Shown here one piece after another: positions 1 through 64,000 of a DNA stretch of 64,000 nt. The notes under the pieces are model-generated. The model did not search any database, was not told the origin of the DNA, and was given only the letters and a program-made list of their open reading frames with translations. Position numbers and translations under genes: made by a program. Each line of letters starts with the position of its first letter. Position 1 is the first letter of the stretch. The stretch is from Herpetosiphon aurantiacus DSM 785 (GTDB lineage: Bacteria > Chloroflexota > Chloroflexia > Chloroflexales > Herpetosiphonaceae): positions 6,153,199-6,217,198 of the forward strand of contig CP000875.1 in NCBI GenBank assembly GCA_000018565.1. The letters are read 5' to 3'.

Positions 1-1003
1 CAAGATCGTGAGTTTCAGCAGCAAAGCCGATTTTTACAAAGCCAGTATGCTCTTTGAGGCTGGCCAGAATATCGGTGGTTTGGGTCAGTTGCAAGCTCAG
101 CGCTTGTTCGGCTTGCTCAGTTTTTTTAATTTTATTATCGGCCACGCTCACAGGCCGATAATCGGCGACTGCGGCGGCCATAATCAACAGATCGCAGCCT
201 TGGCTAATTTCGTGATGGAGTGCATCGTGCATGGCCGCAGCGCTTTCGGCGTAGATGTGTTGCGTGCCAAGCGGCGGCGTGGCACTCGCTGCGCCGATAA
301 TCAAGCGCACATCTGCGCCAGCATCACGAGCGGCAGCAGCTAGCGCAAAGCCCATCACGCCCGATGATCGATTGCCAATAAAGCGTACTGGATCGATCGC
401 CTCGTGAGTGCCGCCAGCAGTGATAATCAATCGCTTGCCAGCTAATGCCCCAAACCGCCGACCCAAGGCCAAACGAATCTCAGCTTCGATCTGATCGATC
501 TCGGCTAGTCGTCCAACCCCGACCATTGGCTCAGCCATGCGCCCCGCCGTTGGGGGAATTATTTGGAAACCACGGCTTTGCAAGGTTGCAATGTTGGCTT
601 GGGTGGCGGGGTTAGCCCACATATTCACATTCATCGCTGGAGCTAGCAAGATGGGCGCACGCGAAGCCAGCACGGTGGTGGTCAGCATATCATCGCTCAT
701 ACCCATGGCTAGCCGCGCAATCGTGTTGGCGGTAGCAGGCGCGATGATGATCAGATCAGCGCGATCGCCAATTGTTACATGACCAATATCGGTTTGCTCG
801 GAGAGTTGCCACATATCGGTATAGACTGGGCGATGGGTTAATGCGCCAAAGGTCAAGGGTGTGACGAATTTGGTGGCCTCTTCAGTCATCACTACATCGA
901 CCAACGCCCCAGCTAGGCTCAGATTGCGTGCTAACTGCACGACCTTATAGGCCGCAATTCCGCCCGTCACACCCAGCACAATTCGCCGATCAACCAAAGT
1001 CAT
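1..1003 (-). CDS. coaBC: CoaBC, phosphopantothenoylcysteine decarboxylase / phosphopantothenate-cysteine ligase (3' end off window)
   Basis: Bifunctional enzyme of coenzyme A synthesis: it joins cysteine to 4'-phosphopantothenate and then decarboxylates the product. Translation of the minus strand from the ATG at 1003 gives an open frame to the left edge (334 codons). The N-terminal flavoprotein CoaC half starts MTLVDRRIVLGVTGGIAAYK and contains the PAMNVNMW motif with the PxMNxxMW pattern of the decarboxylase active site. A CoaB half follows with ITAGGTHEAIDPVRFIGNRS and, later, AAAVADYRP. The C-terminal part of CoaB lies outside the window. The gene stands alone before a minus-strand peptidase gene about 70 bases upstream. 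The identification is firm; only the end is missing. Confidence 0.95.
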   Translation of the reverse strand, partial: MTLVDRRIVLGVTGGIAAYKVVQLARNLSLAGALVDVVMTEEATKFVTPLTFGALTHRPVYTDMWQLSEQTDIGHVTIGDRADLIIIAPATANTIARLAMGMSDDMLTTTVLASRAPILLAPAMNVNMWANPATQANIATLQSRGFQIIPPTAGRMAEPMVGVGRLAEIDQIEAEIRLALGRRFGALAGKRLIITAGGTHEAIDPVRFIGNRSSGVMGFALAAAARDAGADVRLIIGAASATPPLGTQHIYAESAAAMHDALHHEISQGCDLLIMAAAVADYRPVSVADNKIKKTEQAEQALSLQLTQTTDILASLKEHTGFVKIGFAAETHDL

Positions 1004-1075
1004 GGCAACTCCCTCAATGAGCTAAGGCTGGTTGCTGGGTTGAGTTAAAACACCAGTAACCAGCATCTCAATCTA

Positions 1076-2827
1076 TTATTTAAACAATGGCGTACCGAGC
1101 CATGTCGCTGCTTGTTGGCGTTGGCTGGCGCTTGGTTGGCTCACCAAGGTTAGGCTCAAGAAATCAGGGTTGGGTTGGCTAAATGTAACGGGCACGTGCA
1201 ATAATTCATCACGGCGGAAGAAACTTAATTGCACGGTTGCGCCAATTGGATAATCGGCTAGCCGCTTGTTCAAGCCATCTTCATCGATGCGCCAACCATC
1301 GAGCGCAATTAATTCATCGCCAGCGGCCAAGCCAGCCCGATCAGCGTCGCCGCCATCGAGCACATGGGTAATTTGCACCCGACCATCAACAGCTTTGCTG
1401 CGAATCCCTAATTGGGGCCGTGGATTGCCTTGCGCATCACGATCTTTGTAGTTCCATTGCATTTGCAAGCCAACGGTGGCAAAGGCTTCGGCGTAGGGTA
1501 ATTCGCTTAATCCATCGATATACTTGGCGAAATAGTCACTCCAATCGCTGCCTGTGAGTGCTTGCAGGGCTTGCTGCATGCCATCGGCTTCGGGAATCCC
1601 CGGGCCAGTGATTGGATACGTCTGATAGAGATAGCGAATCAAATCATCAAGCGATTGCTGACCGTTACTCTGCTCGCGCAACTGCATATCGAGCACCAAT
1701 GCCGCCAACCCACCCTTGAGATAATAGGAAACTGTCGTGTTAGGCGTTGATTCATCAGGTCGATAGAACTTGATCCAAGCATCGAATGAGGAACTGCTGA
1801 GGCTATGAACCAAGCGGCCAGGAGTATTTTGCAGCGTGCTAATATCATCGGCCAAGCGCTCAAGGTAGCGTTGGGGAGTCATCAAGCCTGCGCGAACCAA
1901 CATCAAATCGGTGTAGTATTCGGTGAAGCCTTCCATCACCCACAACAAGCGAGTGTAATTCTCGCGGGTGTAATCGAAGGGGCCGAGTGGGGCAGCCCGT
2001 AGCCGTTTGACATTCCAGGTATGAAAAAATTCATGGGCAATTAGGCCTTGAGCGCGTTCATAGGTTTTGCTTGGTTTGAAGACATGGCGCGGTAGCAAGA
2101 GCGAGGTTGAATTACGATGCTCTAAGCCGCCATAAGTATTGGCTCCAGCTAGCAACACAATAAACAAATAATAATCGTAGGGTAAATCGCCCCAGAAGGC
2201 ATACTCAGTTTCGACAATTTGCTTCGTGTCGGCCAGCACTTGCTCGATATCTTCGTTGCCATGGCCCCAAACCACCACCTCGTGAGCCTTTTCGGCTACG
2301 TCAAAGCGGTAGCGGCGCAATTCACCGACCTCAAACGGACAATCCATCAATTCATCTAAATCGTTGGTACCATAACAACCATCGGCCAATTTGGGCAAGC
2401 CCGTGGCAACTTCCCAGCTACTTGGCAGTTCCAGATGTACGTTATAGCGACAATCCTGATATTCGGGCAAATAAAGCAAGGTGGCGGCTGGCACAATATG
2501 CGCGTGCGTTGCATCAATGTGATTGGTGCGCACGGTCAATTCATAGCCATATACTTGATAGGTTACCGTGATCGCACTGGCCCCATTGGTTTGCACCTGC
2601 CATGTCAAGCGATCAGTTTTGTGGATGGCTAGCGCTTGGCCGTCGGTATGAGCCTCGACAAAGCGCACGTGGCGGGCATATTCGCGGAGCAGATACGAGC
2701 CTGGTGTCCATGCTGGCAATTGCAACGACGTTTCAGAACCCGTTAAACCCTCAATCCGCAATGTAACGTTGATGAGATGGCGTTGAGGTTGAGGAATCGC
2801 GAGGGTGTAATCAAGGACAACAGACAC
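1076..2827 (-). CDS. M61-family glycyl aminopeptidase-like metalloprotease with PDZ domain
   Basis: Predicted zinc metallopeptidase of the M61 family. The zinc-binding helix is HEFFH near residue 265, inside AHEFFHTWNVKRLR, which is typical of the family. An N-terminal beta-rich domain (about residues 5-170) precedes the catalytic domain (about 190-460), and a C-terminal PDZ-like domain (about 480-550) contains a GDADRAGLAAGDELIALDG carboxylate-binding stretch. No signal peptide is seen, so it is probably cytoplasmic. Start choice: an ATG exists at 2833, but an AAGGAGG Shine-Dalgarno at 2834-2840 abuts it with no spacing; the GTG at 2827 lies six bases away and is preferred. It follows a 53-residue membrane peptide gene, and its ribosome site overlaps that gene's stop codon, so the two are probably cotranscribed. 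Confidence 0.88.
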   Translation of the reverse strand: MSVVLDYTLAIPQPQRHLINVTLRIEGLTGSETSLQLPAWTPGSYLLREYARHVRFVEAHTDGQALAIHKTDRLTWQVQTNGASAITVTYQVYGYELTVRTNHIDATHAHIVPAATLLYLPEYQDCRYNVHLELPSSWEVATGLPKLADGCYGTNDLDELMDCPFEVGELRRYRFDVAEKAHEVVVWGHGNEDIEQVLADTKQIVETEYAFWGDLPYDYYLFIVLLAGANTYGGLEHRNSTSLLLPRHVFKPSKTYERAQGLIAHEFFHTWNVKRLRAAPLGPFDYTRENYTRLLWVMEGFTEYYTDLMLVRAGLMTPQRYLERLADDISTLQNTPGRLVHSLSSSSFDAWIKFYRPDESTPNTTVSYYLKGGLAALVLDMQLREQSNGQQSLDDLIRYLYQTYPITGPGIPEADGMQQALQALTGSDWSDYFAKYIDGLSELPYAEAFATVGLQMQWNYKDRDAQGNPRPQLGIRSKAVDGRVQITHVLDGGDADRAGLAAGDELIALDGWRIDEDGLNKRLADYPIGATVQLSFFRRDELLHVPVTFSQPNPDFLSLTLVSQPSASQRQQAATWLGTPLFK

Positions 2828-2839
2828 AGGCATCCTCCT

Positions 2840-3001
2840 TTAATCCTTATCGGCGGCAACCGCATAGCCAATTGTGCTACCGGCAATCAAGAGACCAGCA
2901 GTAGTGAGCAAAGGGTTATCTTTAGTAATAATTGCAATTACCAAACCTAAAACACCCGCAAACCACGTGATCCGTGCAAGTAATAAAGCCTCACGGCGCA
3001 T
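2840..3001 (-). CDS. Small membrane protein, 53 residues
   Basis: Short open frame from ATG 3001 to TAA 2840 encoding MRREALLLARITWFAGVLGL and then two hydrophobic stretches (about residues 11-24 and 30-46) separated by a TKDNP turn, ending AADKD. A ribosome site (CAGGAG) lies about eight bases upstream. The arrangement suggests a two-helix hairpin inner-membrane protein. It sits directly before the M61 peptidase gene, whose Shine-Dalgarno sequence overlaps this stop codon, so translation is likely coupled. I do not recognise a family. The good ribosome site, the hydrophobic pattern and the tight junction support it as real despite its size. Confidence 0.65.
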   Translation of the reverse strand: MRREALLLARITWFAGVLGLVIAIITKDNPLLTTAGLLIAGSTIGYAVAADKD

Positions 3002-3227
3002 GAGCAGAACTCCTGTAAAAGTGAGTTGCTATCAGTGTAGCTTAAAATAACCCATCCAACAAAGTGGCGGTTGGTGTCGTATTCGCAATGCAGTGCAAGG
3101 TTAACAGGCAATTTTAATTGCGGTGAACAATAAGTTTGCTGTGCTAGATTCGATGTTCTTTTGATTGATTTTTCTTGTACAATGCAAACGAATCGCAACC
3201 GAATTAGCAGCAAGATAGGAGATTGGC

Positions 3228-3599
3228 ATGGCTAGTTTGAGTGAGGCTATTGGCGCAATTATCAAACGCAAACGCTCGCGCGATCGCTTAACCCAAAATG
3301 ATTTAGGGGCCAAAGTTGGAGTTTCTGGCTCATACATTAGCGCAGTTGAGGCTGGCAATACCTCACCACGAATTGCCGAAGTTGAAGGCTTAGCCCAAGT
3401 TTTTCGCACGACTGCCTTGGAAATGATTAGTGAAGCAGCCTCGACTGAAACTAAAATCTATTCTGATTCGCGGCGGGAACAAGAAGCATTGCTCTCAATT
3501 TTTACCACGCTTAGCCCTGATCGCCGTCAGCAAGTTTATGAATTTGTCTTGTTCCAGCGCGATTTGCAAGATCGTAACGACGATAAGCGTAATAACTAG
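3228..3599 (+). CDS. XRE-family helix-turn-helix transcriptional regulator
   Basis: 123-residue protein. Residues about 8-65 form a Cro/C1-type HTH: RLTQNDLGAKVGVSGSYISA is the recognition region, followed by VEAGNTSPRIAEVEGLAQVF. The C-terminal half (SRREQEALLSIFTTLSPDRR) resembles the tail of many XRE proteins that ends near a QQVYEFV helix. It should bind DNA as a dimer and act as a local repressor or activator. The start ATG has an AGGAG ribosome site seven bases upstream. It is divergent from the small membrane protein/M61 pair and lies 170 bases ahead of the ATP-grasp cluster, so either set could be its target; the sequence does not decide. Confidence 0.88.
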   Translation: MASLSEAIGAIIKRKRSRDRLTQNDLGAKVGVSGSYISAVEAGNTSPRIAEVEGLAQVFRTTALEMISEAASTETKIYSDSRREQEALLSIFTTLSPDRRQQVYEFVLFQRDLQDRNDDKRNN

Positions 3600-3773
3600 C
3601 GATTGATGGTCAATAATCTGCTTGTGCTAGGCATCAATCAGGCATGGATGCTGGGAGTAATTTTGGCGTAGCACGGCTGGATATGCTATGATGCGCCTCG
3701 CAACGAAGCAGCATCCACAAAGTTACCCACAGAATTTTCCCTCAAAGCCTAGTCCGCTACAAGGAGGTTTTGC

Positions 3774-4772
3774 TTGGCAAAAGCAAAAAAAGCTGATAAG
3801 AAAATTGGGGTCATGGTTGGGCGTGAATGGTCGTGGCCGCCAGCATTTATCGAGGAAGTCAATCGACGCAATGTTGGCGTAACTGCCGAATACCTGCAAT
3901 TGGGCGGGACGGCCATGAACGAGCCAAATGAGTACGCTGTCATCGTTGATCGGATCTCCCACGAAATTCCCTACTATCGCACCTATCTCAAAAATGCTGT
4001 GCTGCAAGGCACGGTTGTGGTCAATAACCCATTTTGGTGGAGTGCCGATGATAAGTTTTTTGGCGCTTCGCTCTCCGATGCGATTGGGGTTAAACATCCA
4101 CGCACGATAGCCCTGCCCTCACATTCGTATGTCGAAGGCGTGGTCGATGAATCACTGCGCAATTTGATCTACCCGATTCCGTGGGAGGATCATGTCGAGG
4201 CGGTCGGAGGCTTTCCGGTCATTCTCAAGCCAGCTTGGGGCGGCGGTTTCAAGCAAGTCTTCAAGCTTTATACCTATGATCAATTGTACGATGCCTATAA
4301 CACCACTGGCACCGAGTGTATGATGCTGCAAGAGTGCATCGAATGGGAAAAATATGCCCGCGTGATGTGTATTGGCAAAGAGCATTTTATGGTGATGAAG
4401 TTTGATGCCAATGCCCCATGGCCGCATCGCTATTTCCACGAGCCTGGCTTCCTCACGCCCGAAGAAGGCCAACAAGTGCTCAATGGCGCACGCAAGCTCA
4501 ACGAAGCCCTTGGCTATGATATGAACACAGTCGAGTTTGCAATTAAAGATGGCATCGCCTACGCCATCGATTTTACCAACCCAGCTCCCGATATGGATAT
4601 CAACTCTTTGACCGACCATTATTTCCCGTGGGTGGTCAATGCCATGGCTGATATGTGTATCGATTATGCCTTGGGCAAGCGCAAACAAACCAAAGTGACC
4701 TATCAATGGAACTCGTTGCTGACGGCGACCAGCAAACCCAAGGCGCGTTCAAGCAAAACCAGCGAAGAATAA
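3774..4772 (+). CDS. ATP-grasp-like ligase, first gene of an amidoligase-type cluster
   Basis: 332-residue protein with an ATP-grasp-like layout. A Rossmann-like N-terminus (IGVMVGREWSWPPAFIEEV) precedes FPVILKPAWGGGFKQVFKLY (about residues 145-165), the strand with the ATP-binding lysine and glycine-rich loop. MMLQECIEW supplies the hinge acid. VEFAIKDGIAYAIDFTNPAP (about 250-270) has the acidic/Asn metal-binding pattern seen near the end of ATP-grasp folds. Such enzymes make acyl-phosphate intermediates and form amide or peptide bonds. The start is TTG at 3774, six bases after a strong AAGGAGG; no ATG fits. The last 25 residues are Lys/Ser/Thr-rich and probably disordered. It is followed by a MITE-like element, a second ATP-grasp-like gene and a GCS2 ligase. 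The substrate is unknown. Confidence 0.75.
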   Translation: MAKAKKADKKIGVMVGREWSWPPAFIEEVNRRNVGVTAEYLQLGGTAMNEPNEYAVIVDRISHEIPYYRTYLKNAVLQGTVVVNNPFWWSADDKFFGASLSDAIGVKHPRTIALPSHSYVEGVVDESLRNLIYPIPWEDHVEAVGGFPVILKPAWGGGFKQVFKLYTYDQLYDAYNTTGTECMMLQECIEWEKYARVMCIGKEHFMVMKFDANAPWPHRYFHEPGFLTPEEGQQVLNGARKLNEALGYDMNTVEFAIKDGIAYAIDFTNPAPDMDINSLTDHYFPWVVNAMADMCIDYALGKRKQTKVTYQWNSLLTATSKPKARSSKTSEE

Positions 4773-4779
4773 TCGCTAC

Positions 4780-4955
4780 ATGTCATGGTTCATCAGGTCG
4801 GCAATGATGACTATCCTTCACCCCCTAGCCCCCTCTCCCGCACGCGAGGGGGAATTGTTCTGCCAGTACACCCCTCGCCCACCGCAGTGGGAGAGGGGCT
4901 GGGGGTGAGGGAACGCTAGAATGTTTGTTAATGCTATGAACCATTACAGCTACAA
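4780..4955. repeat. MITE-like palindromic element, copy 1
   Basis: Non-coding element with a G/C-rich core of imperfect inverted repeats (4817-4911): a CACCCCCTAGCCCC arm is answered by GGGGCTGGGGGTG. An inner pair is CCCCTCGCCCAC/GTGGGAGAGGGG. The core is flanked by outer inverted ends, ATGGTTCAT on the left and ATGAACCAT on the right. Related copies occur at 8741-9085, 24833-25013, 34614-34715 and, in reduced form, 15791-15857. It carries no reading frame of its own and probably moved with a transposase encoded elsewhere. It lies inside the ATP-grasp/GCS2 cluster. Confidence 0.75.
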
Positions 4956-4957
4956 GC

Positions 4958-5003
4958 CAGCGAACATAGCTCATTTAAAGAAGACCTTTGGCTATGTTCG
5001 CTG
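4958..5003. promoter_or_regulatory. Long inverted repeat in the leader of the second ATP-grasp-like gene
   Basis: A perfect 13-base inverted repeat, CAGCGAACATAGC (4958-4970) and GCTATGTTCGCTG (4991-5003), with a 20-base loop. It ends about ten bases before the probable ribosome site of the gene starting at 5025. It has no following T run, so it is not a typical terminator. It could be an RNA hairpin controlling translation, a two-fold operator, or the remnant edge of the neighbouring mobile repeat. Confidence 0.6.
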
Positions 5004-5024
5004 TTGCTATTCATGGAGCGGCCT

Positions 5025-6386
5025 ATGTTAGAGCAAGCGATTCGTGATTATCACGCCCTCCTCACGCCCGATCTCGCTCGTGCTTCTCAAGAACGTCTCA
5101 CCAACCTACAACAGCAACAAAATCTCTTTTTTGGCACCCGTCCGTTGTGCAATGTGCTACGCCCACATTTTCTCAGCGTCGAGCAATCGAGCTTGATCGA
5201 GCGCGTCTCGCAGTTGGTGGCCGAAGCATCGCGCACGGTGGTTGAGTATGCTTTGCGCACGCCTGAGGTGCTCGATCTGCTGGCCTTGACCGAGGGTGAA
5301 CATCAATTAATTAGTTACGAGCCTGGCTACCGTGAATTAAGCGTTTCTTCACGGCTTGATTCATTTTTAACCAGTGATAGTAGCTCGTTTCAATTTGTTG
5401 AATATAACGCCGAAAGCCCCGCCGCAATCGCCTACGAAGATATTCTTTCGCAGGTGTTCGAGCAATTGCCGATTATGCAAGAGTTTCAGCGCCATTATCG
5501 GGTTGAAAGTTTGCCTGCTCGGCAACGCTTGTTAGAAGCTTTTTTGGCGGTTTATCGCGAATGGGGTGGCACAGGCGAGCCAAAAATTGCCATTGTCGAT
5601 TGGCATGGCCTGCCGACGCTCTCGGAATTTCAACTATTTCAGCAATATTTTGCTGAGCATGGCTTGAAAACGGTGATTTGTGCGCCGGAAGATTTGCGCT
5701 ATCAGGCTGGCACGCTGTATGCCAATAACACACCAGTTAATTTTGTCTATAAACGCTTGTTGACAACCGAATTTTTGCAGCGTTTGGGCAATGAAGCCTT
5801 TGATCATCCATTAACTCAGGCCTACCGTGATGGAGCAATTTGTTTGGCCAATAATTTTCGCGCCAAATTGCTGCACAAAAAAATGATCTTTGGCTTGTTA
5901 TCTGATCCGGCGATCACTAGCGCCGCTGGAATTAGCTCAGCCACCCAGCAACAGCTGGCCCAGCACATTCCTTGGACGCGGCGAGTGACGGCTGGCCGCA
6001 CCGATTATGCTGGCACAGAAGTTGACCTACTCGATTTTATTCGGCAAAACCGTGATCGACTGTTGCTCAAGCCCAACGACGATTATGGCGGCCACGGGAT
6101 TACGATTGGTTGGGAAACCGAGGCCGAAGCTTGGGATTTGGCGCTACAGCAGGCCTTAACTGAGCCATTTGTGGTGCAAGAGCGCGTAGTGATTGCCTAC
6201 GAGGATTATCCAGCTATGGTGGATGGTCAATTGCAGATCGGCCAGCGCTTGGTCGATACCGATCCATTTTTATTTGGCAGCGAAGTTCAAGGCTGTCTGA
6301 CGCGCTTATCGACGGTGACGTTGCTGAATGTGACCGCCGGCGGCGGCTCGACCACACCAACGTTTCAGCTCTCTAAACTGAGCTAA
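5025..6386 (+). CDS. Circularly permuted-type ATP-grasp-like protein
   Basis: About 453 residues, without signal peptide or membrane segments. FQFVEYNAESPAAIAYEDIL (about residues 125-145) resembles the metal-binding Glu/Asn segment of ATP-grasp enzymes, here found in the N-terminal half. The phosphate-binding strand LLLKPNDDYGGHGITIGWET comes near residue 350, and EPFVVQERVVIAYEDYPAMV supplies the adenine-hinge acid. This order (metal site first, ATP lysine later) matches circularly permuted ATP-grasp proteins. It should activate a carboxylate for amide formation. Start choice: ATG 5025 has a GGAG six bases upstream; ATG 5013 and TTG 5004 are in frame but lack a ribosome site. It lies between the first ATP-grasp gene and the GCS2 ligase. 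Product and substrate are unknown. Confidence 0.7.
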   Translation: MLEQAIRDYHALLTPDLARASQERLTNLQQQQNLFFGTRPLCNVLRPHFLSVEQSSLIERVSQLVAEASRTVVEYALRTPEVLDLLALTEGEHQLISYEPGYRELSVSSRLDSFLTSDSSSFQFVEYNAESPAAIAYEDILSQVFEQLPIMQEFQRHYRVESLPARQRLLEAFLAVYREWGGTGEPKIAIVDWHGLPTLSEFQLFQQYFAEHGLKTVICAPEDLRYQAGTLYANNTPVNFVYKRLLTTEFLQRLGNEAFDHPLTQAYRDGAICLANNFRAKLLHKKMIFGLLSDPAITSAAGISSATQQQLAQHIPWTRRVTAGRTDYAGTEVDLLDFIRQNRDRLLLKPNDDYGGHGITIGWETEAEAWDLALQQALTEPFVVQERVVIAYEDYPAMVDGQLQIGQRLVDTDPFLFGSEVQGCLTRLSTVTLLNVTAGGGSTTPTFQLSKLS

Positions 6387-6493
6387 ATCTCACCATAGAC
6401 AAGCGCAAAAACATCAACTATGCTAAAGGGCAATACCACTGGCAGCAACCCACCCAACGCCCACTATCAACTGACACACCAACGGGGGATCTT

Positions 6494-7651
6494 ATGGAAT
6501 ATCGTGATCCGGGGCATCCGCATTTTCCTTTTACGATTGGGATCGAAGAAGAATATCAGATTATCGATCCTGAAACCCGCGAATTAAAATCGTACATCAC
6601 CCAAATTCTCGACGAGGGTCAGTTGATTTTACGTGAACAGATGAAGCCCGAAATGCATCAATCGATTGTCGAAGTGGGCACGCATGTCTGTCGCACGGTC
6701 GAGGAAGCTCGCGCCGAAATTATTCGTTTGCGTGGCGCAATTGGCAGTTTGGCCGCGAGCAAAGGCTTGCGAATTGCCGCCGCTGGCACACACCCATTTT
6801 CATCGTGGCAAAAGCAGGATATTTATCCCCATGAGCGCTATTATGGCGTGATTGAGGAGATGCAAGAGGCAGCGCGGCGCTTGTTGATTTTTGGCATGCA
6901 TGTGCACATCGGCATGCCCGATAACGAAACCTGCATCGAAATTATGAATGTGGCGCGGTACTTTCTGCCGCATTTGTTGGCGCTTTCCACTTCATCGCCC
7001 TTTTGGATGGGGCGCAAAACTGGCTTTCAATCGTATCGCTCGATCATCTTTACCAACTTCCCACGTACTGGCATTCCCGACACCTTCCAATCGTATGCGG
7101 AATTTGAGCAATATATCAACATTTTGCTCAAAACTCATAGCATCGACAATGGCAAAAAAGTCTGGTGGGATGCGCGGCCACACCCGATGTTTGGCACGCT
7201 AGAAGTGCGAATTTGCGATATTGCCACCAAAGTTGACGAAGCAATTATGATTGCTGGCTTGGTTCAAGCGATTTTTGTCAAAATTTACAGCTTGTTTCGC
7301 CAAAACCAAACTTTCCGCGTCTATAGTCGTGCCTTGATCAACGAAAACAAATGGCGGGCGGCACGTTATGGCATGGGTGGCAAACTGATTGATTTTGGCC
7401 GCCGCGAAGAATTATCTGCCCATGATCTGATGGCCGAATTACGCGAATTTGTTGATGATGTGGTTGATGACCTTGGCTCACGGGCGGCGGTCGATTATAT
7501 TGACCAAGTGCTCAAGCATGGCACCAGCGCCGAACGCCAACTGCGTACCTACGAAGAAACTGGCGATATCAAAGCAGTTGTCGATCAGCTGATTCGTGAA
7601 ACCATGGAAGGTGTGCCGCTCGATCAGGCAACTCAAGTAGTCAGCGGATAA
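6494..7651 (+). CDS. Carboxylate-amine ligase, glutamate-cysteine ligase family 2 (YbdK-like)
   Basis: 385-residue member of the GCS2/YbdK family, whose fold is that of glutamine synthetase and gamma-glutamylcysteine ligase. Hallmarks are FTIGIEEEYQIIDPETREL near the N-terminus (metal-binding acidic triplet EEE), EVGTHVCRTVEEA, GMHVHIGMPDNETCIEIMN near residue 140, and WWDARPHPMFGTLEVRICD near residue 230. It uses ATP to join an amino acid carboxylate, often glutamate, to an amine. True glutathione-pathway function cannot be assumed, because many YbdK proteins have unknown substrates. A ribosome site (GGGGGA) lies seven bases before ATG 6494. It is the last gene of the amidoligase-type cluster and is followed by a terminator at 7668. 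Confident at family level. Confidence 0.9.
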   Translation: MEYRDPGHPHFPFTIGIEEEYQIIDPETRELKSYITQILDEGQLILREQMKPEMHQSIVEVGTHVCRTVEEARAEIIRLRGAIGSLAASKGLRIAAAGTHPFSSWQKQDIYPHERYYGVIEEMQEAARRLLIFGMHVHIGMPDNETCIEIMNVARYFLPHLLALSTSSPFWMGRKTGFQSYRSIIFTNFPRTGIPDTFQSYAEFEQYINILLKTHSIDNGKKVWWDARPHPMFGTLEVRICDIATKVDEAIMIAGLVQAIFVKIYSLFRQNQTFRVYSRALINENKWRAARYGMGGKLIDFGRREELSAHDLMAELREFVDDVVDDLGSRAAVDYIDQVLKHGTSAERQLRTYEETGDIKAVVDQLIRETMEGVPLDQATQVVSG

Positions 7652-7667
7652 CGCTTCTTTTGCGCTA

Positions 7668-7702
7668 ACCCCTCGCCCGTGGTTGGGTTGAGGGGTATTT
7701 TT
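7668..7702 (+). terminator. Intrinsic terminator after the GCS2 ligase
   Basis: ACCCCTC (7668-7674) pairs with GAGGGGT (7690-7696), with an additional CCC/GGG pair inside, followed by ATTTTTG. Its position just after the stop codon at 7651 suggests it ends the ATP-grasp/GCS2 transcript and separates it from fmt. Confidence 0.75.
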
Positions 7703-7795
7703 GTTGCGGTTTGCCTGCAACGTTGATTAATACTTTTGTTTTTGCTCAAGCACGGTATCATGCTGGTTAGCACTCTTCAGTATGAGGTATCAGCG

Positions 7796-8716
7796 ATGCG
7801 AATTTTATATTTAGGTACGCCTGAGATTGCGGTTGCGCCGCTTGAGTTGCTGCATGCCAGCGGTCATGAGATCGTGGGCGTGGTAACGCAGCCCGATCGT
7901 CCGGCTGGGCGTAAAAATGTGCTCACGGCTCCGCCCGTTAAGCTTGCTGCTGAACGGCTTGGGATTCCTGTTTTTCAACCGGAAACTCTCAAAGATCCGG
8001 CGGCAGTGGCGCGTTTGCGGGCGTTTGAGCCTGAAGTTGGAGTGGTGGCAGCCTATGGCGAAATTTTACGGAAACAGGTTTTAGCAATTCCGGCCTTAGG
8101 CTATTTGAATATTCATCCATCCATTTTGCCACTGTATCGTGGGCCAGCCCCAGTGACTGGCGCAATTTTGGCTGGCGACGATTTGGTCGGGGTTTCAATC
8201 ATCAAACTAACAGCTAAAATGGATGCGGGGCCGATTCTTGGCCAAATGGTAATGCCGTTGGCTAATGATGCCCGTGCTGGTGAATGGACAGCTCAATTGA
8301 TGCGTCAGGGTGGCGAGTTGCTTGCCCAGGTCTTGCCGGCCTATGCTGCGGGCCAAATTCAAGCGCAGATTCAGGATGATAGCCAAGCCAGCTATACCCA
8401 AATGATTAGCAAAAACGATGGCTTGATCAATTGGAATTTGCCCGCCTTGGTGATCGAACGCATGACTCGTGCTTACGATCCATGGCCTGGGACTGCGGTT
8501 AAACTCAATGATCAGCCGTTTAAGATTTTGCGAGCCAAGGCGCATACAAGCTGGAGTGGTACGATCCAGCCTGGTACGTTGTTCGAGCAGCAAGGCCAGA
8601 TTTTGGTAGCAACTGGTAGCGGGGCATTGGAACTGCTTGAAGTTCAACCAGCTGGTAAGCGGCCAATGGCTGCCAACGATTGGCGGCGTGGTGCGAAGGA
8701 TATCGAGCAGCTGTAG
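7796..8716 (+). CDS. fmt: Methionyl-tRNA formyltransferase
   Basis: Transfers a formyl group from 10-formyltetrahydrofolate to initiator Met-tRNA. At 306 residues it is close to the usual length of about 310. The N-terminus RILYLGTPEIAVAPLELL is the family signature. NIHPSILPLYRGPAPVTGAI contains the catalytic Asn-His pair and the SxLPxYRGxxP motif near residue 110. KMDAGPILGQ follows. The C-terminal tRNA-binding domain covers about residues 205-306. An upstream ATG in frame at 7736 would add 20 residues not found in the family, so ATG 7796 is chosen. Upstream is the terminator of the amidoligase cluster; downstream is a repeat-rich gap, so it seems monocistronic. Confidence 0.97.
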   Translation: MRILYLGTPEIAVAPLELLHASGHEIVGVVTQPDRPAGRKNVLTAPPVKLAAERLGIPVFQPETLKDPAAVARLRAFEPEVGVVAAYGEILRKQVLAIPALGYLNIHPSILPLYRGPAPVTGAILAGDDLVGVSIIKLTAKMDAGPILGQMVMPLANDARAGEWTAQLMRQGGELLAQVLPAYAAGQIQAQIQDDSQASYTQMISKNDGLINWNLPALVIERMTRAYDPWPGTAVKLNDQPFKILRAKAHTSWSGTIQPGTLFEQQGQILVATGSGALELLEVQPAGKRPMAANDWRRGAKDIEQL

Positions 8717-8740
8717 CTTGATCGGCTAGCTATTGGCTAC

Positions 8741-9085
8741 GTGTAATGGTTCATTGGGTTTGTAACCATTTTTTATTCCCTTATCCCCAACCTCTCTCCT
8801 GCCAAGCGAGGCGCGGGGGTTAGAGGGTGCTTACAAGGGTAGGTTTTAAGCTCCCTCACCCCCGACCCCTCTCCCACTGCGGCGGGCGAGGGGCGTTTGG
8901 TTTGATGGTTCCCCCTCGCCTCGCGGGCGGGAGCGGGGGCTAGGGGGTGAGGGCATGCTAATCGGGCAGTAAATCCCTCCCGAATCATGGTTAACTCCCT
9001 ACCCTTGAAGGGCTAGGGAGTGAGGGTATGAAAATCGACAGCGAATTCAATCCAATCATGGTTGACGACCTACCCTTATAATCAG
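8741..9085. repeat. Compound repeat region: degenerate MITE-like copies
   Basis: This stretch between fmt and recJ is non-coding. It begins with GTGTAATGGTTCAT, like the ends of the elements at 4780 and 24833. It then carries several partial cores: CCAACCTCTCTCC/GCGGGGGTTAGAGG (about 8788-8827), AAGGGTAGGTTTTAA (about 8837), CCCTCACCCCCGACCCC (about 8852), and CCCCCTCGCC with GGGGGCTAGGGGGTGAGGG (about 8911-8953). Two shorter tails containing CCTACCCTT follow at about 9000-9085. It looks like nested or tandem insertions of one repeat family. Open frames crossing it (for example 8773-8988 minus) have no ribosome site and read straight through the palindromes. Confidence 0.65.
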
Positions 9086-9113
9086 GGAGCGGGTTGAGGG
9101 CATATAATCAATC

Positions 9114-9149
9114 AACGCCGATTAATCACAATCGATTAATCGGCGTTTT
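9114..9149. terminator. Strong hairpin upstream of recJ
   Basis: A perfect 14-base inverted repeat AACGCCGATTAATC (9114-9127)/GATTAATCGGCGTT (9134-9147), then TTG. It resembles a short-tailed intrinsic terminator, probably for readthrough from fmt and the repeats. A -10-like TATAAT at 9180-9185 follows and may start recJ transcription. Confidence 0.55.
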
Positions 9150-9267
9150 GACATGCCAAAAATCGCTTGCTTATGGCTCTATAATTTAAGTATTCAGCCA
9201 AACCAATTTGACGATTAGCCTGCTTGTCTCTACAATCGCCAAACTAATCCAGCTCGTGAGGGATTTT

Positions 9268-10989
9268 ATGCTCAACCAACGTGTTATGCGCCATTGGCAA
9301 TTGCCAACATCGGCCTCGCCCAGCCAACTTCGCAGCCTCGGCGAGTATCATCCATTGCTGGCAGCTATTTTATGGAATCGCGGTTGGCGCGATGCGGCAG
9401 CGGTTGAGCAATTTCTCAATATCGATTGGAAACAACGCCACGATCCTTTTTTGTTGCACGATATGGATCGCGCAGTCGAACGGATTAAGCAGGCAGTTGC
9501 CCAACAACAACGGGTCGTGGTCTACGGCGATTTCGACACCGACGGCGTGACCGGAGTTACCTTGTTGATGCAATTGTTCAAAGCCTTTGGTCTGCCAGTG
9601 CGCCCCTACATTCCCAAGCGTGAGGGCGAGGGCTACGGCCTGAATCTGGCGGCAATCGAAAAATTGCATCAGGAAGGGCTTGATTTGCTCGTGACGGTCG
9701 ATTGTGGCATTAGCAATGTTGCCGAAATTAGCCGCGCCAACGAGTTGGGCTTCGATACGATTGTGCTTGATCACCACCAGCCGCCCGCCAATTTACCACC
9801 TGCCTATGCCGTGGTTGACCCCAAACGCAGCGATTGTGCCTATCCCTTCAAGGGATTGTGTGGGGTTGGCGTGGCCTTTAAATTGTATGAAGCGTTGTGG
9901 CGGGCAGGCATTCAGCCTAACAACTTGCGAGCACGCGACATTCTCGATGTGGTGGCACTAGGCACAATCGCTGACATGATGCCCTTGACTGGCGAAAATC
10001 GGGTGTTGGTGCATTTTGGTTTGCAGGCCATGAACGAAAGCCAACGCCCAGGCTTAAAGGCGTTGTTGCGAGTAGCGGGAGTTGAACAAGGCAAAATTGA
10101 TGCAAGTAGCGTTGGATTTCGGCTTTCGCCACGAATTAATGCCGCTGGCCGTTTGGTCGATGCGCGAATTGCCTATAGTTTGTTGCTGGCTCCCGATCAA
10201 GCCCAAGCTGATGGCTTTGCCGACCAATTAAATAGCACCAACATTGAGCGTCAAGCCCTAACCCGCGATGTTCAGCAGGCCGCCCGCGAATTAGCCCAAA
10301 ATAGCGGCCAGCTTGATCAACGTATTTTGGTGATTGTGGGCGAGGATTTTCATCATGGGGTGGTGGGCTTGGCAGCAGGCAAATTGGCCGAAGAATTTGC
10401 GCGGCCTGTGCTGGTAATGGGCAAAGAAGAAGATCGTAGTCGGGGTAGCGCTCGTTCGATTCCAGGCTTTAATATTGTCAATGCCTTGGCTGAATGTGCC
10501 GATTTGTTTGAAAAATATGGTGGCCATGCCGCCGCAGCTGGCTTTACGATCGCCAATGAGCATATTCCAGAGCTAGAACAACGCTTGCAAGCAATCGCCA
10601 ATCAACAGATTACTGATGCGATGATGGTGCCGCAGTTACCAATTGATGCTGAGGCGACGTTTGATCAACTGAATCTTGACACGCTGGCGGTGCTCGAAAA
10701 AATGGCTCCGTTTGGGCTAGAAAATCCCCAACCACGCTTTTGCAGTCGGCGCGTAACGGTGATCGAGGCGCGTGGGGTTGGTGCTGAAAATCAACATTTG
10801 CGCTTGCGTTTGCAACAAGGTCGCCATTATCAAACCGCAATTGGCTTTAACCTTGGCGATTGGTTGGCAGAATTACCCAATGGTTCGCAGATCGATATCG
10901 TTTATACTGTGGGCATCAACGAATGGAATGGGCGCAGTTCGGTGCAACTTACGCTGGTCGATTTGCGCTTGAGTGAAGGGCAACGATGA
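9268..10989 (+). CDS. recJ: Single-stranded-DNA-specific exonuclease RecJ
   Basis: 5'-3' exonuclease on single-stranded DNA in recombination and mismatch repair. 573 residues from the chosen ATG, a standard RecJ length. DHH-superfamily motifs: VVVYGDFDTDGVTGVTLLM (motif I), LLVTVDCGIS (motif II), IVLDHHQPPANLPPAYAVVD (motif III, DHH), NAAGRLVDARIA, then the DHHA1 GGHAAAAGFT region and a C-terminal OB-like domain. A longer frame begins at 9208, but ATG 9268 has GTGAGGG a few bases upstream and starts where homologues start (MLNQRVMRHWQLP). The last four bases overlap the next gene (ATGA), indicating translational coupling. Confidence 0.96.
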   Translation: MLNQRVMRHWQLPTSASPSQLRSLGEYHPLLAAILWNRGWRDAAAVEQFLNIDWKQRHDPFLLHDMDRAVERIKQAVAQQQRVVVYGDFDTDGVTGVTLLMQLFKAFGLPVRPYIPKREGEGYGLNLAAIEKLHQEGLDLLVTVDCGISNVAEISRANELGFDTIVLDHHQPPANLPPAYAVVDPKRSDCAYPFKGLCGVGVAFKLYEALWRAGIQPNNLRARDILDVVALGTIADMMPLTGENRVLVHFGLQAMNESQRPGLKALLRVAGVEQGKIDASSVGFRLSPRINAAGRLVDARIAYSLLLAPDQAQADGFADQLNSTNIERQALTRDVQQAARELAQNSGQLDQRILVIVGEDFHHGVVGLAAGKLAEEFARPVLVMGKEEDRSRGSARSIPGFNIVNALAECADLFEKYGGHAAAAGFTIANEHIPELEQRLQAIANQQITDAMMVPQLPIDAEATFDQLNLDTLAVLEKMAPFGLENPQPRFCSRRVTVIEARGVGAENQHLRLRLQQGRHYQTAIGFNLGDWLAELPNGSQIDIVYTVGINEWNGRSSVQLTLVDLRLSEGQR

Positions 10990-11759
10990 GCTTAGTTTTA
11001 GCCTCAGCTTGGCAGCCACGCGGCGAATTAGCCCGTTTTGAGCGGCTTTTACCTCAATTAAGCCAATTGTATCGAGCAATTGTAATCACCACGCCGCCAA
11101 CAATTGATGCTCAATTGCTGCAAAGCCTCAACGAACTGCCAAATGTTAAGGCCGTGCCAACCACTGAATGGTTTCAAGGCCGCCACTTGGCCTTGGCCGA
11201 AGCACTCAAAACTCAACCAAACTATATTCATGCAATTGATTTTGATCGGGCATTGCGCTGGATCGAAACACGCCCCAGTGAATTGACCAGCATTGCCCAA
11301 CGTTCACAAACCCATTGTTTAATTATTGGCCGCACTTGGCAAGCCTACGCCACCCACGCCCGCGCCTTGATCGAAACTGAGCGAACCAGCAATACAATGG
11401 CCTCATTTTTCCTTGGCATGCCGATGGATATTAGTGCTGGCGCACGCGGCTTTACGCCAGTTGCGGCGCATTTTATTTTGGCCAATAGCCCGCCGCTTGA
11501 TGCGCTGGGCACTGATGCCGAATGGCCTGTTTTGTTGCATCGTGGCGGCTTCAAGCTGAATTATTGCGAAGTTGATGGCCTCGATTGGGAGATCCCCGAC
11601 CAATTTCAGGCCCAAGCTGCTGATGCTGAAGCTCAGCAAAGCCAAGCCGCACACTACGATAGCCAGATCGAGCATTGGCGCTATCGGGTCGAAGTTGCTC
11701 AGCGCATTGTGCAAGCTGGAATTGCCGCCGCCCGCCGACCCTTGCAGTTTCTCTCTTAA
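10986..11759 (+). CDS. Unknown protein coupled to recJ; possible GT-A-like fold
   Basis: 257 residues with no signal peptide or membrane segment. I do not recognise a named family. The layout is weakly like a nucleotide-sugar transferase: an N-terminal alternating strand/helix region (LYRAIVITTPPTIDAQLLQS), an acidic HAIDFDRALRW near residue 80 that could be a DxD-type site, then LIIGRTWQAYATHARALIET, and SAGARGFTPVAAHFILANSP leading to GTDAEWPVLLHRGGFKLNYC and EVDGLDWEIPDQF. Its start overlaps the recJ stop by four bases, so the two are translated together. It ends facing purC. A link to recJ function is not implied by sequence. Confidence is high that it is a gene and low on function. Confidence 0.6.
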   Translation: MSLVLASAWQPRGELARFERLLPQLSQLYRAIVITTPPTIDAQLLQSLNELPNVKAVPTTEWFQGRHLALAEALKTQPNYIHAIDFDRALRWIETRPSELTSIAQRSQTHCLIIGRTWQAYATHARALIETERTSNTMASFFLGMPMDISAGARGFTPVAAHFILANSPPLDALGTDAEWPVLLHRGGFKLNYCEVDGLDWEIPDQFQAQAADAEAQQSQAAHYDSQIEHWRYRVEVAQRIVQAGIAAARRPLQFLS

Positions 11760-11762
11760 AGC

Positions 11763-11791
11763 AAAACCGCGCTCCACCGAATGGAACGCGG
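11763..11791 (-). terminator. Terminator of purC
   Basis: CCGCGCTCCA (11767-11776) and TGGAACGCGG (11782-11791) form a 10-base stem with one mismatch. On the minus strand it is followed by TTTT (11763-11766). It lies between the convergent gene at 10986 and purC. Confidence 0.7.
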
Positions 11792-11810
11792 CGCAGTAAT
11801 CAGCACTAAT

Positions 11811-12554
11811 TTAGCGGAAGCTCTCGGTAATATCGCGCACTTCCTCGTATTTGGCTTTGAGGTTTTGCAGCGCTTCCTCGGTGACAGTTTGCAAATTGCG
11901 ATAAATTTGCTTATCAAGCATTTTGCTCTTATCGCCGTCGGGCCACAAACGCCATGAATCATTGTCGATCATATCGGCAACGATCAGGCTCCCATCGGCA
12001 GTGCGGCCAAATTCGATCTTGAGATCAACCAATTGTACACCGCGCTCAGCCCAAGTTTGTTCAAGCAACTCAAACACCCGCGTGCCTTCTTGCTCGATAA
12101 AACTGACTTCCTCGGCAGTCGCCAAGCCTTTTTCAACAATCCCTTCCAAGTAAATTTGAGGATCGTGGTTGGCATCGTCTTTATAAAAAAATTCAACCAA
12201 TGGTGGGCTAAAACGGGTGCCTTCGGGCGTTTCAGGGTGGCGGCGGCAATATGAGCCAGTTGCCAAACGGCGCATGACTACTTCTAAGGGCAACATTTCA
12301 CAACGTTCAACCAGCATCACCCCAGGTTCAGGGTCGGATTGATAGTGGGTGCGCACGCCACTGCGGTTGAGCAAGGCAAAGACATTAGCCGAGGTGCGAC
12401 CGCTGATCGCGCCTTTTCCGTCGATTTCATTGCGTCGTGCCCCATCGCCAGCGCTAATCGAATCCTTTTGGACCATATAGGCCAAGCTTTGGTCTTCAGG
12501 GTGAGCATAGATAATCTTGGTTTTGCCTTCGGCTAATTTTGTGCCGTATTGCAT
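11811..12554 (-). CDS. purC: Phosphoribosylaminoimidazole-succinocarboxamide synthase
   Basis: SAICAR synthetase: condenses CAIR with aspartate using ATP in purine synthesis. 247 residues, the usual bacterial length. Motifs: KLAEGKTKIIYAHPEDQSL (ATP-binding N-terminus), SISAGDGARRNEIDGKG, LPLEVVMRRLATGSYCRR with the family sequence VVxRxxxxGS, LVEFFYKDDANHDPQI, and DLKIEFGRTADGSLIVADMI with DNDSWRLWPD. It stands alone; purM lies about 21 kb away, so purine genes are dispersed here. A -10-like sequence for it is not obvious in the 85-base gap to the TetR gene. Confidence 0.97.
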   Translation of the reverse strand: MQYGTKLAEGKTKIIYAHPEDQSLAYMVQKDSISAGDGARRNEIDGKGAISGRTSANVFALLNRSGVRTHYQSDPEPGVMLVERCEMLPLEVVMRRLATGSYCRRHPETPEGTRFSPPLVEFFYKDDANHDPQIYLEGIVEKGLATAEEVSFIEQEGTRVFELLEQTWAERGVQLVDLKIEFGRTADGSLIVADMIDNDSWRLWPDGDKSKMLDKQIYRNLQTVTEEALQNLKAKYEEVRDITESFR

Positions 12555-12639
12555 TGAAAACGCTCCTTCATGCGTTGTTGAGCAAGCAAATTCAACGGCA
12601 AACTCAGCAAATGGAGTCTGCCCGCCCCATTATACATGC

Positions 12640-13221
12640 TTATGCGTTTTCACTTTTGATCCCCTGCAACACAATCAAGAGGTAGCGTTCGCGTTGCTCA
12701 GCTTGATCGTCGCCGATTGGCAGGCCCGCCAACAAGGCCGATAAATCGCCAGCGCGTAAATCTGGCCGCACCAAACCAGCCGCTTGCGCACGATCAATCA
12801 AGGCTTGAATCGCTGGATCAATGCCGCGTTTGGCTTGGCTGGTGGTTTCAATCAAATTGCTATGTTGGTGAATCATGGTTTTAAAGGCTCGATCTTTGAT
12901 TTGGCGTTTAGCCATGCCCCGCACTACCTGCTCGACTGCCCACCAAGGATCAGCCGAATCTTGTAAGCTCGCCAGAAAATCAGTTACTACCTGAAAATGC
13001 TCCTGAATCACCAAATTCAAAAGGCCTTCTTTAGAGCCAAAATGATGATAGAGCGTACCAACCGCCACGCCTGCATCACGAGCGATCGCATCCATGGCGG
13101 CGCTTGGCCCATCGCTAGCAAACCGCGCTTTGGCCGCCGCCATAATCCGACCATGGTTTTGTTGCGCATCAGATCGTTGCGCCGAGGGTTTTTTGGGAGA
13201 TTTTAAATCATCAGTCATCAT
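12640..13221 (-). CDS. TetR/AcrR-family transcriptional regulator
   Basis: 193 residues. The N-terminal DNA-binding domain contains AMDAIARDAGVAVGTLYHHF followed by GSKEGLLNLVIQEH, the classic TetR HTH, at about residues 40-75. The C-terminal domain (residues 85-190) should bind a ligand and dimerise. It is divergent from the metallo-beta-lactamase-fold gene. The 105-base intergenic region holds a consensus promoter with a palindromic operator between -35 and -10, so it very probably represses that gene and perhaps itself. Two adjacent ATGs (13221 and 13218) are possible starts after GAGGT. Confidence 0.93.
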   Translation of the reverse strand: MMTDDLKSPKKPSAQRSDAQQNHGRIMAAAKARFASDGPSAAMDAIARDAGVAVGTLYHHFGSKEGLLNLVIQEHFQVVTDFLASLQDSADPWWAVEQVVRGMAKRQIKDRAFKTMIHQHSNLIETTSQAKRGIDPAIQALIDRAQAAGLVRPDLRAGDLSALLAGLPIGDDQAEQRERYLLIVLQGIKSENA

Positions 13222-13231
13222 TAATTACCTC

Positions 13232-13261
13232 TTGACAAATTGAACCATAGTTCAATATAAT
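13232..13261 (+). promoter_or_regulatory. Consensus sigma-70-type promoter of the metallo-beta-lactamase gene
   Basis: Perfect hexamers: TTGACA at 13232-13237 and TATAAT at 13256-13261, with an 18-base spacer. The start codon of the downstream gene lies at 13327. The spacer contains the palindrome at 13240-13255, which fits repression by steric blockage. Confidence 0.85.
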
Positions 13262-13282
13262 CAAGTTGAACGTCAATTCAAC
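13240..13282. promoter_or_regulatory. Two candidate TetR-type operators
   Basis: Site 1 (13240-13255) is TTGAAC-4-GTTCAA, exactly between the -35 and -10 boxes. Site 2 (13265-13282) is GTTGAA-6-TTCAAC, just after the -10 box. Both are perfect in their six-base arms and share TTGAA/TTCAA half-sites. They lie between the TetR gene and its divergent neighbour, the usual place for autoregulated TetR operators. Confidence 0.75.
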
Positions 13283-13326
13283 ATATTCAACAAGTATAGC
13301 ATAGACCCAAACGAAAGGATTAATAG

Positions 13327-14193
13327 ATGACAACTGAGCTGCAACAGCGCACAATTCAACTTGGGCCTACCACAATCACGGCAATCGTCGATGTTACCAC
13401 GCCATGGCCGATGCTGCCGGTCAGCGACGCAATTTGGAATAAAGTTCGTGCGGCCTATCCCAGCTCGTTTTATAACGCCGAAACCTTGCTAGGACGAGTG
13501 CATTGCTACCTGATTCAACAGGCTAGTCGCACGATTTTGGTTGACACAGGTTTGGGCAAAGCACCACCGCCAACGCCAGCGCTGAGCAGCCAACAGCTTG
13601 AGGCTCAATTAAGTTTGATGGGAATTGATGCTACAGCGATTGATACCGTGTTCTTAACCCATCTGCATGTTGATCATGTTGGCTTGAACACGCATTATGT
13701 TGATGACAAATTGCAAGCGCGTTTCCCCAATGCCCGCTATTTGGCCCATAAAGCTGAACAAGGCCTGATTGAATTTATGCAAACCCATACTCCCGAACGC
13801 GCTGGCTACTTGCAAGATCAGGTGTTGTGGCTGAACGAGCAGGGCTATTTAGATTTTTTCGAGGCCGATTTTGAATTGACTGAAGGCATCACGACTTGGT
13901 TTACTCCAGGCCATAGCCCAGGCCACACTGGGCTGTTGATCGATCATGGCACTGGCGAACGTGTGTTGATTGCTGGCGATATCTTTTTCAACCCAATTCA
14001 AATGTTCCATCCAAGTTTTGCAACCGGGTTGGATGTCGATAAAGAGCAAGCGCATGCCACGCGCCTAGCGGTGTTGCAGCAGGTCAGTGATGGCAAAACC
14101 TTAGTGGCAGCCTGCCATTTTCCAACGCCAAGTTTTGGCTATGTCGTGCCCGATGGTGATGCCTATCGCTGGCAACCGATTGCCGAGGATTAG
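13327..14193 (+). CDS. Metallo-beta-lactamase-fold hydrolase
   Basis: 288-residue MBL-fold protein. Zinc ligands: THLHVDHVGLN (HxHxDH, about residues 109-116), a downstream His in FTPGHSPGHTGLL (about residue 198), AGDIFF (bridging Asp), and a late His in AACHFPTPSFG. Members of this group include lactonases and other ester or thioester hydrolases, so the substrate is open. No signal peptide is seen, so it is likely cytoplasmic. The gene is driven by a consensus promoter with TetR-type operators, suggesting induction by a small molecule, possibly its substrate. The start ATG has GAAAGGA about eight bases upstream. Confidence 0.88.
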   Translation: MTTELQQRTIQLGPTTITAIVDVTTPWPMLPVSDAIWNKVRAAYPSSFYNAETLLGRVHCYLIQQASRTILVDTGLGKAPPPTPALSSQQLEAQLSLMGIDATAIDTVFLTHLHVDHVGLNTHYVDDKLQARFPNARYLAHKAEQGLIEFMQTHTPERAGYLQDQVLWLNEQGYLDFFEADFELTEGITTWFTPGHSPGHTGLLIDHGTGERVLIAGDIFFNPIQMFHPSFATGLDVDKEQAHATRLAVLQQVSDGKTLVAACHFPTPSFGYVVPDGDAYRWQPIAED

Positions 14194-14204
14194 TTTGTTT
14201 TTAA

Positions 14205-14300
14205 CCACGAAGGACAAGGGGACAGGATTCAGGGGCTAGGGATCAGATTTGAATTACCTATCTCAATCATTAATCCTGGCCCCTGACCTCTATCACCCTC
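14205..14300. repeat. Imperfect palindromic intergenic repeat
   Basis: After an ACCACGAAGGAC motif, AGGGGCTAGGGAT is answered by ATCCTGGCCCCT about 40 bases later. Similar ACCACGA starts are seen at 15773 and 18782, and a similar GGGGTCAGGGGCTAG core at 55001. It is non-coding. The rest of the gap up to 14465 is pyrimidine-rich and holds no recognisable gene. Confidence 0.5.
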
Positions 14301-14465
14301 TGCGTGAAAGCCTCGTCGTTTACCTCGTTTGCCTTCTACCCTTTTTGATTTTCAACTTTTGCCTTTTGACTTTTGCGGTACTATAGCTAGCTAGTTGCTA
14401 CCAATCGGCAGACACTGATTTGGCAACTGATGAGCTTGTTGGAATCTAGTATAAGGTGGTGAGTG

Positions 14466-14837
14466 ATGGCAATCGTTAGTTTAATTTTGGTGGGCTTGGT
14501 GGCGGTCGAACATATTTATATTTTGTATCTTGAAATGTTTGCCTGGACGCAGCCGCGCACCATGAAATCGTTTGGTTTAACGCCGGAGTTTGCCCAACAA
14601 TCCAAATCGTTAGCTGCCAACCAAGGCTTATACAATGGTTTTTTAGCGGCTGGCTTAATTTGGGGCTTGGTGCATCCCGATGCCGAGTTTGGCTTGCAGA
14701 TTCAACTCTTTTTTGTGCTTTGTGTGGTTGTGGCGGCAATTTATGGTGGATTAACCGCCAAACGCTCAATTTTATTCATTCAAGGTGGTCCGGCAATTGT
14801 GGCTTTGGTGGCTTTGCTAATCCACATGTTTGTTTAA
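14466..14837 (+). CDS. DUF1304-family membrane protein
   Basis: About 123 residues with four hydrophobic segments: IVSLILVGLVAVEHIYILYL, ANQGLYNGFLAAGLIWGLV, IQLFFVLCVVVAAIYGGLTA and GGPAIVALVALLIHMF. The HIYILYLEMFAWT motif and the NQGLYNGFLA motif are typical of the DUF1304 family of small inner-membrane proteins of unknown role. ATG 14466 is chosen because AAGGTGG (14453-14459) gives it a six-base spacing; the overlapping GTG at 14463 would be too close. It precedes a lipoprotein dioxygenase by about 80 bases and may be cotranscribed. Confidence 0.85.
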   Translation: MAIVSLILVGLVAVEHIYILYLEMFAWTQPRTMKSFGLTPEFAQQSKSLAANQGLYNGFLAAGLIWGLVHPDAEFGLQIQLFFVLCVVVAAIYGGLTAKRSILFIQGGPAIVALVALLIHMFV

Positions 14838-14915
14838 TTGCTTAGAAAATCTTTAAGTTTTCTTCATTATTGTTTGGTATGCTGCTTGGGCGGTTTTATG
14901 CACAAGGAGGCATCT

Positions 14916-15764
14916 ATGGATAATGACGATCAACCAGTTGGCCGGATTTTGAGTCGGCGCGAAGTGCTTAGGCTGTTTGGGTTGGCTGGTTCGGCGGCGG
15001 TAATCGCTGGTTGCAGTAGTGAGGTTGCGCCAACTGCGACGACTGTAGCTCAAGCAAGTGCCCCAACCGCCACAGCTACCAGCGCCGCAACCAATACCAT
15101 TGCTGAGGCGGCAACGGCAACCGCTGCCGCCACTAGCACTGCCGAAGCAACGGCAACGAGCGAGGCGGTGGCGGCTTTGCCAAGTTGTATTGTGCGCCCT
15201 GAGTTAACCGAAGGCCCGTATTTTGTCGATGAAAAACTCGAACGCTCGGATATTCGTTCTGATCCAAGCAACAATGCGGTTAGTGCAGGCACCCAATTGG
15301 ATATCAATGTTGTGGTGAGCCAAATTGGGGCAGGCACATGTACGGCATTAGCTGGGGTAATTGTCGATTTGTGGCATTGTGATGCTGATGGAGTCTATTC
15401 CGATGCAACTGACCGCAGTTTTAACACTGTTGGTCAGAAATTCTTGCGTGGTTTTCAGCGCACCGATGCTAGTGGCCTCGCCAAATTTACCACGATTTAT
15501 CCAGGCTGGTATCAAGGGCGAGCGGTGCATATTCACTTTAAAATTCGTACCGACGAAGGCTATGAGTTTACATCTCAATTTTTCTTCGACGAAAGCTTGA
15601 CCGACGTGGTACACGCCCAAGCACCGTATGTGGCCAAAGGCGTGCGTACCTTGCTCAACGATGGCGATGGCATCTATCAACAAAGCGGTGGCCAAACGAT
15701 CTTGACAGTTACCCCAAGTGCTCAAGGCTATAGCGCTACCTTCGAGATTGGCCTACAGATTTAG
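14916..15764 (+). CDS. Tat-type lipoprotein, intradiol ring-cleavage dioxygenase-like
   Basis: 282 residues. The N-terminus holds a twin-arginine signal (SRREVLRLFG), a hydrophobic core and a lipobox ending AGC at about residue 30, so it should be exported folded and lipid-anchored. An Ala/Thr-rich linker (about 35-85) leads to the catalytic domain starting IVRPELTEGPYFVDEKLERS. Iron ligands of intradiol dioxygenases can be placed: Tyr in DGVYSDAT, Tyr in YPGWYQGRAVHIHFK, and the two His of HIH in that same stretch. The family opens catechol-type rings between the hydroxyls. An AAGGAGG lies a few bases before ATG 14916; the longer frame from 14838 lacks a ribosome site. The aromatic substrate is unknown. 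Confidence 0.85.
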   Translation: MDNDDQPVGRILSRREVLRLFGLAGSAAVIAGCSSEVAPTATTVAQASAPTATATSAATNTIAEAATATAAATSTAEATATSEAVAALPSCIVRPELTEGPYFVDEKLERSDIRSDPSNNAVSAGTQLDINVVVSQIGAGTCTALAGVIVDLWHCDADGVYSDATDRSFNTVGQKFLRGFQRTDASGLAKFTTIYPGWYQGRAVHIHFKIRTDEGYEFTSQFFFDESLTDVVHAQAPYVAKGVRTLLNDGDGIYQQSGGQTILTVTPSAQGYSATFEIGLQI

Positions 15765-15790
15765 TTTTTTAACCACGACGGATACTAGCT

Positions 15791-15857
15791 AAGGGTAGGT
15801 TTACGATCCCTCACCCCAACCTCGCTTCCACAGTGGCGGGCGAGGTGGTGAGGGATC
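15791..15857. repeat. Palindromic repeat, short copy of the MITE-like core
   Basis: AAGGGTAGGTTTA is followed by a near-perfect palindrome: GATCCCTCACC with CCTCGC, answered by GCGAGG and GGTGAGGGATC (15805-15857). The order matches part of the 8.8 kb and 34.6 kb repeats. It may also fold as a terminator for the dioxygenase transcript, though no T run follows. Confidence 0.55.
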
Positions 15858-15951
15858 TCAATCATTAACGCTATTGGTACAAAAGATTTTCATGCTTGCC
15901 TCTTACGAAAGCCCAAAGCCAAGAGCCATGTGATGAAATCGCCTGGCCTGC

Positions 15952-15980
15952 TTGACGTTGCCTAGACTCTACCGTACACT
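15952..15980 (+). promoter_or_regulatory. Promoter of the parA-like gene
   Basis: TTGACG (15952-15957), a 17-base spacer and TACACT (15975-15980), placing the transcript start about 20 bases before the ATG at 16010 with its CAGGAG ribosome site. Confidence 0.65.
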
Positions 15981-16009
15981 GCTCGCAGTATACTCAGGAG
16001 TTTTATCCT

Positions 16010-17023
16010 ATGCCTCGCGTAATTGCCGTCACCAACTTCAAGGGCGGTATTGGCAAGACGACTACCACCGTGAATGTAGCCGCCGGCTTTGCCCTCAAAG
16101 GTGCTTCAGTGCTTGTGATCGATGTCGATCCACAGAGCAATGTGCGTATGTGTTTTGGGCATGCCGAACCCCGCCGCTCCCTGTACGATGTTTTGATCGA
16201 TAACAAGAAAATTCCTGATTGTGTCGTGCAAGTACGCCCTAATATCGACCTACTTGCCTCAAGCGATGCATTATTGCAGGCACAATCGGATATTGGTAAA
16301 CGCCCAGATTGGGGGCGCGTGCTCGAAATTGCCCTGCGTCCGGTCGTGCGCAACTATGATTTTGTCTTTATTGATTGTAGCGCTTCGTTGACTGTGCTTA
16401 ACCTGAATGCCTTGATGGCAGCATCCGACATTATTGTGCCAACCGCCTTGGAGCACCTGGCTTTGCAAGGGTTGCGCCAGCTTGGCCGAAATATCACCCG
16501 CATCAAAGGCACCATGGGTGCATTACGCATGATTATTCCTACCATGTTCGATGCACGTAATCGCCAATCGCACCGTTTGCTGGCCTCGTTGCGCGAGGAG
16601 TATGGCACACTTGTAACCGACCCTGTTCGGGTCAATGTGCGGCTTTCCGAGGCGACGGTTGAGGGTAAAACGATCTACGAGTATGATCCACGCTCAAATG
16701 GGGCGATTGATTATGCAGCGTTGGTCGAAAAATTGGGCGATGTGTTTAATTTTCAAGCCAAACCTATGGCTGAGCCTGTGGCCAACCCAGTTCCAGCAGC
16801 ACGTCCATTTACCGTCTTTGAAAACCCACCACCACCACCCGAACCATCGTTGGTTGGCAATTTACAAGCCGAAGAAAAGCCCATGTTTCGTGGCCCTGTG
16901 CGTGAGGAATGTCCGCATTGTGGGCGGTTATTAGAGCAAGTGATGTTGGCAGGCTATCGGGTTTATTTTTGCGATCATTGCAAATATAAACGCCAAGAAT
17001 TAGCTTCGGGAGTTCGGCGCTAG
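16010..17023 (+). CDS. ParA/Soj-type ATPase with C-terminal zinc ribbon
   Basis: 337 residues. The N-terminal ParA/MinD ATPase domain (about 1-250) has the deviant Walker A NFKGGIGKTTTTVNVAAGFA, switch I VLVIDVDPQSNVRMCF and Walker B DFVFIDCSASLTVLNLNAL, and continues to LREEYGTLVTDPVRVNVRLS. A Pro-rich linker (about 255-300, including PPPPPE) leads to a C-terminal zinc ribbon with ECPHCGRLLEQ and YFCDHCKYKRQ, giving CxxC and CxxC pairs. ParA proteins form ATP-dependent dimers on DNA and position cargo. No ParB or parS is seen next to it, so it is an orphan and may position something other than the chromosome. It overlaps the convergent gene at 17020 by four bases. Confidence 0.85.
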   Translation: MPRVIAVTNFKGGIGKTTTTVNVAAGFALKGASVLVIDVDPQSNVRMCFGHAEPRRSLYDVLIDNKKIPDCVVQVRPNIDLLASSDALLQAQSDIGKRPDWGRVLEIALRPVVRNYDFVFIDCSASLTVLNLNALMAASDIIVPTALEHLALQGLRQLGRNITRIKGTMGALRMIIPTMFDARNRQSHRLLASLREEYGTLVTDPVRVNVRLSEATVEGKTIYEYDPRSNGAIDYAALVEKLGDVFNFQAKPMAEPVANPVPAARPFTVFENPPPPPEPSLVGNLQAEEKPMFRGPVREECPHCGRLLEQVMLAGYRVYFCDHCKYKRQELASGVRR

Positions 17024-17316
17024 GAATATTTGCGCACACGCTGCAACCCAAAAACGATTGCAACGAGCCAAATGCCTGCAAAACCAAGCCGCAAACGGGC
17101 TAGGTTGTTTGGGCTGACCGTCAACCACGAGCCAAGCAGTTGATCAAGCCCCCGCGCAATAAATTCAACCCCAGCCAAATTAAGCCCAAATAACCCGGCA
17201 TAGAGCACAAACGTAATCATGCGCCGCCGCCGACCATTGCTGATCTGCCACGCTAAAATGCCACAACCAAGCAGCACCAAGCCACTAACCAGCCAGCTCC
17301 AAAATTCAATTGTCAT
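17020..17316 (-). CDS. Small membrane protein, three predicted helices
   Basis: 98 residues with three hydrophobic segments (about 6-25, 33-52 and 75-92) separated by a basic NGRRRR turn and a loop SWLTVSPNNLARLR. No recognised family. It is convergent with the parA-like gene and overlaps its last four bases. The positive-inside pattern suggests the Arg-rich loop faces the cytoplasm. It is probably a real gene, given the clean hydrophobic pattern. Confidence 0.6.
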   Translation of the reverse strand: MTIEFWSWLVSGLVLLGCGILAWQISNGRRRRMITFVLYAGLFGLNLAGVEFIARGLDQLLGSWLTVSPNNLARLRLGFAGIWLVAIVFGLQRVRKYS

Positions 17317-17419
17317 AACGCTACCTTAAATGAACAACCTAATTTGAGGGGAAGTATAGCATGAGGAATTTAAGCGGGAAAATAATCACACCATTGTGCC
17401 GAACGCGTAGATTATGGCC

Positions 17420-17581
17420 TTATTGACCACAAAAGCTGCAAACAACTTGGGTTTGTGGCTCGAAGGCTGCCGATAATGGAGCTGGGTTGATCACGCTGGT
17501 GGCCAAAATCAACAAGGCCAAGGCGGCGATAATTGCCAAAGCCAATGAGCGATTGAATGGTTGGGTTTGGATGTTCAACAT
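17420..17581 (-). CDS. 53-residue single-pass membrane peptide with CSFCG tail
   Basis: Open frame from ATG 17581 to TAA 17420: MLNIQTQPFNRSLALAIIAA, a hydrophobic helix (about residues 12-31), then an extracytoplasmic-looking segment ending VVCSFCGQ. A strong GGAGG lies about six bases upstream. The CxxC at the very C-terminus could bind a metal or undergo disulfide chemistry. I know no family for it. The good ribosome site and clear topology argue that it is translated. Confidence 0.55.
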   Translation of the reverse strand: MLNIQTQPFNRSLALAIIAALALLILATSVINPAPLSAAFEPQTQVVCSFCGQ

Positions 17582-17717
17582 AGCTGCCTCCGAATTAACA
17601 TTGCGTTAGAACTGAGGCTAGTATCGCATCCACTTGTGACAAACAGCGTCACATCGTTTTAGGCCTTTGCAAAGCCATAAAAAACACCTACTTACTGGGC
17701 TAGTAAGTAGGTGTGAT

Positions 17718-17793
17718 TGGCGCGACCGGAGGGACTCGAACCCCCGACACTTGGTTCCGAAGACCAATGCTCTATCCACTGAGCTACGGTCGC
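17718..17793 (-). tRNA. tRNA-Arg (anticodon UCG)
   Basis: Complete cloverleaf on the minus strand. The acceptor GCGACCG pairs with CGGTCGC, the D arm contains AGCTCAGTGGATAGAGC, the anticodon stem is TTGGT/ACCAA with loop CTTCGGA (anticodon TCG), and the T loop has GGTTCGAGTC. The terminal CCA is encoded in the DNA (17718-17720 on the complement). It reads CGA codons if unmodified. Confidence 0.97.
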
Positions 17794-17802
17794 AACGTCT
17801 AT

Positions 17803-17831
17803 AGAATACTCGAAATTGGGCTTTGTTGCAA
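17803..17831 (-). promoter_or_regulatory. Promoter of tRNA-Arg
   Basis: On the minus strand, TTGCAA (17826-17831), a 17-base spacer and TATTCT (17803-17808), about 10 bases before the mature 5' end of the tRNA. Confidence 0.6.
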
Positions 17832-17835
17832 ATCT

Positions 17836-17873
17836 TAAAACCAACAGCGGATGGGAATTCCATCCGCTGTTGG
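17836..17873 (-). terminator. Intrinsic terminator of the Gly-rich secreted protein gene
   Basis: A perfect 14-base stem CCAACAGCGGATGG (17841-17854)/CCATCCGCTGTTGG (17860-17873) with a five-base loop, followed on the minus strand by TTTTAAG. It lies just downstream of the gene ending at 17916. Confidence 0.85.
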
Positions 17874-17915
17874 CTGTTCTCAGTGCTGTGTGGAGGAAAC
17901 CGCTGGCGAACTGGC

Positions 17916-18653
17916 TTATTTGGTCAAGGCTTCGCGAGCGCGTTCGAGTTCGGTATTCAAGCGTTCTTCGCCCTTGGTGCGCAAGTTGGCGATAATATCA
18001 TCAACGGTTTTGCCATTGGCTTGCGCAACTTGCTCTAAGGTTTTGCCTGCTTGCACTTCGGCTTGAACTTGCTCAACGGTTAGTCCGGTTACATCGGCGG
18101 TTGCTTGCACCAACAGGTGTTGGCCACGACCACCGCGACCTGGGCCTTTTTCACTAACAACACCTTTTTGGTTCATCAGGGTTGGGGCTTCAGTTTTGGC
18201 GGTTGCTAAACGTTCAGCCTTTTGGTCTTCGGTAATTTTGCCATTAGTGACGGCTTCGCTCAAGTTGGTTTCCATTTGAGCTACGGCTGCATCAATTACT
18301 GCTTGTTCGCTGCTGCCATTGGCAGTGGCAATTTCGGTCAATGAAGCGCCTTCAACCAATTTGCTGCGCACATCAGCCGTGGTCAGTTTGGTCAAGGCTG
18401 CGGTTTGCTCAACCAATTGATGATGAATGCCCATGCCGCCGCGTTGACCCATACCACCGCCACGCCCGCCACGCTTGCCAAACCCAAAGCCTTGGCCTGG
18501 ATTGGCCGTGGTGCTGTCGGGCGTGGTTGGTTGCGTTTCGGTAGTATCGGGTGTAGTTGGTGTTTGGGCTTGAGTGCTGGTTAAGCGTCCACCCACAAAC
18601 ACCAAGGCAAAAGCGATTGCCACAATTGCCAGCCATTTTCCAATCGTTTTCAT
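17916..18653 (-). CDS. Secreted Gly/Arg-rich protein of unknown function
   Basis: 245 residues from ATG 18653, which has a CGGAGG ribosome site; the frame could extend to 18674 but without one. A signal peptide (MKTIGKWLAIVAIAFALVFV, cleavage near TQAQ) leads to a Thr/Pro-rich linker and a Gly/Arg-rich stretch (GKRGGRGGGMGQRGGMG). Two related helical repeats follow, one around LTKLTTADVRSKLVEGASLT with EIATANGSSEQAVID, the other around VTGLTVEQVQAEVQAGKTLE with QVAQANGKTVDDII. Each looks like a small helical module that recurs in secreted proteins of Gram-positive-type bacteria. It is probably extracytoplasmic. Function is unknown; the ligand may be nucleic acid or cell-wall polymer. Confidence 0.7.
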   Translation of the reverse strand: MKTIGKWLAIVAIAFALVFVGGRLTSTQAQTPTTPDTTETQPTTPDSTTANPGQGFGFGKRGGRGGGMGQRGGMGIHHQLVEQTAALTKLTTADVRSKLVEGASLTEIATANGSSEQAVIDAAVAQMETNLSEAVTNGKITEDQKAERLATAKTEAPTLMNQKGVVSEKGPGRGGRGQHLLVQATADVTGLTVEQVQAEVQAGKTLEQVAQANGKTVDDIIANLRTKGEERLNTELERAREALTK

Positions 18654-18779
18654 AACGCCTCCGTTTTGTACCATTGCATTCGTCGCTTGTTCGATATGGC
18701 TCTAGCATAAACCACTGCTGTGAAGAACATATGAAGTAAAGTCAGAAGTCAAAGGGCAAAAATCAAAAGTATGACATTG

Positions 18780-18910
18780 AACCACGAAGAACGCGAAGCG
18801 AAGAGGGATCAGGTAATAAACATAGGATGATAATCAAACAAATCTGTGCAATCTGTGGCTAAAAAAGCCTGCGCGTCCTTCTTGATCTTCGCGGTTGCCA
18901 ATCCTTTATG
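18780..18910. repeat. Intergenic inverted repeat of the ACCACGAAG type
   Basis: GAACCACGAAGAACGCGAAG (about 18779-18798) is answered by CTTCTTGATCTTCGCGGTT (about 18877-18895). Between them is AATCTGTGCAATCTGTGGCT, a phrase I recall from intergenic repeats in other bacteria. The gap 18675-19060 contains no convincing gene. Its last part carries the AGGAGGG ribosome site of the next gene. Confidence 0.45.
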
Positions 18911-19060
18911 TCCTTCGCGGATCGAATATTAACCTAGATGTTGGGCAGAATTTGGTTAGATCTGCTGTAACAAATATGTAATGAATATGCTAGCCAAAGC
19001 GCTCTGATTCACCAATACTTAACCCTGTAGTACGTTTTGTAATGATTTAGGAGGGTCCTT

Positions 19061-20356
19061 GTGCTGCGTATATGCCAACGCTTATTGGGCTTTATGCTCA
19101 TAATTTTTTTGATCACTCAGCTTCCTGCAATGAGCTATGCCGAGCCACCCACTGACCAACCAAGCGATTGGTGGGGCATCGTCGTGCGCGACCCAGCCTA
19201 CGAGTGGAATACCAATCCAGCTTATCCGAATGCTGCCAACCAAGCCTTTATCGATCGCATGTTCGATGAAATTGTGGCGATGGGCGGGCATTGGGTGCGC
19301 TTCGAGTTTCACGGCGCATGGGATGGCTCAAATTATGGCAGTTTTAATTTGGCTCAGGCTGATTATTTTATCAGTGCCGCGCATAGCCGTGGCTTGAAGG
19401 TGCTGGCCTTGCTGGGCACTGATATTTTGCGCGGCCCTCAAGCGGGAGTGCAACATTTTGATGGTGGCACGGTTTCAGGCAGTATTCCCACCAGCAATCC
19501 CGACCGTGAGTTATCACCCTGCCCACCAGCCCCGATTGGCTGCGGTGTGAATGCCTATCAAAAAGCTTGGCTCGAACGTGCGATCAGCATCGCCGATTAT
19601 TATCGTGGTCGGATTGATGCCTATGAGATTTTCAACGAGCCAAATTTTTATTTTGCATTGATTGGCGATACTAATGGCCAGCAAGATGAGATGAATCCCT
19701 ATTATCTGGCCCAAACAATCACCAAACTGTATCGAATTTTGCGCGATCCCAGCCGCAACGATCAAACGCCGTTGATCGTTGGCGGTTTGCACCCATTAAC
19801 TTCCAACGAATCAGGCCGCACTGATCGCGGTTACTTGCAAGCGCTCTACCAAGCAGCGCCATTCAGTAATTGGGCCAATAGCCACAACGGCCAATATCCG
19901 ATCGATGGCGTGGCTTACCATCCGTATCCCGCCGAGATGCGCCGCTTGATCAGCGATAACGACTTTTTGCCATTAGTCGCGCCGCGCTTGGATAGCCTAA
20001 TTGCCACGATGCGTAGTTTCGACCAAACCAGCCAGCTTTGGCTGACCGAAATTGGCACGCGTGGCGACCCGAATAATCCTAGTGAGTTGCAACGCCAAGC
20101 CGATTTTATGCGTCAATTTGTGGCAACGATCTATGGCCGACCTGAAATTGCCAACTGGTTTTGGTTCAAGTACGAGGATTTTCCGCCTGCCAGTGAGGCT
20201 TGGGGCGTTGTGCATATCAATTACGATGGCAACGGAGCCTATGATCTCAACGGCACAGTCAGTTTGTATAAACCGAGTTTTTATGCCTATCGCGATTTAG
20301 TTGATCATTTTCGCCAGCGGGTTTGGATTCCACAGGTGCTAAATAACATTAATTAG
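19061..20356 (+). CDS. Secreted glycoside hydrolase, clan GH-A-like
   Basis: 431 residues. A signal peptide (CQRLLGFMLIIFLITQLPAM, cleavage near SYA) is followed by a TIM-barrel of the clan A type. Supporting motifs are FIDRMFDEIVAMGGHWVRFE, YEIFNEPNFYFA near residue 190 (NEP with the acid/base Glu) and LWLTEIGTRG near residue 325 (candidate nucleophile Glu). WFWFKYEDFPPASEAWGVV closes the barrel. It should hydrolyse a beta-linked polysaccharide or glycoside outside the cell, but GH5, GH39 and others share these motifs. The start is GTG 19061 with AGGAGGG six bases upstream. It is monocistronic, between a repeat region and ftsK. Confidence 0.8.
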   Translation: MLRICQRLLGFMLIIFLITQLPAMSYAEPPTDQPSDWWGIVVRDPAYEWNTNPAYPNAANQAFIDRMFDEIVAMGGHWVRFEFHGAWDGSNYGSFNLAQADYFISAAHSRGLKVLALLGTDILRGPQAGVQHFDGGTVSGSIPTSNPDRELSPCPPAPIGCGVNAYQKAWLERAISIADYYRGRIDAYEIFNEPNFYFALIGDTNGQQDEMNPYYLAQTITKLYRILRDPSRNDQTPLIVGGLHPLTSNESGRTDRGYLQALYQAAPFSNWANSHNGQYPIDGVAYHPYPAEMRRLISDNDFLPLVAPRLDSLIATMRSFDQTSQLWLTEIGTRGDPNNPSELQRQADFMRQFVATIYGRPEIANWFWFKYEDFPPASEAWGVVHINYDGNGAYDLNGTVSLYKPSFYAYRDLVDHFRQRVWIPQVLNNIN

Positions 20357-20422
20357 CTGATTCTGACGGCCTAAAAAGCATTTGCAGGCCCGTAGTTACA
20401 GTCTGCCCAATTCGACCGTGTG

Positions 20423-20431
20423 TGCTATAAT
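20423..20431 (+). promoter_or_regulatory. Extended -10 promoter before ftsK
   Basis: TGC followed by TATAAT (20426-20431) is an extended -10 element. No good -35 is seen. The start codon of ftsK is at 20485. Confidence 0.55.
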
Positions 20432-20484
20432 CGAAGCAATCAAACACCAACGAATTGAGTACATCACTTGGGGATAGAGTAGCA

Positions 20485-22959
20485 ATGTCAACGCGAAAAT
20501 CTGCGCCAAAGCGCCAAAGTGGCAAAAAGCCAACCGCTGCGACCGCCCGCAAACGGGGCGCAGCTAAACAAACAATCACCCCGCAAATCCAAATTCCTCA
20601 AAATCTTCAGCGTGAGATTTTTGCGGTTATTTTGGTATTTTTGGGCTTATTGACCTTGCTATTCAGTACATTTAGCGGCGATCAAGGGGTGATTGGCACG
20701 CAATGGAATACCGCTGTGGCGCGGGCTTTTGGCACTGGCAAGGTGCTAGTTCCGGTGGCGCTGGGCATTCTGGGCGGCCTGATGATCTTTCAGGAGCGAT
20801 TTAGTGATAGCCGTTTGAGCGGCGCGAATATTCTTGGCACGCTGATGGTGCTGCTTTCGCTGTTGATGCTACTGGAATATCCAGGCTATGAAATTCATCG
20901 CGAACACCCTGAGTTTCACGTTGGCGCTGGCGGTGGGGTCGTTGGTCAAACCTTGCTGACCATTTTAATCAGCGGGATTGGCAAGGGTGGGGCATTGCTC
21001 TTTTCGGTCACGATTGGACTGATCGGGATTATGCTGACCTTTAATCTGACCTTACGCCAAATTATGGCAGCATTGTTCTACTACACGGGCGGTTTGCGTA
21101 TTTTAGGTCGCCGCTTGTTGGGTTCGCCCGTTCGGCGTGAGCCAATGTTTGATGATTATCCTGAGGAGCATTTCAGACCGCTGGAATTGCCCGCGCCGCA
21201 AGCCATGCCCAAGGTCAGCAACAAACGTCGTCAAGCGATTCTTGAAGATACAACCAACCAAGAGGTGGTGCTTACGCCGATTGCTGAGCGCCCCGCCCAA
21301 GCCAGTTTGTTTAATCGCGACCTTCCTGAGCCAAATCGGCCAGCCCGCCGCAAGGAAGTTGCCCCGCCACCAGTTGCGCCAAATGCAGCTGGCAGTATGG
21401 CCCCAACCAAACGGCTCAAGCCTGCCGATGATCAAACCAAGTCTAATCAGCCAAACGCTAATGCTGAAGACCCCAACTTTATCGAGCCAGACGAAGCGCT
21501 GACCCATCGTGCTTGGCCGTTGCCAACCCTTAACGCACTCGATGAGTTTGTTGAAGGCCAAATTGGCGATGAAGAAAAGCGCGAAAAAGCGCGGATTATC
21601 GAGGAAACCTTGGCCTCGTTTCGGGTTGAGGCGCGGGTGGTCGAGGCCAACACTGGCCCCGCAGTCACTCAATTTGCGCTCCAACCAGCAATCGGGGTCA
21701 AAATTAACAAAATCACCAGCCTGCAAAACGATTTGGCTTTGGCGTTAGCAGCGCCATCGTTACGGATCGAAGCCCCTGTGCCAGGCCGCTCGGTGGTTGG
21801 CATCGAAATTCCCAATTCGGCGATTGCCACGGTGGCCATGCGCGATGTGATTGGCAGCGAAGAGTTTGATACCAAACGCGGCAAGCTCAAAATTCCGCTA
21901 GGCAAAGATGTTTCAGGCAATGTGGTGATTGCCGACCTGGCCAAAATGCCGCACTTGCTGGTAGCTGGCAGCACTGGCTCAGGTAAAAGTATTTGTATCA
22001 ATTCGATTATTATTTCGTTGTTGATGAAGCACACGCCCAACGAGCTAAAATTCATCATGGTTGACCCCAAAATGGTCGAATTGATCGTTTACAACAATAT
22101 TCCGCATTTGCTCACGCCGGTGGTAACCGAGCTTGAACGGGTGGTTAGCTCGCTCAAGTGGGCCGTGCGCGAGATGGAACGGCGCTACAAGGTTTTTGCC
22201 AAGGGTGGTTTTCGTAATCTCGAAAGCTATATGCAAGCTGCCCGCAAGCGCCCCGACCTTGAGCCAATGCCCTATATCGTGGTGATTATCGACGAGCTGG
22301 CCGATTTGATGATGCTGGCTCCCGATGAAGTTGAAACCTTGATTTGTCGTTTGGCTCAAATGGCTCGTGCCACCGGAATTCACCTGATTTTGGCAACCCA
22401 ACGGCCCTCGGTCGATGTCGTAACAGGCTTGATCAAGGCCAACTTCCCTACGCGGATCGCCTTCGCCGTGACTTCGCAAATCGACTCACGGGTTATTTTG
22501 GATACGCCTGGAGCCGAGCAATTGCTTGGCCGTGGCGATATGCTCTATCTGGCGGTCGATGCTGCCAAATCGATTCGGGTGCAAGGCACCTTTGTTTCCG
22601 ATGGCGAAGTTGAAAAAGTTGTGCAATTCTGGCGCATGCAAATTCCACCTGAATTGACCAAGCCCGATGCTGCCAACCCCCAAGCCAAGCCTGCGCCAAG
22701 CAGCCAAACCAGCATGGGCGATGTCTTTTTGCAAGCCGACGAGCAAGATGAACTGCTGCCCAAGGCGATTGAATTGGTGCGCCAACATCAACGCGCTTCG
22801 GCCTCAATGCTCCAACGACGCTTGCGGATTGGCTATAGCAAGGCCGCCCAATTGATCGAACTGCTGGAACAGCGCGGAATTGTTGGGCCAGCCGAGGGCA
22901 GTCGTTCGCGCGAGGTGCTCAATCCAGAACAGGGAGCGAAGGCTGGTGGCGACGAATAG
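20485..22959 (+). CDS. ftsK: DNA translocase FtsK/SpoIIIE
   Basis: 824-residue hexameric DNA pump that clears chromosomes from the division septum. A basic N-terminus precedes four transmembrane segments (about residues 48-210). A Pro/charged linker (about 230-350) leads to the motor: HLLVAGSTGSGKSICINSII (Walker A, about residue 492), PYIVVIIDELADLMML (Walker B, about 596), ATQRPSVDVVTGLIKANFPT, then ELPKAI-like start of the gamma winged-helix domain (about 750-813) with SASMLQRRLRIGYSKAAQLI. The frame opens at 20455, but ATG 20485 begins the typical basic N-terminus. pgk follows after about 155 bases with its own ribosome site. Confidence 0.96.
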   Translation: MSTRKSAPKRQSGKKPTAATARKRGAAKQTITPQIQIPQNLQREIFAVILVFLGLLTLLFSTFSGDQGVIGTQWNTAVARAFGTGKVLVPVALGILGGLMIFQERFSDSRLSGANILGTLMVLLSLLMLLEYPGYEIHREHPEFHVGAGGGVVGQTLLTILISGIGKGGALLFSVTIGLIGIMLTFNLTLRQIMAALFYYTGGLRILGRRLLGSPVRREPMFDDYPEEHFRPLELPAPQAMPKVSNKRRQAILEDTTNQEVVLTPIAERPAQASLFNRDLPEPNRPARRKEVAPPPVAPNAAGSMAPTKRLKPADDQTKSNQPNANAEDPNFIEPDEALTHRAWPLPTLNALDEFVEGQIGDEEKREKARIIEETLASFRVEARVVEANTGPAVTQFALQPAIGVKINKITSLQNDLALALAAPSLRIEAPVPGRSVVGIEIPNSAIATVAMRDVIGSEEFDTKRGKLKIPLGKDVSGNVVIADLAKMPHLLVAGSTGSGKSICINSIIISLLMKHTPNELKFIMVDPKMVELIVYNNIPHLLTPVVTELERVVSSLKWAVREMERRYKVFAKGGFRNLESYMQAARKRPDLEPMPYIVVIIDELADLMMLAPDEVETLICRLAQMARATGIHLILATQRPSVDVVTGLIKANFPTRIAFAVTSQIDSRVILDTPGAEQLLGRGDMLYLAVDAAKSIRVQGTFVSDGEVEKVVQFWRMQIPPELTKPDAANPQAKPAPSSQTSMGDVFLQADEQDELLPKAIELVRQHQRASASMLQRRLRIGYSKAAQLIELLEQRGIVGPAEGSRSREVLNPEQGAKAGGDE

Positions 22960-23114
22960 CGGTGATATTTCTGCACCTGTGGCGTAGAGCCTGCTACCCA
23001 ACAGATCGACGAAATCGTTTATTATGGGGAGCATAGGCTATGCGGTTCTTGGTTCGTAGCACTGATAGCGCCCAGATAGCCTATCGCCTATAGCCTTGTA
23101 CAAGGAGATCGCTT

Positions 23115-24299
23115 GTGAACAAGCAGACCATTCGTGATGTAGCGTGGAGCGGAAAACGAGCTTTGGTTCGGGTGGATTTCAATGTGCCGCTTGATCAAGC
23201 CCGTAAAGTCACTGATGACACTCGGATTCGGGCAGCGTTGCCTACGATCAACTATTTGCTCGAACAAGGTGCAAGTGTGATTTTGATGTCGCACTTGGGC
23301 CGCCCGAAGAAAAAAGTGGCCGAAGAATTCCGGCTCAAGCCAGTTGCCGATCATCTCCAATCGCTGCTGGATGCCCCAGTGAACTATATTCAGACAACGA
23401 CTGGCGCTGAGGCCGAAGCTGCTGCCCAAGCCTTACAAGCAGGCCAAGTGCTGTTGCTGGAAAATACCCGCTTCGACCCCCGCGAAGAATCCAACGACCC
23501 CGCCATGGCCGAAGAATTGGCCAAACTTGGCGATATTTATGTGAATGATGCTTTTGGGGCGGCCCACCGTGCTCATGCCTCAACCGAAGGCCTCGCCAAA
23601 TTCCTGCCAGCCGTGGCTGGTTTCTTGATGGAAGCCGAATTGGCGGCGCTTGGCAAAGCCTTGGATGATCCTCAACGACCTTTCGTTACGATCATTGGTG
23701 GCGCAAAAATTAGCGACAAAATCGGCGTGATCGAAAACTTGCTGGGCAAAGTCGATTCATTGCTGATTGGCGGCGGTATGGCCAATACCTTCTTGTTGGC
23801 GCAAAACAAGGCGGTTGGCGCTTCATTGGTCGAAGCCGATAGCGTGGCCGAAGCAGGCCGTTTGATCGACGAAGCCCAAGGTCGTGGCGTGAAATTGTTG
23901 TTGCCCAGCGATGTAGTGGTGGCCGATGCCTTCAGTGCCGAAGCCAATACCCAAGTGCTGAGCATCGACGATGTGCCCGATGGCTGGCGAATTCTCGATA
24001 TTGGGCCAGAAACCCGCCAAACCTACTCGCAAGTGGTTAGCGAAGCCAAAACCGTGATTTGGAACGGCCCAATGGGTGTGTTTGAGCTAGAGCCATTTGC
24101 TGCTGGCACTCGCGCCGTTGCTCAAGCCTTGGCTGATAGCAGCGCAATCACGATTATCGGTGGTGGCGATTCGGTTGCAGCGATTGAGCAAATGGGCTTA
24201 GCTGAAAAGATGAGCCACATCTCAACTGGCGGTGGCGCGAGCCTCGAATTGCTCGAAGGCAAAGTGCTGCCAGGCATCGCCGCGCTCAACGATAAATAA
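23115..24299 (+). CDS. pgk: Phosphoglycerate kinase
   Basis: Glycolytic enzyme interconverting 1,3-bisphosphoglycerate and 3-phosphoglycerate with ADP/ATP. 394 residues, normal length. Motifs: [20 protein letters not shown], then [47 protein letters not shown], a central [19 protein letters not shown], and the C-terminal [11 protein letters not shown] and [16 protein letters not shown] nucleotide-binding motifs. The start is GTG 23115 with AAGGAGA eight bases upstream. It stands alone, with no gap or tpi next to it, and ends at a strong terminator. Confidence 0.98.
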
Positions 24300-24322
24300 C
24301 TCGCTCGCTTACTCAAGTACGC

Positions 24323-24358
24323 AGCCCTACAGAACGCTTGATTCTGTGGGGCTTTTTA
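24323..24358 (+). terminator. Intrinsic terminator after pgk
   Basis: AGCCCTACAGAA (24323-24334) pairs with TTCTGTGGGGCT (24341-24352) with one mismatch, followed by TTTTATT. It sits just after the pgk stop codon. Confidence 0.85.
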
Positions 24359-24407
24359 TTAGCAACCTTTGAAGAGCAAGCATTCTGTGAGTTGAGAGGA
24401 AATCTCC

Positions 24408-24827
24408 ATGTATCGCGTTCCGCATAATCCACAGCCAAAATATCGCTGGCCAATGATTCTGATGTGTTGTTACTATGGGTTTGTGGGGTTTCTGGCAATT
24501 CTTGGCAGCTGTACATTTTTTAGCATTATGATCGACTCTAAGATGCTTGGCGGCAACTACATCCTAAGTTTATTGTGGAGCAGCGTACTATTACTGGCCA
24601 ATGTCAGCCGTTTGGGCCTCTTGGTTGGTCTATTGAAATTCTATCGGTGGGCATATTATGGAGCGTTGATCATTGAGTTACTTACAATTATTAATCTGAT
24701 ATCACAATTTGTATTACATAGTGGCCTGATTACGTGGCCTGAACTCGCATCGGGCTTGATTGGAATGCTGATTCTTGGTTATCTACTTCAGCCCAAAATT
24801 AAACAACAATTCCTTAAGTCAACATAA
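24408..24827 (+). CDS. Four-helix membrane protein, paralogue A
   Basis: 139 residues with four hydrophobic segments. It begins MYRVPHNPQ and contains YYGFVGFLAILGSC, SRLGLLVGLLKFYRWAYYG and a short basic tail (KIKQQFLKST). The same pattern recurs in the gene at 25121, including YY-(3)-G near the first helix, the GSC motif, SRLxLLxGLLKxxRWAYxG and a QQF ending. I do not recognise a named family. A GAGGA ribosome site lies a few bases upstream. It is probably a small inner-membrane protein of unknown role; tandem duplication with its neighbour is likely. Confidence 0.65.
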   Translation: MYRVPHNPQPKYRWPMILMCCYYGFVGFLAILGSCTFFSIMIDSKMLGGNYILSLLWSSVLLLANVSRLGLLVGLLKFYRWAYYGALIIELLTIINLISQFVLHSGLITWPELASGLIGMLILGYLLQPKIKQQFLKST

Positions 24828-24832
24828 CGCAT

Positions 24833-25013
24833 ACGTGTAATGGTTTATCACGTTAACAACGACCAGCATGCCCTCACCCCCTAACCCCCTCTTCCGCCCG
24901 CGAGGCGAGGGGGAACCGATCCAGGCGTGCTCCCCTCGCCCGCCGCAGTGGGCGAGGGGCTGGGGTGAGGGAACGAGCACTGGTTCTCAATCCAATGCAT
25001 TATTACACATAAA
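24833..25013. repeat. MITE-like palindromic element, copy between paralogues
   Basis: Outer ends ACGTGTAATGGTTTATCA (left) and CATTATTACACATAAACGT (right) are imperfect inverted repeats. The core (24871-24971) reads CCCTCACCCCCTAACCCCC and is answered by GGGGCTGGGGTGAGGG, with CCCCTCGCCCGC/GTGGGCGAGGGG inside. It matches the 4780 element closely in layout. It fills nearly the whole gap between the two paralogous membrane genes. Confidence 0.75.
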
Positions 25014-25120
25014 CGTTACAAGCAATTAATCAACAAACATTCGCAGCACTGCTATGCTATGGGTGTTTTTTATGGTAATACCGCGGTAATCAAATACGTC
25101 TCCTTGCAAAAGGAGTAATT

Positions 25121-25561
25121 ATGTATCAAATTCCTAAAACCCCTCAATTGATTCAACAAACCCCAATCTTGCTGATTTGTGGCTATTATGCGATTATTGG
25201 CTGCTTTTTTACGCTCGGCAGTTGTTCCTATATTGGAACCTTAATCATTGGTATTGCTGTTTCTCCGCCAGAAACGCTGATCAGTGGCATGAACGCTGAG
25301 ATTTTTTGGACAACCCTATTGTTATTGCTGAATACCAGTCGTTTGGCCTTATTGATTGGTTTATTAAAAACCCGACGTTGGGCTTATTGCGGGATCATTG
25401 CACTAGAAATCAGTATGGGCATCAATTTATTATATGAAGTATGTTTGGGCCAATCACCAATGACCATTTGGCCGCTATTTACTTTTTTCAGCGGAGTCGT
25501 TGGGGTTGGCATTATGAGCTATCTCGCGCAAACTCACATTCGACAACAATTTAAGGTGTAG
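25121..25561 (+). CDS. Four-helix membrane protein, paralogue B
   Basis: 146 residues with four hydrophobic segments: PILLICGYYAIIGCFFTLGS, then an EIFWTTLLLLLNTSRLALLI helix region with LKTRRWAYCG, GIIALEISMGINLLYEV, and FTFFSGVVGVGIMSYL. It aligns with the gene at 24408 along its whole length (MYxxPxxPQ start, GSC, SRLALLIGLLKTRRWAY, QQF tail). The family is not recognised. AAAGGAG lies eight bases before the ATG. The two genes are probably an ancient tandem duplication into which a MITE-like element later inserted. Confidence 0.65.
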   Translation: MYQIPKTPQLIQQTPILLICGYYAIIGCFFTLGSCSYIGTLIIGIAVSPPETLISGMNAEIFWTTLLLLLNTSRLALLIGLLKTRRWAYCGIIALEISMGINLLYEVCLGQSPMTIWPLFTFFSGVVGVGIMSYLAQTHIRQQFKV

Positions 25562-25586
25562 GATGAATTGTATGATAGCGTGAAGG

Positions 25587-25617
25587 CTCCAGCCGAAGTA
25601 TCAAGTTTCGGCTGGAG
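25587..25617. terminator. Hairpin between convergent genes
   Basis: CTCCAGCCGAA (25587-25597) and TTCGGCTGGAG (25607-25617) form a perfect 11-base stem with a nine-base loop. It lies between genes ending at 25561 (plus) and 25661 (minus) and has no clear T run on either side. A bidirectional terminator is the simplest reading. Confidence 0.5.
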
Positions 25618-25660
25618 CTGGAATTCCTAGTTAATCTTCTTGCACAAAGAATATTTGGGT

Positions 25661-26338
25661 TTAGCGTTGGGTTTGTTTCAACAACTCATCAACATAATTG
25701 AAGGCCGCCAACGATGAATCACCAAACACATCAACCGCAAATTTTGCGTCTTCGGTTTGCAGTGTGCCACACCAATTGGTTAGGGCATAATCGAGTTGCT
25801 GTGGATCGCCCGTTACCAGTACATCACGTGAAAAGTGATACGCAAAGCGATCAATGTCAAATTGAATTGCCTTAAACTGTTTAATTTGAGCAGCATTCAG
25901 TTTGCCTTGCTCAAGTAATGCAGTGCGAATCAACGCAAGATCATTCGACCAACCTACGGTGATATGCGGGGAAAGCAGGCGTGGCGCGTAAAGCCCACGT
26001 TGACTTTGAAGGTGACGATGACTAATTGCTTGGTTGTAGATGTCAACTAGGCTATCGATCATATGCAGCCTTGGAATAGTTTGGTTTAAATTGGTGATTG
26101 TTTGTTCAAGATCGCCTGCTTCAAAATCTTGCCAAGCATCACGAGCATAGAGATTGAGAGTATCAAACTCACGCCATAGATGATGCCCACTCAAGGCAAT
26201 ATTGGCATCACGCTTGGCTTCGAGGCGCAAAATCGCCTCTTGATGACGGTTAATCTGGGTAAAACTAACCAGCAAGGCCGCAATTAAGGCCATAATTAGC
26301 CACGATGATCGTTTGATTTGTTTGATTTGGCTCAGCAT
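25661..26338 (-). CDS. Membrane-anchored protein of unknown function
   Basis: About 225 residues from ATG 26338, preceded by AAGGATAAGGT. A single N-terminal transmembrane segment (SSWLIMALIAALLVSFTQI) anchors a soluble helical domain with charged, amphipathic stretches (NRHQEAILRLEAKRDANIAL) and a DTLNLYARDAWQDFEAGDLE region. It most likely faces the cell exterior. No enzyme motif is visible. I do not recognise a family. An ORF extension to 26383 exists but lacks a ribosome site. A long non-coding gap holding a tRNA-like sequence lies upstream. Confidence 0.55.
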   Translation of the reverse strand: MLSQIKQIKRSSWLIMALIAALLVSFTQINRHQEAILRLEAKRDANIALSGHHLWREFDTLNLYARDAWQDFEAGDLEQTITNLNQTIPRLHMIDSLVDIYNQAISHRHLQSQRGLYAPRLLSPHITVGWSNDLALIRTALLEQGKLNAAQIKQFKAIQFDIDRFAYHFSRDVLVTGDPQQLDYALTNWCGTLQTEDAKFAVDVFGDSSLAAFNYVDELLKQTQR

Positions 26339-26491
26339 ATACCTTATCCTTCGGCTATAACTCCACACCCCAATACGCATCAAAGAGTTAAGTTAGAGCT
26401 GCAAAAATCAGGTATTTGGCTAGCACTTTTAGGTTAACTATCGCTAGTACTTTGGCTTTTTAGCGATTTTTGAGGATACACCAATGAGGTT

Positions 26492-26570
26492 TGGTGGAGA
26501 CGTTGGGACTTGCACCCAAAGGACATCATGGCACGTTGGCTTTAACTGATGGACTGCCTATGCCGCCCCC
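26492..26570 (-). ncRNA. tRNA-like sequence with CCA end, identity unresolved
   Basis: On the minus strand a 79-base segment starts GGGGGCG and ends CGTCTCC-A-CCA. These ends pair as a 7-base acceptor stem (two G-U pairs). A T-arm-like hairpin TTGGG-(TGCAAGT)-CCCAA sits just before the acceptor 3' strand; its loop differs from a standard T loop by G in place of the second T. The middle does not make normal D and anticodon arms; the best pairing I find is CATCA/TGATG. A -10-like TAGAAT lies a short way upstream. It could be a degenerate tRNA, a tRNA-mimic RNA, or chance. It is too short for tmRNA. Confidence 0.4.
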
Positions 26571-26625
26571 ATTGCCCAAGCATTCTAGCAAATGTGCCGC
26601 GATTATGGCTCAGCCCTCAAGCGGT

Positions 26626-27249
26626 TTAGGCTTCCAACCAAGGGCTGAGTTGGGCCGCTGAAATAACCCCTTGACGCAAAATTGTCGGTTGCTCACCACT
26701 GAGATCGACAATCGTTGAGGGTTGTTCGCCCATTGCAAACCCACCATCAAGCACCAATGGCACACGCCCAGCCAATTGTTCAGCCACAGCCTGCGCGGTA
26801 TTCGGCGTTGCTTTACCATGCAAATTAGCACTGGTTCCAGCGATTGGCGTGCCAAATTGGCGAATCAAGTTGCGCAATTGCCCATGGTTTGGCACTCGCA
26901 CGGCAATCGTCGCTTTGCCAGCAGTTAATAATTGCGGTAGCTGCGCGACCGCTGGCAAGACTAAGGTCAAGCCACCTGGCCACCAAGCCTCAGCCAAACG
27001 CCACGCCAAATCGGGAATATCACGGGCAACCTTGGATAGATCATCCAAATCAGCCAGCAACATCGGTAGCGCAACCGTGGCTGGCCGTGCTTTGGCCTGA
27101 AAAACTTGGGCAATCGCTGCTTCATCCAAGGCTGAGCCACCAATACCATAGACGGTATCGGTGGGAAAACAGAGAATTTGGCCTTGCTGTAATTGCGCCA
27201 AGGCTAAGGCCAAACCGGCATCATCAAAATCGATAACATTGGTGTTCAT
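26626..27249 (-). CDS. tsaC: L-threonylcarbamoyladenylate synthase (Sua5/YciO/YrdC)
   Basis: Makes threonylcarbamoyl-AMP from threonine, bicarbonate and ATP, the first step of the t6A37 tRNA modification. 207 residues, the single-domain length. Motifs: GQILCFPTDTVYGIGGSALD near the N-terminus, QVFQAKARPATVALPML (the KxR-type element), WWPGGLTLVLP, TIAVRVPNHGQLRNLIRQFG, and PIAGTSANLHGKATP. It overlaps the upstream membrane gene by four bases (ATGA), so it is translationally coupled. The gap after it contains the tRNA-like sequence, on the same strand. Confidence 0.94.
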   Translation of the reverse strand: MNTNVIDFDDAGLALALAQLQQGQILCFPTDTVYGIGGSALDEAAIAQVFQAKARPATVALPMLLADLDDLSKVARDIPDLAWRLAEAWWPGGLTLVLPAVAQLPQLLTAGKATIAVRVPNHGQLRNLIRQFGTPIAGTSANLHGKATPNTAQAVAEQLAGRVPLVLDGGFAMGEQPSTIVDLSGEQPTILRQGVISAAQLSPWLEA

Positions 27250-28103
27250 AAGGTTGTTGCGGTCAAAATCACAAAGACGGCTGCGCCGACAATTCCCAAT
27301 TCCCAGCCGATGCGCCGATCAAGTGTGCCAGCTTGGGCATGATGCAACAAGTTCATCATCACATAAAACAGCGCCGTCAGCAGTGTGCCAACAATCAAAA
27401 ATGGCGCGGGCCAGAAGCTAAGCATTGCCGCAGCCTCAGCGATCACCACGCCAACCACGGTTAATGCCAACGATAATGGACGTTGGTGATCGTTGACATT
27501 GCGGGCTAAAAGGCGATAAGCCAAGGGTACGCTGGCACTAAACGCCAAAATGCCAGTGAAAATCATGCGATAGTGGGCGTTGGCAATTGCACTGAACATG
27601 CCAAAAGCCACCAAATAGGCTACTGCTTGTAGTCCAACCCGCGCCTTATCGCGTACTTCAGTATCGCGATCGAGCACATAATGCTGGGCAACCAAGGTTG
27701 CGGTTAGTAAGCTGCCGCAAACCACCAACACCAAAATAAAGGCCGTGCCTTGCAAGGTTTCTTGAAACAACCGAAAGAAGGCAAACGAGCCAACCACCAC
27801 CGCTGAGGGCAAAACCCAAAACAAGGGCACAATTTCGATTTTGCTGAGTGGGCCAGGCAAACGCAACAGTTCACGATGCTCCAAAGCCGGGTGCGCTTTG
27901 GCCAATAAATCGGCCCCGGTGCTGATGATAATGACCAATAGGGCGATAATAAACCACGCCACCGAAATCACTGGCAGATCGTTGCTAATACGGGCCACTA
28001 AGGGATAATCGGGGTTGGATTCGAGCAGAAAGACCACCATCAAGCCTAAAACCACCAAACTGATGAGTGGCAAAATGCGGTCGAAACGCGGTGTTAGTTT
28101 CAT
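27246..28103 (-). CDS. Polytopic membrane protein, about eight helices
   Basis: 285 residues with hydrophobic segments roughly at 10-27, 43-62, 90-108, 118-140, 157-172, 178-195, 206-225 and 228-250, plus a last one near the C-terminus. Charged loops such as DRDTEVRDKARVGLQ lie between. No catalytic or transport signature is seen. The family is not recognised; integral membrane proteins of this type are common in this phylum. Its stop codon overlaps the start of tsaC by four bases, so the two share an mRNA. Confidence 0.6.
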   Translation of the reverse strand: MKLTPRFDRILPLISLVVLGLMVVFLLESNPDYPLVARISNDLPVISVAWFIIALLVIIISTGADLLAKAHPALEHRELLRLPGPLSKIEIVPLFWVLPSAVVVGSFAFFRLFQETLQGTAFILVLVVCGSLLTATLVAQHYVLDRDTEVRDKARVGLQAVAYLVAFGMFSAIANAHYRMIFTGILAFSASVPLAYRLLARNVNDHQRPLSLALTVVGVVIAEAAAMLSFWPAPFLIVGTLLTALFYVMMNLLHHAQAGTLDRRIGWELGIVGAAVFVILTATTL

Positions 28104-28161
28104 ATGCTATCAAGATAGCCTAGCTGGGCTAGCCTATCGCTAGGATTATGCTTGGCATAAT

Positions 28162-29460
28162 CTACTTGAATAATTCGGCAATTCGCGATTGAATTGCTGG
28201 TAAATCTGGTTGAATGATGTAAGCACCATCACTGGTGCTGGTTTCATAACCATAGTTTAAATCAATCGATTCGCGCTGAATCCCAGCCGGCTCGAAATTC
28301 TGAATTGCCAGCACCAAACGCAAGGTCGTCGGCAAATCGATGCTGGTATATTCGAGGGTATTGTACAACGAGCTAACCAATTCGATGTTGTCAACGCTAT
28401 TATTGGCTTGCATGAGATTTTGCAAACGGGCAAAAATTGCCAAAAGCACCTGCTGTTGACGCTTACCACGCTCAAAATCGTTGTCGGCATGGCGGGTGCG
28501 GCTATAAATCAGCGCCGTTGCTCCATCCATATGTTGCATGCCTGGCAAAAAATGCGCTTCCATATAGCCATAATCAAAGGTTGGGTAGCGCGAATCGTAA
28601 ATTTCCTTGGGCACATCAACATCAATGCCCCCAATTAAATCGACCATGGTGATCATTTCTTCAAAGGTTGTAACCACCACCGCATCAATTGGCTGGCCGA
28701 TGGTGGTGCTCAGGGTTTGGCGTGCCAATTCGGCTCCAGCTTCAGCATCGCCATTATCGCCCTCGCCATACATATAAGCAGCATTTAATTTGACCGAGAA
28801 GCCATATTCCGGCGGCAAAGCGACCCATAAATCGCGGGGCAAGGAAACCAAGGCCGCGCTTTGATTGCGTGGATTGAGATGCAAAACCAACAATGCATCA
28901 GCCCGCGCTGGCTCAGTCTCGCCAGGTCGTCGATCCAAGCCCAAAATTGCCACTGTCATGGCGGCTAATGGGCGCGGGGTTGCGCTCGGTCGCGGGGTGC
29001 TGGTTGGGCGCGGGGTTACGCTTGGCTCAGTTGTGGCAATAGCTTGGGCGGTAGCCGTTGGCTGAATCACTGGAATCACGCTTGGTTCAGCTATGCCGCC
29101 TGCAATAACTGGCGCTGGCGTGTTACTTGGCTCAATTTGCACCCCAACCACTTGCTCAGGCGTGCTCCACCACCACCAACTACCGCCAAGCACCAGCACA
29201 GCCAGCATAGCAAAAACGGCCAGCGGCCAGCGGCGGCGAGTTGGTTTGGTGAGTGCTGGCGTAGGCGTAGGCGCGGCAAGCACTGGCTCTTCAAGCAGGG
29301 TCGTTAATAATTGGCGCTGTTCTTCAACCTGCAATACTTCTAATAAGGCATAGCAATCGGCACAATTAGCAATGTGGAAACCCATTTGAGCACGTTCGGG
29401 CGGACGCACCGCCGGACGAATTCCTGCCGCAAGTTGGCGGCGCACGTCTTGACATTCCAT
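28162..29460 (-). CDS. LytR-CpsA-Psr (LCP) family protein with zinc-binding anti-sigma-like N-terminus
   Basis: 432 residues. The N-terminus (about 1-50) has MECQDVRR and GFHIANCADCYALLE, i.e. Cys3 plus the H-x3-C-x2-C signature of zinc anti-sigma (ZAS) domains. A transmembrane helix (about 74-94, LAVFAMLAVLVLGGSW) and a long Thr/Pro-rich linker follow. The LCP catalytic domain (about 175-370) has VAILGLDRRPGETEPARADA, ALVSLPRDLWVALPP, IGGIDVDVP and YSRTRHADNDFERGKRQQQV, where the conserved Arg and Asp residues bind polyprenyl pyrophosphate. LCP enzymes attach glycopolymers to peptidoglycan outside the cell. A cytoplasmic zinc head is unexpected for the family. AAGGA lies about seven bases upstream of the ATG. 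Confidence 0.85.
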   Translation of the reverse strand: MECQDVRRQLAAGIRPAVRPPERAQMGFHIANCADCYALLEVLQVEEQRQLLTTLLEEPVLAAPTPTPALTKPTRRRWPLAVFAMLAVLVLGGSWWWWSTPEQVVGVQIEPSNTPAPVIAGGIAEPSVIPVIQPTATAQAIATTEPSVTPRPTSTPRPSATPRPLAAMTVAILGLDRRPGETEPARADALLVLHLNPRNQSAALVSLPRDLWVALPPEYGFSVKLNAAYMYGEGDNGDAEAGAELARQTLSTTIGQPIDAVVVTTFEEMITMVDLIGGIDVDVPKEIYDSRYPTFDYGYMEAHFLPGMQHMDGATALIYSRTRHADNDFERGKRQQQVLLAIFARLQNLMQANNSVDNIELVSSLYNTLEYTSIDLPTTLRLVLAIQNFEPAGIQRESIDLNYGYETSTSDGAYIIQPDLPAIQSRIAELFK

Positions 29461-29520
29461 GCAACGTCCTTGAGGATGGTAGTTTGTCGCTTGATTATAG
29501 GCGGCTCGTCGCGAAGATGC

Positions 29521-29553
29521 AAAAAACGTAGCCTACGTATCAGCTACGTTTTT
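29521..29553 (-). terminator. Intrinsic terminator of the rsbT-rsbX-kinase operon
   Basis: AAAAACGTAG (29522-29531)/CTACGTTTTT (29544-29553) on a 12-base loop. On the minus strand the stem ends in TTTTTT. It directly follows the kinase stop codon at 29577. Confidence 0.8.
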
Positions 29554-29576
29554 ATCGTGAATGCTTGCAAAACGTG

Positions 29577-32231
29577 TTAATCAGCAGCGACTGGCATAAT
29601 AAACGTGAAGGTCGTGCCTTGGTTGACCGCACTTTCAAGCCAAATCCGGCCACCCATCAGTTGAATTAGCGGGCGAACTAGCGAAAGCCCCAAGCCCGTA
29701 CCGCCAGCTTCAATTTTTAGCGGGTTTTCGGTACGATAAAAACGATCAAAGACTTTTTCATGTTCGCTGGGGTCGATGCCCACGCCGCTATCTTGCACCG
29801 CTAAGGCGATATAGCGCCGCCCGACTTGCAGCCCTTCGCGTTGCTTGTTTGGAATATCGTTGAAATTGATTTCGAAGGCTTTCACGCTGATTTTGCCGCC
29901 ATTGGGCGTGTATTTGATCGCGTTGGATAGCACGTTCGAGGCCACTTGGCGAATACGCTCCATATCGCTCCAAATGGTTGGCAAATTGGGCGCGAGGCTT
30001 AGCGAGAACTCCTGTTGGCGCTGGGTAATTTCAGCCCGTGCATTACCAACCACGCTACTCATTACATCAGCGACCATCAGCCGGGCCATTTGTAATTCAA
30101 CGCTGCCAGTTTCAATCTTGGTGATATCCAGCAAATCGTTGATAATCGCGATCATCCGCTCGGAGTTATGGGCAATCGTGTTAAGGAATTCCTTCTGAGT
30201 GGAATTTACTTCGCCCAACGAACCCATCGCCAGCAATTGAGTATAGCCTTTGATCGAGGTCATCGGCGTGCGCAACTCGTGCGAAACCGTACCAATAAAC
30301 TCAGTTTTCAACCGATCCGATTCGACTTCGCGGGTAATATCGCGGCCAATCAAACACGCGCCCAGCAATTCGCCACGCTCAGTCATCACCGGAACCAAAG
30401 TCACACTGATCGATTGGGTGGCGCGTTTGATGATAATGCCTTGGGTTTGGGTGGCATCGGGGTTGTTCAACACTGCTCCCAGCGGATCGCCTGGTAATTT
30501 GATATTCAATGATTCAAGCAATTCATCGAAGCTTTGAGTTACCAACTCATCAAGTGGCCGATCCAGAATTGATTCGGCGGCAGCGTTGGCCAAAATAATA
30601 TTGCGATCAAGATTGAACACAATCACTGCATCGTTCAGCGATTGCAAAATAGCGTTGTTTTGGCTCGAAACTTCTTCTTGATGGCGCAGCATGGTTGAAA
30701 GCTTGATGGTGCGTTCGGCCAAATATTCGTAAAGCTGGGCGTTATAAATGGCAATTGCGATTTCGCCAGCGATTGCTTTGAGCAAACGCATATGGCTTTG
30801 ATTGAAAAAGTGCGATTTAGGATGTGAGAGCATCAACACGCCCACAATATCATCGCCTGCGATCAGCGGCATGCCGACCAACGAGCCAGTATTTTTGCCA
30901 ACCTCCTGGCCAAAGGCATCAACTTGCACCCAACGATCATCGTTGGTCACATCGTTAACCAAGGCTGGCTGGCGATGTTGGGCGATCCAGCCGACCAAGC
31001 CTTCACCAATTTGGAAGCGCCGCGAACCAAGCGTATGCGAAATTCCGGCCAAGGTTGCCCGATCAACCAGCAAGCCTGTAGCAGCGTCGATCAGCATCAC
31101 CGAGCCATGTTGCACGCCAGTCAGGTTGGCTAGTGCTTGCAAAATCCGGTTGAGCAGCACATCAATTTCGAGGGTCGAAATATCGCGAGCAATATCAGCA
31201 ATTGCTTCGAGCCGATCACGTTCTTCGCTCAGTTCGGCGGTACGCTCGGCAACTTTGCGTTCGAGGTCGGCGTTTAATTGCTGCACCGTACTATACAAAC
31301 GAATATTTTGCAGCGTGACCACAATTTGGTTGGCAACCGTGCGCCAGAGGTTCATCATCACATCGTCGATGCGCTCGATCAAAGTTGAGCCTTGGGCCAC
31401 TAAACAGCCAAGCATATTATTTTCTTGGCGCAGCGGCACAAACAACGCCCCTTGGTTATCGACCATCCACGAGGTGCTATTTGGCTCGACCATTGGTTGG
31501 AGTTGGACCATGCCTTGAGCGGTAGCAACTTTGAGGGCTGCGGGCAAATTTTCAGGATCAAGCGGCTGGCCAGTTAACTTGGCCCAATCATCGCCCCAGG
31601 CATGTTCGATCATCCATGTGTCGTCGTCGATGCGCAACACAATTGCACAGCGCTCGACCGTAAAGGCTGAGAGAATTCGTGGGCCAATATCTTCAAGAAT
31701 TTCGCGATCCAGCGAGGCGCTCATGGCTTGCGAAAGCTCATAGAGCGTAGACATCTGTAAAGCAAAATAATCGGATTCGGAAGCCATTTGAGCCTGATGA
31801 TCAAGCAGATATTCGGCTTGGGCCACCTGTTCGCGCAATTCGGCTTGGACTGTGGTGTTGTGATGATTGGTGAGCAAAATCGTACAGCGCTCGACCAATT
31901 GATCAAGCTCGTTCGACGATTGCCAGCGCGTCAGCTTGTGTGTTTGCAATACATCAACGATTGCTGGGCGTAACTGAAAACTCAGCTGAATTAGGGTGGT
32001 TAATTCAAAGGCATGCCAATCGATGCCCAACTCAACCAAAGCTAGCTCAAGATCGGTTTGCTCGTCAGGTAACGTTAGCAGCAACTCATATAAACGCCGC
32101 ACATGCACCGAGGGAAAATGCACCCCATTTTTGGGCACGGCAGTGCCGAGGCGATGCACCCAGCGGGCGATCACCTGCTCAGCATTATCAATCAGAAATT
32201 GACGCAATTGAGGCGTAGACGTTTTCTGCAT
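29577..32231 (-). CDS. Multidomain sensor histidine kinase (RsbRD-like N-term, GAF-GAF-PAS-HisKA-HATPase)
   Basis: 884 residues from ATG 32231 (AAGGTG upstream). Domains in order: a helical N-terminus resembling RsbR/RsbRD N-terminal domains (LRQFLIDNAEQVIARWVHRL, residues 5-130); GAF 1 (about 180-320); a coiled coil (RKVAERTAELSEERDRLEA, about 335-360); GAF 2 (about 365-505); PAS (about 525-640, with NAILQSLNDAVIVFNLDRNI); HisKA with TVSHELRTPMTSIKGYTQLL (His near 650); and HATPase with SNVLSNAIKYTPNGG, VQDSGVGIDP and GTGLGLSLV. It is complete and no receiver domain is fused. It is the last gene after rsbT and rsbX, so it may act in that switch rather than in a classic two-component pair. 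Confidence 0.9.
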   Translation of the reverse strand: MQKTSTPQLRQFLIDNAEQVIARWVHRLGTAVPKNGVHFPSVHVRRLYELLLTLPDEQTDLELALVELGIDWHAFELTTLIQLSFQLRPAIVDVLQTHKLTRWQSSNELDQLVERCTILLTNHHNTTVQAELREQVAQAEYLLDHQAQMASESDYFALQMSTLYELSQAMSASLDREILEDIGPRILSAFTVERCAIVLRIDDDTWMIEHAWGDDWAKLTGQPLDPENLPAALKVATAQGMVQLQPMVEPNSTSWMVDNQGALFVPLRQENNMLGCLVAQGSTLIERIDDVMMNLWRTVANQIVVTLQNIRLYSTVQQLNADLERKVAERTAELSEERDRLEAIADIARDISTLEIDVLLNRILQALANLTGVQHGSVMLIDAATGLLVDRATLAGISHTLGSRRFQIGEGLVGWIAQHRQPALVNDVTNDDRWVQVDAFGQEVGKNTGSLVGMPLIAGDDIVGVLMLSHPKSHFFNQSHMRLLKAIAGEIAIAIYNAQLYEYLAERTIKLSTMLRHQEEVSSQNNAILQSLNDAVIVFNLDRNIILANAAAESILDRPLDELVTQSFDELLESLNIKLPGDPLGAVLNNPDATQTQGIIIKRATQSISVTLVPVMTERGELLGACLIGRDITREVESDRLKTEFIGTVSHELRTPMTSIKGYTQLLAMGSLGEVNSTQKEFLNTIAHNSERMIAIINDLLDITKIETGSVELQMARLMVADVMSSVVGNARAEITQRQQEFSLSLAPNLPTIWSDMERIRQVASNVLSNAIKYTPNGGKISVKAFEINFNDIPNKQREGLQVGRRYIALAVQDSGVGIDPSEHEKVFDRFYRTENPLKIEAGGTGLGLSLVRPLIQLMGGRIWLESAVNQGTTFTFIMPVAAD

Positions 32232-32263
32232 AGCGCACCTTCTGGACAAAACGCAAGGCTGAC

Positions 32264-32845
32264 CTACTGGGTTTGAGCAATCAGAATCGTGACATCATCG
32301 GTGGTTTTGCCATAGCGTTCCATCAAGCTGATCGCCAAGGCTTCGGGGTTTTCGATCGCATGATGCAAAGCCGAATCGGTAATCATGCGAGTTGAAATGC
32401 CGTCGCTATACAACACAAAAATATCACCGAGATTAAAGGTATAGGTCATTTCCAGCAGGCTTGGTAACTGATTATGCCCAAGAATGCCATTTTTGGAAAT
32501 AGGCTTAATCACCCGATCGCTGATGACGTGAATACCTATATTACCTACGCCAATATAGCTTGCGCGAAGATGATCGAACTCCAAGCGCAATAAGCCAATC
32601 ACTGCGCCGCGTGTGCCGTGAAGTGCCTTATGACAACGCTCGATCAATTCTTTGAGCGGTCGGGTCGCATGTTGGTGCAATTCTTCTAAGGCTAATTTGG
32701 TTGGCTTGGCTGCTTCTGCGCCCCCGCCAAGGCCATCGATCACAGCGATTAAGATACTATTTTGACTTTCGATCACAGCATAGCCATCGCCAGAGACCGA
32801 TTGACCATATTTGCTGCGCGTTTGGGCGCTCCAATTTAATCTCAT
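32264..32845 (-). CDS. RsbX-like PP2C (SpoIIE-type) serine phosphatase
   Basis: 193 residues. A compact PP2C-like domain has LIAVIDGLGGGAEAAKPTKL (metal-binding Asp with DG), SYIGVGNIGIHVISD, GDIFVLYSDGISTRM and KTTDDVTILIAQ, the usual four conserved blocks. In stressosome systems RsbX removes phosphates from RsbR/RsbS. The start ATG at 32845 overlaps the stop codon of the rsbT-like gene by one base (TAATG) and has a GGAGG upstream, so ATG 32881 in the longer frame is rejected. Operon order is rsbT, rsbX, sensor kinase. Confidence 0.85.
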   Translation of the reverse strand: MRLNWSAQTRSKYGQSVSGDGYAVIESQNSILIAVIDGLGGGAEAAKPTKLALEELHQHATRPLKELIERCHKALHGTRGAVIGLLRLEFDHLRASYIGVGNIGIHVISDRVIKPISKNGILGHNQLPSLLEMTYTFNLGDIFVLYSDGISTRMITDSALHHAIENPEALAISLMERYGKTTDDVTILIAQTQ

Positions 32846-33273
32846 TATAGTCCTCCGCGTTCGCGCCGACGTGGGAGCCACCGCCGTGCTCGAACGACCG
32901 TGCCAACACCAACTTGGGATTCAATTTCGAATTCGTCCATCAACCGTTTAACCCCAGGCAAGCCCGTGCCAAGGGTCTGCTTGGTGCTATAGCCATCACG
33001 TAAGGCAAGGGTTGTATCTGCGATGCCTGGTCCATTGTCGCTTGCCTCGATTTCGATACCACGTTGCTCGTTGCGTTCAATTTCGCGCACGGTTATGCTA
33101 CCGCGTTCGGCGTGAGCCAAAATATTGCGCGTCAATTCTAAAATCGCAATTTCAATCCGTGTACGATCAACATCATCAAAGCCTAGGCCACGCGATACTT
33201 CACGTCCATGGCTGACCGCGATGTAGACATCAACCTCACGAGCAATCGTTTGGGTCAGAGGTTCACGACTCAT
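32845..33273 (-). CDS. RsbT-like anti-sigma-type serine kinase (GHKL ATPase)
   Basis: 142 residues with a GHKL ATPase fold. Blocks are IEIAILELTRNILAHAERGS (N box), IEIEASDNGPGIADTTLALR (G1 box) and TLGTGLPGVKRLMDEFEIES (G2 box, with GTGLPG). This GTGLxG form with a preceding DGYSTKQ resembles RsbT, the kinase that phosphorylates STAS proteins of the stressosome, more than RsbW. First gene of a three-gene operon; no RsbS-type single STAS gene is seen immediately upstream. The start is ATG 33273 after CGGAAACG. Confidence 0.85.
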   Translation of the reverse strand: MSREPLTQTIAREVDVYIAVSHGREVSRGLGFDDVDRTRIEIAILELTRNILAHAERGSITVREIERNEQRGIEIEASDNGPGIADTTLALRDGYSTKQTLGTGLPGVKRLMDEFEIESQVGVGTVVRARRWLPRRRERGGL

Positions 33274-33326
33274 TATAACGTTTCCGTTTTGGTTGCGATA
33301 GTGATGAAGATGACAACTAGCTTTCG

Positions 33327-33360
33327 TTTGCCAACCTTAATTAATACCAAGGTTGGCAAA
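33327..33360. terminator. Hairpin between purM and rsbT
   Basis: Perfect 12-base inverted repeat TTTGCCAACCTT (33327-33338)/AAGGTTGGCAAA (33349-33360), ten-base loop. It lies just after purM on the minus strand. No long T run, so terminator function is probable but not certain. Confidence 0.5.
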
Positions 33361-33386
33361 CTATCGATGGCAGTATAGCACAGTTG

Positions 33387-34415
33387 CTAGTGATCTACTA
33401 GCACCACTCGCGGTTGATTAATTTGCTCGATCACCCGTCCGACCAGTTGGGCATCGCTGATGGTTGCGAGTGCTTGCTCAGCCTGTTCAGCCGCAATAAA
33501 TAGAATCATGCCCAAGCCCATATTGAGCACATGATGGGCCTCGTGTTCATCCATCGCCGCTTGTTCCACAATTAATTTAAAAATTGCTGGAACTTGCCAT
33601 GAACCACGAACTAATTCGACTGTCACGTTGGCTGGCAATACCCGCGGAATGTTATCCCAAATGCCGCCGCCAGTGATATGGGCCAAACCGTGAATCGCCA
33701 CATCTGCTTGACGCAAGGCCTGAACTTCGTGCAAATAGGCCCGATGCGGAGCCAGCAAAGCCTCGCCAATGCTCAAACCAGCTAAAATTGTTGGTTGGCT
33801 GGCATAGCCTAAGGGTGCGCAAACTTTTCGCGCCAACGAATAGCCATTGGTGTGCAAGCCCGTCGAAGGCAAGGCAATTGCCACATCACCTGGCTTAATT
33901 GCGCTGCCATCAAGCATATGCGCCCGATCAACCACACCGACGATTGTTCCTGCTACATCAAAGGCTCCATCGTGGTAAACGCCTGGCATTTCGGCAGTTT
34001 CGCCGCCAAGCAAGGCAATTCCTGCATCACGACAGGCTGCTGCTAGCCCCTCAACTGCGGCCACAACCATGGCTGGCTCAAGCTTTGAGGCCGCAATATA
34101 ATCGAGAAAAAAGAGTGGCGTTGCGCCTTGGCACAAAATATCATTAATACAATGGTTAACGAGATCTGCGCCAATCGTGCGTACATCGCCAACGGCTGCG
34201 GCCACCGCTGTTTTGGTGCCAACCCCATCGGTCGAGGCTACCAAAACTGGCTGCGCATGGCTTGCATTAACCTGAGCCAAATCAAAACAGCCGCCAAACG
34301 CGCCTAAACCTGCCAACACTGCTGGCGTATGGGTGGCCTTAACTGCGGCTCCCATCTGTTGGATCGCATCCATTTTGGTTGCAATATCAACGCCAGCATC
34401 CTTATAGGTGGTCAT
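33387..34415 (-). CDS. purM: Phosphoribosylformylglycinamidine cyclo-ligase (AIR synthetase)
   Basis: Closes the imidazole ring in purine synthesis: FGAM plus ATP gives AIR. 342 residues, normal length. Motifs: MTTYKDAGVDIATKMDAI at the N-terminus, LVASTDGVGTKTAVAAAVGD, IGADLVNHCINDILCQGATP with LFFLDYIA, LLGGETAEMPGVYHDGAFD, ALPSTGLHTNGYSLAR and AHITGGGIWDNIPRVLP. It is a single gene between the CSLREA surface protein and the rsbT operon, not clustered with purC. Confidence 0.97.
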   Translation of the reverse strand: MTTYKDAGVDIATKMDAIQQMGAAVKATHTPAVLAGLGAFGGCFDLAQVNASHAQPVLVASTDGVGTKTAVAAAVGDVRTIGADLVNHCINDILCQGATPLFFLDYIAASKLEPAMVVAAVEGLAAACRDAGIALLGGETAEMPGVYHDGAFDVAGTIVGVVDRAHMLDGSAIKPGDVAIALPSTGLHTNGYSLARKVCAPLGYASQPTILAGLSIGEALLAPHRAYLHEVQALRQADVAIHGLAHITGGGIWDNIPRVLPANVTVELVRGSWQVPAIFKLIVEQAAMDEHEAHHVLNMGLGMILFIAAEQAEQALATISDAQLVGRVIEQINQPRVVLVDH

Positions 34416-34613
34416 GGTTGTCTACTCCAGTTCCGAATTGATTGGTTGATGGCTCATTATAGAACAAAGAACATTGAGGATCGAAGATGGGCTATTGGTT
34501 AGCGGCATAATTGTTGGGATGCGTTCACCCCTTGCATCCCTCAAGGGCATTGTGTGGTATGCAATCATCCACTGATACACCACGGAATCTGTGGTTCGCG
34601 CCAGATCACGATT

Positions 34614-34715
34614 AAAACCTACCCTTGTAAGAGCATCCTCGTATGCGAGAGGGAACTGGTGAAAGGTGGAACGCCCCTCGCCCACCGCAGTGGGCGAGGG
34701 GTTGAGGTGGGGTCA
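34614..34715. repeat. MITE-like repeat copy upstream of purM
   Basis: TAAAACCTACCCTTGTAAGAGC is the reverse complement of a phrase in the 8.84 kb repeat, shown here only by its core CCTACCCTTG. The stem CCCCTCGCCCAC (34674-34685)/GTGGGCGAGGGG (34690-34701) is perfect. The copy is incomplete compared with those at 4780 and 24833. The gap 34416-34756 contains nothing else I can identify. Confidence 0.6.
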
Positions 34716-34756
34716 GGCAGATTATTTAGCATTAACAAAACCTTATCGCCCAACCT

Positions 34757-37700
34757 TTAGCGAACGGGAATTGGCCGAAATTGATTTGGGCTTGGATTGC
34801 TTGGCATAACCCGTAGCGGCAAGCCTGTTTCGGTTGCTAATTGCTGGCGTAACCCAGTTGGTTGGCTGAAATGAGCGCTGGTGATAATTGACGTAATGTT
34901 GTTGTATTCAAAATTGAAGGCTTCATGCAACTCCAAAACTGCGCCATAGCTAGTTGCAGCATTGTAGGCATCAGCCTGAACATACAGCTTGGTTTGGGTG
35001 GCAATGCGGTTAGCCCACTCGCTACGCCGTGCTGAGTAATATTGATCATAGGGCCGAAGCGTGATCGATTGACCTGGCGCAAGTGCCTCGGTCACACCCC
35101 AAACAATGCCTTGACTGGCAACATCCCACCATTGTTGGTTGACATGGCTAGGCGCTGGATTGGGCGCGATATACAAATCGACCCAAAATGCTTCACTCGT
35201 CGCACAATTACCTTGATTGGTGACTGTCACAACTAATTTCTGGTCAACCGTGATACTGCTCACCTGTAAATCGGCATAGCAATAGCCTAACACCAGCGGC
35301 AAGAAGTTTTGGCTTGTGCCAATAAATGGCGTGCCAGTAGCAGTTGGTGTGTTGCTGACCGTTGGCGTTGCTGTATTAGTTGGTGTATTAGTGACCGTCG
35401 CTGTCGCGGTACTGGTTGGCGTATTACTTGGTGTTGGCGTATTGGTTGGCGTATTACTTGGTGTTGCTGTCGCCGTGTTCGTGGCAGTTGGCGTAGCGGT
35501 TGCCGTTGGCGTAGCGGTTGCCGTTGGCGTGTTCGTGGCGGCGCTTGGCACACAGCCAGCCACCACAATATCATCAACATTCCAGCCAAGAGCGCTAACC
35601 AAGCTGTCGCTGCCCATGCGGAAGCGCAACCAAATTGTTTGGCCTGCCAAGGCGGTTAAATCAGCAGTTTCTTCAATATAAAATGGATAATCGCCGCTCA
35701 AACCAACGAATGCCGATTGTCCCGCTAAGGGATTATCGCTCTCAAGTGTCAGTACGCCATCGTAGCCCGAGCTGGTAAAGAAACTTCCAAGATCGTTAAA
35801 GGTTGTGCCATCAGTGCTATATTCAACCACCCCACCATCAAAATAAATATCAAATGGTGTATTGTTGCGTTTGGCTGAGCGTTCGGGCATTGGGGTTGGT
35901 TCGCCGCCACCACCTTCGTTATCAAACTCAAAGCTATAGTTATGGTTGAAATACAACGTTACTTCACTCGCGCCCGCTGGAATTGTGATGCCGGCCATCG
36001 TCGTTAGCCGTTGATCGCTAATCGTCTCAGGATTATCGGCATGCCACGAGAGGCTGGGGCTATTAAAACTGCTATTATCCAAGACCCAGGTTGGGCCTGT
36101 GCCACTGACATTCCACAGTGGTTCGCTGCTCACGCTATCGCTGAACAACACTTGCAGATTGCTGCCTGGCACACATGCACTTGGCGGAATTGTTGGGGTA
36201 ACTGGCAAAGCGGTATTGCTGGGCGTTGGCGTGTTACTTGGCGTATTCGTCGCCGTATTGGTTGGCGTGTTGCTTGGGGTTAACGTTGGCGTGTTCGTCG
36301 CCGTATTGGTTGGCGTGTTGCTTGGGGTATTTGTCGCCGTGTTGGTTGGTGTGTTCGTCGGCGTGTTCGTCGCCGTGTTGGTCGCTGTGTTGGTTGCGGT
36401 TGGGGTGGCTGTCGCTGGGGGCGCAACCCAACATTGCGAAAACTCCGAGGTTTCGTTGGTATTGACGTTCGTTGCTAAAATCGTGATATTTGGGGCTGGG
36501 CTGGGAAACAGCTTGGTAAATGCGCCATTTCCAGCGGCATCGGTCGTGAAAAAATCACTTTCTAAGAATTGTTGGCCCTCGCCATAGCCCGAAGTATCGC
36601 AGGTGGTATTGCTGTAAAAAGCCAAACGTAGCTCTTGGCTGGCAGTGCTGTTGAATGTCCCTTGGATTGTAACCGTTGTGCCATCATCAATAACACTGAC
36701 GACTACTGGATAATTTTGGGTGCTATTCGGGCCTGCATCAAGATCATCAAGATCGTTGGCGGTGGGGCCATCATTGTTAATATCAATGCCTAGCTCAGCA
36801 TTGAACGCAATGCTATTTTCGCTAAATAAGCCTTCGCCGCCGATTTTGATGTTGCTCGGAGCCAATTCGCTCAATTCGAGCAGCGCAATGCCATCGCCTT
36901 GGTTGCCAAGCGGGCTGTTATCGAGCGCTACGCCGATGCGATTGCCTTGCATGGTAACATTGGTAGGGTCGAAAACGAAGTTTACCCCATTGCCGTTATT
37001 GCCACTAATCAGGTTGCCCTCGGCATCGTCGGCAGTTTCGTCGCCATCAGTGCCCAGCACTAAGCCAGCAACTTCATTTTGAATTTGCACGCCACCTCTG
37101 TTTGGGCGAGCTACTAAACCAGTGCTGTCAGTACCAATGTAGTTGCCACTGATGATCGTATCGGTGATTGGCTGATCGCCACCACCAACGCCAATCCCAA
37201 GATCGCTGTTGCCGCTAATAATGTTGCGTTCTAAAGCATCGCTCATGCCATCGCCATTGGTGCCGATGCGCGTGCCACTTGGCCCAAAACGCAGCACGAC
37301 CCCACGCTGATTGCCAATGGCGGTCGAGCCAGTTGGATCAAGCCCGATAATATTGCCTGCAATGACGTTATCGGTTGGGAAACCGCTGGAGCCACCGCTA
37401 AATTCGGCAATTTGCACGCCCTCGGCGCTATTGCCACTGATCACGTTACCTTCGACTGCATCGCGCACGCCATCACCATTGGTTCCAATGATCGTCTCAA
37501 TCGTATTGCCACTAATCTGAATACCTGTATCGTTGGCTGCTGCGGCAGTTCCAGCTGCATTTAATCCAATATAGTTGCCACGAATGTGATTATTTGATGA
37601 GCCATAAATATAGATGCCTAAGATGTTACCGCTGATAATATTGCGTTCGGCGGCATCGCCAATGCCATCGCTGTTGGTGCCAATTGTGACATTGCCAATG

Positions 37701-38704
37701 GTCGGCCCAAAAAATTCGATGCCAGCGCGATTACTGCGGGCAGTATTGCCGTCGCTGGCCACCCCAATATAGTTACCAGCGATGCGGCTATTCGCGCCAC
37801 CTGAGAATGAAATACCATTGAAGGTTTGGCCAGCAATAATATTACCTTCGAGCGCATCATTACTGCCATCGCCATTGGTGCCAATCATCGCTTGATTACT
37901 GTCTGGATAGAGCAAAATGCCCATATTATTGCCGTTGGCGGTTTGGCCGTCGGGTTCGAGGCCGATAATATTTTGGGTTAGCCAAACGTTGTCACCTTTG
38001 ACGTTAATTCCAATCCAAGTATAAAAGCTTGGGCTACGAGCAGCGTTCAAAACCAAGCCACGAATTACCGAGCCATCAGCTTCGGCCAGCAAAATTTCAG
38101 TATCAGTAAATCCGCTAGGGTCGCTCAAACCTGAACCATCAAGCTCGACCACCAAGCTCATTGGCCATGTGCTGCAATCGCTGCCTGCTTGGCTACAGCC
38201 GTCGATTTGAATTTGCGTTTGCAAGGCTGGCAATTCGCTGGTGAGAACGATGGTTTTGACCCCAGCCCCTGGAATCGCAAAATTAATCGTGTCGGCATCA
38301 ACATTGGCATTCGCCGCGTTAATCGCTTCGCGCAAGCTACAATCTTGGTTGCCAGTGCCCGTGCCAAGAGCATCGCACGCGCCATCGTCGGTATCAGCAA
38401 CCGTATTGACCACAAAAATCCCTGTCGGAACAAATGGCCTTGGCTGAGCTACCGGTTTTGGCGCGGCTGGCGGTGAATTCAAGGCTTGCAAGCGTTGAAT
38501 GGTAAGCGGCACTTCGCGCTGAGCAGCAGCTTGATTCAAAGCCTCAGCCTGTTGGATGACCGATTGATCGAGCTGCTTGGAAGTTGGTGGGACTACCCGT
38601 TGGGCAGCGACTGGGCGATTGAGCAGCGCCCCCGTCACGATCAACAAACCGACCATTCCTAATGAAAGCAAACGAGTAAAACGCAGTGAAAATGCATGCT
38701 TCAT
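34757..38704 (-). CDS. Giant secreted CSLREA / beta-helix surface protein
   Basis: 1315 residues. A signal peptide (LLSLGMVGLLIVTGALLN) is followed by a CSLREA motif: FVVNTVADTDDGACDALGTG leading to CSLREAINAANANVDADT near residue 135. About residues 150-700 are a right-handed parallel beta-helix with many short repeats of the form GNxIxGN, e.g. NVISGNSAEGVQIAEFSGGS. Next is a linker of about 80 residues of TNTPTNTATN-type repeats, a jelly-roll-like domain (about 870-1060, LQVLFSDSVSSEPLWNVSGT), a second TNT-type linker and a C-terminal CARDB-like domain (ADLQVSSITVDQKLVVTVTN). No sortase or other anchor is evident. It is probably an adhesin or polysaccharide-acting surface protein. Confidence 0.85.
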   Translation of the reverse strand: MKHAFSLRFTRLLSLGMVGLLIVTGALLNRPVAAQRVVPPTSKQLDQSVIQQAEALNQAAAQREVPLTIQRLQALNSPPAAPKPVAQPRPFVPTGIFVVNTVADTDDGACDALGTGTGNQDCSLREAINAANANVDADTINFAIPGAGVKTIVLTSELPALQTQIQIDGCSQAGSDCSTWPMSLVVELDGSGLSDPSGFTDTEILLAEADGSVIRGLVLNAARSPSFYTWIGINVKGDNVWLTQNIIGLEPDGQTANGNNMGILLYPDSNQAMIGTNGDGSNDALEGNIIAGQTFNGISFSGGANSRIAGNYIGVASDGNTARSNRAGIEFFGPTIGNVTIGTNSDGIGDAAERNIISGNILGIYIYGSSNNHIRGNYIGLNAAGTAAAANDTGIQISGNTIETIIGTNGDGVRDAVEGNVISGNSAEGVQIAEFSGGSSGFPTDNVIAGNIIGLDPTGSTAIGNQRGVVLRFGPSGTRIGTNGDGMSDALERNIISGNSDLGIGVGGGDQPITDTIISGNYIGTDSTGLVARPNRGGVQIQNEVAGLVLGTDGDETADDAEGNLISGNNGNGVNFVFDPTNVTMQGNRIGVALDNSPLGNQGDGIALLELSELAPSNIKIGGEGLFSENSIAFNAELGIDINNDGPTANDLDDLDAGPNSTQNYPVVVSVIDDGTTVTIQGTFNSTASQELRLAFYSNTTCDTSGYGEGQQFLESDFFTTDAAGNGAFTKLFPSPAPNITILATNVNTNETSEFSQCWVAPPATATPTATNTATNTATNTPTNTPTNTATNTPSNTPTNTATNTPTLTPSNTPTNTATNTPSNTPTPSNTALPVTPTIPPSACVPGSNLQVLFSDSVSSEPLWNVSGTGPTWVLDNSSFNSPSLSWHADNPETISDQRLTTMAGITIPAGASEVTLYFNHNYSFEFDNEGGGGEPTPMPERSAKRNNTPFDIYFDGGVVEYSTDGTTFNDLGSFFTSSGYDGVLTLESDNPLAGQSAFVGLSGDYPFYIEETADLTALAGQTIWLRFRMGSDSLVSALGWNVDDIVVAGCVPSAATNTPTATATPTATATPTATNTATATPSNTPTNTPTPSNTPTSTATATVTNTPTNTATPTVSNTPTATGTPFIGTSQNFLPLVLGYCYADLQVSSITVDQKLVVTVTNQGNCATSEAFWVDLYIAPNPAPSHVNQQWWDVASQGIVWGVTEALAPGQSITLRPYDQYYSARRSEWANRIATQTKLYVQADAYNAATSYGAVLELHEAFNFEYNNITSIITSAHFSQPTGLRQQLATETGLPLRVMPSNPSPNQFRPIPVR
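35323..36420 (-). repeat. Low-complexity Thr/Pro/Asn-coding repeats in the CSLREA gene
   Basis: Two stretches, about 35323-35545 and 36190-36420, consist of near-repeats built on units such as GTTGGCGTGTT and GTCGCCGTGTT on the plus strand, encoding (T-N/A-T-P)-type linkers. Such tracts can change length by slippage. They also create long false open frames on the opposite strand (for example 35316-35681 and 36099-36587). Confidence 0.75.
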
Positions 38705-38790
38705 AGACCTACCTCAAACATCAGCATCGACGACCTCACACAAAACACACCTTTGGAATTAGCCTTGAGTAAACATTACCAAAGATGCAA

Positions 38791-38826
38791 CAACGAACAC
38801 CAAATGCTGATGCTTGGTGTTCGTTG
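38791..38826. terminator. Hairpin between agmatinase and the CSLREA gene
   Basis: CAACGAACACCAA (38791-38803)/TTGGTGTTCGTTG (38814-38826), a perfect 13-base stem with a ten-base loop. It lies downstream of the agmatinase gene and upstream of the CSLREA start on the same strand; there is no strong T run. Confidence 0.55.
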
Positions 38827-38843
38827 TGGTGCTGCGCTCAAAC

Positions 38844-38929
38844 TTATGGCAAGTAATGGCGATTAATCATCAATCGGGTTTATGTTAGGCAGGGTTGTGA
38901 TGATTAATCAACTTAAACTATTGCCATAA
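38844..38929. other. Nested inverted repeats at the 3' end of the agmatinase gene
   Basis: Outer arms TTATGGCAA (38844-38852) and TTGCCATAA (38921-38929) enclose inner arms GATTAATCATCA (38861-38872) and TGATGATTAATC (38898-38909). The outer right arm covers the agmatinase stop codon (38918-38920). In RNA this would form a long two-part stem, perhaps protecting the transcript end. Confidence 0.55.
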
Positions 38930-39820
38930 ATCAGCTTGTTTGGCCATGATAATGCTCATAACCTTGTAGGTGAGCTTGGCACTAACAAAATTTGGCGAAT
39001 GTAAATTTTCAATTGGTGCTAATTCCATTATATCAAAGGCCACGACCTTGGCCGATTCTTGCACTAGAATACGGGTAATTTCGAGTACTTCGCGCCATGT
39101 CAGGCCATCGGGTTCAGGCGTGCCAGTCGCAGGTACTAAACCAACATCTAAGCCATCAATATCGATTGTAAAATAGACTTGTTTGCCCCGTACAAAATCG
39201 CGCAAGGCTGGCAAATGTAGCCCATCATGCACATGTTCACTATAAAAAGTCGTAATCCGTGGGTCAGTTTTGATCATATGGGCTTCGCTGATATCCAATG
39301 ATCGAATGCCCAATTGCAACAAATCGCCAGCGCCAACATCGAGAATTCGGTGCATGGCACAAGCGTGGGAGTGTTTGCTGCCCTCATATTGATCGCGCAA
39401 ATCGGCGTGAGCATCAATTTGCACCGTCACAAAATCGCCATGTACTGCGTGGAGACCTTGCGCGACCGCGCCTGAAACTGAATGCTCGCCGCCCAGTACA
39501 CACACCAATTTGCCCAACCGTGCGGTTGCTTCAACTGCTTGGGCGATGCTTTGCATAGCGCTATCAGGGTCTTGATCGTTGACCTCGACGCTGGGCAAGG
39601 TGTGCACGCCCCAATTTTTGGCTGGCTCAGTATCGAATTCACGATCATAAAATTCGACCTGTTGCGAAGCCTCGATAATCGCGCTTGGCCCATTGACCGT
39701 GCCACCGCCATAACTCACAGTAGCCTCAAAGGGGATGGGCAAAACTACCACTTTGCTGGTCTCCAGCGTGCTATACTGCTGATCTAAGCCCAAAAAATTA
39801 TCGGGAGTAGTATGGGTCAT
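38918..39820 (-). CDS. speB: Agmatinase-type ureohydrolase
   Basis: Hydrolyses agmatine to putrescine and urea, a step in polyamine synthesis. 300 residues. Manganese-binding motifs: CVLGGEHSVSGA, VTVQIDAHADLRDQY and FTIDIDGLDVGLVPATGTPE, with the family's EPDGLTW and FDIMELAPIENLHSPNFVSA. ATG 39820 is chosen because TGAGGA lies about six bases upstream; the ATG at 39832 adds MRNT without a ribosome site. Substrate within the ureohydrolase family (agmatine, guanidinobutyrate, other) is inferred from overall similarity. Two hairpins follow the gene. Confidence 0.9.
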   Translation of the reverse strand: MTHTTPDNFLGLDQQYSTLETSKVVVLPIPFEATVSYGGGTVNGPSAIIEASQQVEFYDREFDTEPAKNWGVHTLPSVEVNDQDPDSAMQSIAQAVEATARLGKLVCVLGGEHSVSGAVAQGLHAVHGDFVTVQIDAHADLRDQYEGSKHSHACAMHRILDVGAGDLLQLGIRSLDISEAHMIKTDPRITTFYSEHVHDGLHLPALRDFVRGKQVYFTIDIDGLDVGLVPATGTPEPDGLTWREVLEITRILVQESAKVVAFDIMELAPIENLHSPNFVSAKLTYKVMSIIMAKQADLWQ

Positions 39821-39960
39821 CGTGTTCCTCATTCCACAAAAGTACTATTAAGAACTATAAAGAGAACCATAGAAGCCAACCGCAGAAACGGGTATAATCA
39901 CCATTGTACGAGACAAACGGGCGCTGACGATCAGCAATTTAGTCAATAACGAGGATACCA

Positions 39961-40848
39961 ATGAGCGTCGAACATGCATTAGCCGACTTTCTAGAAGCCA
40001 ATCTTGGGCGCTTCGCCAAACATACTGGTGAGTTGCTGCGCCAAATTCCCAATTCGCCCTATCCTAAGCTCTCGGACGCAGAGTTGATTCCCCGCATGCA
40101 AAAACCGTTTGTGGCGACAATTTCGGCTTTGCGCGGCGATTTACAAGCGTTAATCGATTTTTCACGTCAATCGATCAAGCCTGTCGTCGATAATCCCAAC
40201 GCTAGCAGCGACATTGTGGCCCAAATTGGCGAGGCGATTTATAGCACGCTCAAAGTTGCTGCCCGCGAATGTTTCGCCGATGATGAATTGAATTATGCCT
40301 TGGCGTTGGCCGCCGCCGCTGAAGTGACCTTTATCTCAAATAAAAATAGCTATCAAGCCTTTGTCGATATCCGCGAAGCCCGCATTCGCGAGCGCGAAGA
40401 AACCTTGCAGCAAATGACCAGTGAGCTGGATCAAGCCAATGCGGCCTTGCGCGAACTGGCAGCACCAATTGCGCCAATTCACGATAATATTTTGGTCTTG
40501 CCCTTGGTTGGCTCGATCGATACTAACCGCGCTCAAATGCTGACCGAAGATCTGCTTGAGCAAATTGTCGCACGCCAATCGGATATTGTGATTATGGATA
40601 TCACAGGCGTGCCGATTGTTGATACCAATATCGCTAATTATTTGGTGCAAACCACCAAGGCCGTAAGTTTGTTGGGGGCACAAGTAATTCTGGTCGGCAT
40701 TAGCGCCGAAGTTGCCCAAACAATTGTTGGCCTCGAAATCGATTTGCGCCAATTGTCGGTTCGTGCCAACTTACAAGATGGCATCGAATATGCGCTCGAA
40801 CAAGTTGGACTTGGCATTCGCCCATTACAAGAGCAACGGCGTGGCTAA
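39961..40848 (+). CDS. RsbR-like STAS-domain protein
   Basis: 295 residues. An N-terminal helical sensory domain (about 1-150) leads through a coiled coil (EREETLQQMTSELDQANAAL) to a STAS domain (about 165-285) with HDNILVLPLVGSIDTNRAQM, QSDIVIMDITGVPIVDTNIA and VSLLGAQVILVGISAEVAQT. The DITGVPIVDT segment supplies the phosphorylatable Thr of RsbR proteins. Such proteins form stressosomes with RsbS and are phosphorylated by RsbT; an RsbT-like kinase is encoded at 32845. A -10-like TATAAT at 39893-39898 and GAGGA before the ATG support an independent transcript. It overlaps the next gene by eight bases. Confidence 0.88.
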   Translation: MSVEHALADFLEANLGRFAKHTGELLRQIPNSPYPKLSDAELIPRMQKPFVATISALRGDLQALIDFSRQSIKPVVDNPNASSDIVAQIGEAIYSTLKVAARECFADDELNYALALAAAAEVTFISNKNSYQAFVDIREARIREREETLQQMTSELDQANAALRELAAPIAPIHDNILVLPLVGSIDTNRAQMLTEDLLEQIVARQSDIVIMDITGVPIVDTNIANYLVQTTKAVSLLGAQVILVGISAEVAQTIVGLEIDLRQLSVRANLQDGIEYALEQVGLGIRPLQEQRRG

Positions 40849-41338
40849 ACTCAATTGGCACGATCAACGTCCGTTAATTTTGCTCGATATTGATGGTGTC
40901 ATCAATATGTTTGGCCGTTTGGGGCGCGAACAACAGCAAATCCCGCCGGGGATTCCAGTGCAATACCCGCCCCAAATTCATGCTTCGATCGCCCGGCTGG
41001 CCAAAATCGGCCAATTAATCTGGTGTTCGACCTGGCTGCAACTAGCCAATACTGGCTTACATAGCGATCTTGGCTTACCAGAATTACCATTAATCGAACC
41101 ATTGCCCGAAAATCCGACGGCGATTTTGTGGAAGCTCAACAGCGTTGCCAAGCACCTTGCCGATTGGCAAACCCCGATCTTTTGGATCGAAGATGGTTTT
41201 CGGCCTCAAGTGCATACCTGGGCGCAACAACGCAGCAAGCAAGGCCGTTTTACTCAATTAATCGATGTGCGCGAAACTGGCTTAGTGCCCCAAGTTGTTG
41301 ATCAACTCGAACGGACGCTGGCTCATTTCGCGGTTTGA
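40841..41338 (+). CDS. HAD-like hydrolase, short form
   Basis: 165 residues if begun at GTG 40841 ([12 protein letters not shown]), overlapping the RsbR-like stop codon. [18 protein letters not shown] holds the DxDG motif of HAD-family phosphatases, and a later [14 protein letters not shown] fits the second Ser/Thr motif. A C-terminal [17 protein letters not shown] could supply the acidic site. No cap domain is evident. Many such proteins are annotated as hypothetical. The overlap suggests translational coupling with the RsbR-like gene. The substrate is unknown. Confidence 0.65.
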
Positions 41339-41354
41339 GGAAACCAAACGATTC

Positions 41355-41849
41355 ATGTTGACCCATCTTGATGATCAAGGGCGAGCGCATATGGTTGATG
41401 TTGGTGACAAGGCAGTTACCCAACGCCAAGCCCAAGCCCAAGCCGATGTGCGCATGCAACCAGCAACCTTAGATCTTTTGGTGGCCGGAGAATTGCCCAA
41501 AGGCGATGTTTTGGCAACCGCCCGCATCGCTGGAATTATGGCAGCCAAACGTACTGCCGACTTAATTCCCTTGTGTCATCCACTCCCGCTAAGTTCCGTA
41601 GCGATTGAAATCGAGGCGCATCCTGCGCAATCGCTGCTTCGTATCATCAGCACGGTGCGTTGCACAGGCCGCACTGGCGTAGAAATGGAGGCGCTGATGG
41701 CAGCATCAGTCGCAGCCTTGACCATTTACGATATGGCCAAAGCTGTTGATCGTGCTATGGTGATCGAGCAGGTTTTTGTTCGGAATAAAACGGGCGGCGC
41801 ACGGGGCGATTTCCAGCATCCCCTAACTCCGCTTGATACCTCAGAGTAA
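41355..41849 (+). CDS. moaC: Cyclic pyranopterin monophosphate synthase
   Basis: Converts the MoaA product to cyclic pyranopterin monophosphate in molybdenum cofactor synthesis. 164 residues from ATG 41355. Motifs: [35 protein letters not shown] and [20 protein letters not shown] with [11 protein letters not shown] near the end. A TGAGGA lies about ten bases upstream. MoaA and other Mo-cofactor genes are not adjacent. A longer frame from 41295 has no ribosome site and begins inside the preceding gene. Confidence 0.95.
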
Positions 41850-41935
41850 GCTTTGATTATCGAGCGTGTAGAGCCTCGCCTGAGACCTACGTTTGTCCCA
41901 ACGATGTGGCAGAATGGTCATGAAAGGTTGTCTCT

Positions 41936-42934
41936 ATGCGTGCAATTGTCTTTAGTGGTGGAGCCAATCGTGGCTCACTCCAAGCCGGAGCGGCCCTTGC
42001 GCTGCTCGAAGCCGGCATTATCCCCGATTTGGTTGTTGGTTCCTCGGTTGGTTCAATCAATGGCGCAGTTTTAGCTTGTCATCCTAATTTGGCAGGCATT
42101 CAGCGAATCGCTCAGCGCTGGAAAAGCGTCAAGCGCGAGGATATTTTTCCTGGTGGTTCGTTACGCTCGGCCTGGCGCGTGGTGCGTGGGCGTGGTTCGC
42201 TGCACCATAATCATGGCTTGCGGCGTTTTATTCTCTCGCTACTACCGCCCAATATTCGCCGCTTCAGCGATTTAGCAATTCCCTTTTTCGTCACGGCTAC
42301 CAACTATCGCACTGGTGATATGCATTTGTTTGGCGATGATCCCCGTGAGCGCTTGGTTGATGCTTTGATGGCCAGCGCTGCCGTACCACCTTATTTGCCA
42401 GCCTATCATTATCGCGGCGAAACTTACCTTGATGGTGGGTTTGTCTCGAATTTGCCAATTGGCGTGGCCTTACAGCAAGGCGCTAGCGAAATTTGGGCTT
42501 TGGAAATTGGGCTTGATGCAGCCGCCACCGTGCCGCCGTTTGGGGTGCGTGGCTCATTGACCCGCACATTCGATGCCTTGATGCGTCGTCAAATGGCTCA
42601 TGAACGCGAATTAGTGCGCTTGGCAGCTAAGGCTGGGGTCAAAGTACATCATATTCAAATGTTGCATTACAGTGGGCTTGATGTGCGTGATTTTCGCTAT
42701 AGCAGCCAGTTGATGGATTTGGGCTACCAGAGTGCCAAAACCTACCTGAGTGAACAAAACCAACTAGCACCAGTCGCAGCGCCAATTGAACCCGCTCGGC
42801 GTAGCAAAGTTGAGGCGGCTTTACGCACCAGCATTGCGGCTCAAGCTCAATTAGCCCGTTTACGCTTCGGCATTTTGCGCGGTATGTTACGCCGCCAAGG
42901 CTTACCCCAGGATTCAGTTATTCCACCAAGTTAA
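41936..42934 (+). CDS. Patatin-like phospholipase family protein
   Basis: 332 residues. The patatin catalytic dyad is clear: an oxyanion Gly-rich loop (VFSGGANRGSLQAG), the nucleophile Ser in VVGSSVGSINGAV (GxSxG, about residue 40) and the Asp in TYLDGGFVSNLPIG (DGG, about residue 165). It should hydrolyse acyl esters of phospholipids or other lipids. No signal peptide is seen; similar bacterial proteins are cytoplasmic or membrane-peripheral. A C-terminal basic, Ala/Arg-rich tail (about 285-332) may bind membranes. A convergent pssA gene follows, separated by a hairpin terminator. Confidence 0.88.
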   Translation: MRAIVFSGGANRGSLQAGAALALLEAGIIPDLVVGSSVGSINGAVLACHPNLAGIQRIAQRWKSVKREDIFPGGSLRSAWRVVRGRGSLHHNHGLRRFILSLLPPNIRRFSDLAIPFFVTATNYRTGDMHLFGDDPRERLVDALMASAAVPPYLPAYHYRGETYLDGGFVSNLPIGVALQQGASEIWALEIGLDAAATVPPFGVRGSLTRTFDALMRRQMAHERELVRLAAKAGVKVHHIQMLHYSGLDVRDFRYSSQLMDLGYQSAKTYLSEQNQLAPVAAPIEPARRSKVEAALRTSIAAQAQLARLRFGILRGMLRRQGLPQDSVIPPS

Positions 42935-42956
42935 ATTATTGTTGAACTTTTTGCTG

Positions 42957-42985
42957 ATTGGGCGTAGTTGGTTGCTACGCCCAAT
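42957..42985. terminator. Bidirectional hairpin terminator
   Basis: ATTGGGCGTAG (42957-42967) and CTACGCCCAAT (42975-42985), perfect 11-base stem, between the convergent patatin and pssA genes. Confidence 0.65.
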
Positions 42986-42990
42986 TGTCG

Positions 42991-43689
42991 TTAAGCGGCA
43001 CTGCGCGAACCACGCCCGCGAATTGCCCAAACAATGTTGGCAATCATTCCATAGGAGATATAGCTGAGGGGTAAGACATACAAAAATTGGCTTGGTCGAG
43101 CGAGTGCCAACACAAAGATCACGATAAAGGCGATCCGAATTGGCAAGAAGGTTTCAAAGGCAATTTGCTCGACGCTAGGGAAACGCAAGGTGCTAATCAT
43201 CAAAAAGCCGGTAAAGCCAATTAATGCTGTTGCCACATACGGGTTGAGTGCACCAGTGTAGAGTGCCAACGAAGCAGCGGTCATACCCGCCATTGGAATC
43301 GGCATACCCACAAAAAAGCGTTTATCCGAGCTGGTAATCAAATTGTAGCGAGCTAAACGGCCAGCGCCACAGCACACAAAAATGCCCGCAGCGATTGTGC
43401 CAATCCAGCCGACTTCGCGCAACGATATTTGGTAGATCAGCAAGGCTGGAGCAGTGCCAAACGAAACGACATCGGCTAGTGAATCTAATTCCTTGCCAAA
43501 CTCGCCACTTACGCCCAACATGCGAGCGGCGCGACCATCGAGGGTATCAAAACTTGCAGCCAAACAAATCAGCACAGCGGCTTTGAAGGCCTGACCATCA
43601 ACAGCAGCAATAACTGCTAAAAAGCCGCAAAACAGGTTGCCCGACGTAACAAGATTGGGAACCCATGAACGGCGAAATTTCACAGCCAT
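42991..43689 (-). CDS. pssA: CDP-diacylglycerol-serine O-phosphatidyltransferase
   Basis: Makes phosphatidylserine from CDP-diacylglycerol and serine in the membrane. 232 residues, polytopic, with the CDP-alcohol phosphotransferase motif DTLDGRAARMLGVSGEFGKE followed by LDSLAD (pattern D-x2-D-G-x2-A-R-x8-G-x3-D-x3-D), about residues 47-72. The N-terminus RRSWVPNLVTSGNLFCGFLA is typical of the archaeal/Gram-positive type. Its start overlaps the psd stop by ten bases, so the psd-pssA pair is one operon making phosphatidylethanolamine. Confidence 0.93.
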   Translation of the reverse strand: MAVKFRRSWVPNLVTSGNLFCGFLAVIAAVDGQAFKAAVLICLAASFDTLDGRAARMLGVSGEFGKELDSLADVVSFGTAPALLIYQISLREVGWIGTIAAGIFVCCGAGRLARYNLITSSDKRFFVGMPIPMAGMTAASLALYTGALNPYVATALIGFTGFLMISTLRFPSVEQIAFETFLPIRIAFIVIFVLALARPSQFLYVLPLSYISYGMIANIVWAIRGRGSRSAA

Positions 43690-44342
43690 GCTCCAATCTG
43701 GGTCAACCCACCTTTGATGGCCTGCCCCTTCTTGACAAAGACGTTGATCGAGCCGCTTGGCACCAAAATATCGGTACGTGAGCCAAATTTAATTAAGCCA
43801 AAGCGTTCGCCTGCGCCTAATTCTTCGCCAACCACTGGCCATGTGATAATTCGACGAGCTACCAATCCAGCAATTTGGCTAATCAAAACTGGGCCATGCT
43901 CAGTTTCCAGCCCAAGATAGGCTCGTTCATTGACGATATCGGCTTCGCCATCCCAGGCAGCGCGAAATTCGCCTTGCACATAATCGCGATATTGGACTGT
44001 GCCAGCGCAAGGGGTGCGATTGATATGCACATCGAATACCGATAAGAAGGTGACGATTCGCGTGGCTTTGCCGCCAATAAAGCGAGGTTCATCAACTTCA
44101 TCGATCATCGTAATGTGGCCATCAGCGGCGGCGTATAAAATTGAACTATCGGCGGGGCATTCGCGGTCGGGGTCGCGGAAGAAATAGCTGGTAAAGGCTG
44201 TGAGCGCGAGAGGTAAGATCGCTGCCTTGCGACTAAATAACGCTGTCAGGGCGGTCAAACCCAAGCCGGCTCCGATGAAAGGCATGCCTTCGATGGCAAT
44301 ACCCGGCAGTGAACGGCGAACACGAGCGCGGTTAGAAGGCAT
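43680..44342 (-). CDS. psd: Phosphatidylserine decarboxylase proenzyme
   Basis: Decarboxylates phosphatidylserine to phosphatidylethanolamine. About 220 residues from ATG 44342 (AAGGAG upstream); the frame can extend to 44399 without a ribosome site. This is the short, archaeal-like Psd form, with an N-terminal membrane segment and LIKFGSRTDILVP carrying the Gly-Ser pair at which self-cleavage makes the pyruvoyl group. Also visible are DRECPADSSILYAAADG, TFLSVFDVHINRTPCAG and RRIITWPVVGEELGAGERFG. It is the first gene of the psd-pssA operon. Confidence 0.92.
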   Translation of the reverse strand: MPSNRARVRRSLPGIAIEGMPFIGAGLGLTALTALFSRKAAILPLALTAFTSYFFRDPDRECPADSSILYAAADGHITMIDEVDEPRFIGGKATRIVTFLSVFDVHINRTPCAGTVQYRDYVQGEFRAAWDGEADIVNERAYLGLETEHGPVLISQIAGLVARRIITWPVVGEELGAGERFGLIKFGSRTDILVPSGSINVFVKKGQAIKGGLTQIGAWL

Positions 44343-44416
44343 GAAGCGACTCCTTAAAAAAACTATTAGACAGGCCGTAAGTGGCGCTGCAACACGCATG
44401 CTTGGATTGAGGCGTA

Positions 44417-44425
44417 ATTATACCA
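44417..44425 (-). promoter_or_regulatory. Extended -10 promoter for psd-pssA
   Basis: On the minus strand TGG precedes TATAAT (44417-44422), an extended -10 element 75 bases before the psd start. The rest of the 311-base gap between psd and the pspC gene shows a TACAAT (44483-44488) on the plus strand and no genes. Confidence 0.5.
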
Positions 44426-44653
44426 TCGTGCTTTGTTAATTTCGCATTGCGTCAAAAATTCGACAGAGTGGGCTTGATTGCATACAATGCCAACCGCTTG
44501 CAAGCCCACACCCAAGGCTTGAACTTAGCACATACGAACCCTGCAAAAAAAGGTTTCAGCGTTTAGCCTGTTGGTGCGATGATTGCTTGCAACAATTGCA
44601 CCACAAAGCGCGTCATATCGATAGCAAAACTACACAAGGTTCGGAGGCAAACA

Positions 44654-45208
44654 ATGCAACCACGGTTATTGCGCTCCTACTACGACCGCAAACTTGCTGG
44701 CGTATGTGGAGGCTTAGGTGCTTATTTTGAAATTGATTCAACGCTGGTGCGTTTAGTCATGATTTTACTGGTCTTTACGGGCTTAACGTTTTTGATTTAT
44801 CCTGTATTGTGGTTGATTATGCCGAGCGAAAAACCTGGGGCGATGCCACCGCCCTTTATGCCGCAGCAACAAGCGGGGGTTGTGCCACCACCACAGCAAC
44901 CATTCAACAATGTTAGCTCGCCCTATCGCTATGATCCATTTACCGGCCAGCCAATCGCTGAGCAACCAGAAGCCTATACTGGCACAACCGTTCAAGTAAG
45001 GCCTGATCAATATATTCCGCCCTATTCGCAGGCTCAGCAACCAGCCCATGCGCCACGCTCAACCCGCAACAACAAGAAAGTGCTAGGGTTGTTGCTGCTG
45101 GCATTTGGCTTGATCACCTTTATCGATAAATTTGGTGGGGCAGCAGAATTTATTACGCCATTGTTGTTGATTGGCTTAGGGATCATGTTGTTTCGGCGGC
45201 GTGGCTAG
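44654..45208 (+). CDS. PspC-domain envelope-stress protein
   Basis: 184 residues. The N-terminal PspC domain (about 1-60) has LLRSYYDRKLAGVCGGLGAY with FEIDSTLVRL and a hydrophobic helix LLVFTGLTFLIYPVLWLIMP. A Pro/Gln-rich linker (about 65-145) leads to two C-terminal hydrophobic segments. The PspC family senses or relays membrane stress. A GGAGG lies eight bases before ATG 44654; the upstream frame is rejected because no ribosome site is seen there. The next gene follows after 18 bases and appears to be its operon partner. Confidence 0.88.
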   Translation: MQPRLLRSYYDRKLAGVCGGLGAYFEIDSTLVRLVMILLVFTGLTFLIYPVLWLIMPSEKPGAMPPPFMPQQQAGVVPPPQQPFNNVSSPYRYDPFTGQPIAEQPEAYTGTTVQVRPDQYIPPYSQAQQPAHAPRSTRNNKKVLGLLLLAFGLITFIDKFGGAAEFITPLLLIGLGIMLFRRRG

Positions 45209-45226
45209 CAGCGGGAGAAGTTGATT

Positions 45227-46102
45227 ATGACAGTTATGACAGAACAGGTGCAGCGACGCTCATTATTCTGGCCCTGTTTGCTGATAGGCCTTGGGGTGCT
45301 CGGGGCACTATCGGCAATCAATCTCTTTGATGCCAGTTTGTTTGATCTACTGGATGAGTTCTGGCCAGTCTTGTTGATCGGGGCTGGCCTCGATCTTTTG
45401 GTGGCGCGGAATCGGCCACGCTTCGGGCTGGGTTTAGCATTGGTAGTTTTGAGCGTGTTGGGTTTGTATGGCCTTACCTATACTGAACCCAACTATGAAA
45501 TCTATAGTGAGGCCTTAGCAGCGCCCCAAATGGCCCGCGTTGTTGTCAATGAACGTGGCAGCACGCTTGAAATCAAGCCTGAAATCCTCGATGGTCAAAC
45601 CTCGATTGCTGGGGTTGTGCAAGCAACCAATATTGGCTTGCGTGAACTGAATCCAGATAGCGAACATATCAGCATTGTTTTGGGCCAAGATGAGCCATTT
45701 GGTGGCAATAAAGGCCCGCAAACAATTTTGGTTTCCATGAATCATCCAGTTGATTTCGATTGGGATTTGCGTGATGTAACGTTAAATGCTGATTTATCAA
45801 CATTGCAAATTGGCAGAGTTGATGCTGAATTAGATGCAGGCTCGGCGGTTATTAACTTGGCTGAGCGTGGCGAATATCATTTCAATATCGATGCCACGAC
45901 CTTGGAATTAAATCTACCAATTAATATTCCAGTGCGAATTCAGCGCGATGATAATGCAACAGCCTTCAATCTCAATCGCGATTTGAATATTCAGCAAGTT
46001 GATGATGATCTCTATCGAAGCCCTGATTGGGAAGCTACGCCAGAGGAGTATCGCTTAGATATTTATCTCTCAGGATCAGCCTCGAGCATCACGATCAAGT
46101 AA
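45227..46102 (+). CDS. LiaF-like membrane protein with beta-rich C-terminus
   Basis: About 291 residues. Three hydrophobic segments at the N-terminus (about 10-105, including PCLLIGLGVLGALSAINLFD and FWPVLLIGAGLDLLVA) precede a soluble beta-strand-rich domain (about 110-290, VVVNERGSTLEIKPEILDGQ through NLPINIPVRIQRDDNA). The pattern resembles LiaF/toastrack proteins that accompany PspC in envelope-stress systems. ATG 45227 fits GGGAGAAG at a six-base spacing; TTG 45221 is too close. It is cotranscribed with the PspC-domain gene and ends at a strong terminator. No response regulator or kinase is adjacent. Confidence 0.7.
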   Translation: MTVMTEQVQRRSLFWPCLLIGLGVLGALSAINLFDASLFDLLDEFWPVLLIGAGLDLLVARNRPRFGLGLALVVLSVLGLYGLTYTEPNYEIYSEALAAPQMARVVVNERGSTLEIKPEILDGQTSIAGVVQATNIGLRELNPDSEHISIVLGQDEPFGGNKGPQTILVSMNHPVDFDWDLRDVTLNADLSTLQIGRVDAELDAGSAVINLAERGEYHFNIDATTLELNLPINIPVRIQRDDNATAFNLNRDLNIQQVDDDLYRSPDWEATPEEYRLDIYLSGSASSITIK

Positions 46103-46124
46103 TCATTGCCTTGCCAACCGAACC

Positions 46125-46162
46125 AATCCCGCAGCCATGAACTCCATGGCTGCGGGATTTTG
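46125..46162. terminator. Strong intrinsic terminator
   Basis: AATCCCGCAGCCATG (46125-46139)/CATGGCTGCGGGATT (46145-46159), a perfect 15-base stem with a five-base loop, then T residues. It serves the LiaF-like gene and, by symmetry, the convergent deaminase gene. Confidence 0.85.
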
Positions 46163-46165
46163 AGT

Positions 46166-48148
46166 TTAAGCTTGGGCTAGTTCAACGTATTCTTGCTTGA
46201 TAATGTGGTCGGGCTTGACTCCGGCCATCTGCAACAATTCGCTGATAATTTGGGTTTTGCCTTCAGCATCACGGGCCGACCAAGTACGGCTCTTGATTTC
46301 TAAATAGGTGCCTTTGGCGGGGCCACTGGTGATCATGTCGATATTGATCGCAAAATCAACCTCGCCATACATAATCCGCCAGCGGCGGCGATATTTCTCA
46401 ACTTCGATCACATGATCGGGCGAGAAATATTCACGATAGAAGCGTAACGAACGATCGGCTGGGGCGGTGTAGCGTGCCCGTGAAAGCAAGACTGCCGAGG
46501 GCAAATCTTCACGCTCATTGGGCATGGTCAAAGTCAAATTGTATTTTGGCTCAAGCCGCGAGCCATCAACCCGATGATCTTCACGGTAACGAATCCGCCC
46601 ACGACTAGGATCATCGAAGCTGAAGTAGGTGTCGTATTGCTTGCGTTCGCTCGCCTTGGTAATTTCGACCGCCTCTGATTCGAGGAAAGCTTCAACGCTG
46701 CTAGCATCTTCCAAACGCGCCTTGACTTGAACTTCGAAGATTTCGGCTTGTTTAACTCCACCGATCGCCAGAATTTTATCCAACAAATTGACTTCACGTT
46801 GGCTGAGGAATTGATTGATCGTTTCGGCGATCCGCAGGGCATTGCTCCGAACTTCGGTTTCATCAAGCGTCAACAATTGGCGATCTTGCAGTACCCAAGC
46901 ACCATCGATCAACACATGGCGTACATCGCCCGAACGGGCTGAGTAGACCAAGTGATTGTAGATTGAATCGTTGCTGTAGTTATAGGCTGGAGCTGGCACG
47001 ACGTGCAATCCACCCAAATCAACAATTGTGATATCGGCGCGTTTGCCCGCTTCGACGCTGCCAACCAAATGATCAAGGTGCACAGCTTTAGCACCCATGC
47101 TCGTAGCCATAGCAAAAGCCTGCTTGGCGTTGACTACGGTGGGATCGCCCGTGACACCCTTGGGCAAGATGGCTGCTAAGTGCACTTCCAACCACAAATC
47201 CTGGTCGTCGTTGGAGGCGGGGCCATCAGTGCCAAGCCCTACATTCACACCAGCTTGCAGCATTTCGCCATATTTGGCCACGCCGCTCGCCAGTTTGAGG
47301 TTGCTGGTTGGGCAGGGCACGGCTCCTGCGTTATGCTTTTTGAGTAATTGCATATCACGTTTGTCGATGTGTACACAGTGGGCCGCAATCCCTTTATCGG
47401 TGAAGGCATCCAAATCAGCGACATAGGCGATTGGCGATTTATCGACCAACTGGCGGGCTTCTTCGACTTCGCGGGCGGTTTCGCTGAGGTGAGTTACTAG
47501 CGGCACATCGAATTCGCGAGCCAATTCGGCGGCAGCGCGATAGATGGTGCTGTTACAGGTGTAGGGTGCGTGCGGCGCAATCGCCGGAATCACCCGACCA
47601 TGATCTTTCCATTGCTCGAAAAAGCGGCGAGTGCGCTCTAGACCTTCGTCGTAAGAGGCAGCATCGGGGGTTGGCCATTTCATCACGGTTTGGCCACAGA
47701 TCGCCCGCATCCCAGCTTGATCAGCGGCGCGGGCTACTTCTTCCTCGAAATAATACATATCGACGAAGCTGGTAATGCCGCCCTTGATCATTTCGGCACA
47801 CGAGAGGCGCGTGCCATGGTAGACAAATTCGGGGTTAACAAAGCGACTCTCGACCGGAAACATATAGCCATAGAGCCACACATCCAGCTGCTGATCGGCG
47901 ACGATGCCGCGCAACAAACTCATTGGAACGTGAGCATGGCCGTTGATTAAGCCAGGCACAATGGCATGATTGTTACAGTCGATCGTTTGGCTGGCGGTAT
48001 AGCGTTCGCGCAACTGGCTGCTTGGCCCGACCTCGACGATTGCACCAGCCTGAATTGCCACCCCACCATCACGAATGATCGTGCCTGCTGCGTCCATTGT
48101 GACGACGATGCCATTAAGCAGCAGGGTATCAATTTGTTGTAAAGCCAT
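46166..48148 (-). CDS. MTA/SAH deaminase-type amidohydrolase fused to a CYTH domain
   Basis: 660 residues in two parts. Residues 1-440 are an MtaD-type amidohydrolase that deaminates 5'-methylthioadenosine or S-adenosylhomocysteine: INGHAHVPMSLLRG (metal HxH at 71/73), TSFVDMYYFEEE, IAPHAPYTC, VTHLSETAREVEEA, HCVHIDK and GLGTDGPASNDDQDLW. Residues about 460-655 are a CYTH domain (triphosphate-tunnel metalloenzyme fold): EIFEVQVKARLEDASSVEAF, YDTYFSFDDPSRGRIRYRED, and LEIKSRTWSARDAEGKTQII with a final IIKQEYVEL. The canonical ExExK entry motif reads E-V-Q-V-K. CYTH domains bind triphosphates such as thiamine triphosphate, ATP or long-chain polyphosphate. The fusion is unusual and its CYTH ligand is unknown. 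AAGGAGG lies before ATG 48148. Confidence 0.85.
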   Translation of the reverse strand: MALQQIDTLLLNGIVVTMDAAGTIIRDGGVAIQAGAIVEVGPSSQLRERYTASQTIDCNNHAIVPGLINGHAHVPMSLLRGIVADQQLDVWLYGYMFPVESRFVNPEFVYHGTRLSCAEMIKGGITSFVDMYYFEEEVARAADQAGMRAICGQTVMKWPTPDAASYDEGLERTRRFFEQWKDHGRVIPAIAPHAPYTCNSTIYRAAAELAREFDVPLVTHLSETAREVEEARQLVDKSPIAYVADLDAFTDKGIAAHCVHIDKRDMQLLKKHNAGAVPCPTSNLKLASGVAKYGEMLQAGVNVGLGTDGPASNDDQDLWLEVHLAAILPKGVTGDPTVVNAKQAFAMATSMGAKAVHLDHLVGSVEAGKRADITIVDLGGLHVVPAPAYNYSNDSIYNHLVYSARSGDVRHVLIDGAWVLQDRQLLTLDETEVRSNALRIAETINQFLSQREVNLLDKILAIGGVKQAEIFEVQVKARLEDASSVEAFLESEAVEITKASERKQYDTYFSFDDPSRGRIRYREDHRVDGSRLEPKYNLTLTMPNEREDLPSAVLLSRARYTAPADRSLRFYREYFSPDHVIEVEKYRRRWRIMYGEVDFAINIDMITSGPAKGTYLEIKSRTWSARDAEGKTQIISELLQMAGVKPDHIIKQEYVELAQA

Positions 48149-48269
48149 TTGGCCTCCTTATGTTGCACAAAAGCACAAGCATCATCGCTTGTGCCTTAGA
48201 TGGCATATTTGGGTCCCGTCTGGCGGGAGGTATTCAGGTGATTGTACCACGATTTCGGTTAAATGTGGA

Positions 48270-49160
48270 TCAAGCGGCGGCTAAATGTTGGGCAAAGACA
48301 TATTTAGTTGTGTTAACGAGGGTTTGTGCGCCCATTATGAATGCTTGGGTTTCGTGATAATCGAGCACACTATACAGCTGGGCAATTCGTTGGCGCAGGG
48401 CACTGCGGGCCGCATGCCAATAGCCCCAGCCCGTGGCATTCAGCCGCAAACCGCGATCATCACGGGTGATCCATTGTTGGGCTAATAACCCATCGATCGT
48501 GCTTTCGGCGCAAATACCCAAATAGGGATCAACTGCGATTAATAAATCTGGGCGCGAGATCGGATTATGATGTTTAACAATTGAACGCAAAATCATGCCC
48601 TGGGCTGGGCTGATGCCACAGGCTTGCCATGCCAAGGCCTTCGCATCGGCGCGATAGTTGCTCAACGCGGTGCAAACCATCAGGGCACGTTCTTCAAAAG
48701 TTATGGCTTTATGGGCGCTAGGCCTTGGTCCATAGGCATATAGCAAATGATCAAGGCAGGCTTGAGTTGGAATTGCCTCGCATAAGCGCTCGCCATATTC
48801 GGCCACCGCATGGGCCGCAGCTTCCGGCCAAACATCAAATAATTCTTGAATCAAATCGGCTCGTTCAATCAGATACGCCAAGTAATGTGGCCCAGGCTCG
48901 TATTTGCCACGTTCAAGCACTAACCAGCCTTTGCGTAAAGCCTTCTCTAACACACTCGCTACAATCAATGGGGTGTAGTAATGGAGATAATTGACATAAC
49001 CATGAAGGGTTTGACGTGGATAACGGACAACGGCTTCGATCAGCAATAGATCGCGCCAAGAGCCAAAGGTGCGTTTGCCAAAGTTGTGCCAACGGGGGTG
49101 GTCGATCAAGCTGTGGTAGACAGCATGAATGGCGGTGGGCAAAGAGTGTACTGTCATCAT
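48270..49160 (-). CDS. Unknown protein, possible winged-helix regulator
   Basis: 296 residues with no signal peptide or membrane segment. An N-terminal helical region with LLLIEAVVRYPRQTLHGYVN and VASVLEKALRKGWLVLERGK looks like a small winged-helix. A middle helical domain is followed by SRPDLLIAVDPYLGICAEST and LLAQQWITRDDRGLRLNATG, again wing-like (a second helix-turn-helix/wing pattern). This layout suits a DNA-binding protein or one that uses winged helices for protein contact. No family is recognised. GAGGAGG precedes the two adjacent ATGs. It is flanked by the MtaD-CYTH gene and a YdcF-like gene on the same strand. Confidence 0.5.
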   Translation of the reverse strand: MMTVHSLPTAIHAVYHSLIDHPRWHNFGKRTFGSWRDLLLIEAVVRYPRQTLHGYVNYLHYYTPLIVASVLEKALRKGWLVLERGKYEPGPHYLAYLIERADLIQELFDVWPEAAAHAVAEYGERLCEAIPTQACLDHLLYAYGPRPSAHKAITFEERALMVCTALSNYRADAKALAWQACGISPAQGMILRSIVKHHNPISRPDLLIAVDPYLGICAESTIDGLLAQQWITRDDRGLRLNATGWGYWHAARSALRQRIAQLYSVLDYHETQAFIMGAQTLVNTTKYVFAQHLAAA

Positions 49161-49239
49161 CGTGTGGCCTCCTCTGAAAGCACATACGCTGACTTTGACG
49201 CACGGATGCTCAGTTTATGGTATCCCAAAAGTCATGATC

Positions 49240-49848
49240 TTATTGATCTAAGAGTACATAGGCGAGGTAGGCCAAGGCTTCGCGACTGGTAGCTTTGATA
49301 CTAGCCCAATTCGTAGTTGGGCTATTGGCTTTGACGGGCGCTCCAAAGCTCGTAATGCCATAGTCGTGGGCCATTTTGAGTGCTCGTAGTAGGTGCGGCG
49401 GGTCGGTCACGATCAATAAACTATCGATCTGCTGGCGCTGCATTTCATCGTGGACTGCCAACAAGGTGCTACGGGTATCGCTGCCTTGGGCCACGCTGAT
49501 GATCAAGGTTGGATCAATTGAGTGTTCGATCAAATAATCGTAGGCAACTGAGGCTTCTGAGCGCGTATCGTTGAGGCCAGTGCCACCCGAAACAATGATT
49601 CGGCGGGCATAACCCAAGCGATACAGACGAATTGCTTCGGTCAGCCGCGCTTCCAAAACTGGCGATGGCTCGCCATCCCATTGGGCCGCGCCGAGCACCA
49701 ACAAGGCATCAACGGGGCGTAATTCAGCTCGTTGGGCTTGGCGATAGACAATATAGCCCGTACTGATAAAAATTACCGCTGCCAAACACAAGCTGGCGAG
49801 TAGCCCGCGGATGCTGCGACGAAGCCATTGTTTTGCTGGTGATTGCAT
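49240..49848 (-). CDS. YdcF/SanA-like DUF218 membrane protein
   Basis: 202 residues. One N-terminal transmembrane helix (LLASLCLAAVIFISTGYIVY) precedes a DUF218 domain with DALLVLGAAQWDGEPSPVLE, RLYRLGYARRIIVSGGTGLN, ARGSDTRSTLLAV-type residues (QGSDTRSTLLAVHDEMQ) and IVTDPPHLLRALKMAHDYG. The family includes SanA (vancomycin exclusion) and YdcF in E. coli, linked to envelope integrity, without a firmly assigned reaction. It is probably anchored with the domain outside the cytoplasm. It is the first gene of a minus-strand run of three spaced genes. Confidence 0.85.
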   Translation of the reverse strand: MQSPAKQWLRRSIRGLLASLCLAAVIFISTGYIVYRQAQRAELRPVDALLVLGAAQWDGEPSPVLEARLTEAIRLYRLGYARRIIVSGGTGLNDTRSEASVAYDYLIEHSIDPTLIISVAQGSDTRSTLLAVHDEMQRQQIDSLLIVTDPPHLLRALKMAHDYGITSFGAPVKANSPTTNWASIKATSREALAYLAYVLLDQ

Positions 49849-49920
49849 TGCGATCCTTTGCCTTAGTTTGCTGCTTTACGCGCTATCCTACCACGCTCAA
49901 GCCAGTTGCGGCGCAATCTC

Positions 49921-49929
49921 TGCTACAAT
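49921..49929 (+). promoter_or_regulatory. Extended -10 promoter for the mtnA-like gene
   Basis: TGC followed by TACAAT (49924-49929), about 30 bases before the chosen start at 49960. No well-spaced -35 is seen. Confidence 0.5.
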
Positions 49930-49959
49930 TTTAGCATCATAACATAGATGAGGTTGCTG

Positions 49960-51039
49960 ATGACTGGACGTTTACCTTTGCTGACCCGCCGTGGCGATAC
50001 TTTGCGCTACGACCGCGAAAAAGGCATTGTTGCTATATTAAATCGCCGTTTGTATCCGGCCCAAACTGTGTGGGTCGATTGTACTGATCTCGAAGTCGTG
50101 GCTCAAGCCATCGAGACGATGGTAATTCAGGGTGGCCCGCCCTTGGCCTATGCTGCTGGCTATGGGTTGGCCTTAGCCCTCGATCAAGCTACCGACTATT
50201 CGTTGGCCCAACAGCAAGTGGTTTTAGCCCTGGCCTTGGAGCGCTTGCGCCGCACTCGCCCAACCGCCGACGATTTGCACACAATTTTGGCCGAGGCCGA
50301 ACGCTTAGCCTTGCAGGCGCTTGAGCAAAATCAAGCTCCCAATGATGTGGTTTATGGCTATGTTGCGGGCGAAATTCAGCGTGGCGACCGTTCAGCCGAA
50401 CGTTGTGGCGTGCGAGCAGCCGAGTTGTTGACTGATGGCGATACGGTTTTGACGGTTTGCTATCCTGGCGCGGCCTTTAATTGGATGCTCTATACGGCGG
50501 TGGTTAAACAAGGCAAACAAGTGGCAGTTATGCCCACTGAAACCCGACCCTATGGACAAGGCATTCGGCTAACCGCCTCGCAAGCCTTGGAAATTGGCTC
50601 ACAGGTGACGGTGATTAATGATAATATGTCGGGCTTTTGTTTTAGCCGCGATATGATCACGGTTTATATAACGGCGGCTGATCGTATTGCCCTCGATGGC
50701 TCAATTGCCAATAAAGTTGGCACCTATACCAATGCCGTGTTAGCAAAACGCCATGGTGTGCCGTTTTATGTGCTTGGCTACGATGGCCCTGATCTCAACA
50801 CCGCAACTGGTGCTGAGATTCCGATTGAAGAACGCAATGGTGATGAAGTGCTGATGATGAATGGTCAGCGTATTGCTCCAGAAGGCGTGCGCGGCTATTA
50901 TCCAGCCTTTGATGTAACCCCGCCAGAGCTGATCAGTAGCATCGTGACTGATCGCGGAATTTATCGACCAGCTATGATTCAGCGCTATTTGGACGATAGC
51001 AGCGACGCACCGCTTGAGGTTATTCCGTTGTTGGGTTAA
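49960..51039 (+). CDS. MtnA / eIF2B-family sugar-phosphate isomerase, divergent
   Basis: About 359 residues. It aligns by eye with S-methyl-5-thioribose-1-phosphate isomerase: TETRPYGQGIRLTASQALEI, VTVINDNMSGFCF (catalytic Asp region), ITAADRIALDGSIANKVGTY and EIPIEERNGDEVLMMNGQRI, then IAPEGVRGYYPAFDVTPPEL. The family's RGAPAI motif near residue 55 is replaced by GGPPLAYAAGYG, and the catalytic Cys lies in LTVCYPGAAFN rather than the usual HCNAG context. It may use methylthioribose-1-phosphate or another ribose-1-phosphate. GAGG six bases upstream supports ATG 49960. An MTA/SAH deaminase-type gene lies about 2 kb away, giving a possible methylthioadenosine-salvage link. It ends at a strong terminator. 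Confidence 0.8.
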   Translation: MTGRLPLLTRRGDTLRYDREKGIVAILNRRLYPAQTVWVDCTDLEVVAQAIETMVIQGGPPLAYAAGYGLALALDQATDYSLAQQQVVLALALERLRRTRPTADDLHTILAEAERLALQALEQNQAPNDVVYGYVAGEIQRGDRSAERCGVRAAELLTDGDTVLTVCYPGAAFNWMLYTAVVKQGKQVAVMPTETRPYGQGIRLTASQALEIGSQVTVINDNMSGFCFSRDMITVYITAADRIALDGSIANKVGTYTNAVLAKRHGVPFYVLGYDGPDLNTATGAEIPIEERNGDEVLMMNGQRIAPEGVRGYYPAFDVTPPELISSIVTDRGIYRPAMIQRYLDDSSDAPLEVIPLLG

Positions 51040-51047
51040 ATTTCAAG

Positions 51048-51084
51048 CCCAGTGCCAAGGGTTGAGCTTAGCACTGGGTTTTTT
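51048..51084 (+). terminator. Intrinsic terminator after the mtnA-like gene
   Basis: CCCAGTGC (51048-51055) pairs with GCACTGGG (51071-51078), followed by TTTTTT (51079-51084). Confidence 0.85.
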
Positions 51085-51086
51085 CG

Positions 51087-51512
51087 TTAATTAAGCGCAA
51101 TGCGAAAATGATAGGCGCTGATCGTTAAGCCTTCGCGAAAATAGAATTTATGGGCTTGTTCGCGATGCACGCCACTATCAAGATGCAGTTCGTTGCAGCC
51201 TTGCGCCTTGGCTTCGGCTTTGAGCCAATCCAACAGTGCCTTGCCATGGCCGCTAGAGCGTTGGCTAGCTGAAGTGATCAGATCATCAACATATAGCAAC
51301 ATTCCAGCATATAGCATTTCCATAAAACGATAGCCTGCCACTGCTTGAACTTGGCCATCAACCATGACGGCGGCCATCCGATAGCCATCGCGCTCGATCA
51401 TCCTTTGAATTTGGGCAACATACTCTGCCTCAACGAGGGCTGGCCGCAGCTCATGCATCACGGCAAAAGTACTGGCAATTTCAGCGGCGCTTTCAATTTG
51501 CTTAATTTGCAT
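51087..51512 (-). CDS. GNAT-family N-acetyltransferase
   Basis: 141 residues. The acetyl-CoA binding core is visible: MEMLYAGMLLYVDDLITSAS, then QRSSGHGKALLDWLKAEAKA (the Q/R-x-x-G-x-G/A loop), followed by CNELHLDSGVHREQAHKFYF and REGL. It should acetylate a small-molecule or protein amine; the acceptor is unknown. ATG 51512 has a GGAG eight bases upstream, so the in-frame ATG at 51533 is not used. Convergent with the mtnA-like gene. Confidence 0.88.
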   Translation of the reverse strand: MQIKQIESAAEIASTFAVMHELRPALVEAEYVAQIQRMIERDGYRMAAVMVDGQVQAVAGYRFMEMLYAGMLLYVDDLITSASQRSSGHGKALLDWLKAEAKAQGCNELHLDSGVHREQAHKFYFREGLTISAYHFRIALN

Positions 51513-51682
51513 TGGTTTGCTCCACAACAGCATAATCGGCGCTATTATCGCAGTTTTTTAGTAGTGTTTTCCAATTCAAATCCATTTACGCTGCACTTGA
51601 GTGCGCCGAATCTGGCACTTGGGTGCTAGCGCTGGCATCTACAATCCAAGCACCGAGGATAGCTTGATTGCGAGGAAATTGT

Positions 51683-53164
51683 ATGACCCGCCAACAACAG
51701 CTTGCGCTGTATCTTTTGCCAGTGGCTTTTGGGCTGGCCCTGATTGCCGATTTACTAGGCTTGTTTCACCAATTATGGGGCATTAATTTTGTACTTTGGA
51801 CGTTGCTCTCAAGCGGCGCAATCGTTGGCTTGGCGTTTAAGCAAGCCCAAGCCTTGCCCAAAGAAACCTGGCTCTGGCTCGTAGTTGCCAATATCGCAAG
51901 CTTGGGCTTTGTGCTGCGCGATAATGGCGCGATCTTGTTTTGGCTGGGCTTGTGTTGGGTCTTGGCTTGGATGCTCATTTTCAGCCAACCTTACCGCGCT
52001 CATTGGCAATTGGCCTCAATTCGCGGCTGGATTGTATCGGGCGTGGTGGCTGGATTTGGGGCTGCGTTCGGTAGCTTTGCCGCATCGATTCATCTGCCAC
52101 TGCGGGTTGGTAATTTCACTAGCGCCAAATTACGGCCAATTTTGATTGGGCTAGGTTTAGCCTTGCCATTATTGTGTGTGTTTGGCGGCTTGTTTGCCTC
52201 AGCCGATGCAGTATTTGAAAATATTTTCGCCGATTTGTTTAACTGGAATTTGGATTGGCTGTTTGAGCATGCATTTGTGGTGTTGTTTAGCACTTGGGCG
52301 ATTTTGGGTTGTGGCTGGATTTTATTTGCTGCACCAAAACCAGATATTGCGTTGAGCCAACGTCCAAGCTTATTCAACATTGGCAAGATCGAAGTTGGCA
52401 TCATTTTGGGCTTGCTGAATGCGCTTTTTGGTTTGTTTGTATTGATTCAAATTCGCTATTTATTTGGTGGCGAACAGCAAATTGCCGAAGGTATTAGCTA
52501 TGCCGATTATGCCCGCCGTGGCTTTTTCGAGTTGGTAACCGTGGCCTTATTGGTCTTGCCAACGTTGCTAGTTGGTAGCTGGCTGAGTGAACAACGAACT
52601 GAAGCCCAACCCTTGTTTCGGATTTTGGCCTTGGTATTATTGGTACAAGTTGGGGTGGTGTTGGCTTCGGCTGTTTCGCGTATGCTGCTCTACATCGATG
52701 CTTATGGTTTGACTGAATCGCGGATTCAAGCAACAGCCTTGATGATTTGGATTGTGCTGGTGGCCTTGTGGTTTGTGGCAACCGTGCTGCGCCAACGGGG
52801 TCAATATTTTGCCAATGGAGCCTTGGTTGCGGCCATGTTGGTGCTGATTGGCTTGGTTTTGTTGAATCCTAGCAATTTGATTGTGCGCTACAACGCCAGC
52901 CATCGCGGCGTGGCCAGCTTTGATGGCTACTACATTGGCAGTTTGGCCGATGATGCTGATGCCGTGCCAGCGATTATCGAGGTGCTGCCGAGCTTGCCTG
53001 CGGAACAAAATTGCCAAATTGCTACGCTCTTATTAGATAATTGGCAAGAAAATAACGACGATTGGCGCAGTGCCAACCTTAGTCGCAGCAATGCTCGTCA
53101 GGCTGTGCTGCAAAACGAACGAATGCTGACCGACATGAGTTGTCCAATTGATCGCTCAATGTGA
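51683..53164 (+). CDS. DUF4173-like polytopic membrane protein
   Basis: About 493 residues with roughly 12-13 transmembrane segments. Motifs resembling DUF4173/DUF4153 proteins include LPLRVGNFTSAKLRPILIGL, GLFASADAVFENIFADLFNW, YADYARRGFFELVTVALLVL and RMLLYIDAYGLTESRIQATA. The last 75 residues form a soluble tail (RYNASHRGVASFDGYYIGSL). The function of this family is not established; members sit near signalling and envelope genes. GAGGA precedes ATG 51683. It is followed by proS after about 115 bases. Confidence 0.75.
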   Translation: MTRQQQLALYLLPVAFGLALIADLLGLFHQLWGINFVLWTLLSSGAIVGLAFKQAQALPKETWLWLVVANIASLGFVLRDNGAILFWLGLCWVLAWMLIFSQPYRAHWQLASIRGWIVSGVVAGFGAAFGSFAASIHLPLRVGNFTSAKLRPILIGLGLALPLLCVFGGLFASADAVFENIFADLFNWNLDWLFEHAFVVLFSTWAILGCGWILFAAPKPDIALSQRPSLFNIGKIEVGIILGLLNALFGLFVLIQIRYLFGGEQQIAEGISYADYARRGFFELVTVALLVLPTLLVGSWLSEQRTEAQPLFRILALVLLVQVGVVLASAVSRMLLYIDAYGLTESRIQATALMIWIVLVALWFVATVLRQRGQYFANGALVAAMLVLIGLVLLNPSNLIVRYNASHRGVASFDGYYIGSLADDADAVPAIIEVLPSLPAEQNCQIATLLLDNWQENNDDWRSANLSRSNARQAVLQNERMLTDMSCPIDRSM

Positions 53165-53280
53165 TCTTGGTTGCTGGTGGTAAGTGGTACAATTGACCTT
53201 CGCTACCGCCCAAGCGTGGAGCACCAATCAGATCAATCTGGCAATTGTTGCCAGCAGCACCAAATGGAGAACTAATTCGT

Positions 53281-54993
53281 ATGCGAATGTCGAAACTTGC
53301 AACGAGTACCACCAAAGAAGCACCAAATGATGCCGAATTAATTAGTCACTCGCTGTTGGTGCGGGCTGGCTATGTCAAGCAACAATCAGCCGGAATCTAC
53401 TCGTTGCTGCCGTTATGTGTACGTTCGACCCAGAAAATCTCGCAAATTATTCGCGAAGAGATGGATGCGATTGACGGCCAAGAGTTGTTGATGCCAGTGG
53501 TCACCAGCGCAGATCTTTGGCGCGAAACTGGTCGCTACGAAGGCGTGACCGAAGAATTGCTGCGCTTCAAAGATCGCAACAATAAAGATATGGTGTTGAA
53601 CATGACCCATGAAGAAGTGGTCACCGACATCATGCGCCGCTACATCAAATCGTATCGCCAAATGCCCGTCATGGTCTATCAGATTCAGACCAAATATCGT
53701 GACGAGGCCCGACCCCGTGGCGGGATCATTCGTTTGCGCGAGTTTACGATGAAGGATGCCTATTCCTTCCATGCCACAATTGAAGATCTCGACCAATATT
53801 ATGAGCAAGTGCTCAATGCCTACAAGCGGATTTACCAACGCTGTGGCTTGCCAGTCGAAGTTGTGCAATCTGACCCGGGCATGATGGGTGGCAAGATTGC
53901 CCACGAATTTATGGCGGTCACACCAGCTGGCGAAGATACCCTGATCTTGTGTCCAAGCTGTGGTTATTCGGCCAATCGCGAAGTTGCCGTTGGAGCCAAC
54001 CCAGCCTCAACCGCTGCGCTCGAAGCCCTAAGCCAAGGTGAAGCCAACACCAAAGATTTGGCTGGGCATTTCGGGGTTGCACCAACTCGCGTTATCAATA
54101 TTAAACTCTATAAAACTGCCGAAGGGGTGTTGGTGGTAACCTATGCCCCAGCAGGCCGCGAAATCAACCACATCAAATTGCAAAATGCCGTTGGCGCTGA
54201 ATTGCAAAACGTCAGCGAAGCCGAATTGGCCAACTATGGCTTGAGCGGTTTTGCTAGTGTTGCTCCACGCAGCCTCAAGGCTAGCGAAAACGTGCGCATT
54301 TTGGTCGATAGCGCTTTGACGACCGAACGCAATTTGGTTGGCGCAGCTGGCAAAGCTGGCCACTACGATCTCAATTTAAATTGGGAGCGGGATTTCACAG
54401 GCGAAGTTGTCGATTTGACCGATGTGCTCGAAGGCCAACCTTGTAGCCGCTGTGGTGCGCCATTGACGATTGCTCGTGCGATCGAAGTTGGTAATATCTT
54501 CAAATTGGGCACCAAATATTCAGCCGCCATGAAATGTGTATTTGCCAACGAAAAGGGCGAAATGCAACCAGCAATCATGGGTTGCTATGGCATTGGGGTG
54601 CAACGGATTTTGGCATCGTTGATTGAAAAGTTCAACGATGCGCGTGGCATGATGCTGCCAATTACGGTTGCGCCATATCAAGTCCATGTGGTTGGCACCG
54701 ATTATCAAAGCAATGCCGAAACTAAGAGCGTCGCTGATCAACTGTATAGCGATTTACAAGCCCAAGGCGTAACAGTATTATTGGATGATCGTGATGTTAA
54801 TGCTGGCAATAAATTTGGCGATGCTGATTTGATTGGCAACCCAATTCAGGTGATTATCGGCTCGCGTGGCCTGAAAAATGGTCAAGCTGAGGTCAAAATT
54901 CGCAGCACAGGCGAAACCACCATGGTTGCTTTGGCCGATCTGCTGAGCCATGTTTTGGGCGTGCGCCAAGCAATGTTTGCGAGCTTGAGCTAA
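53281..54993 (+). CDS. proS: Prolyl-tRNA synthetase (bacterial type)
   Basis: 570-residue class II aminoacyl-tRNA synthetase. Motif 1 region: SHSLLVRAGYVKQQSAGIYS; motif 2: TKYRDEARPRGGIIRLREFT with MKDAYSFH; motif 3: MGCYGIGVQRILASLIEKFN. An insertion (about residues 225-400) between motifs 2 and 3 is the editing/YbaK-like INS domain of the bacterial form. A C-terminal anticodon-binding domain (about 470-565) begins PITVAPYQVHVVGTDY. ATG 53281 is chosen; the frame from 53245 adds residues without a good ribosome site. The leader (53195-53280) shows no T-box features. Confidence 0.96.
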   Translation: MRMSKLATSTTKEAPNDAELISHSLLVRAGYVKQQSAGIYSLLPLCVRSTQKISQIIREEMDAIDGQELLMPVVTSADLWRETGRYEGVTEELLRFKDRNNKDMVLNMTHEEVVTDIMRRYIKSYRQMPVMVYQIQTKYRDEARPRGGIIRLREFTMKDAYSFHATIEDLDQYYEQVLNAYKRIYQRCGLPVEVVQSDPGMMGGKIAHEFMAVTPAGEDTLILCPSCGYSANREVAVGANPASTAALEALSQGEANTKDLAGHFGVAPTRVINIKLYKTAEGVLVVTYAPAGREINHIKLQNAVGAELQNVSEAELANYGLSGFASVAPRSLKASENVRILVDSALTTERNLVGAAGKAGHYDLNLNWERDFTGEVVDLTDVLEGQPCSRCGAPLTIARAIEVGNIFKLGTKYSAAMKCVFANEKGEMQPAIMGCYGIGVQRILASLIEKFNDARGMMLPITVAPYQVHVVGTDYQSNAETKSVADQLYSDLQAQGVTVLLDDRDVNAGNKFGDADLIGNPIQVIIGSRGLKNGQAEVKIRSTGETTMVALADLLSHVLGVRQAMFASLS

Positions 54994-55000
54994 TCTTTGA

Positions 55001-55060
55001 GGGGTCAGGGGCTAGAATGGCTAGTTTTGAGCTGGCTCTTGACCTCTGACCCTTGACCCC
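55001..55060. repeat. Palindromic intergenic repeat after proS
   Basis: Outer arms GGGGTCA (55001-55007) and TGACCCC (55054-55060), with AGGGGCTAG, GCTAG and CTGACC phrases between. Similar to the AGGGGCTAGGGAT repeat near 14230. It may double as a terminator between proS and the convergent gene at 55091. Confidence 0.5.
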
Positions 55061-55090
55061 GACTTTTGGGCCACCGCTGAAGCAGGCCCA

Positions 55091-55555
55091 TTACGCCCCA
55101 CCACAGCCAAAGCGATTGACGTGCCAACGGATATTTAATGGAGGCGCTGTAACTGGCCTGAGCTGTGCGTCAACATAACGGGCATCCACCTCGCTCCAAT
55201 CTGGCTGATACCCACCATGATGATGCGAAATTGTCAGCTCGACAATGCCCGTGATTGAGGCATGCCGAAAGCGCAAGCTGGCCGGTGGCTGATTGATCGT
55301 CGTTGGTTGCATATGCCAATCACGCTTGGCTAGCGCAGCGATGTAGAAATCTTCCAGTTCGTGTGGTTCTAGCTTGCGTAATACAACATAATGCATAGCC
55401 TGGCCATTATGCCGAACATTGGAACTATCCAAATAGATTGGAAAATCGTCGATTGGGCCAAGTGTTGCATACGCTTGAACTGGCTCAAACACCATGAGCA
55501 ACACACAGATCAGAATACTACCTCCTACGATGGTGATGATACTTTTTCTCAACAT
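55091..55555 (-). CDS. Secreted or membrane-anchored protein, unknown
   Basis: About 154 residues if begun at ATG 55555, which has GGAGAGAG upstream; the frame runs to 55699 but lacks a ribosome site. An N-terminal hydrophobic segment (SIITIVGGSILICVLLMVFE) may be a signal anchor. The rest is a beta-rich soluble region with MHYVVLRKLEPHELEDFYIA, SLRFRHASITGIVELTISHH and a C-terminal RFGCGGA. No family recognised. Placement outside the membrane is likely. Moderately sure it is coding. Confidence 0.55.
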   Translation of the reverse strand: MLRKSIITIVGGSILICVLLMVFEPVQAYATLGPIDDFPIYLDSSNVRHNGQAMHYVVLRKLEPHELEDFYIAALAKRDWHMQPTTINQPPASLRFRHASITGIVELTISHHHGGYQPDWSEVDARYVDAQLRPVTAPPLNIRWHVNRFGCGGA

Positions 55556-56246
55556 GGCTCTCTCCAATTCAATCAAATTCGCTATTCCACTCAGTTCTGA
55601 GTATAGCCAACCATGGCCAGCATAAGTAGCAGATTCAGAGCAGAATCGTTGCAAGCATGCAGCTAAAAAGCCAAGAGCAGCGCCAATAGCACTGCTCAAA
55701 CGATCACAACCACTTGTAGCTTAAGTTTTAGTTTGAATGGTTGATAAGGCTGCGAGTTATGACACGCCATTGTGTCGTTGTTTCGCAGATTTGCCTTGGG
55801 CTAAAGCCTCTCACCGCATTCGCCTTGGGCATGGTAGCGCCTCTCACCGCACTACCGTTCAATTCCTTATCAGTAACTCAGACCTCCTTGATGCTGGCTA
55901 GTTTTTGTGTCAAAGTTCTTCGCTCACAATGAGTATAGCAGTGAGCTTGGCTAAAAAAGTCGCAAAAAAGTCGCAGCTTTGGTTGCGATTCTGCGACTTT
56001 TGCTTCACGCGGGTGCAAGGCTTGGGCCGAGGGTATCGCGAGCGATGCAACGTTTTGCTGCATACCAACGTCTATACACTAGATCTTTTGGCCTAGAACT
56101 TGCTCGCCAAAGCGGTTAAACCCTACTCAAAATAAACCCTTTGGTGTATTCCCAAAATCGAGGCCATATGCTATGCTGCCACTAGCAGCGCAGCATAACG
56201 ATTTGAATAATCTGCGGCTGTGTGTAGACGAAGCAAAGGAGCCTGT
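55556..56246. other. Long non-coding gap with short tandem duplication and hairpin
   Basis: No gene is convincing in this stretch. At 55793-55851 a unit of about 29 bases is duplicated with changes: GCCTTGGGC and GCCTCTCACCGCA occur twice in the same order. GCTCAC (55921)/GTGAGC (55940) is a small inverted repeat. AAAAGTCGCAG (55965-55975)/CTGCGACTTTT (55990-56000) is an 11-base hairpin with AAAAAAGTCGC occurring as a direct repeat just before it. Short frames crossing it have no ribosome site. Confidence 0.5.
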
Positions 56247-57191
56247 ATGTCGCGTCGCAAGGTGCGATTATTTTTTTGCCTGCTTTTAGTAGCAGTTTTG
56301 GGAGTTCATGGCTTACAGCGAAGGCAAGTGATTGTAGCGGCAGCACCCATGGTGTTCGACCAATATGCGCCACCGCAAACTCATAGCTTCTATGTACCCA
56401 ATGCACCCGCGATTATCGGTTGGCCTAGTGCTACGGCGCTGTTTTACGCCGCTGGTCGGCCTTACCCAACCGATGTGCCCGAGGCCTATTTCGACCCAAG
56501 CTTTAATTTGACCATGCTGCGCTTGCGCTCAAGCATTATTGCCAGCGCCAAACGCCATAATCGCCAAGCCATTACCAAACTTACAGATGATCAATTTGCC
56601 GTATTGATTGCGGCTCAACTCTATTTTGAATACAACAGTGCTTTGGCGACGCGGGGTAGTTTTGGGCGAGCAGTAACTCCGGTCTATCAAGAGGCCCAAG
56701 GAGTTGCCAACTCGCTAGGTTTGGGCAATTTTAGCGTGTGGCCCGCCAATTTGCGGCCTTCGGTTGGATTGAGTTTATTGAATGGCGAAATGCCGTATGT
56801 CAATTCACTCAACGAGCCAACCAACCGCCCAATTCCAATTGTCATTTTTGGTAGCAGTTTGCAAGAACGTATGCAGCGCTACAGCGATTGGCAACCAAGC
56901 GAAACCGAAGTTGCTGCCGAAATTAGCGATCCATTCTTAGCAGTCGAATATTTAGCCGCCAATTTTGAGGTTGCCAGCTATCGTGCCGAACACGATTGGG
57001 TCACAGTTAATTGGATGACCTTTGTAGCCTGGCATAATCAAGGGCTGGTCAGCCCTGGCCATATCAGCAACAATGGTCAATTGGCAAATGTTCTGCCAAC
57101 CTTTGAGCGCTATATCCCTGGCGCGATGGCCTTGATTTACACGCCACCCGATTTTGTCCCAGGCATTGTGCGCCAGCCAATTGCCAAATAA
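56247..57191 (+). CDS. Secreted protein of unknown function
   Basis: 314 residues. A signal peptide (RRKVRLFFCLLLVAVLGVHG) is followed by a soluble domain with no cysteines in obvious pairs. Stretches such as TKLTDDQFAVLIAAQLYFEY, GVANSLGLGNFSVWPANLRP and AEISDPFLAVEYLAANFEVA hint at a lysozyme/transglycosylase-like helical layout, as in proteins that state a residency in peptidoglycan, but I cannot place catalytic residues. AAAGGAG lies a few bases before ATG 56247. The next gene follows after 12 bases, so the two form an operon. Confidence 0.6.
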   Translation: MSRRKVRLFFCLLLVAVLGVHGLQRRQVIVAAAPMVFDQYAPPQTHSFYVPNAPAIIGWPSATALFYAAGRPYPTDVPEAYFDPSFNLTMLRLRSSIIASAKRHNRQAITKLTDDQFAVLIAAQLYFEYNSALATRGSFGRAVTPVYQEAQGVANSLGLGNFSVWPANLRPSVGLSLLNGEMPYVNSLNEPTNRPIPIVIFGSSLQERMQRYSDWQPSETEVAAEISDPFLAVEYLAANFEVASYRAEHDWVTVNWMTFVAWHNQGLVSPGHISNNGQLANVLPTFERYIPGAMALIYTPPDFVPGIVRQPIAK

Positions 57192-57203
57192 ACCGAGGAT
57201 TCA

Positions 57204-58013
57204 ATGGCGAATGATGTTGAATGTTTAACCGATTTGCCCTATGGCAAGGCCGACGACTATTGGCTATTTCTCGATTTGTATCGACCCGAGCCATTGCCAA
57301 GCCAACCCTTGCCAGTGGTGCTTTATATCCATGGCGGGATGTGGCGGCGCGGCGATAAAGCTCTGAGTAGTGATCCATTTTTGGTGCAAACAGGTCGCTA
57401 CATCGTTGCCAGCATCAATTATCGCCGCAGCGATCAGGCGATTTTTCCGGCGCAACTGCACGATGCCAAGGCCGCTGTGCGTTGGCTTCGCGCGAATGCT
57501 CAACGCTTGGGCATCGATCCACAGCGCATCGGAGTTTGGGGCCACGATGCGGGCGGTCATTTGGCAAGTTTATTGGGTGTTACAGGAACTGAATCGAGCT
57601 TAGCGGGCAACAACGGCAGCCCTGAACAACCAAGCCATGTGCAAGCAGTGGTCGCCGTGGCCGCGCCCAGCGATTTGAGCCAGCTTGGCGATTGGCACGA
57701 CGAGCCAGATTCGCCTGAATCGTTATTGGTTGGCGGCGCTTTGCCCACACGCCCTGAGTTGGTACAACAGGCAAACCCATTGAACTATCTTGATCAGCCA
57801 GCCCCGCCGTTCTTGCTGATTCACGGCGAGCAAGACCAAACCGTGCCTGTCGGCCAAAGCCTAATGTTGCAACAAGCTTTGCAAGCGGCCAATGCCGAGG
57901 TAGAATTGCTGCTTTTGCCTGAGGCTGAGCACAATTTTGGCGCTAATAGCCCCTATCTTCAACAGATTAACCAAACGATTTTGGCGTTTTTTGATCGGGT
58001 ATTGCAGGCCTAA
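57204..58013 (+). CDS. Alpha/beta hydrolase with Asp at the nucleophile position
   Basis: 269 residues, esterase/lipase (BD-FAE or kynurenine formamidase-like) layout. The oxyanion HGG motif is in VVLYIHGGMWRRGDK. The nucleophile elbow reads WGHDAGGHLASL (GxDxGG), with Asp where Ser is usual. The acid site is in LIHGEQDQTVPVG and the His in LPEAEHNFGANS. With Asp, chemistry could resemble haloalkane dehalogenases or epoxide hydrolases, or the protein may be non-catalytic. No signal peptide is present. It follows the secreted gene closely. Confidence 0.75.
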   Translation: MANDVECLTDLPYGKADDYWLFLDLYRPEPLPSQPLPVVLYIHGGMWRRGDKALSSDPFLVQTGRYIVASINYRRSDQAIFPAQLHDAKAAVRWLRANAQRLGIDPQRIGVWGHDAGGHLASLLGVTGTESSLAGNNGSPEQPSHVQAVVAVAAPSDLSQLGDWHDEPDSPESLLVGGALPTRPELVQQANPLNYLDQPAPPFLLIHGEQDQTVPVGQSLMLQQALQAANAEVELLLLPEAEHNFGANSPYLQQINQTILAFFDRVLQA

Positions 58014-58042
58014 AAAACAGCGCAGTCATCACGACTGCGCTG
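58012..58042 (-). terminator. Intrinsic terminator of the kinase-like gene
   Basis: CAGCGCAGTC (58018-58027)/GACTGCGCTG (58033-58042), perfect 10-base stem. On the minus strand it is followed by TTTTTT (58012-58017). It may also stop plus-strand transcripts from the hydrolase gene. Confidence 0.85.
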
Positions 58043-58049
58043 AATTATT

Positions 58050-58775
58050 TTAGCTACGGCTGGTTTCTGGCTCGGCCCGAGGAATCGTAAAGGCAAACAC
58101 ATTGCCCTTGGCCAACCGCTCGATCGCCACCTTGCCGCCATACAGCTCAACCAACGATTTGACGACTGGCAAATCTAAGCCCAAGCCATGTTGCTCGCGG
58201 GAGAGTGGCAAATTTTGCGGCACGAAGAAGCGATCGAAAATTCGTGGTAAATCCTCGTCGGTCAGGGGCACACCTTCGACCGTAAAGACCACCGCCACGC
58301 TATCGGGCATGGTACGGGTTTGCACCACAACTGCATCGCCTGAATTGCGCACAAACCGCAACGCTACGCTCAACAAACGCTCGATAATCAGGCGTAAATG
58401 GTCGGGGTTGGCCAATACCAAAGGCATCGTTTCGGGCAGATCGCTAACAATCTCGACCCCACGATCATTACTTTCGGCGCGAACCTCAAGCAAGGCTAAA
58501 TTGAGTGGGGGCAAAACTGAGGTTGGTTGAGCGACTTTCTCTTCGCTCAAAACCCCATACTCACCCTTGGCCAACAAAATATAATCCCGCACAAGCCGAT
58601 CAATCCGAGTGCCACCACGCCGGATAATTTGTAAAAAATTGCGTAAATCGGCCTGCCCAATTTGGTCGGCATGCATCAACAAATCGGTACAGGTTTGGAT
58701 CAAGGTCAGCGAGGTGCGAAGCTCGTGGTAAAACGGGTCGAGTGTGGCTCGTTCAAAGCTGCTGGCGCGGCTCAT
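58050..58775 (-). CDS. Histidine kinase-like protein with degenerate ATP lid
   Basis: About 241 residues from ATG 58775 (AAGGAG upstream). A HisKA-like helix contains YHELRTSLTLIQTCTDLLMH with the phosphorylatable His. The HATPase part has LVLANPDHLRLIIERLLSVA where the N box normally carries NA-x-K-Y/F; here the Asn is replaced. The G1 block reads VVFTVEGVPLTDEDLPRIFD, lacking the usual D-x-G-x-G. The G2 block HGLGLDLPVVKSLVELYG is fairly conserved. No sensory domain precedes it. It may be a signalling pseudo-kinase or a phosphatase-like partner. It stands alone on the minus strand. Confidence 0.75.
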   Translation of the reverse strand: MSRASSFERATLDPFYHELRTSLTLIQTCTDLLMHADQIGQADLRNFLQIIRRGGTRIDRLVRDYILLAKGEYGVLSEEKVAQPTSVLPPLNLALLEVRAESNDRGVEIVSDLPETMPLVLANPDHLRLIIERLLSVALRFVRNSGDAVVVQTRTMPDSVAVVFTVEGVPLTDEDLPRIFDRFFVPQNLPLSREQHGLGLDLPVVKSLVELYGGKVAIERLAKGNVFAFTIPRAEPETSRS

Positions 58776-58942
58776 CGGTAACTCCTTGGGTGCGCCGTGT
58801 TTCCCATCTAACACGTCAAAATAATGCTAAGCGTAGCTGGGCATCATAGCAAAAATAACTTACACAGTGAGGGCTGAGTAAGCGACTGAATCAAGAGGCC
58901 ATGCTACAAATAACCAACAATTAAATACGATTTTACGAGGCG

Positions 58943-58989
58943 GTATCAATCTCTGTCAAGTTGATACTGTCTCACCTGCGCGGTACAAT
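58943..58989 (+). promoter_or_regulatory. Promoter and inverted repeat of the ThiF-like gene
   Basis: TTGATA (58961-58966), a 17-base spacer, TACAAT (58984-58989). GTATCAA (58943-58949) and TTGATAC (58961-58967) form a perfect inverted repeat overlapping the -35 box, a likely operator. Confidence 0.65.
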
Positions 58990-59015
58990 GAGCCACAATG
59001 CAAATAGGGGGTTTT

Positions 59016-60047
59016 ATGCCCAGTAGTGGGATACCATCAGCACGCTATAGTCGTCAAACGCGGTTTGCTGGGCTAGGCCAAGCCGGGCAGCAGCGCTTAG
59101 CCCAAGCACGAGTGGCGATTGTTGGCTTGGGTGCAACCGGTAGCACCATCGCCCATGCCTTGCTACGAGCGGGCGTAGGCTATTTGCGGCTAATCGACCG
59201 CGATTGGGTTGAGGAGCATAATTTGCCGCGCCAAAGTTTGTATACCGAGGCTGATGCTGCTCAGTTAGTGCCCAAAGTTGTGGCTGCCAAAGCCCATGCC
59301 CAGCGCATCAACAGTGCTTGCGACATTGAGGCGTTGGTGCTCGATTTACATGCTGGCACGATTGATCAAGCACTAGCTGGGGTCGATTTAATTATGGATG
59401 GCAGCGATAGCCTCGAAACCCGCTTGCTGATCAATCAATGGTGTGTGCGTGAAGGCAAGCCATGGATTTATAGTGGCGTGTTGGGTGGCCATGGCATGAC
59501 CGCAAATTTTCGGCCCAAGCAAGCCTGTTGGCGCTGTGTTTTTACGACTTCGCCGGAGCCAGGCAGCATGCCAACGTGTGAAACCGCTGGCGTGATTGGG
59601 CCAGTCGTGGGTGTTATTGGCAATTTGGCGGCAACTGAAGCACTTAAATTGCTCAGTGGGCAAGGCCAAGCCAACCCCGATTTATATATGCTCGATCTGT
59701 GGGCTTGGCAATTTGAGCAGCTGCCGCTGCCAACGCCGCGCCCCGATTGCCCAGTTTGTGGCTTGCGCCAATTCGATTTGCTGGAGCAAGATAGTGCGCC
59801 AACCCTGAGTTTATGTGGCCGCAACGCCATCCAAATTCGGCCACAACAGCCAATCACCATGGCCTTAGCCCAATTGGCAGCCCATTTGCAGCAAGCCGAT
59901 CTGCGAGTGATTCAAACCGACTATCTGCTACGCTTTGCGGCTGAAACCTTGCAGGCCACCGTGTTTCCTGATGGCCGCGTGATTATCAGCGGCACCGATG
60001 ATCCAGCGCTGGCACGCGGATTTTACAATCGCTGGATTAACCATTAA
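59016..60047 (+). CDS. ThiF/MoeB/HesA-family E1-like adenylyltransferase
   Basis: 343 residues from ATG 59016 (AGGGGG just upstream; ATG 58998 in the same frame lacks a site). The Rossmann glycine loop is VAIVGLGATGSTIAHALLRA, the ATP-binding site DRDWVEEHNLPRQSLYTEAD, and there are two CxxC zinc pairs (QACWRCVF and CPVCGL). FTTSPEPGSMPTCETAGVIG holds the region of the catalytic Cys. A C-terminal domain of about 95 residues (SLCGRNAIQIRPQQPITMAL onward) resembles the tail that follows many MoeB/ThiF proteins in place of a rhodanese domain. It should adenylate the C-terminus of a ubiquitin-like sulfur carrier (ThiS/MoaD-like). The partner is not in the window. Confidence 0.88.
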   Translation: MPSSGIPSARYSRQTRFAGLGQAGQQRLAQARVAIVGLGATGSTIAHALLRAGVGYLRLIDRDWVEEHNLPRQSLYTEADAAQLVPKVVAAKAHAQRINSACDIEALVLDLHAGTIDQALAGVDLIMDGSDSLETRLLINQWCVREGKPWIYSGVLGGHGMTANFRPKQACWRCVFTTSPEPGSMPTCETAGVIGPVVGVIGNLAATEALKLLSGQGQANPDLYMLDLWAWQFEQLPLPTPRPDCPVCGLRQFDLLEQDSAPTLSLCGRNAIQIRPQQPITMALAQLAAHLQQADLRVIQTDYLLRFAAETLQATVFPDGRVIISGTDDPALARGFYNRWINH

Positions 60048-60092
60048 TCGATAATTTCATGTTCAAGGTTGAACGTCTATGCTGGAGCAGTT

Positions 60093-61202
60093 ATGATTCT
60101 GCGATTTGCGCTGGTTTTAGCCATTGGCACCAGCATCACTTTTATTTTGACTCCCTTAATTCGGGCTTGGTGTATTCGCAAGGGTTGGTATGATCTGCCT
60201 GAGGCGCGGCGTGTGCATCAGATTCCGACTCCACGACTGGGCGGGGCGGCCATATTTGCCGGCTTTATGGCGGCGTTGGCGGCGGCAGTCGTCGTGCCTT
60301 GGGGTGTGCCGCAAATGCAGCGCTTCCCGATTGAAAGCTTTCGCTTGGGCTTGCTGGCTGCGGGTGCAACCCTGATGTGGGTCGTGATGACCATCGACGA
60401 TCTCAAAAAACTTTCGGCTCGTTTCCGCTTGATCATTCAAATCCTAGCGGCATTGATTGCGGTTGGTCCCTATTTATGGGAATGGACACTGCATCCAGCG
60501 GTTAATGGGATTGATGTGGGGGCGCGAGGGATTATTGCAACGGCCTTTAACACGCCGTTTATGCAAGTGAATTTTCATGAAATATGGCCGCCCTTGGCAA
60601 TCGGCTTCACAATTTTTTGGATTGTAGGTATGACCAATGCGCTCAACTGGATCGATGGCTTAGATGGTTTGGCGGCGGGCGTGACGTTTATTGCGGCGAT
60701 TGTGCTCGCGATTCATACCTACTCGCTGGGCCAATATTCCTTGGTACTTGTGCCCTTGGCTTTGGCTGGAGCCTGCTTGGGCTTCTTACCGCATAATTTC
60801 CACCCGGCCAAAATTTTTATGGGCGATGGTGGCGCGATGGTAATTGGCTATACTTTGGCGATTTGCTCGATCATCGGTGGAGCCAAGCTTGCCACAGCCT
60901 TGTTGGTGTTGGGCGTACCCTTGCTCGATGGCGTGTGGATGATCATCTGGCGGCGAGTGCGCGGAGCAGGGGCTAGCGTCTCAGATCGCGGCCATTTGCA
61001 CCATCGTTTGCTTGATTTAGGCCTCTCGCAGCGCCAAGTTGTGGCGTTTTACTACACAGTCAGCAGCTTATTTGGTAGCTTGGGCTTGTTATTACCCGAT
61101 AGCTGGTGGAAATTGGGAGCTTTGGCGATTTTGACAGGCTTGATGATTGGGCTGCTTTTCTATTTGGCCCGCAAACAACCCCAAACCCAAAATTCACATT
61201 AA
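60093..61202 (+). CDS. WecA/MraY-family phospho-N-acetylhexosamine (GT4-type) transferase
   Basis: 369 residues, about ten transmembrane helices. It transfers a sugar-1-phosphate from a UDP-sugar to polyprenyl phosphate, starting a surface polysaccharide. Motifs: RRVHQIPTPRLGGAAIFAGF, MTIDDLKKLSARFRLIIQIL (DD), NALNWIDGLDGLAAGVTFIA (N-x-x-N-x-x-D-G-L-D-G-L type) and FHPAKIFMGDGGAMVIGYTL, then RGHLHHRLLDLGLSQRQV, which fits the WecA/TagO group better than MraY. ATG 60093 follows GGAGCAG. The neighbouring minus-strand GT gene may act in the same polysaccharide. Confidence 0.92.
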   Translation: MILRFALVLAIGTSITFILTPLIRAWCIRKGWYDLPEARRVHQIPTPRLGGAAIFAGFMAALAAAVVVPWGVPQMQRFPIESFRLGLLAAGATLMWVVMTIDDLKKLSARFRLIIQILAALIAVGPYLWEWTLHPAVNGIDVGARGIIATAFNTPFMQVNFHEIWPPLAIGFTIFWIVGMTNALNWIDGLDGLAAGVTFIAAIVLAIHTYSLGQYSLVLVPLALAGACLGFLPHNFHPAKIFMGDGGAMVIGYTLAICSIIGGAKLATALLVLGVPLLDGVWMIIWRRVRGAGASVSDRGHLHHRLLDLGLSQRQVVAFYYTVSSLFGSLGLLLPDSWWKLGALAILTGLMIGLLFYLARKQPQTQNSH

Positions 61203-61205
61203 CCA

Positions 61206-61234
61206 AAAGGCCGTAGCGTTTGGCTACGGCCTTT
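61206..61234. terminator. Intrinsic terminator between convergent genes
   Basis: AAAGGCCGTAGC (61206-61217)/GCTACGGCCTTT (61223-61234), perfect 12-base stem, then GATTTTG on the plus strand. Confidence 0.85.
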
Positions 61235-61253
61235 GATTTTGTAGGAATGAGGG

Positions 61254-62954
61254 TTAATTTTTGAAAGCAACTGGAATGTAGAGCGAACGCAGGCCGGTGG
61301 TGTACCAAATCCGAGCACCACAAAACTCAACCGTATTGCTCGGGCTAAGGATCGAGAAATTCAGTGAATGGGCCACACTGCCATTGGAAAGATCGTAGTG
61401 CGAACCAGTATAGCTTACCAACTGCGAAGCATAGTTCGTTGAGGTTGGAATCGCATAGGTGAAAATTGGATTATACCAGCCACGTCCATCGAAGGCCCAA
61501 TAACGCGCATTGCCCAAATTGCCAGCAATATTACGATAGTAGAAGCGAATTCCTCGTAGCCCACTGTTTGGTGGCAATTGGAAGGTATAGTCTACCTCAG
61601 CATCAGAGCCAAACGAAATACACCCAGCTGGGGCGCTGTTCACAAGATAGACATTATCGCGTGGCATAAATGAACGAGCTGTGACAAATTGGTATTCATT
61701 GGTAATCAGCGGGCTTGCTAGTTCTTCAACCGTCCCTAGATCTAGGCTCTGGATCGGGGCTGATTCAGGCTGCTGTTCGGTTAATAGCACGCCACTGGCA
61801 TCGTGATCTGCAATGACTGAGCTAACCGGGTTGATATAAACTGGCAATTGCTTGGCTTGGACCGGAGTCGTATAGAATGTACGAATACCACACATTCTGG
61901 TCGTCGTTGACGTTCCAGGCCGAATATACATCAGATAGCCTTTACTGAACTCATCAATAATCTGGGCCGAAGGTGGCACAAAATACTCATTCGCAAAACC
62001 GCTACTAGCTGTGGTAGATGCAATTAGAACGGTATTTGTTGATGAGCCATCGATCCATACCAGATTTGCATTCATCGCTGCGCCGCTGGCAGTATTGTAA
62101 TAATATGCCCGATAGCCAGCCAATTGCGTGCCATCAGCCAAATCAACCTCAGCTGCAAGGTTGGCTCCACCAGTATGAATCATACAACCGGCACTAGAAT
62201 AACTATAGGCAGCAGACTCTTCAAAGGCTACAAAATCGCTAGCGGCAGTAAAACTATAGCCGCTGCTACCACCTTGTAAGGCATCTGGTTGGTTGGCAGG
62301 AGGCATCGTGAATGGTCGGGCAACCGGCGGATTATAAGCATATTTTACCCGTGCACCACAAAGTGCATGGTTGATGCCAACGCTGCCGCTGTACCAAACC
62401 AACGAGTAGGAATAGCTAAAGGCATCGTAGAGGGTATTGAGATTGGTTGCAGTATAGCTTGAGCCATAGCCACCATTACCACTACTATTTAATAATGCGA
62501 CTGTAGCAACGCCACCAGCACCATCAAAACGATAGAGATATAAGCGTGAATTATTAACTGCGTCGGTATCGCGATATTGAAATTCAACCCCTAGAATGAC
62601 CGCACCGTCGGGAATGTCGAGGCGGGTGCTAAGGGCGTTGTTATCCTCGTTCCCACTGCTCAGCGCCGTAAGATAGGTACAACCACCGCCGTAGTAGGCG
62701 TAGCCTACCGTTGAATTACGTCGGTGAAAACTTACCCCAGGATATGATGCCGTTTGATAGAGCACAGCACCATTTGCGGTATTGAGGCCAGCCTCGAAAT
62801 CTTGTTGAGTGCCCTCGCTCACTGGGTTCAACAAGGGGGCTGTTTGATCCCCTGTCAATGGGGCTTGGGCAGCAATTGGTGCCGGCTTAAGCCACGCACT
62901 GGCAACCAGACCTAAAAAGACCAACACGAAACACACTCTTCGGATAAACCACAT
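61254..62954 (-). CDS. Secreted repeat protein of unknown function
   Basis: 566 residues. A signal peptide (RRVCFVLVFLGLVASAWL) is followed by three related domains of about 150-170 residues. Each begins with a short sequence near a GGCTYLT, GCMIHT or GCISFGS cysteine, and each ends with a paired cysteine motif: CGARVKYAY (about 205), CGIRTFYTTP (about 365), CGARIWYTTG (about 555). The domains are beta-rich, rich in Tyr/Ser/Gly. Each probably has one disulfide. The protein ends LRSLYIPVAFKN, close to a C-terminal motif also seen in secreted proteins of this phylum. No catalytic motif is visible; a carbohydrate- or surface-binding role is possible. Confidence 0.65.
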   Translation of the reverse strand: MWFIRRVCFVLVFLGLVASAWLKPAPIAAQAPLTGDQTAPLLNPVSEGTQQDFEAGLNTANGAVLYQTASYPGVSFHRRNSTVGYAYYGGGCTYLTALSSGNEDNNALSTRLDIPDGAVILGVEFQYRDTDAVNNSRLYLYRFDGAGGVATVALLNSSGNGGYGSSYTATNLNTLYDAFSYSYSLVWYSGSVGINHALCGARVKYAYNPPVARPFTMPPANQPDALQGGSSGYSFTAASDFVAFEESAAYSYSSAGCMIHTGGANLAAEVDLADGTQLAGYRAYYYNTASGAAMNANLVWIDGSSTNTVLIASTTASSGFANEYFVPPSAQIIDEFSKGYLMYIRPGTSTTTRMCGIRTFYTTPVQAKQLPVYINPVSSVIADHDASGVLLTEQQPESAPIQSLDLGTVEELASPLITNEYQFVTARSFMPRDNVYLVNSAPAGCISFGSDAEVDYTFQLPPNSGLRGIRFYYRNIAGNLGNARYWAFDGRGWYNPIFTYAIPTSTNYASQLVSYTGSHYDLSNGSVAHSLNFSILSPSNTVEFCGARIWYTTGLRSLYIPVAFKN

Positions 62955-63054
62955 ACACTACCTCCAAGAGTACGACGAAAAGTCCGGTAGGTTAACGATA
63001 CGTCATGAAGACGACCTTGATATGACAAATCTTGCCAATTTACATGCGTTTGAG

Positions 63055-64000
63055 TTATTGTGCCTTGTAGCAGGCATCGTAGCGTTGGAGTAGGGTTTGG
63101 CTTTGCGCAGGCCAATTAAAGAGTTTTTCGATGCGAGCCTGAGCAACTCGCCCTAAACTTTGGCGTTGTTGTGGCTGCTGCAAGAGCTGAATCACGGCCT
63201 GTGCCAAAGCTCCACTATTGCTTGGTTCAACCAACACAGCGCTGGTTTGGTCGAGATATTCGGCTACCTGGCCAACCGCTGCGGCCACAATCGGTAGGCC
63301 AGCTTGCATTTGTTCGGTTAGTTTGGCCGAACACTTGGCGCGATTTAGCAGGGTATCGTCCATTGGATAGAGCGCTATATCGGCAGCAGCTAGCGCCGCA
63401 TCGATCGTACTTTGCTCGCTCCAACCACGGTTATCCAGCGCCTGGTTGATGCCTGCCCGCTGAGCCAACAGTGTTAATTGCTGCTCCTCGCCATGCTCGC
63501 CAGCCCCAATCACCAAGAGCTTCGCCGTAGGAATCTGGGCCAACACGCCAACCATCATCGCCACAACATCGCTCACCGGAAATTCCCAAAAACGACTGTA
63601 GAGCAAAATAATTGGGTCTTGGGTGAGGCCAAGTTGGGCACGGGCGAGGCTGCGCTCAGGCAATTGGCGACGCGGCAAATCAACTCCATTCGGTAGATAA
63701 AGCAGCTTGTTGGTCGGCAAGCCAAACAAAATCACTTGGTTGGCCAAGGTTTGCGAGGCCACCGTGACGCAATCGGCCAATTTAGGTAGATTACGTTCTT
63801 GCCAATCGATCATCATTTTGATATGGCGCGGATAATCGAGCCGATCATTCCAGCCGCCAGTGCCTTCCCAATCATCGGTATCCACAAAAATGGGTAATTT
63901 AGGGCGTAAGCGACGAATCAAGGGCAAGGCCATGCCACCATAGCCTTTGGGTTTAAACAGGTGAACCAGATCGGGCTGAAGCGCCAAACAGCGCTTGAGC
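63055..64000 (-). CDS. GT4-family glycosyltransferase (5' end off window)
   Basis: The frame is open to the right edge; the sequence before an apparent TTG at 63987 reads LKRC in frame, so the gene begins beyond the window. It shows a GT-B layout: DLVHLFKPKGYGGMALPLIR, TDDWEGTGGWNDRLDYPRHI, NGVDLPRRQL and ILLYSRFWEFPVSDVVAMMV (start of the second Rossmann domain), then LADCVTVASQ and AKCSAKLTEQMQAGLPIVAAA with VGQVAEYLD, the EX7E-like donor-site region. It should transfer a sugar from a nucleotide donor in surface polysaccharide synthesis. Confidence 0.88.
   Translation of the reverse strand, partial: LKRCLALQPDLVHLFKPKGYGGMALPLIRRLRPKLPIFVDTDDWEGTGGWNDRLDYPRHIKMMIDWQERNLPKLADCVTVASQTLANQVILFGLPTNKLLYLPNGVDLPRRQLPERSLARAQLGLTQDPIILLYSRFWEFPVSDVVAMMVGVLAQIPTAKLLVIGAGEHGEEQQLTLLAQRAGINQALDNRGWSEQSTIDAALAAADIALYPMDDTLLNRAKCSAKLTEQMQAGLPIVAAAVGQVAEYLDQTSAVLVEPSNSGALAQAVIQLLQQPQQRQSLGRVAQARIEKLFNWPAQSQTLLQRYDACYKAQ

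Follow-up and report, generated by a model that had tools for sequence, protein, structure and literature searches.

A putative LCP-family ligase of the Chloroflexales with a cytoplasmic head related in sequence to zinc anti-sigma domains

The 64,000-nucleotide stretch of Herpetosiphon aurantiacus DSM 785 analysed here (contig CP000875.1, hereafter the window; host genome 6.79 Mb in three contigs) encodes an LCP-family protein of 432 amino acids (28162..29460, minus strand, ATG at 29460; assigned by open reading frame and Pfam) with an N-terminal zinc head that, judged by profile comparison, is homologous to zinc anti-sigma (ZAS) domains. We give an even chance to the reading that the protein is a ligase with a ZAS-derived, zinc-stabilised cytoplasmic docking head that places or gates the enzyme. 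As a membrane LCP ligase it would, by family, attach lipid-linked glycopolymers to the wall on the outer side of the membrane, an activity that we infer from the catalytic domain. Its cytoplasmic N-terminus would form a zinc-binding three-helix bundle of common ancestry with ZAS domains, without their sigma-gripping fourth helix, and would bind a cytoplasmic or membrane partner with two elements, the helix that bears LLxxLL and the surface of the conserved GxxPG...LGFHL residues. Such docking may place or gate the ligase at the site of polymer making and export; both the identity of the partner and its effect are putative.

Protein layout and gene neighbourhood

The open reading frame, its strand and coordinates, and the ligand pattern of Cys3 plus H-x3-C-x2-C (C3, H29, C33, C36) are all as the sequence-only reading first described them, and the closest named loci to the protein were from Herpetosiphon species. 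A putative ribosome-binding-like AAGGA was read from the sequence 6 nt 5' of the ATG (29467..29471, minus strand). On the same minus strand, residues 1-36 (29353..29460) hold the zf-HC2/ZAS-like zinc site, as seen by Pfam, alignment and profile comparison, and residues 37-62 (29275..29352) cover most of the third helix (34-57), a long one that bears LLxxLL and is followed by a proline-rich linker. A Pro/Thr-rich cytoplasmic linker of low model confidence (residues 63-77; 29230..29274) takes the position of helix 4 in canonical ZAS domains and leads into a single predicted transmembrane helix (residues 78-98; 29167..29229), which is preceded by RRR in the inside-positive sense. Outside the membrane, a predicted Ser/Thr/Pro linker of mostly low confidence (residues 99-165; 28966..29166) connects to the LCP catalytic domain and the C-terminal part (residues 166-432; 28165..28965).

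The order of head, one transmembrane helix and LCP domain was upheld by an AlphaFold2 model (42 sequences, mean pLDDT 80.3) with helices at residues 3-11, 21-32 and 34-57, the transmembrane helix at 78-98 and then an LCP fold. The structure prediction that had been proposed for the N-terminal head thus gave three helices before the membrane and none between residues 57 and 78; modelled on its own, the head had a lower confidence (mean pLDDT 70.9). The family assignment of the catalytic domain was clear (LytR_cpsA_psr, PF03816; E 2e-33, 116.1 bits against a cut-off of 24.6), and the full model matched TagV, Cps2A, LytR and MsrR best in Foldseek, with E-values down to 2.6e-21. The LCP domain of the model also matched the TagT structure, and R186, D188, R209, D210, R321, R323, D326, R331 and R334, which we take to be the LCP active-site residues, were identical to the aligned residues of TagT and unvaried in all 27 rows of alignment A1.

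Upstream on the same strand lies a gene for a GAF/PAS histidine kinase (29577-32249, minus strand), and downstream are genes for a DUF5656 membrane protein and an L-threonylcarbamoyladenylate synthase. Directly ahead of the kinase gene, the window also holds a SpoIIE-type phosphatase and an RsbW/SpoIIAB-like ATPase (32264-33273, minus strand), a partner-switching-like pair, and elsewhere a tandem of small membrane-like proteins that are alike by eye and have no Pfam match (24408-24827 and 25121-25561, plus strand). A histidine kinase, DUF5656 and a tsaC-type gene were the neighbours in Herpetosiphonaceae; across 49 loci, an S9 peptidase was found in 20 and a NAGPA-like gene in 11. These 49 neighbourhoods comprised the window, 42 of the 45 named headed loci and six further loci, some on short contigs; clustering placed the LCP gene in 46 of them, 27 of which had at least 5 kb on both sides. 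Among the 49, no neighbour gene was found to be conserved across families, and as the neighbourhoods differ between families, the attempt to read the function of the head from its gene neighbours was rejected. Since no partner gene was found among these neighbours, docking is deduced from the conservation of the head itself, and homo-oligomerisation would yield the same pattern.

The zinc head and its kinship with anti-sigma domains

The head would bind zinc, as judged from its ligands. Its match to zf-HC2 was close to the cut-off of 22.2 bits: hmmscan against Pfam gave 18.0 bits for the window protein and 21.5 for the N-terminus alone, while the genome-level search gave 22.3. Two orthologues scored 30.5 (G028) and 17.3 bits (G013), and 22 of the 42 members of alignment A3 matched at E<=0.05, whereas an NCBIfam anti-sigma family gave 17.4 bits, far under its cut-off of 50. 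Besides the ligands, G13, P16, G27 and F28 were conserved, forming a lineage signature of G13-x2-P16 and G27-F28-H29.

A profile of the head was aligned with ten ZAS domains encoded next to sigma genes in G000, G009 and G013, all genomes of the order, giving an hhalign probability of 97.3 and a score of 58.8. The maximum was 16.4 among 40 column shuffles and 30.0 among 40 shuffles with the ligands held fixed; as the observed score exceeds the ligand-fixed maximum, the likeness extends past the metal ligands. On these profile scores the LCP head is homologous to ZAS domains, which bears out the earlier assignment of a zinc anti-sigma-type domain. Individual matches were fainter: RslA (3hug_B) ranked first in the PDB sequence search (E 0.18), in Foldseek (E 6.4) and in VIA-align (Z 4.0), none of them significant, and the fold search with the head alone was set aside as it returned weak matches only. 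In the available text on RsiW, the ligands are placed at C3, H30, C34 and C37 (PMC5358783), and the available part of a second source argues that such domains, when membrane-bound, often have a zinc site that is structural and not sensing (PMC7406223).

After the zinc site, LLxxLL or a near variant was present in 37 of 42 aligned members, counted with a loose pattern. An LLxxLL-type motif was also retained in three orthologues that have lost the zinc site (G055, G059, G122), spelled LLTTLLIEP in L086, which is on the same contig as L183 of G055, LLAELLAKPP in L184 of G059, and FLAELLATTP in L102 and L252 of G122. No such motif was seen in the headless rows L087, L092, L099, L107, L111, L117 and L121, where the whole cytoplasmic head is absent. 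That the helix is kept where the zinc site is lost suggests that it makes a contact independently of the metal.

Other proteins with heads of this type were noted in passing. A 714-aa frame (L171:1833-3974, minus strand) matches sigma region 4 weakly (E 1.1e-4, under the cut-off) and continues with a ZAS-like H-x3-C-x2-C and a hydrophobic stretch; it has the appearance of a sigma-like protein fused to a membrane anti-sigma domain of its own. Three zf-HC2-type frames of 539-567 aa (L168, L169, L170), found in a family that belongs to the class and not to the order, combine a DGELSP/DGELTP-type head with a hydrophobic stretch and long Pro/Thr-rich parts.

Spread and conservation of the head

The sequence-only reading had named unconserved Cys and His residues in orthologues as grounds for abandoning it, and had proposed a search for the same fusion in other genomes. 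An LCP match was found in all 60 genomes searched, the host genome included, and the ligand pattern was present in 28 of 28 N-terminally intact loci among the 30 best-matching ones, the window's own counted in (contig ends truncate L019 and L030). The pattern is thus no product of chance, and the stated ground for abandoning the reading did not apply. Of 120 sampled genomes of the class, 53 belong to the same order, a total taken from a kinship-sorted genome list; the head profile matched 40 of these at E<=1e-9 and 0 of the 67 others, where the best match had an E-value of 2.4e-6. In 39 of these 40, head and LCP matches agree in strand, position and length of the open frame; in G057 the two are on different contigs. 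Adding weak matches within LCP frames in G010, G029, G037 and G039, and two heads recognised by eye (G035, G042), the fusion recurs across the order in 46 of 53 genomes. Order genomes without an intact head site were G055, G059 and G122, where the zinc site is lost, and G036, where the gene is cut, and the head-profile search found no headed LCP gene in G015, G033 and G130. Across 301 genomes of the phylum, the profile at E<=1e-7 matched 27 genomes of the order and one other (G372, E 5.7e-8), which was rejected as a ZAS protein with, by eye, a propeller-like outer part and not an LCP domain.

Among 80 named loci, 42 have C-x25-H-x3-C-x2-C and three a shorter variant, whereas the pattern is absent from 30 and the remaining five are truncated 5'; the source genera of the loci include Herpetosiphon, Roseiflexus, Oscillochloris, Chloroploca and Chloroflexus. 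The variant spacing C-x24-H occurs in the six g6 genomes inspected and in L114 and L116, and C-x21-H in L089. As the rows of alignments A1-A4 were preselected for the motif, ligand invariance within them is not independent evidence, which comes instead from the counts in the best 30 loci and in the class sample.

We placed the heads on a tree of 82 LCP rows, built in 'quick' mode with midpoint rooting and with long branches flagged, and all of them fell on one side of a single branch (62 rows, SH-aLRT 97). The other 20 rows are headless and include the second LCP gene of the window's genome as well as LCPs of Anaerolineae and of Ardenticatena type. Within the 62 are 11 truly headless rows, L089 having been labelled headless by the motif filter of the tree when it really has a shorter-spaced head. 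With the labels used, the head state needs seven changes by parsimony, which fits one gain and several losses without proving it. Seven of the 11 headless rows, among them L099, L107, L111, L117 and L121, form one sub-clade (SH-aLRT 99). The organisms concerned each have a further LCP locus within the 62 rows; five of these loci are headed and two are 5'-cut. Headless paralogues in the same organisms, together with the seven state changes, indicate that some members can do without the head.

At the level of aligned residues, conservation of the head comes close to that of the catalytic domain. In 23 sequences left after a 70% filter, mean pairwise identity was 0.522 for residues 1-40 and 0.569 for residues 166-350, compared to 0.208-0.296 for the linkers and transmembrane helix. 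Four of five congeners (L004 left out) gave dN/dS values of 0.03-0.14 for the head and 0.05-0.07 for the LCP part. In three congeners the head's dN/dS of 0.11-0.14 was about double the 0.07 of the LCP part because dS is lower in the head, dN being similar (0.066-0.074 in the head, 0.055-0.062 in the LCP part). That the head is a functionless relic of an ancient fusion, as the headless paralogues and a few losses might suggest, is very improbable, since such values indicate purifying selection on the head, which is also kept across most of the order.

Further loci were noted during the survey. G016 has a second same-headed LCP gene about 16 kb from the first (L182; G016:C10:51000-57000), and Chloroflexales-type LCP genes occur in a MAG labelled Candidatus Gracilibacteria (L080, L098), probably misbinned. 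An MFS transporter frame of 594 aa (L167:1612-3393, minus strand) has an N-terminal GxxPGT...LGFHLxxCxxC as in LCP heads; it may be another type of protein that uses the head, or its frame may be extended by chance. An apparent polyketide synthase-LCP fusion (L122:1973-10789, plus strand; 2939-aa frame) spans an N block and was discarded as an assembly artefact.

Candidate roles of the head and comparison with known systems

The sequence-only reading had also suggested a sigma factor as the partner of the head and a search for a linked ECF sigma gene, and here it was not borne out: helix 4 is missing from the model and no linked sigma gene was found. In the model, which was made for the window protein, a low-pLDDT stretch without a helix runs from residue 57 to the transmembrane helix at 78. 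The ten local ZAS proteins have, in their majority, a segment PPxxxARLxARL after helix 3, and no conserved counterpart to it was found in the alignment of LCP heads, which have a variable proline-rich linker instead. According to the accessible part of PMC7406223, 12 of the 14 strongest coevolving contacts in this anti-sigma class join helix 4 to sigma region 2, the other two coming from helix 1. The sigma-binding reading is weak because the model lacks the fourth helix.

A true anti-sigma factor, whose head would hold an ECF sigma encoded elsewhere and release it upon a change of the LCP domain or wall, making the enzyme a sensor too, is the alternative that survives best, and we regard it as unlikely. 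It is favoured by the homology to ZAS domains that lie beside sigma genes in this order and by the first rank of RslA. Chloroflexi ECFs are, in the coevolution study, paired with this anti-sigma class unusually often (72%; PMC7406223), and in the excerpted account of RsiW, helix 1 contacts sigma region 4 and the bundle of helices 1-3 blocks its DNA binding (PMC5358783). The host genome moreover has 33 sigma region-2 matches and four zf-HC2 matches, the LCP one included. Against it, besides the missing helix 4, a clear ECF gene was found in one of the 49 neighbourhoods (L089), about 8 kb from the LCP gene; other matches in the ECF search were one of 23 bits in L042 and two fainter ones in L089 and L069. 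The distance from the LCP head to the nearest sigma gene was 214 kb in the host genome (G000), 70 kb in G028, 13 kb in G013 and 65 kb in G009, and a linked ECF partner was therefore rejected. As a control, zf-HC2 domains outside LCP proteins were placed in the same four genomes: 14 of the 18 that exceed the cut-off have a sigma gene no more than 1.5 kb away, compared to none of two LCP heads; at E<=0.1 the counts were 17 of 26 and none of three.

A conserved orphan ECF did not stand out as a candidate either. Reciprocal best hits gave seven sigma clusters common to the four genomes, one of them of primary-sigma length, and 19 of the 25 members of the six ECF-type clusters adjoin a ZAS or membrane gene, as scored with a loose open-reading-frame and motif filter that missed some ZAS genes. 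A sigma-factor role of the head is thus possible, with less in its support than docking, and the partner is probably not an ECF sigma. The bolder version, in which a minimal ZAS head would hold an unlinked ECF sigma via region 4 alone and signal substrate occupancy or wall damage at the LCP domain inward, so that ligation of wall glycopolymers would be coupled directly to transcription across the order, we rate below both of the alternatives that follow.

Next in rank is a role in oligomerisation or topology, with the head dimerising the ligase or merely fixing its N-in orientation. One transmembrane helix with RRR before it and the leucine-rich stretch of the long third helix would suit this role; the conservation of loop residues goes beyond what orientation requires, and we hold it to be rather unlikely. 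A thiol or zinc switch, in which cytoplasmic oxidation of the CHCC site would alter the head and tune ligation up or down, comes after it and is likewise doubtful: the ligands are of the CHCC type found in RsrA and RsiW, and a Cys3-Cys37 disulfide can form in RsiW, but oxidised RsiW retains its overall shape, as far as the accessible text describes (PMC5358783), and three orthologues are without the zinc site. 

If, as in the preferred docking reading, the head binds a partner, it would open a way to study the placement and regulation of LCP ligases from the cell interior. It would also suggest that ZAS folds serve purposes other than sigma control, and so advise caution before a membrane protein is labelled an anti-sigma factor for its zf-HC2 domain. 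To our knowledge, the cell walls of this group have been little studied. No described case of an LCP-zinc head fusion was found in the literature searched, for which zf-HC2 is a poor probe.

The nearest precedent for an LCP protein tied to an ECF sigma system is EcfY of Bacillus thuringiensis, thought to share an operon with sigW and ecfX; there the putative anti-sigma factor is a separate gene and no fused zinc head is reported in the available part of the source (PMC2632651). The window protein resembles the LCP family (TagT/TagU/TagV, LytR, Cps2A; PF03816) in its catalytic domain, predicted fold and one predicted transmembrane helix before it, and differs in its zinc head, as known members are mostly short-tailed. 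The earlier statement that a short tail is normal for LCP proteins largely stands: in the accessible portion of the 2008 family survey, cytoplasmic tails were of 6-19 residues in eight sequences, and one was of 121-123; the same portion calls the cytoplasmic domain of the Chloroflexi LCP cluster short and makes no mention of zinc (PMC2632651). With class I ZAS/ASDI proteins (RsiW, RsrA, ChrR, RslA; zf-HC2, PF13490), the head shares the C...H-x3-C-x2-C ligands near the RsiW positions and a predicted three-helix bundle N-terminal to one transmembrane helix; unlike these, it is predicted to be without helix 4, is without a linked sigma gene, carries the lineage-specific GxxPG and LGFHL signature, and has an enzyme as its outer domain.
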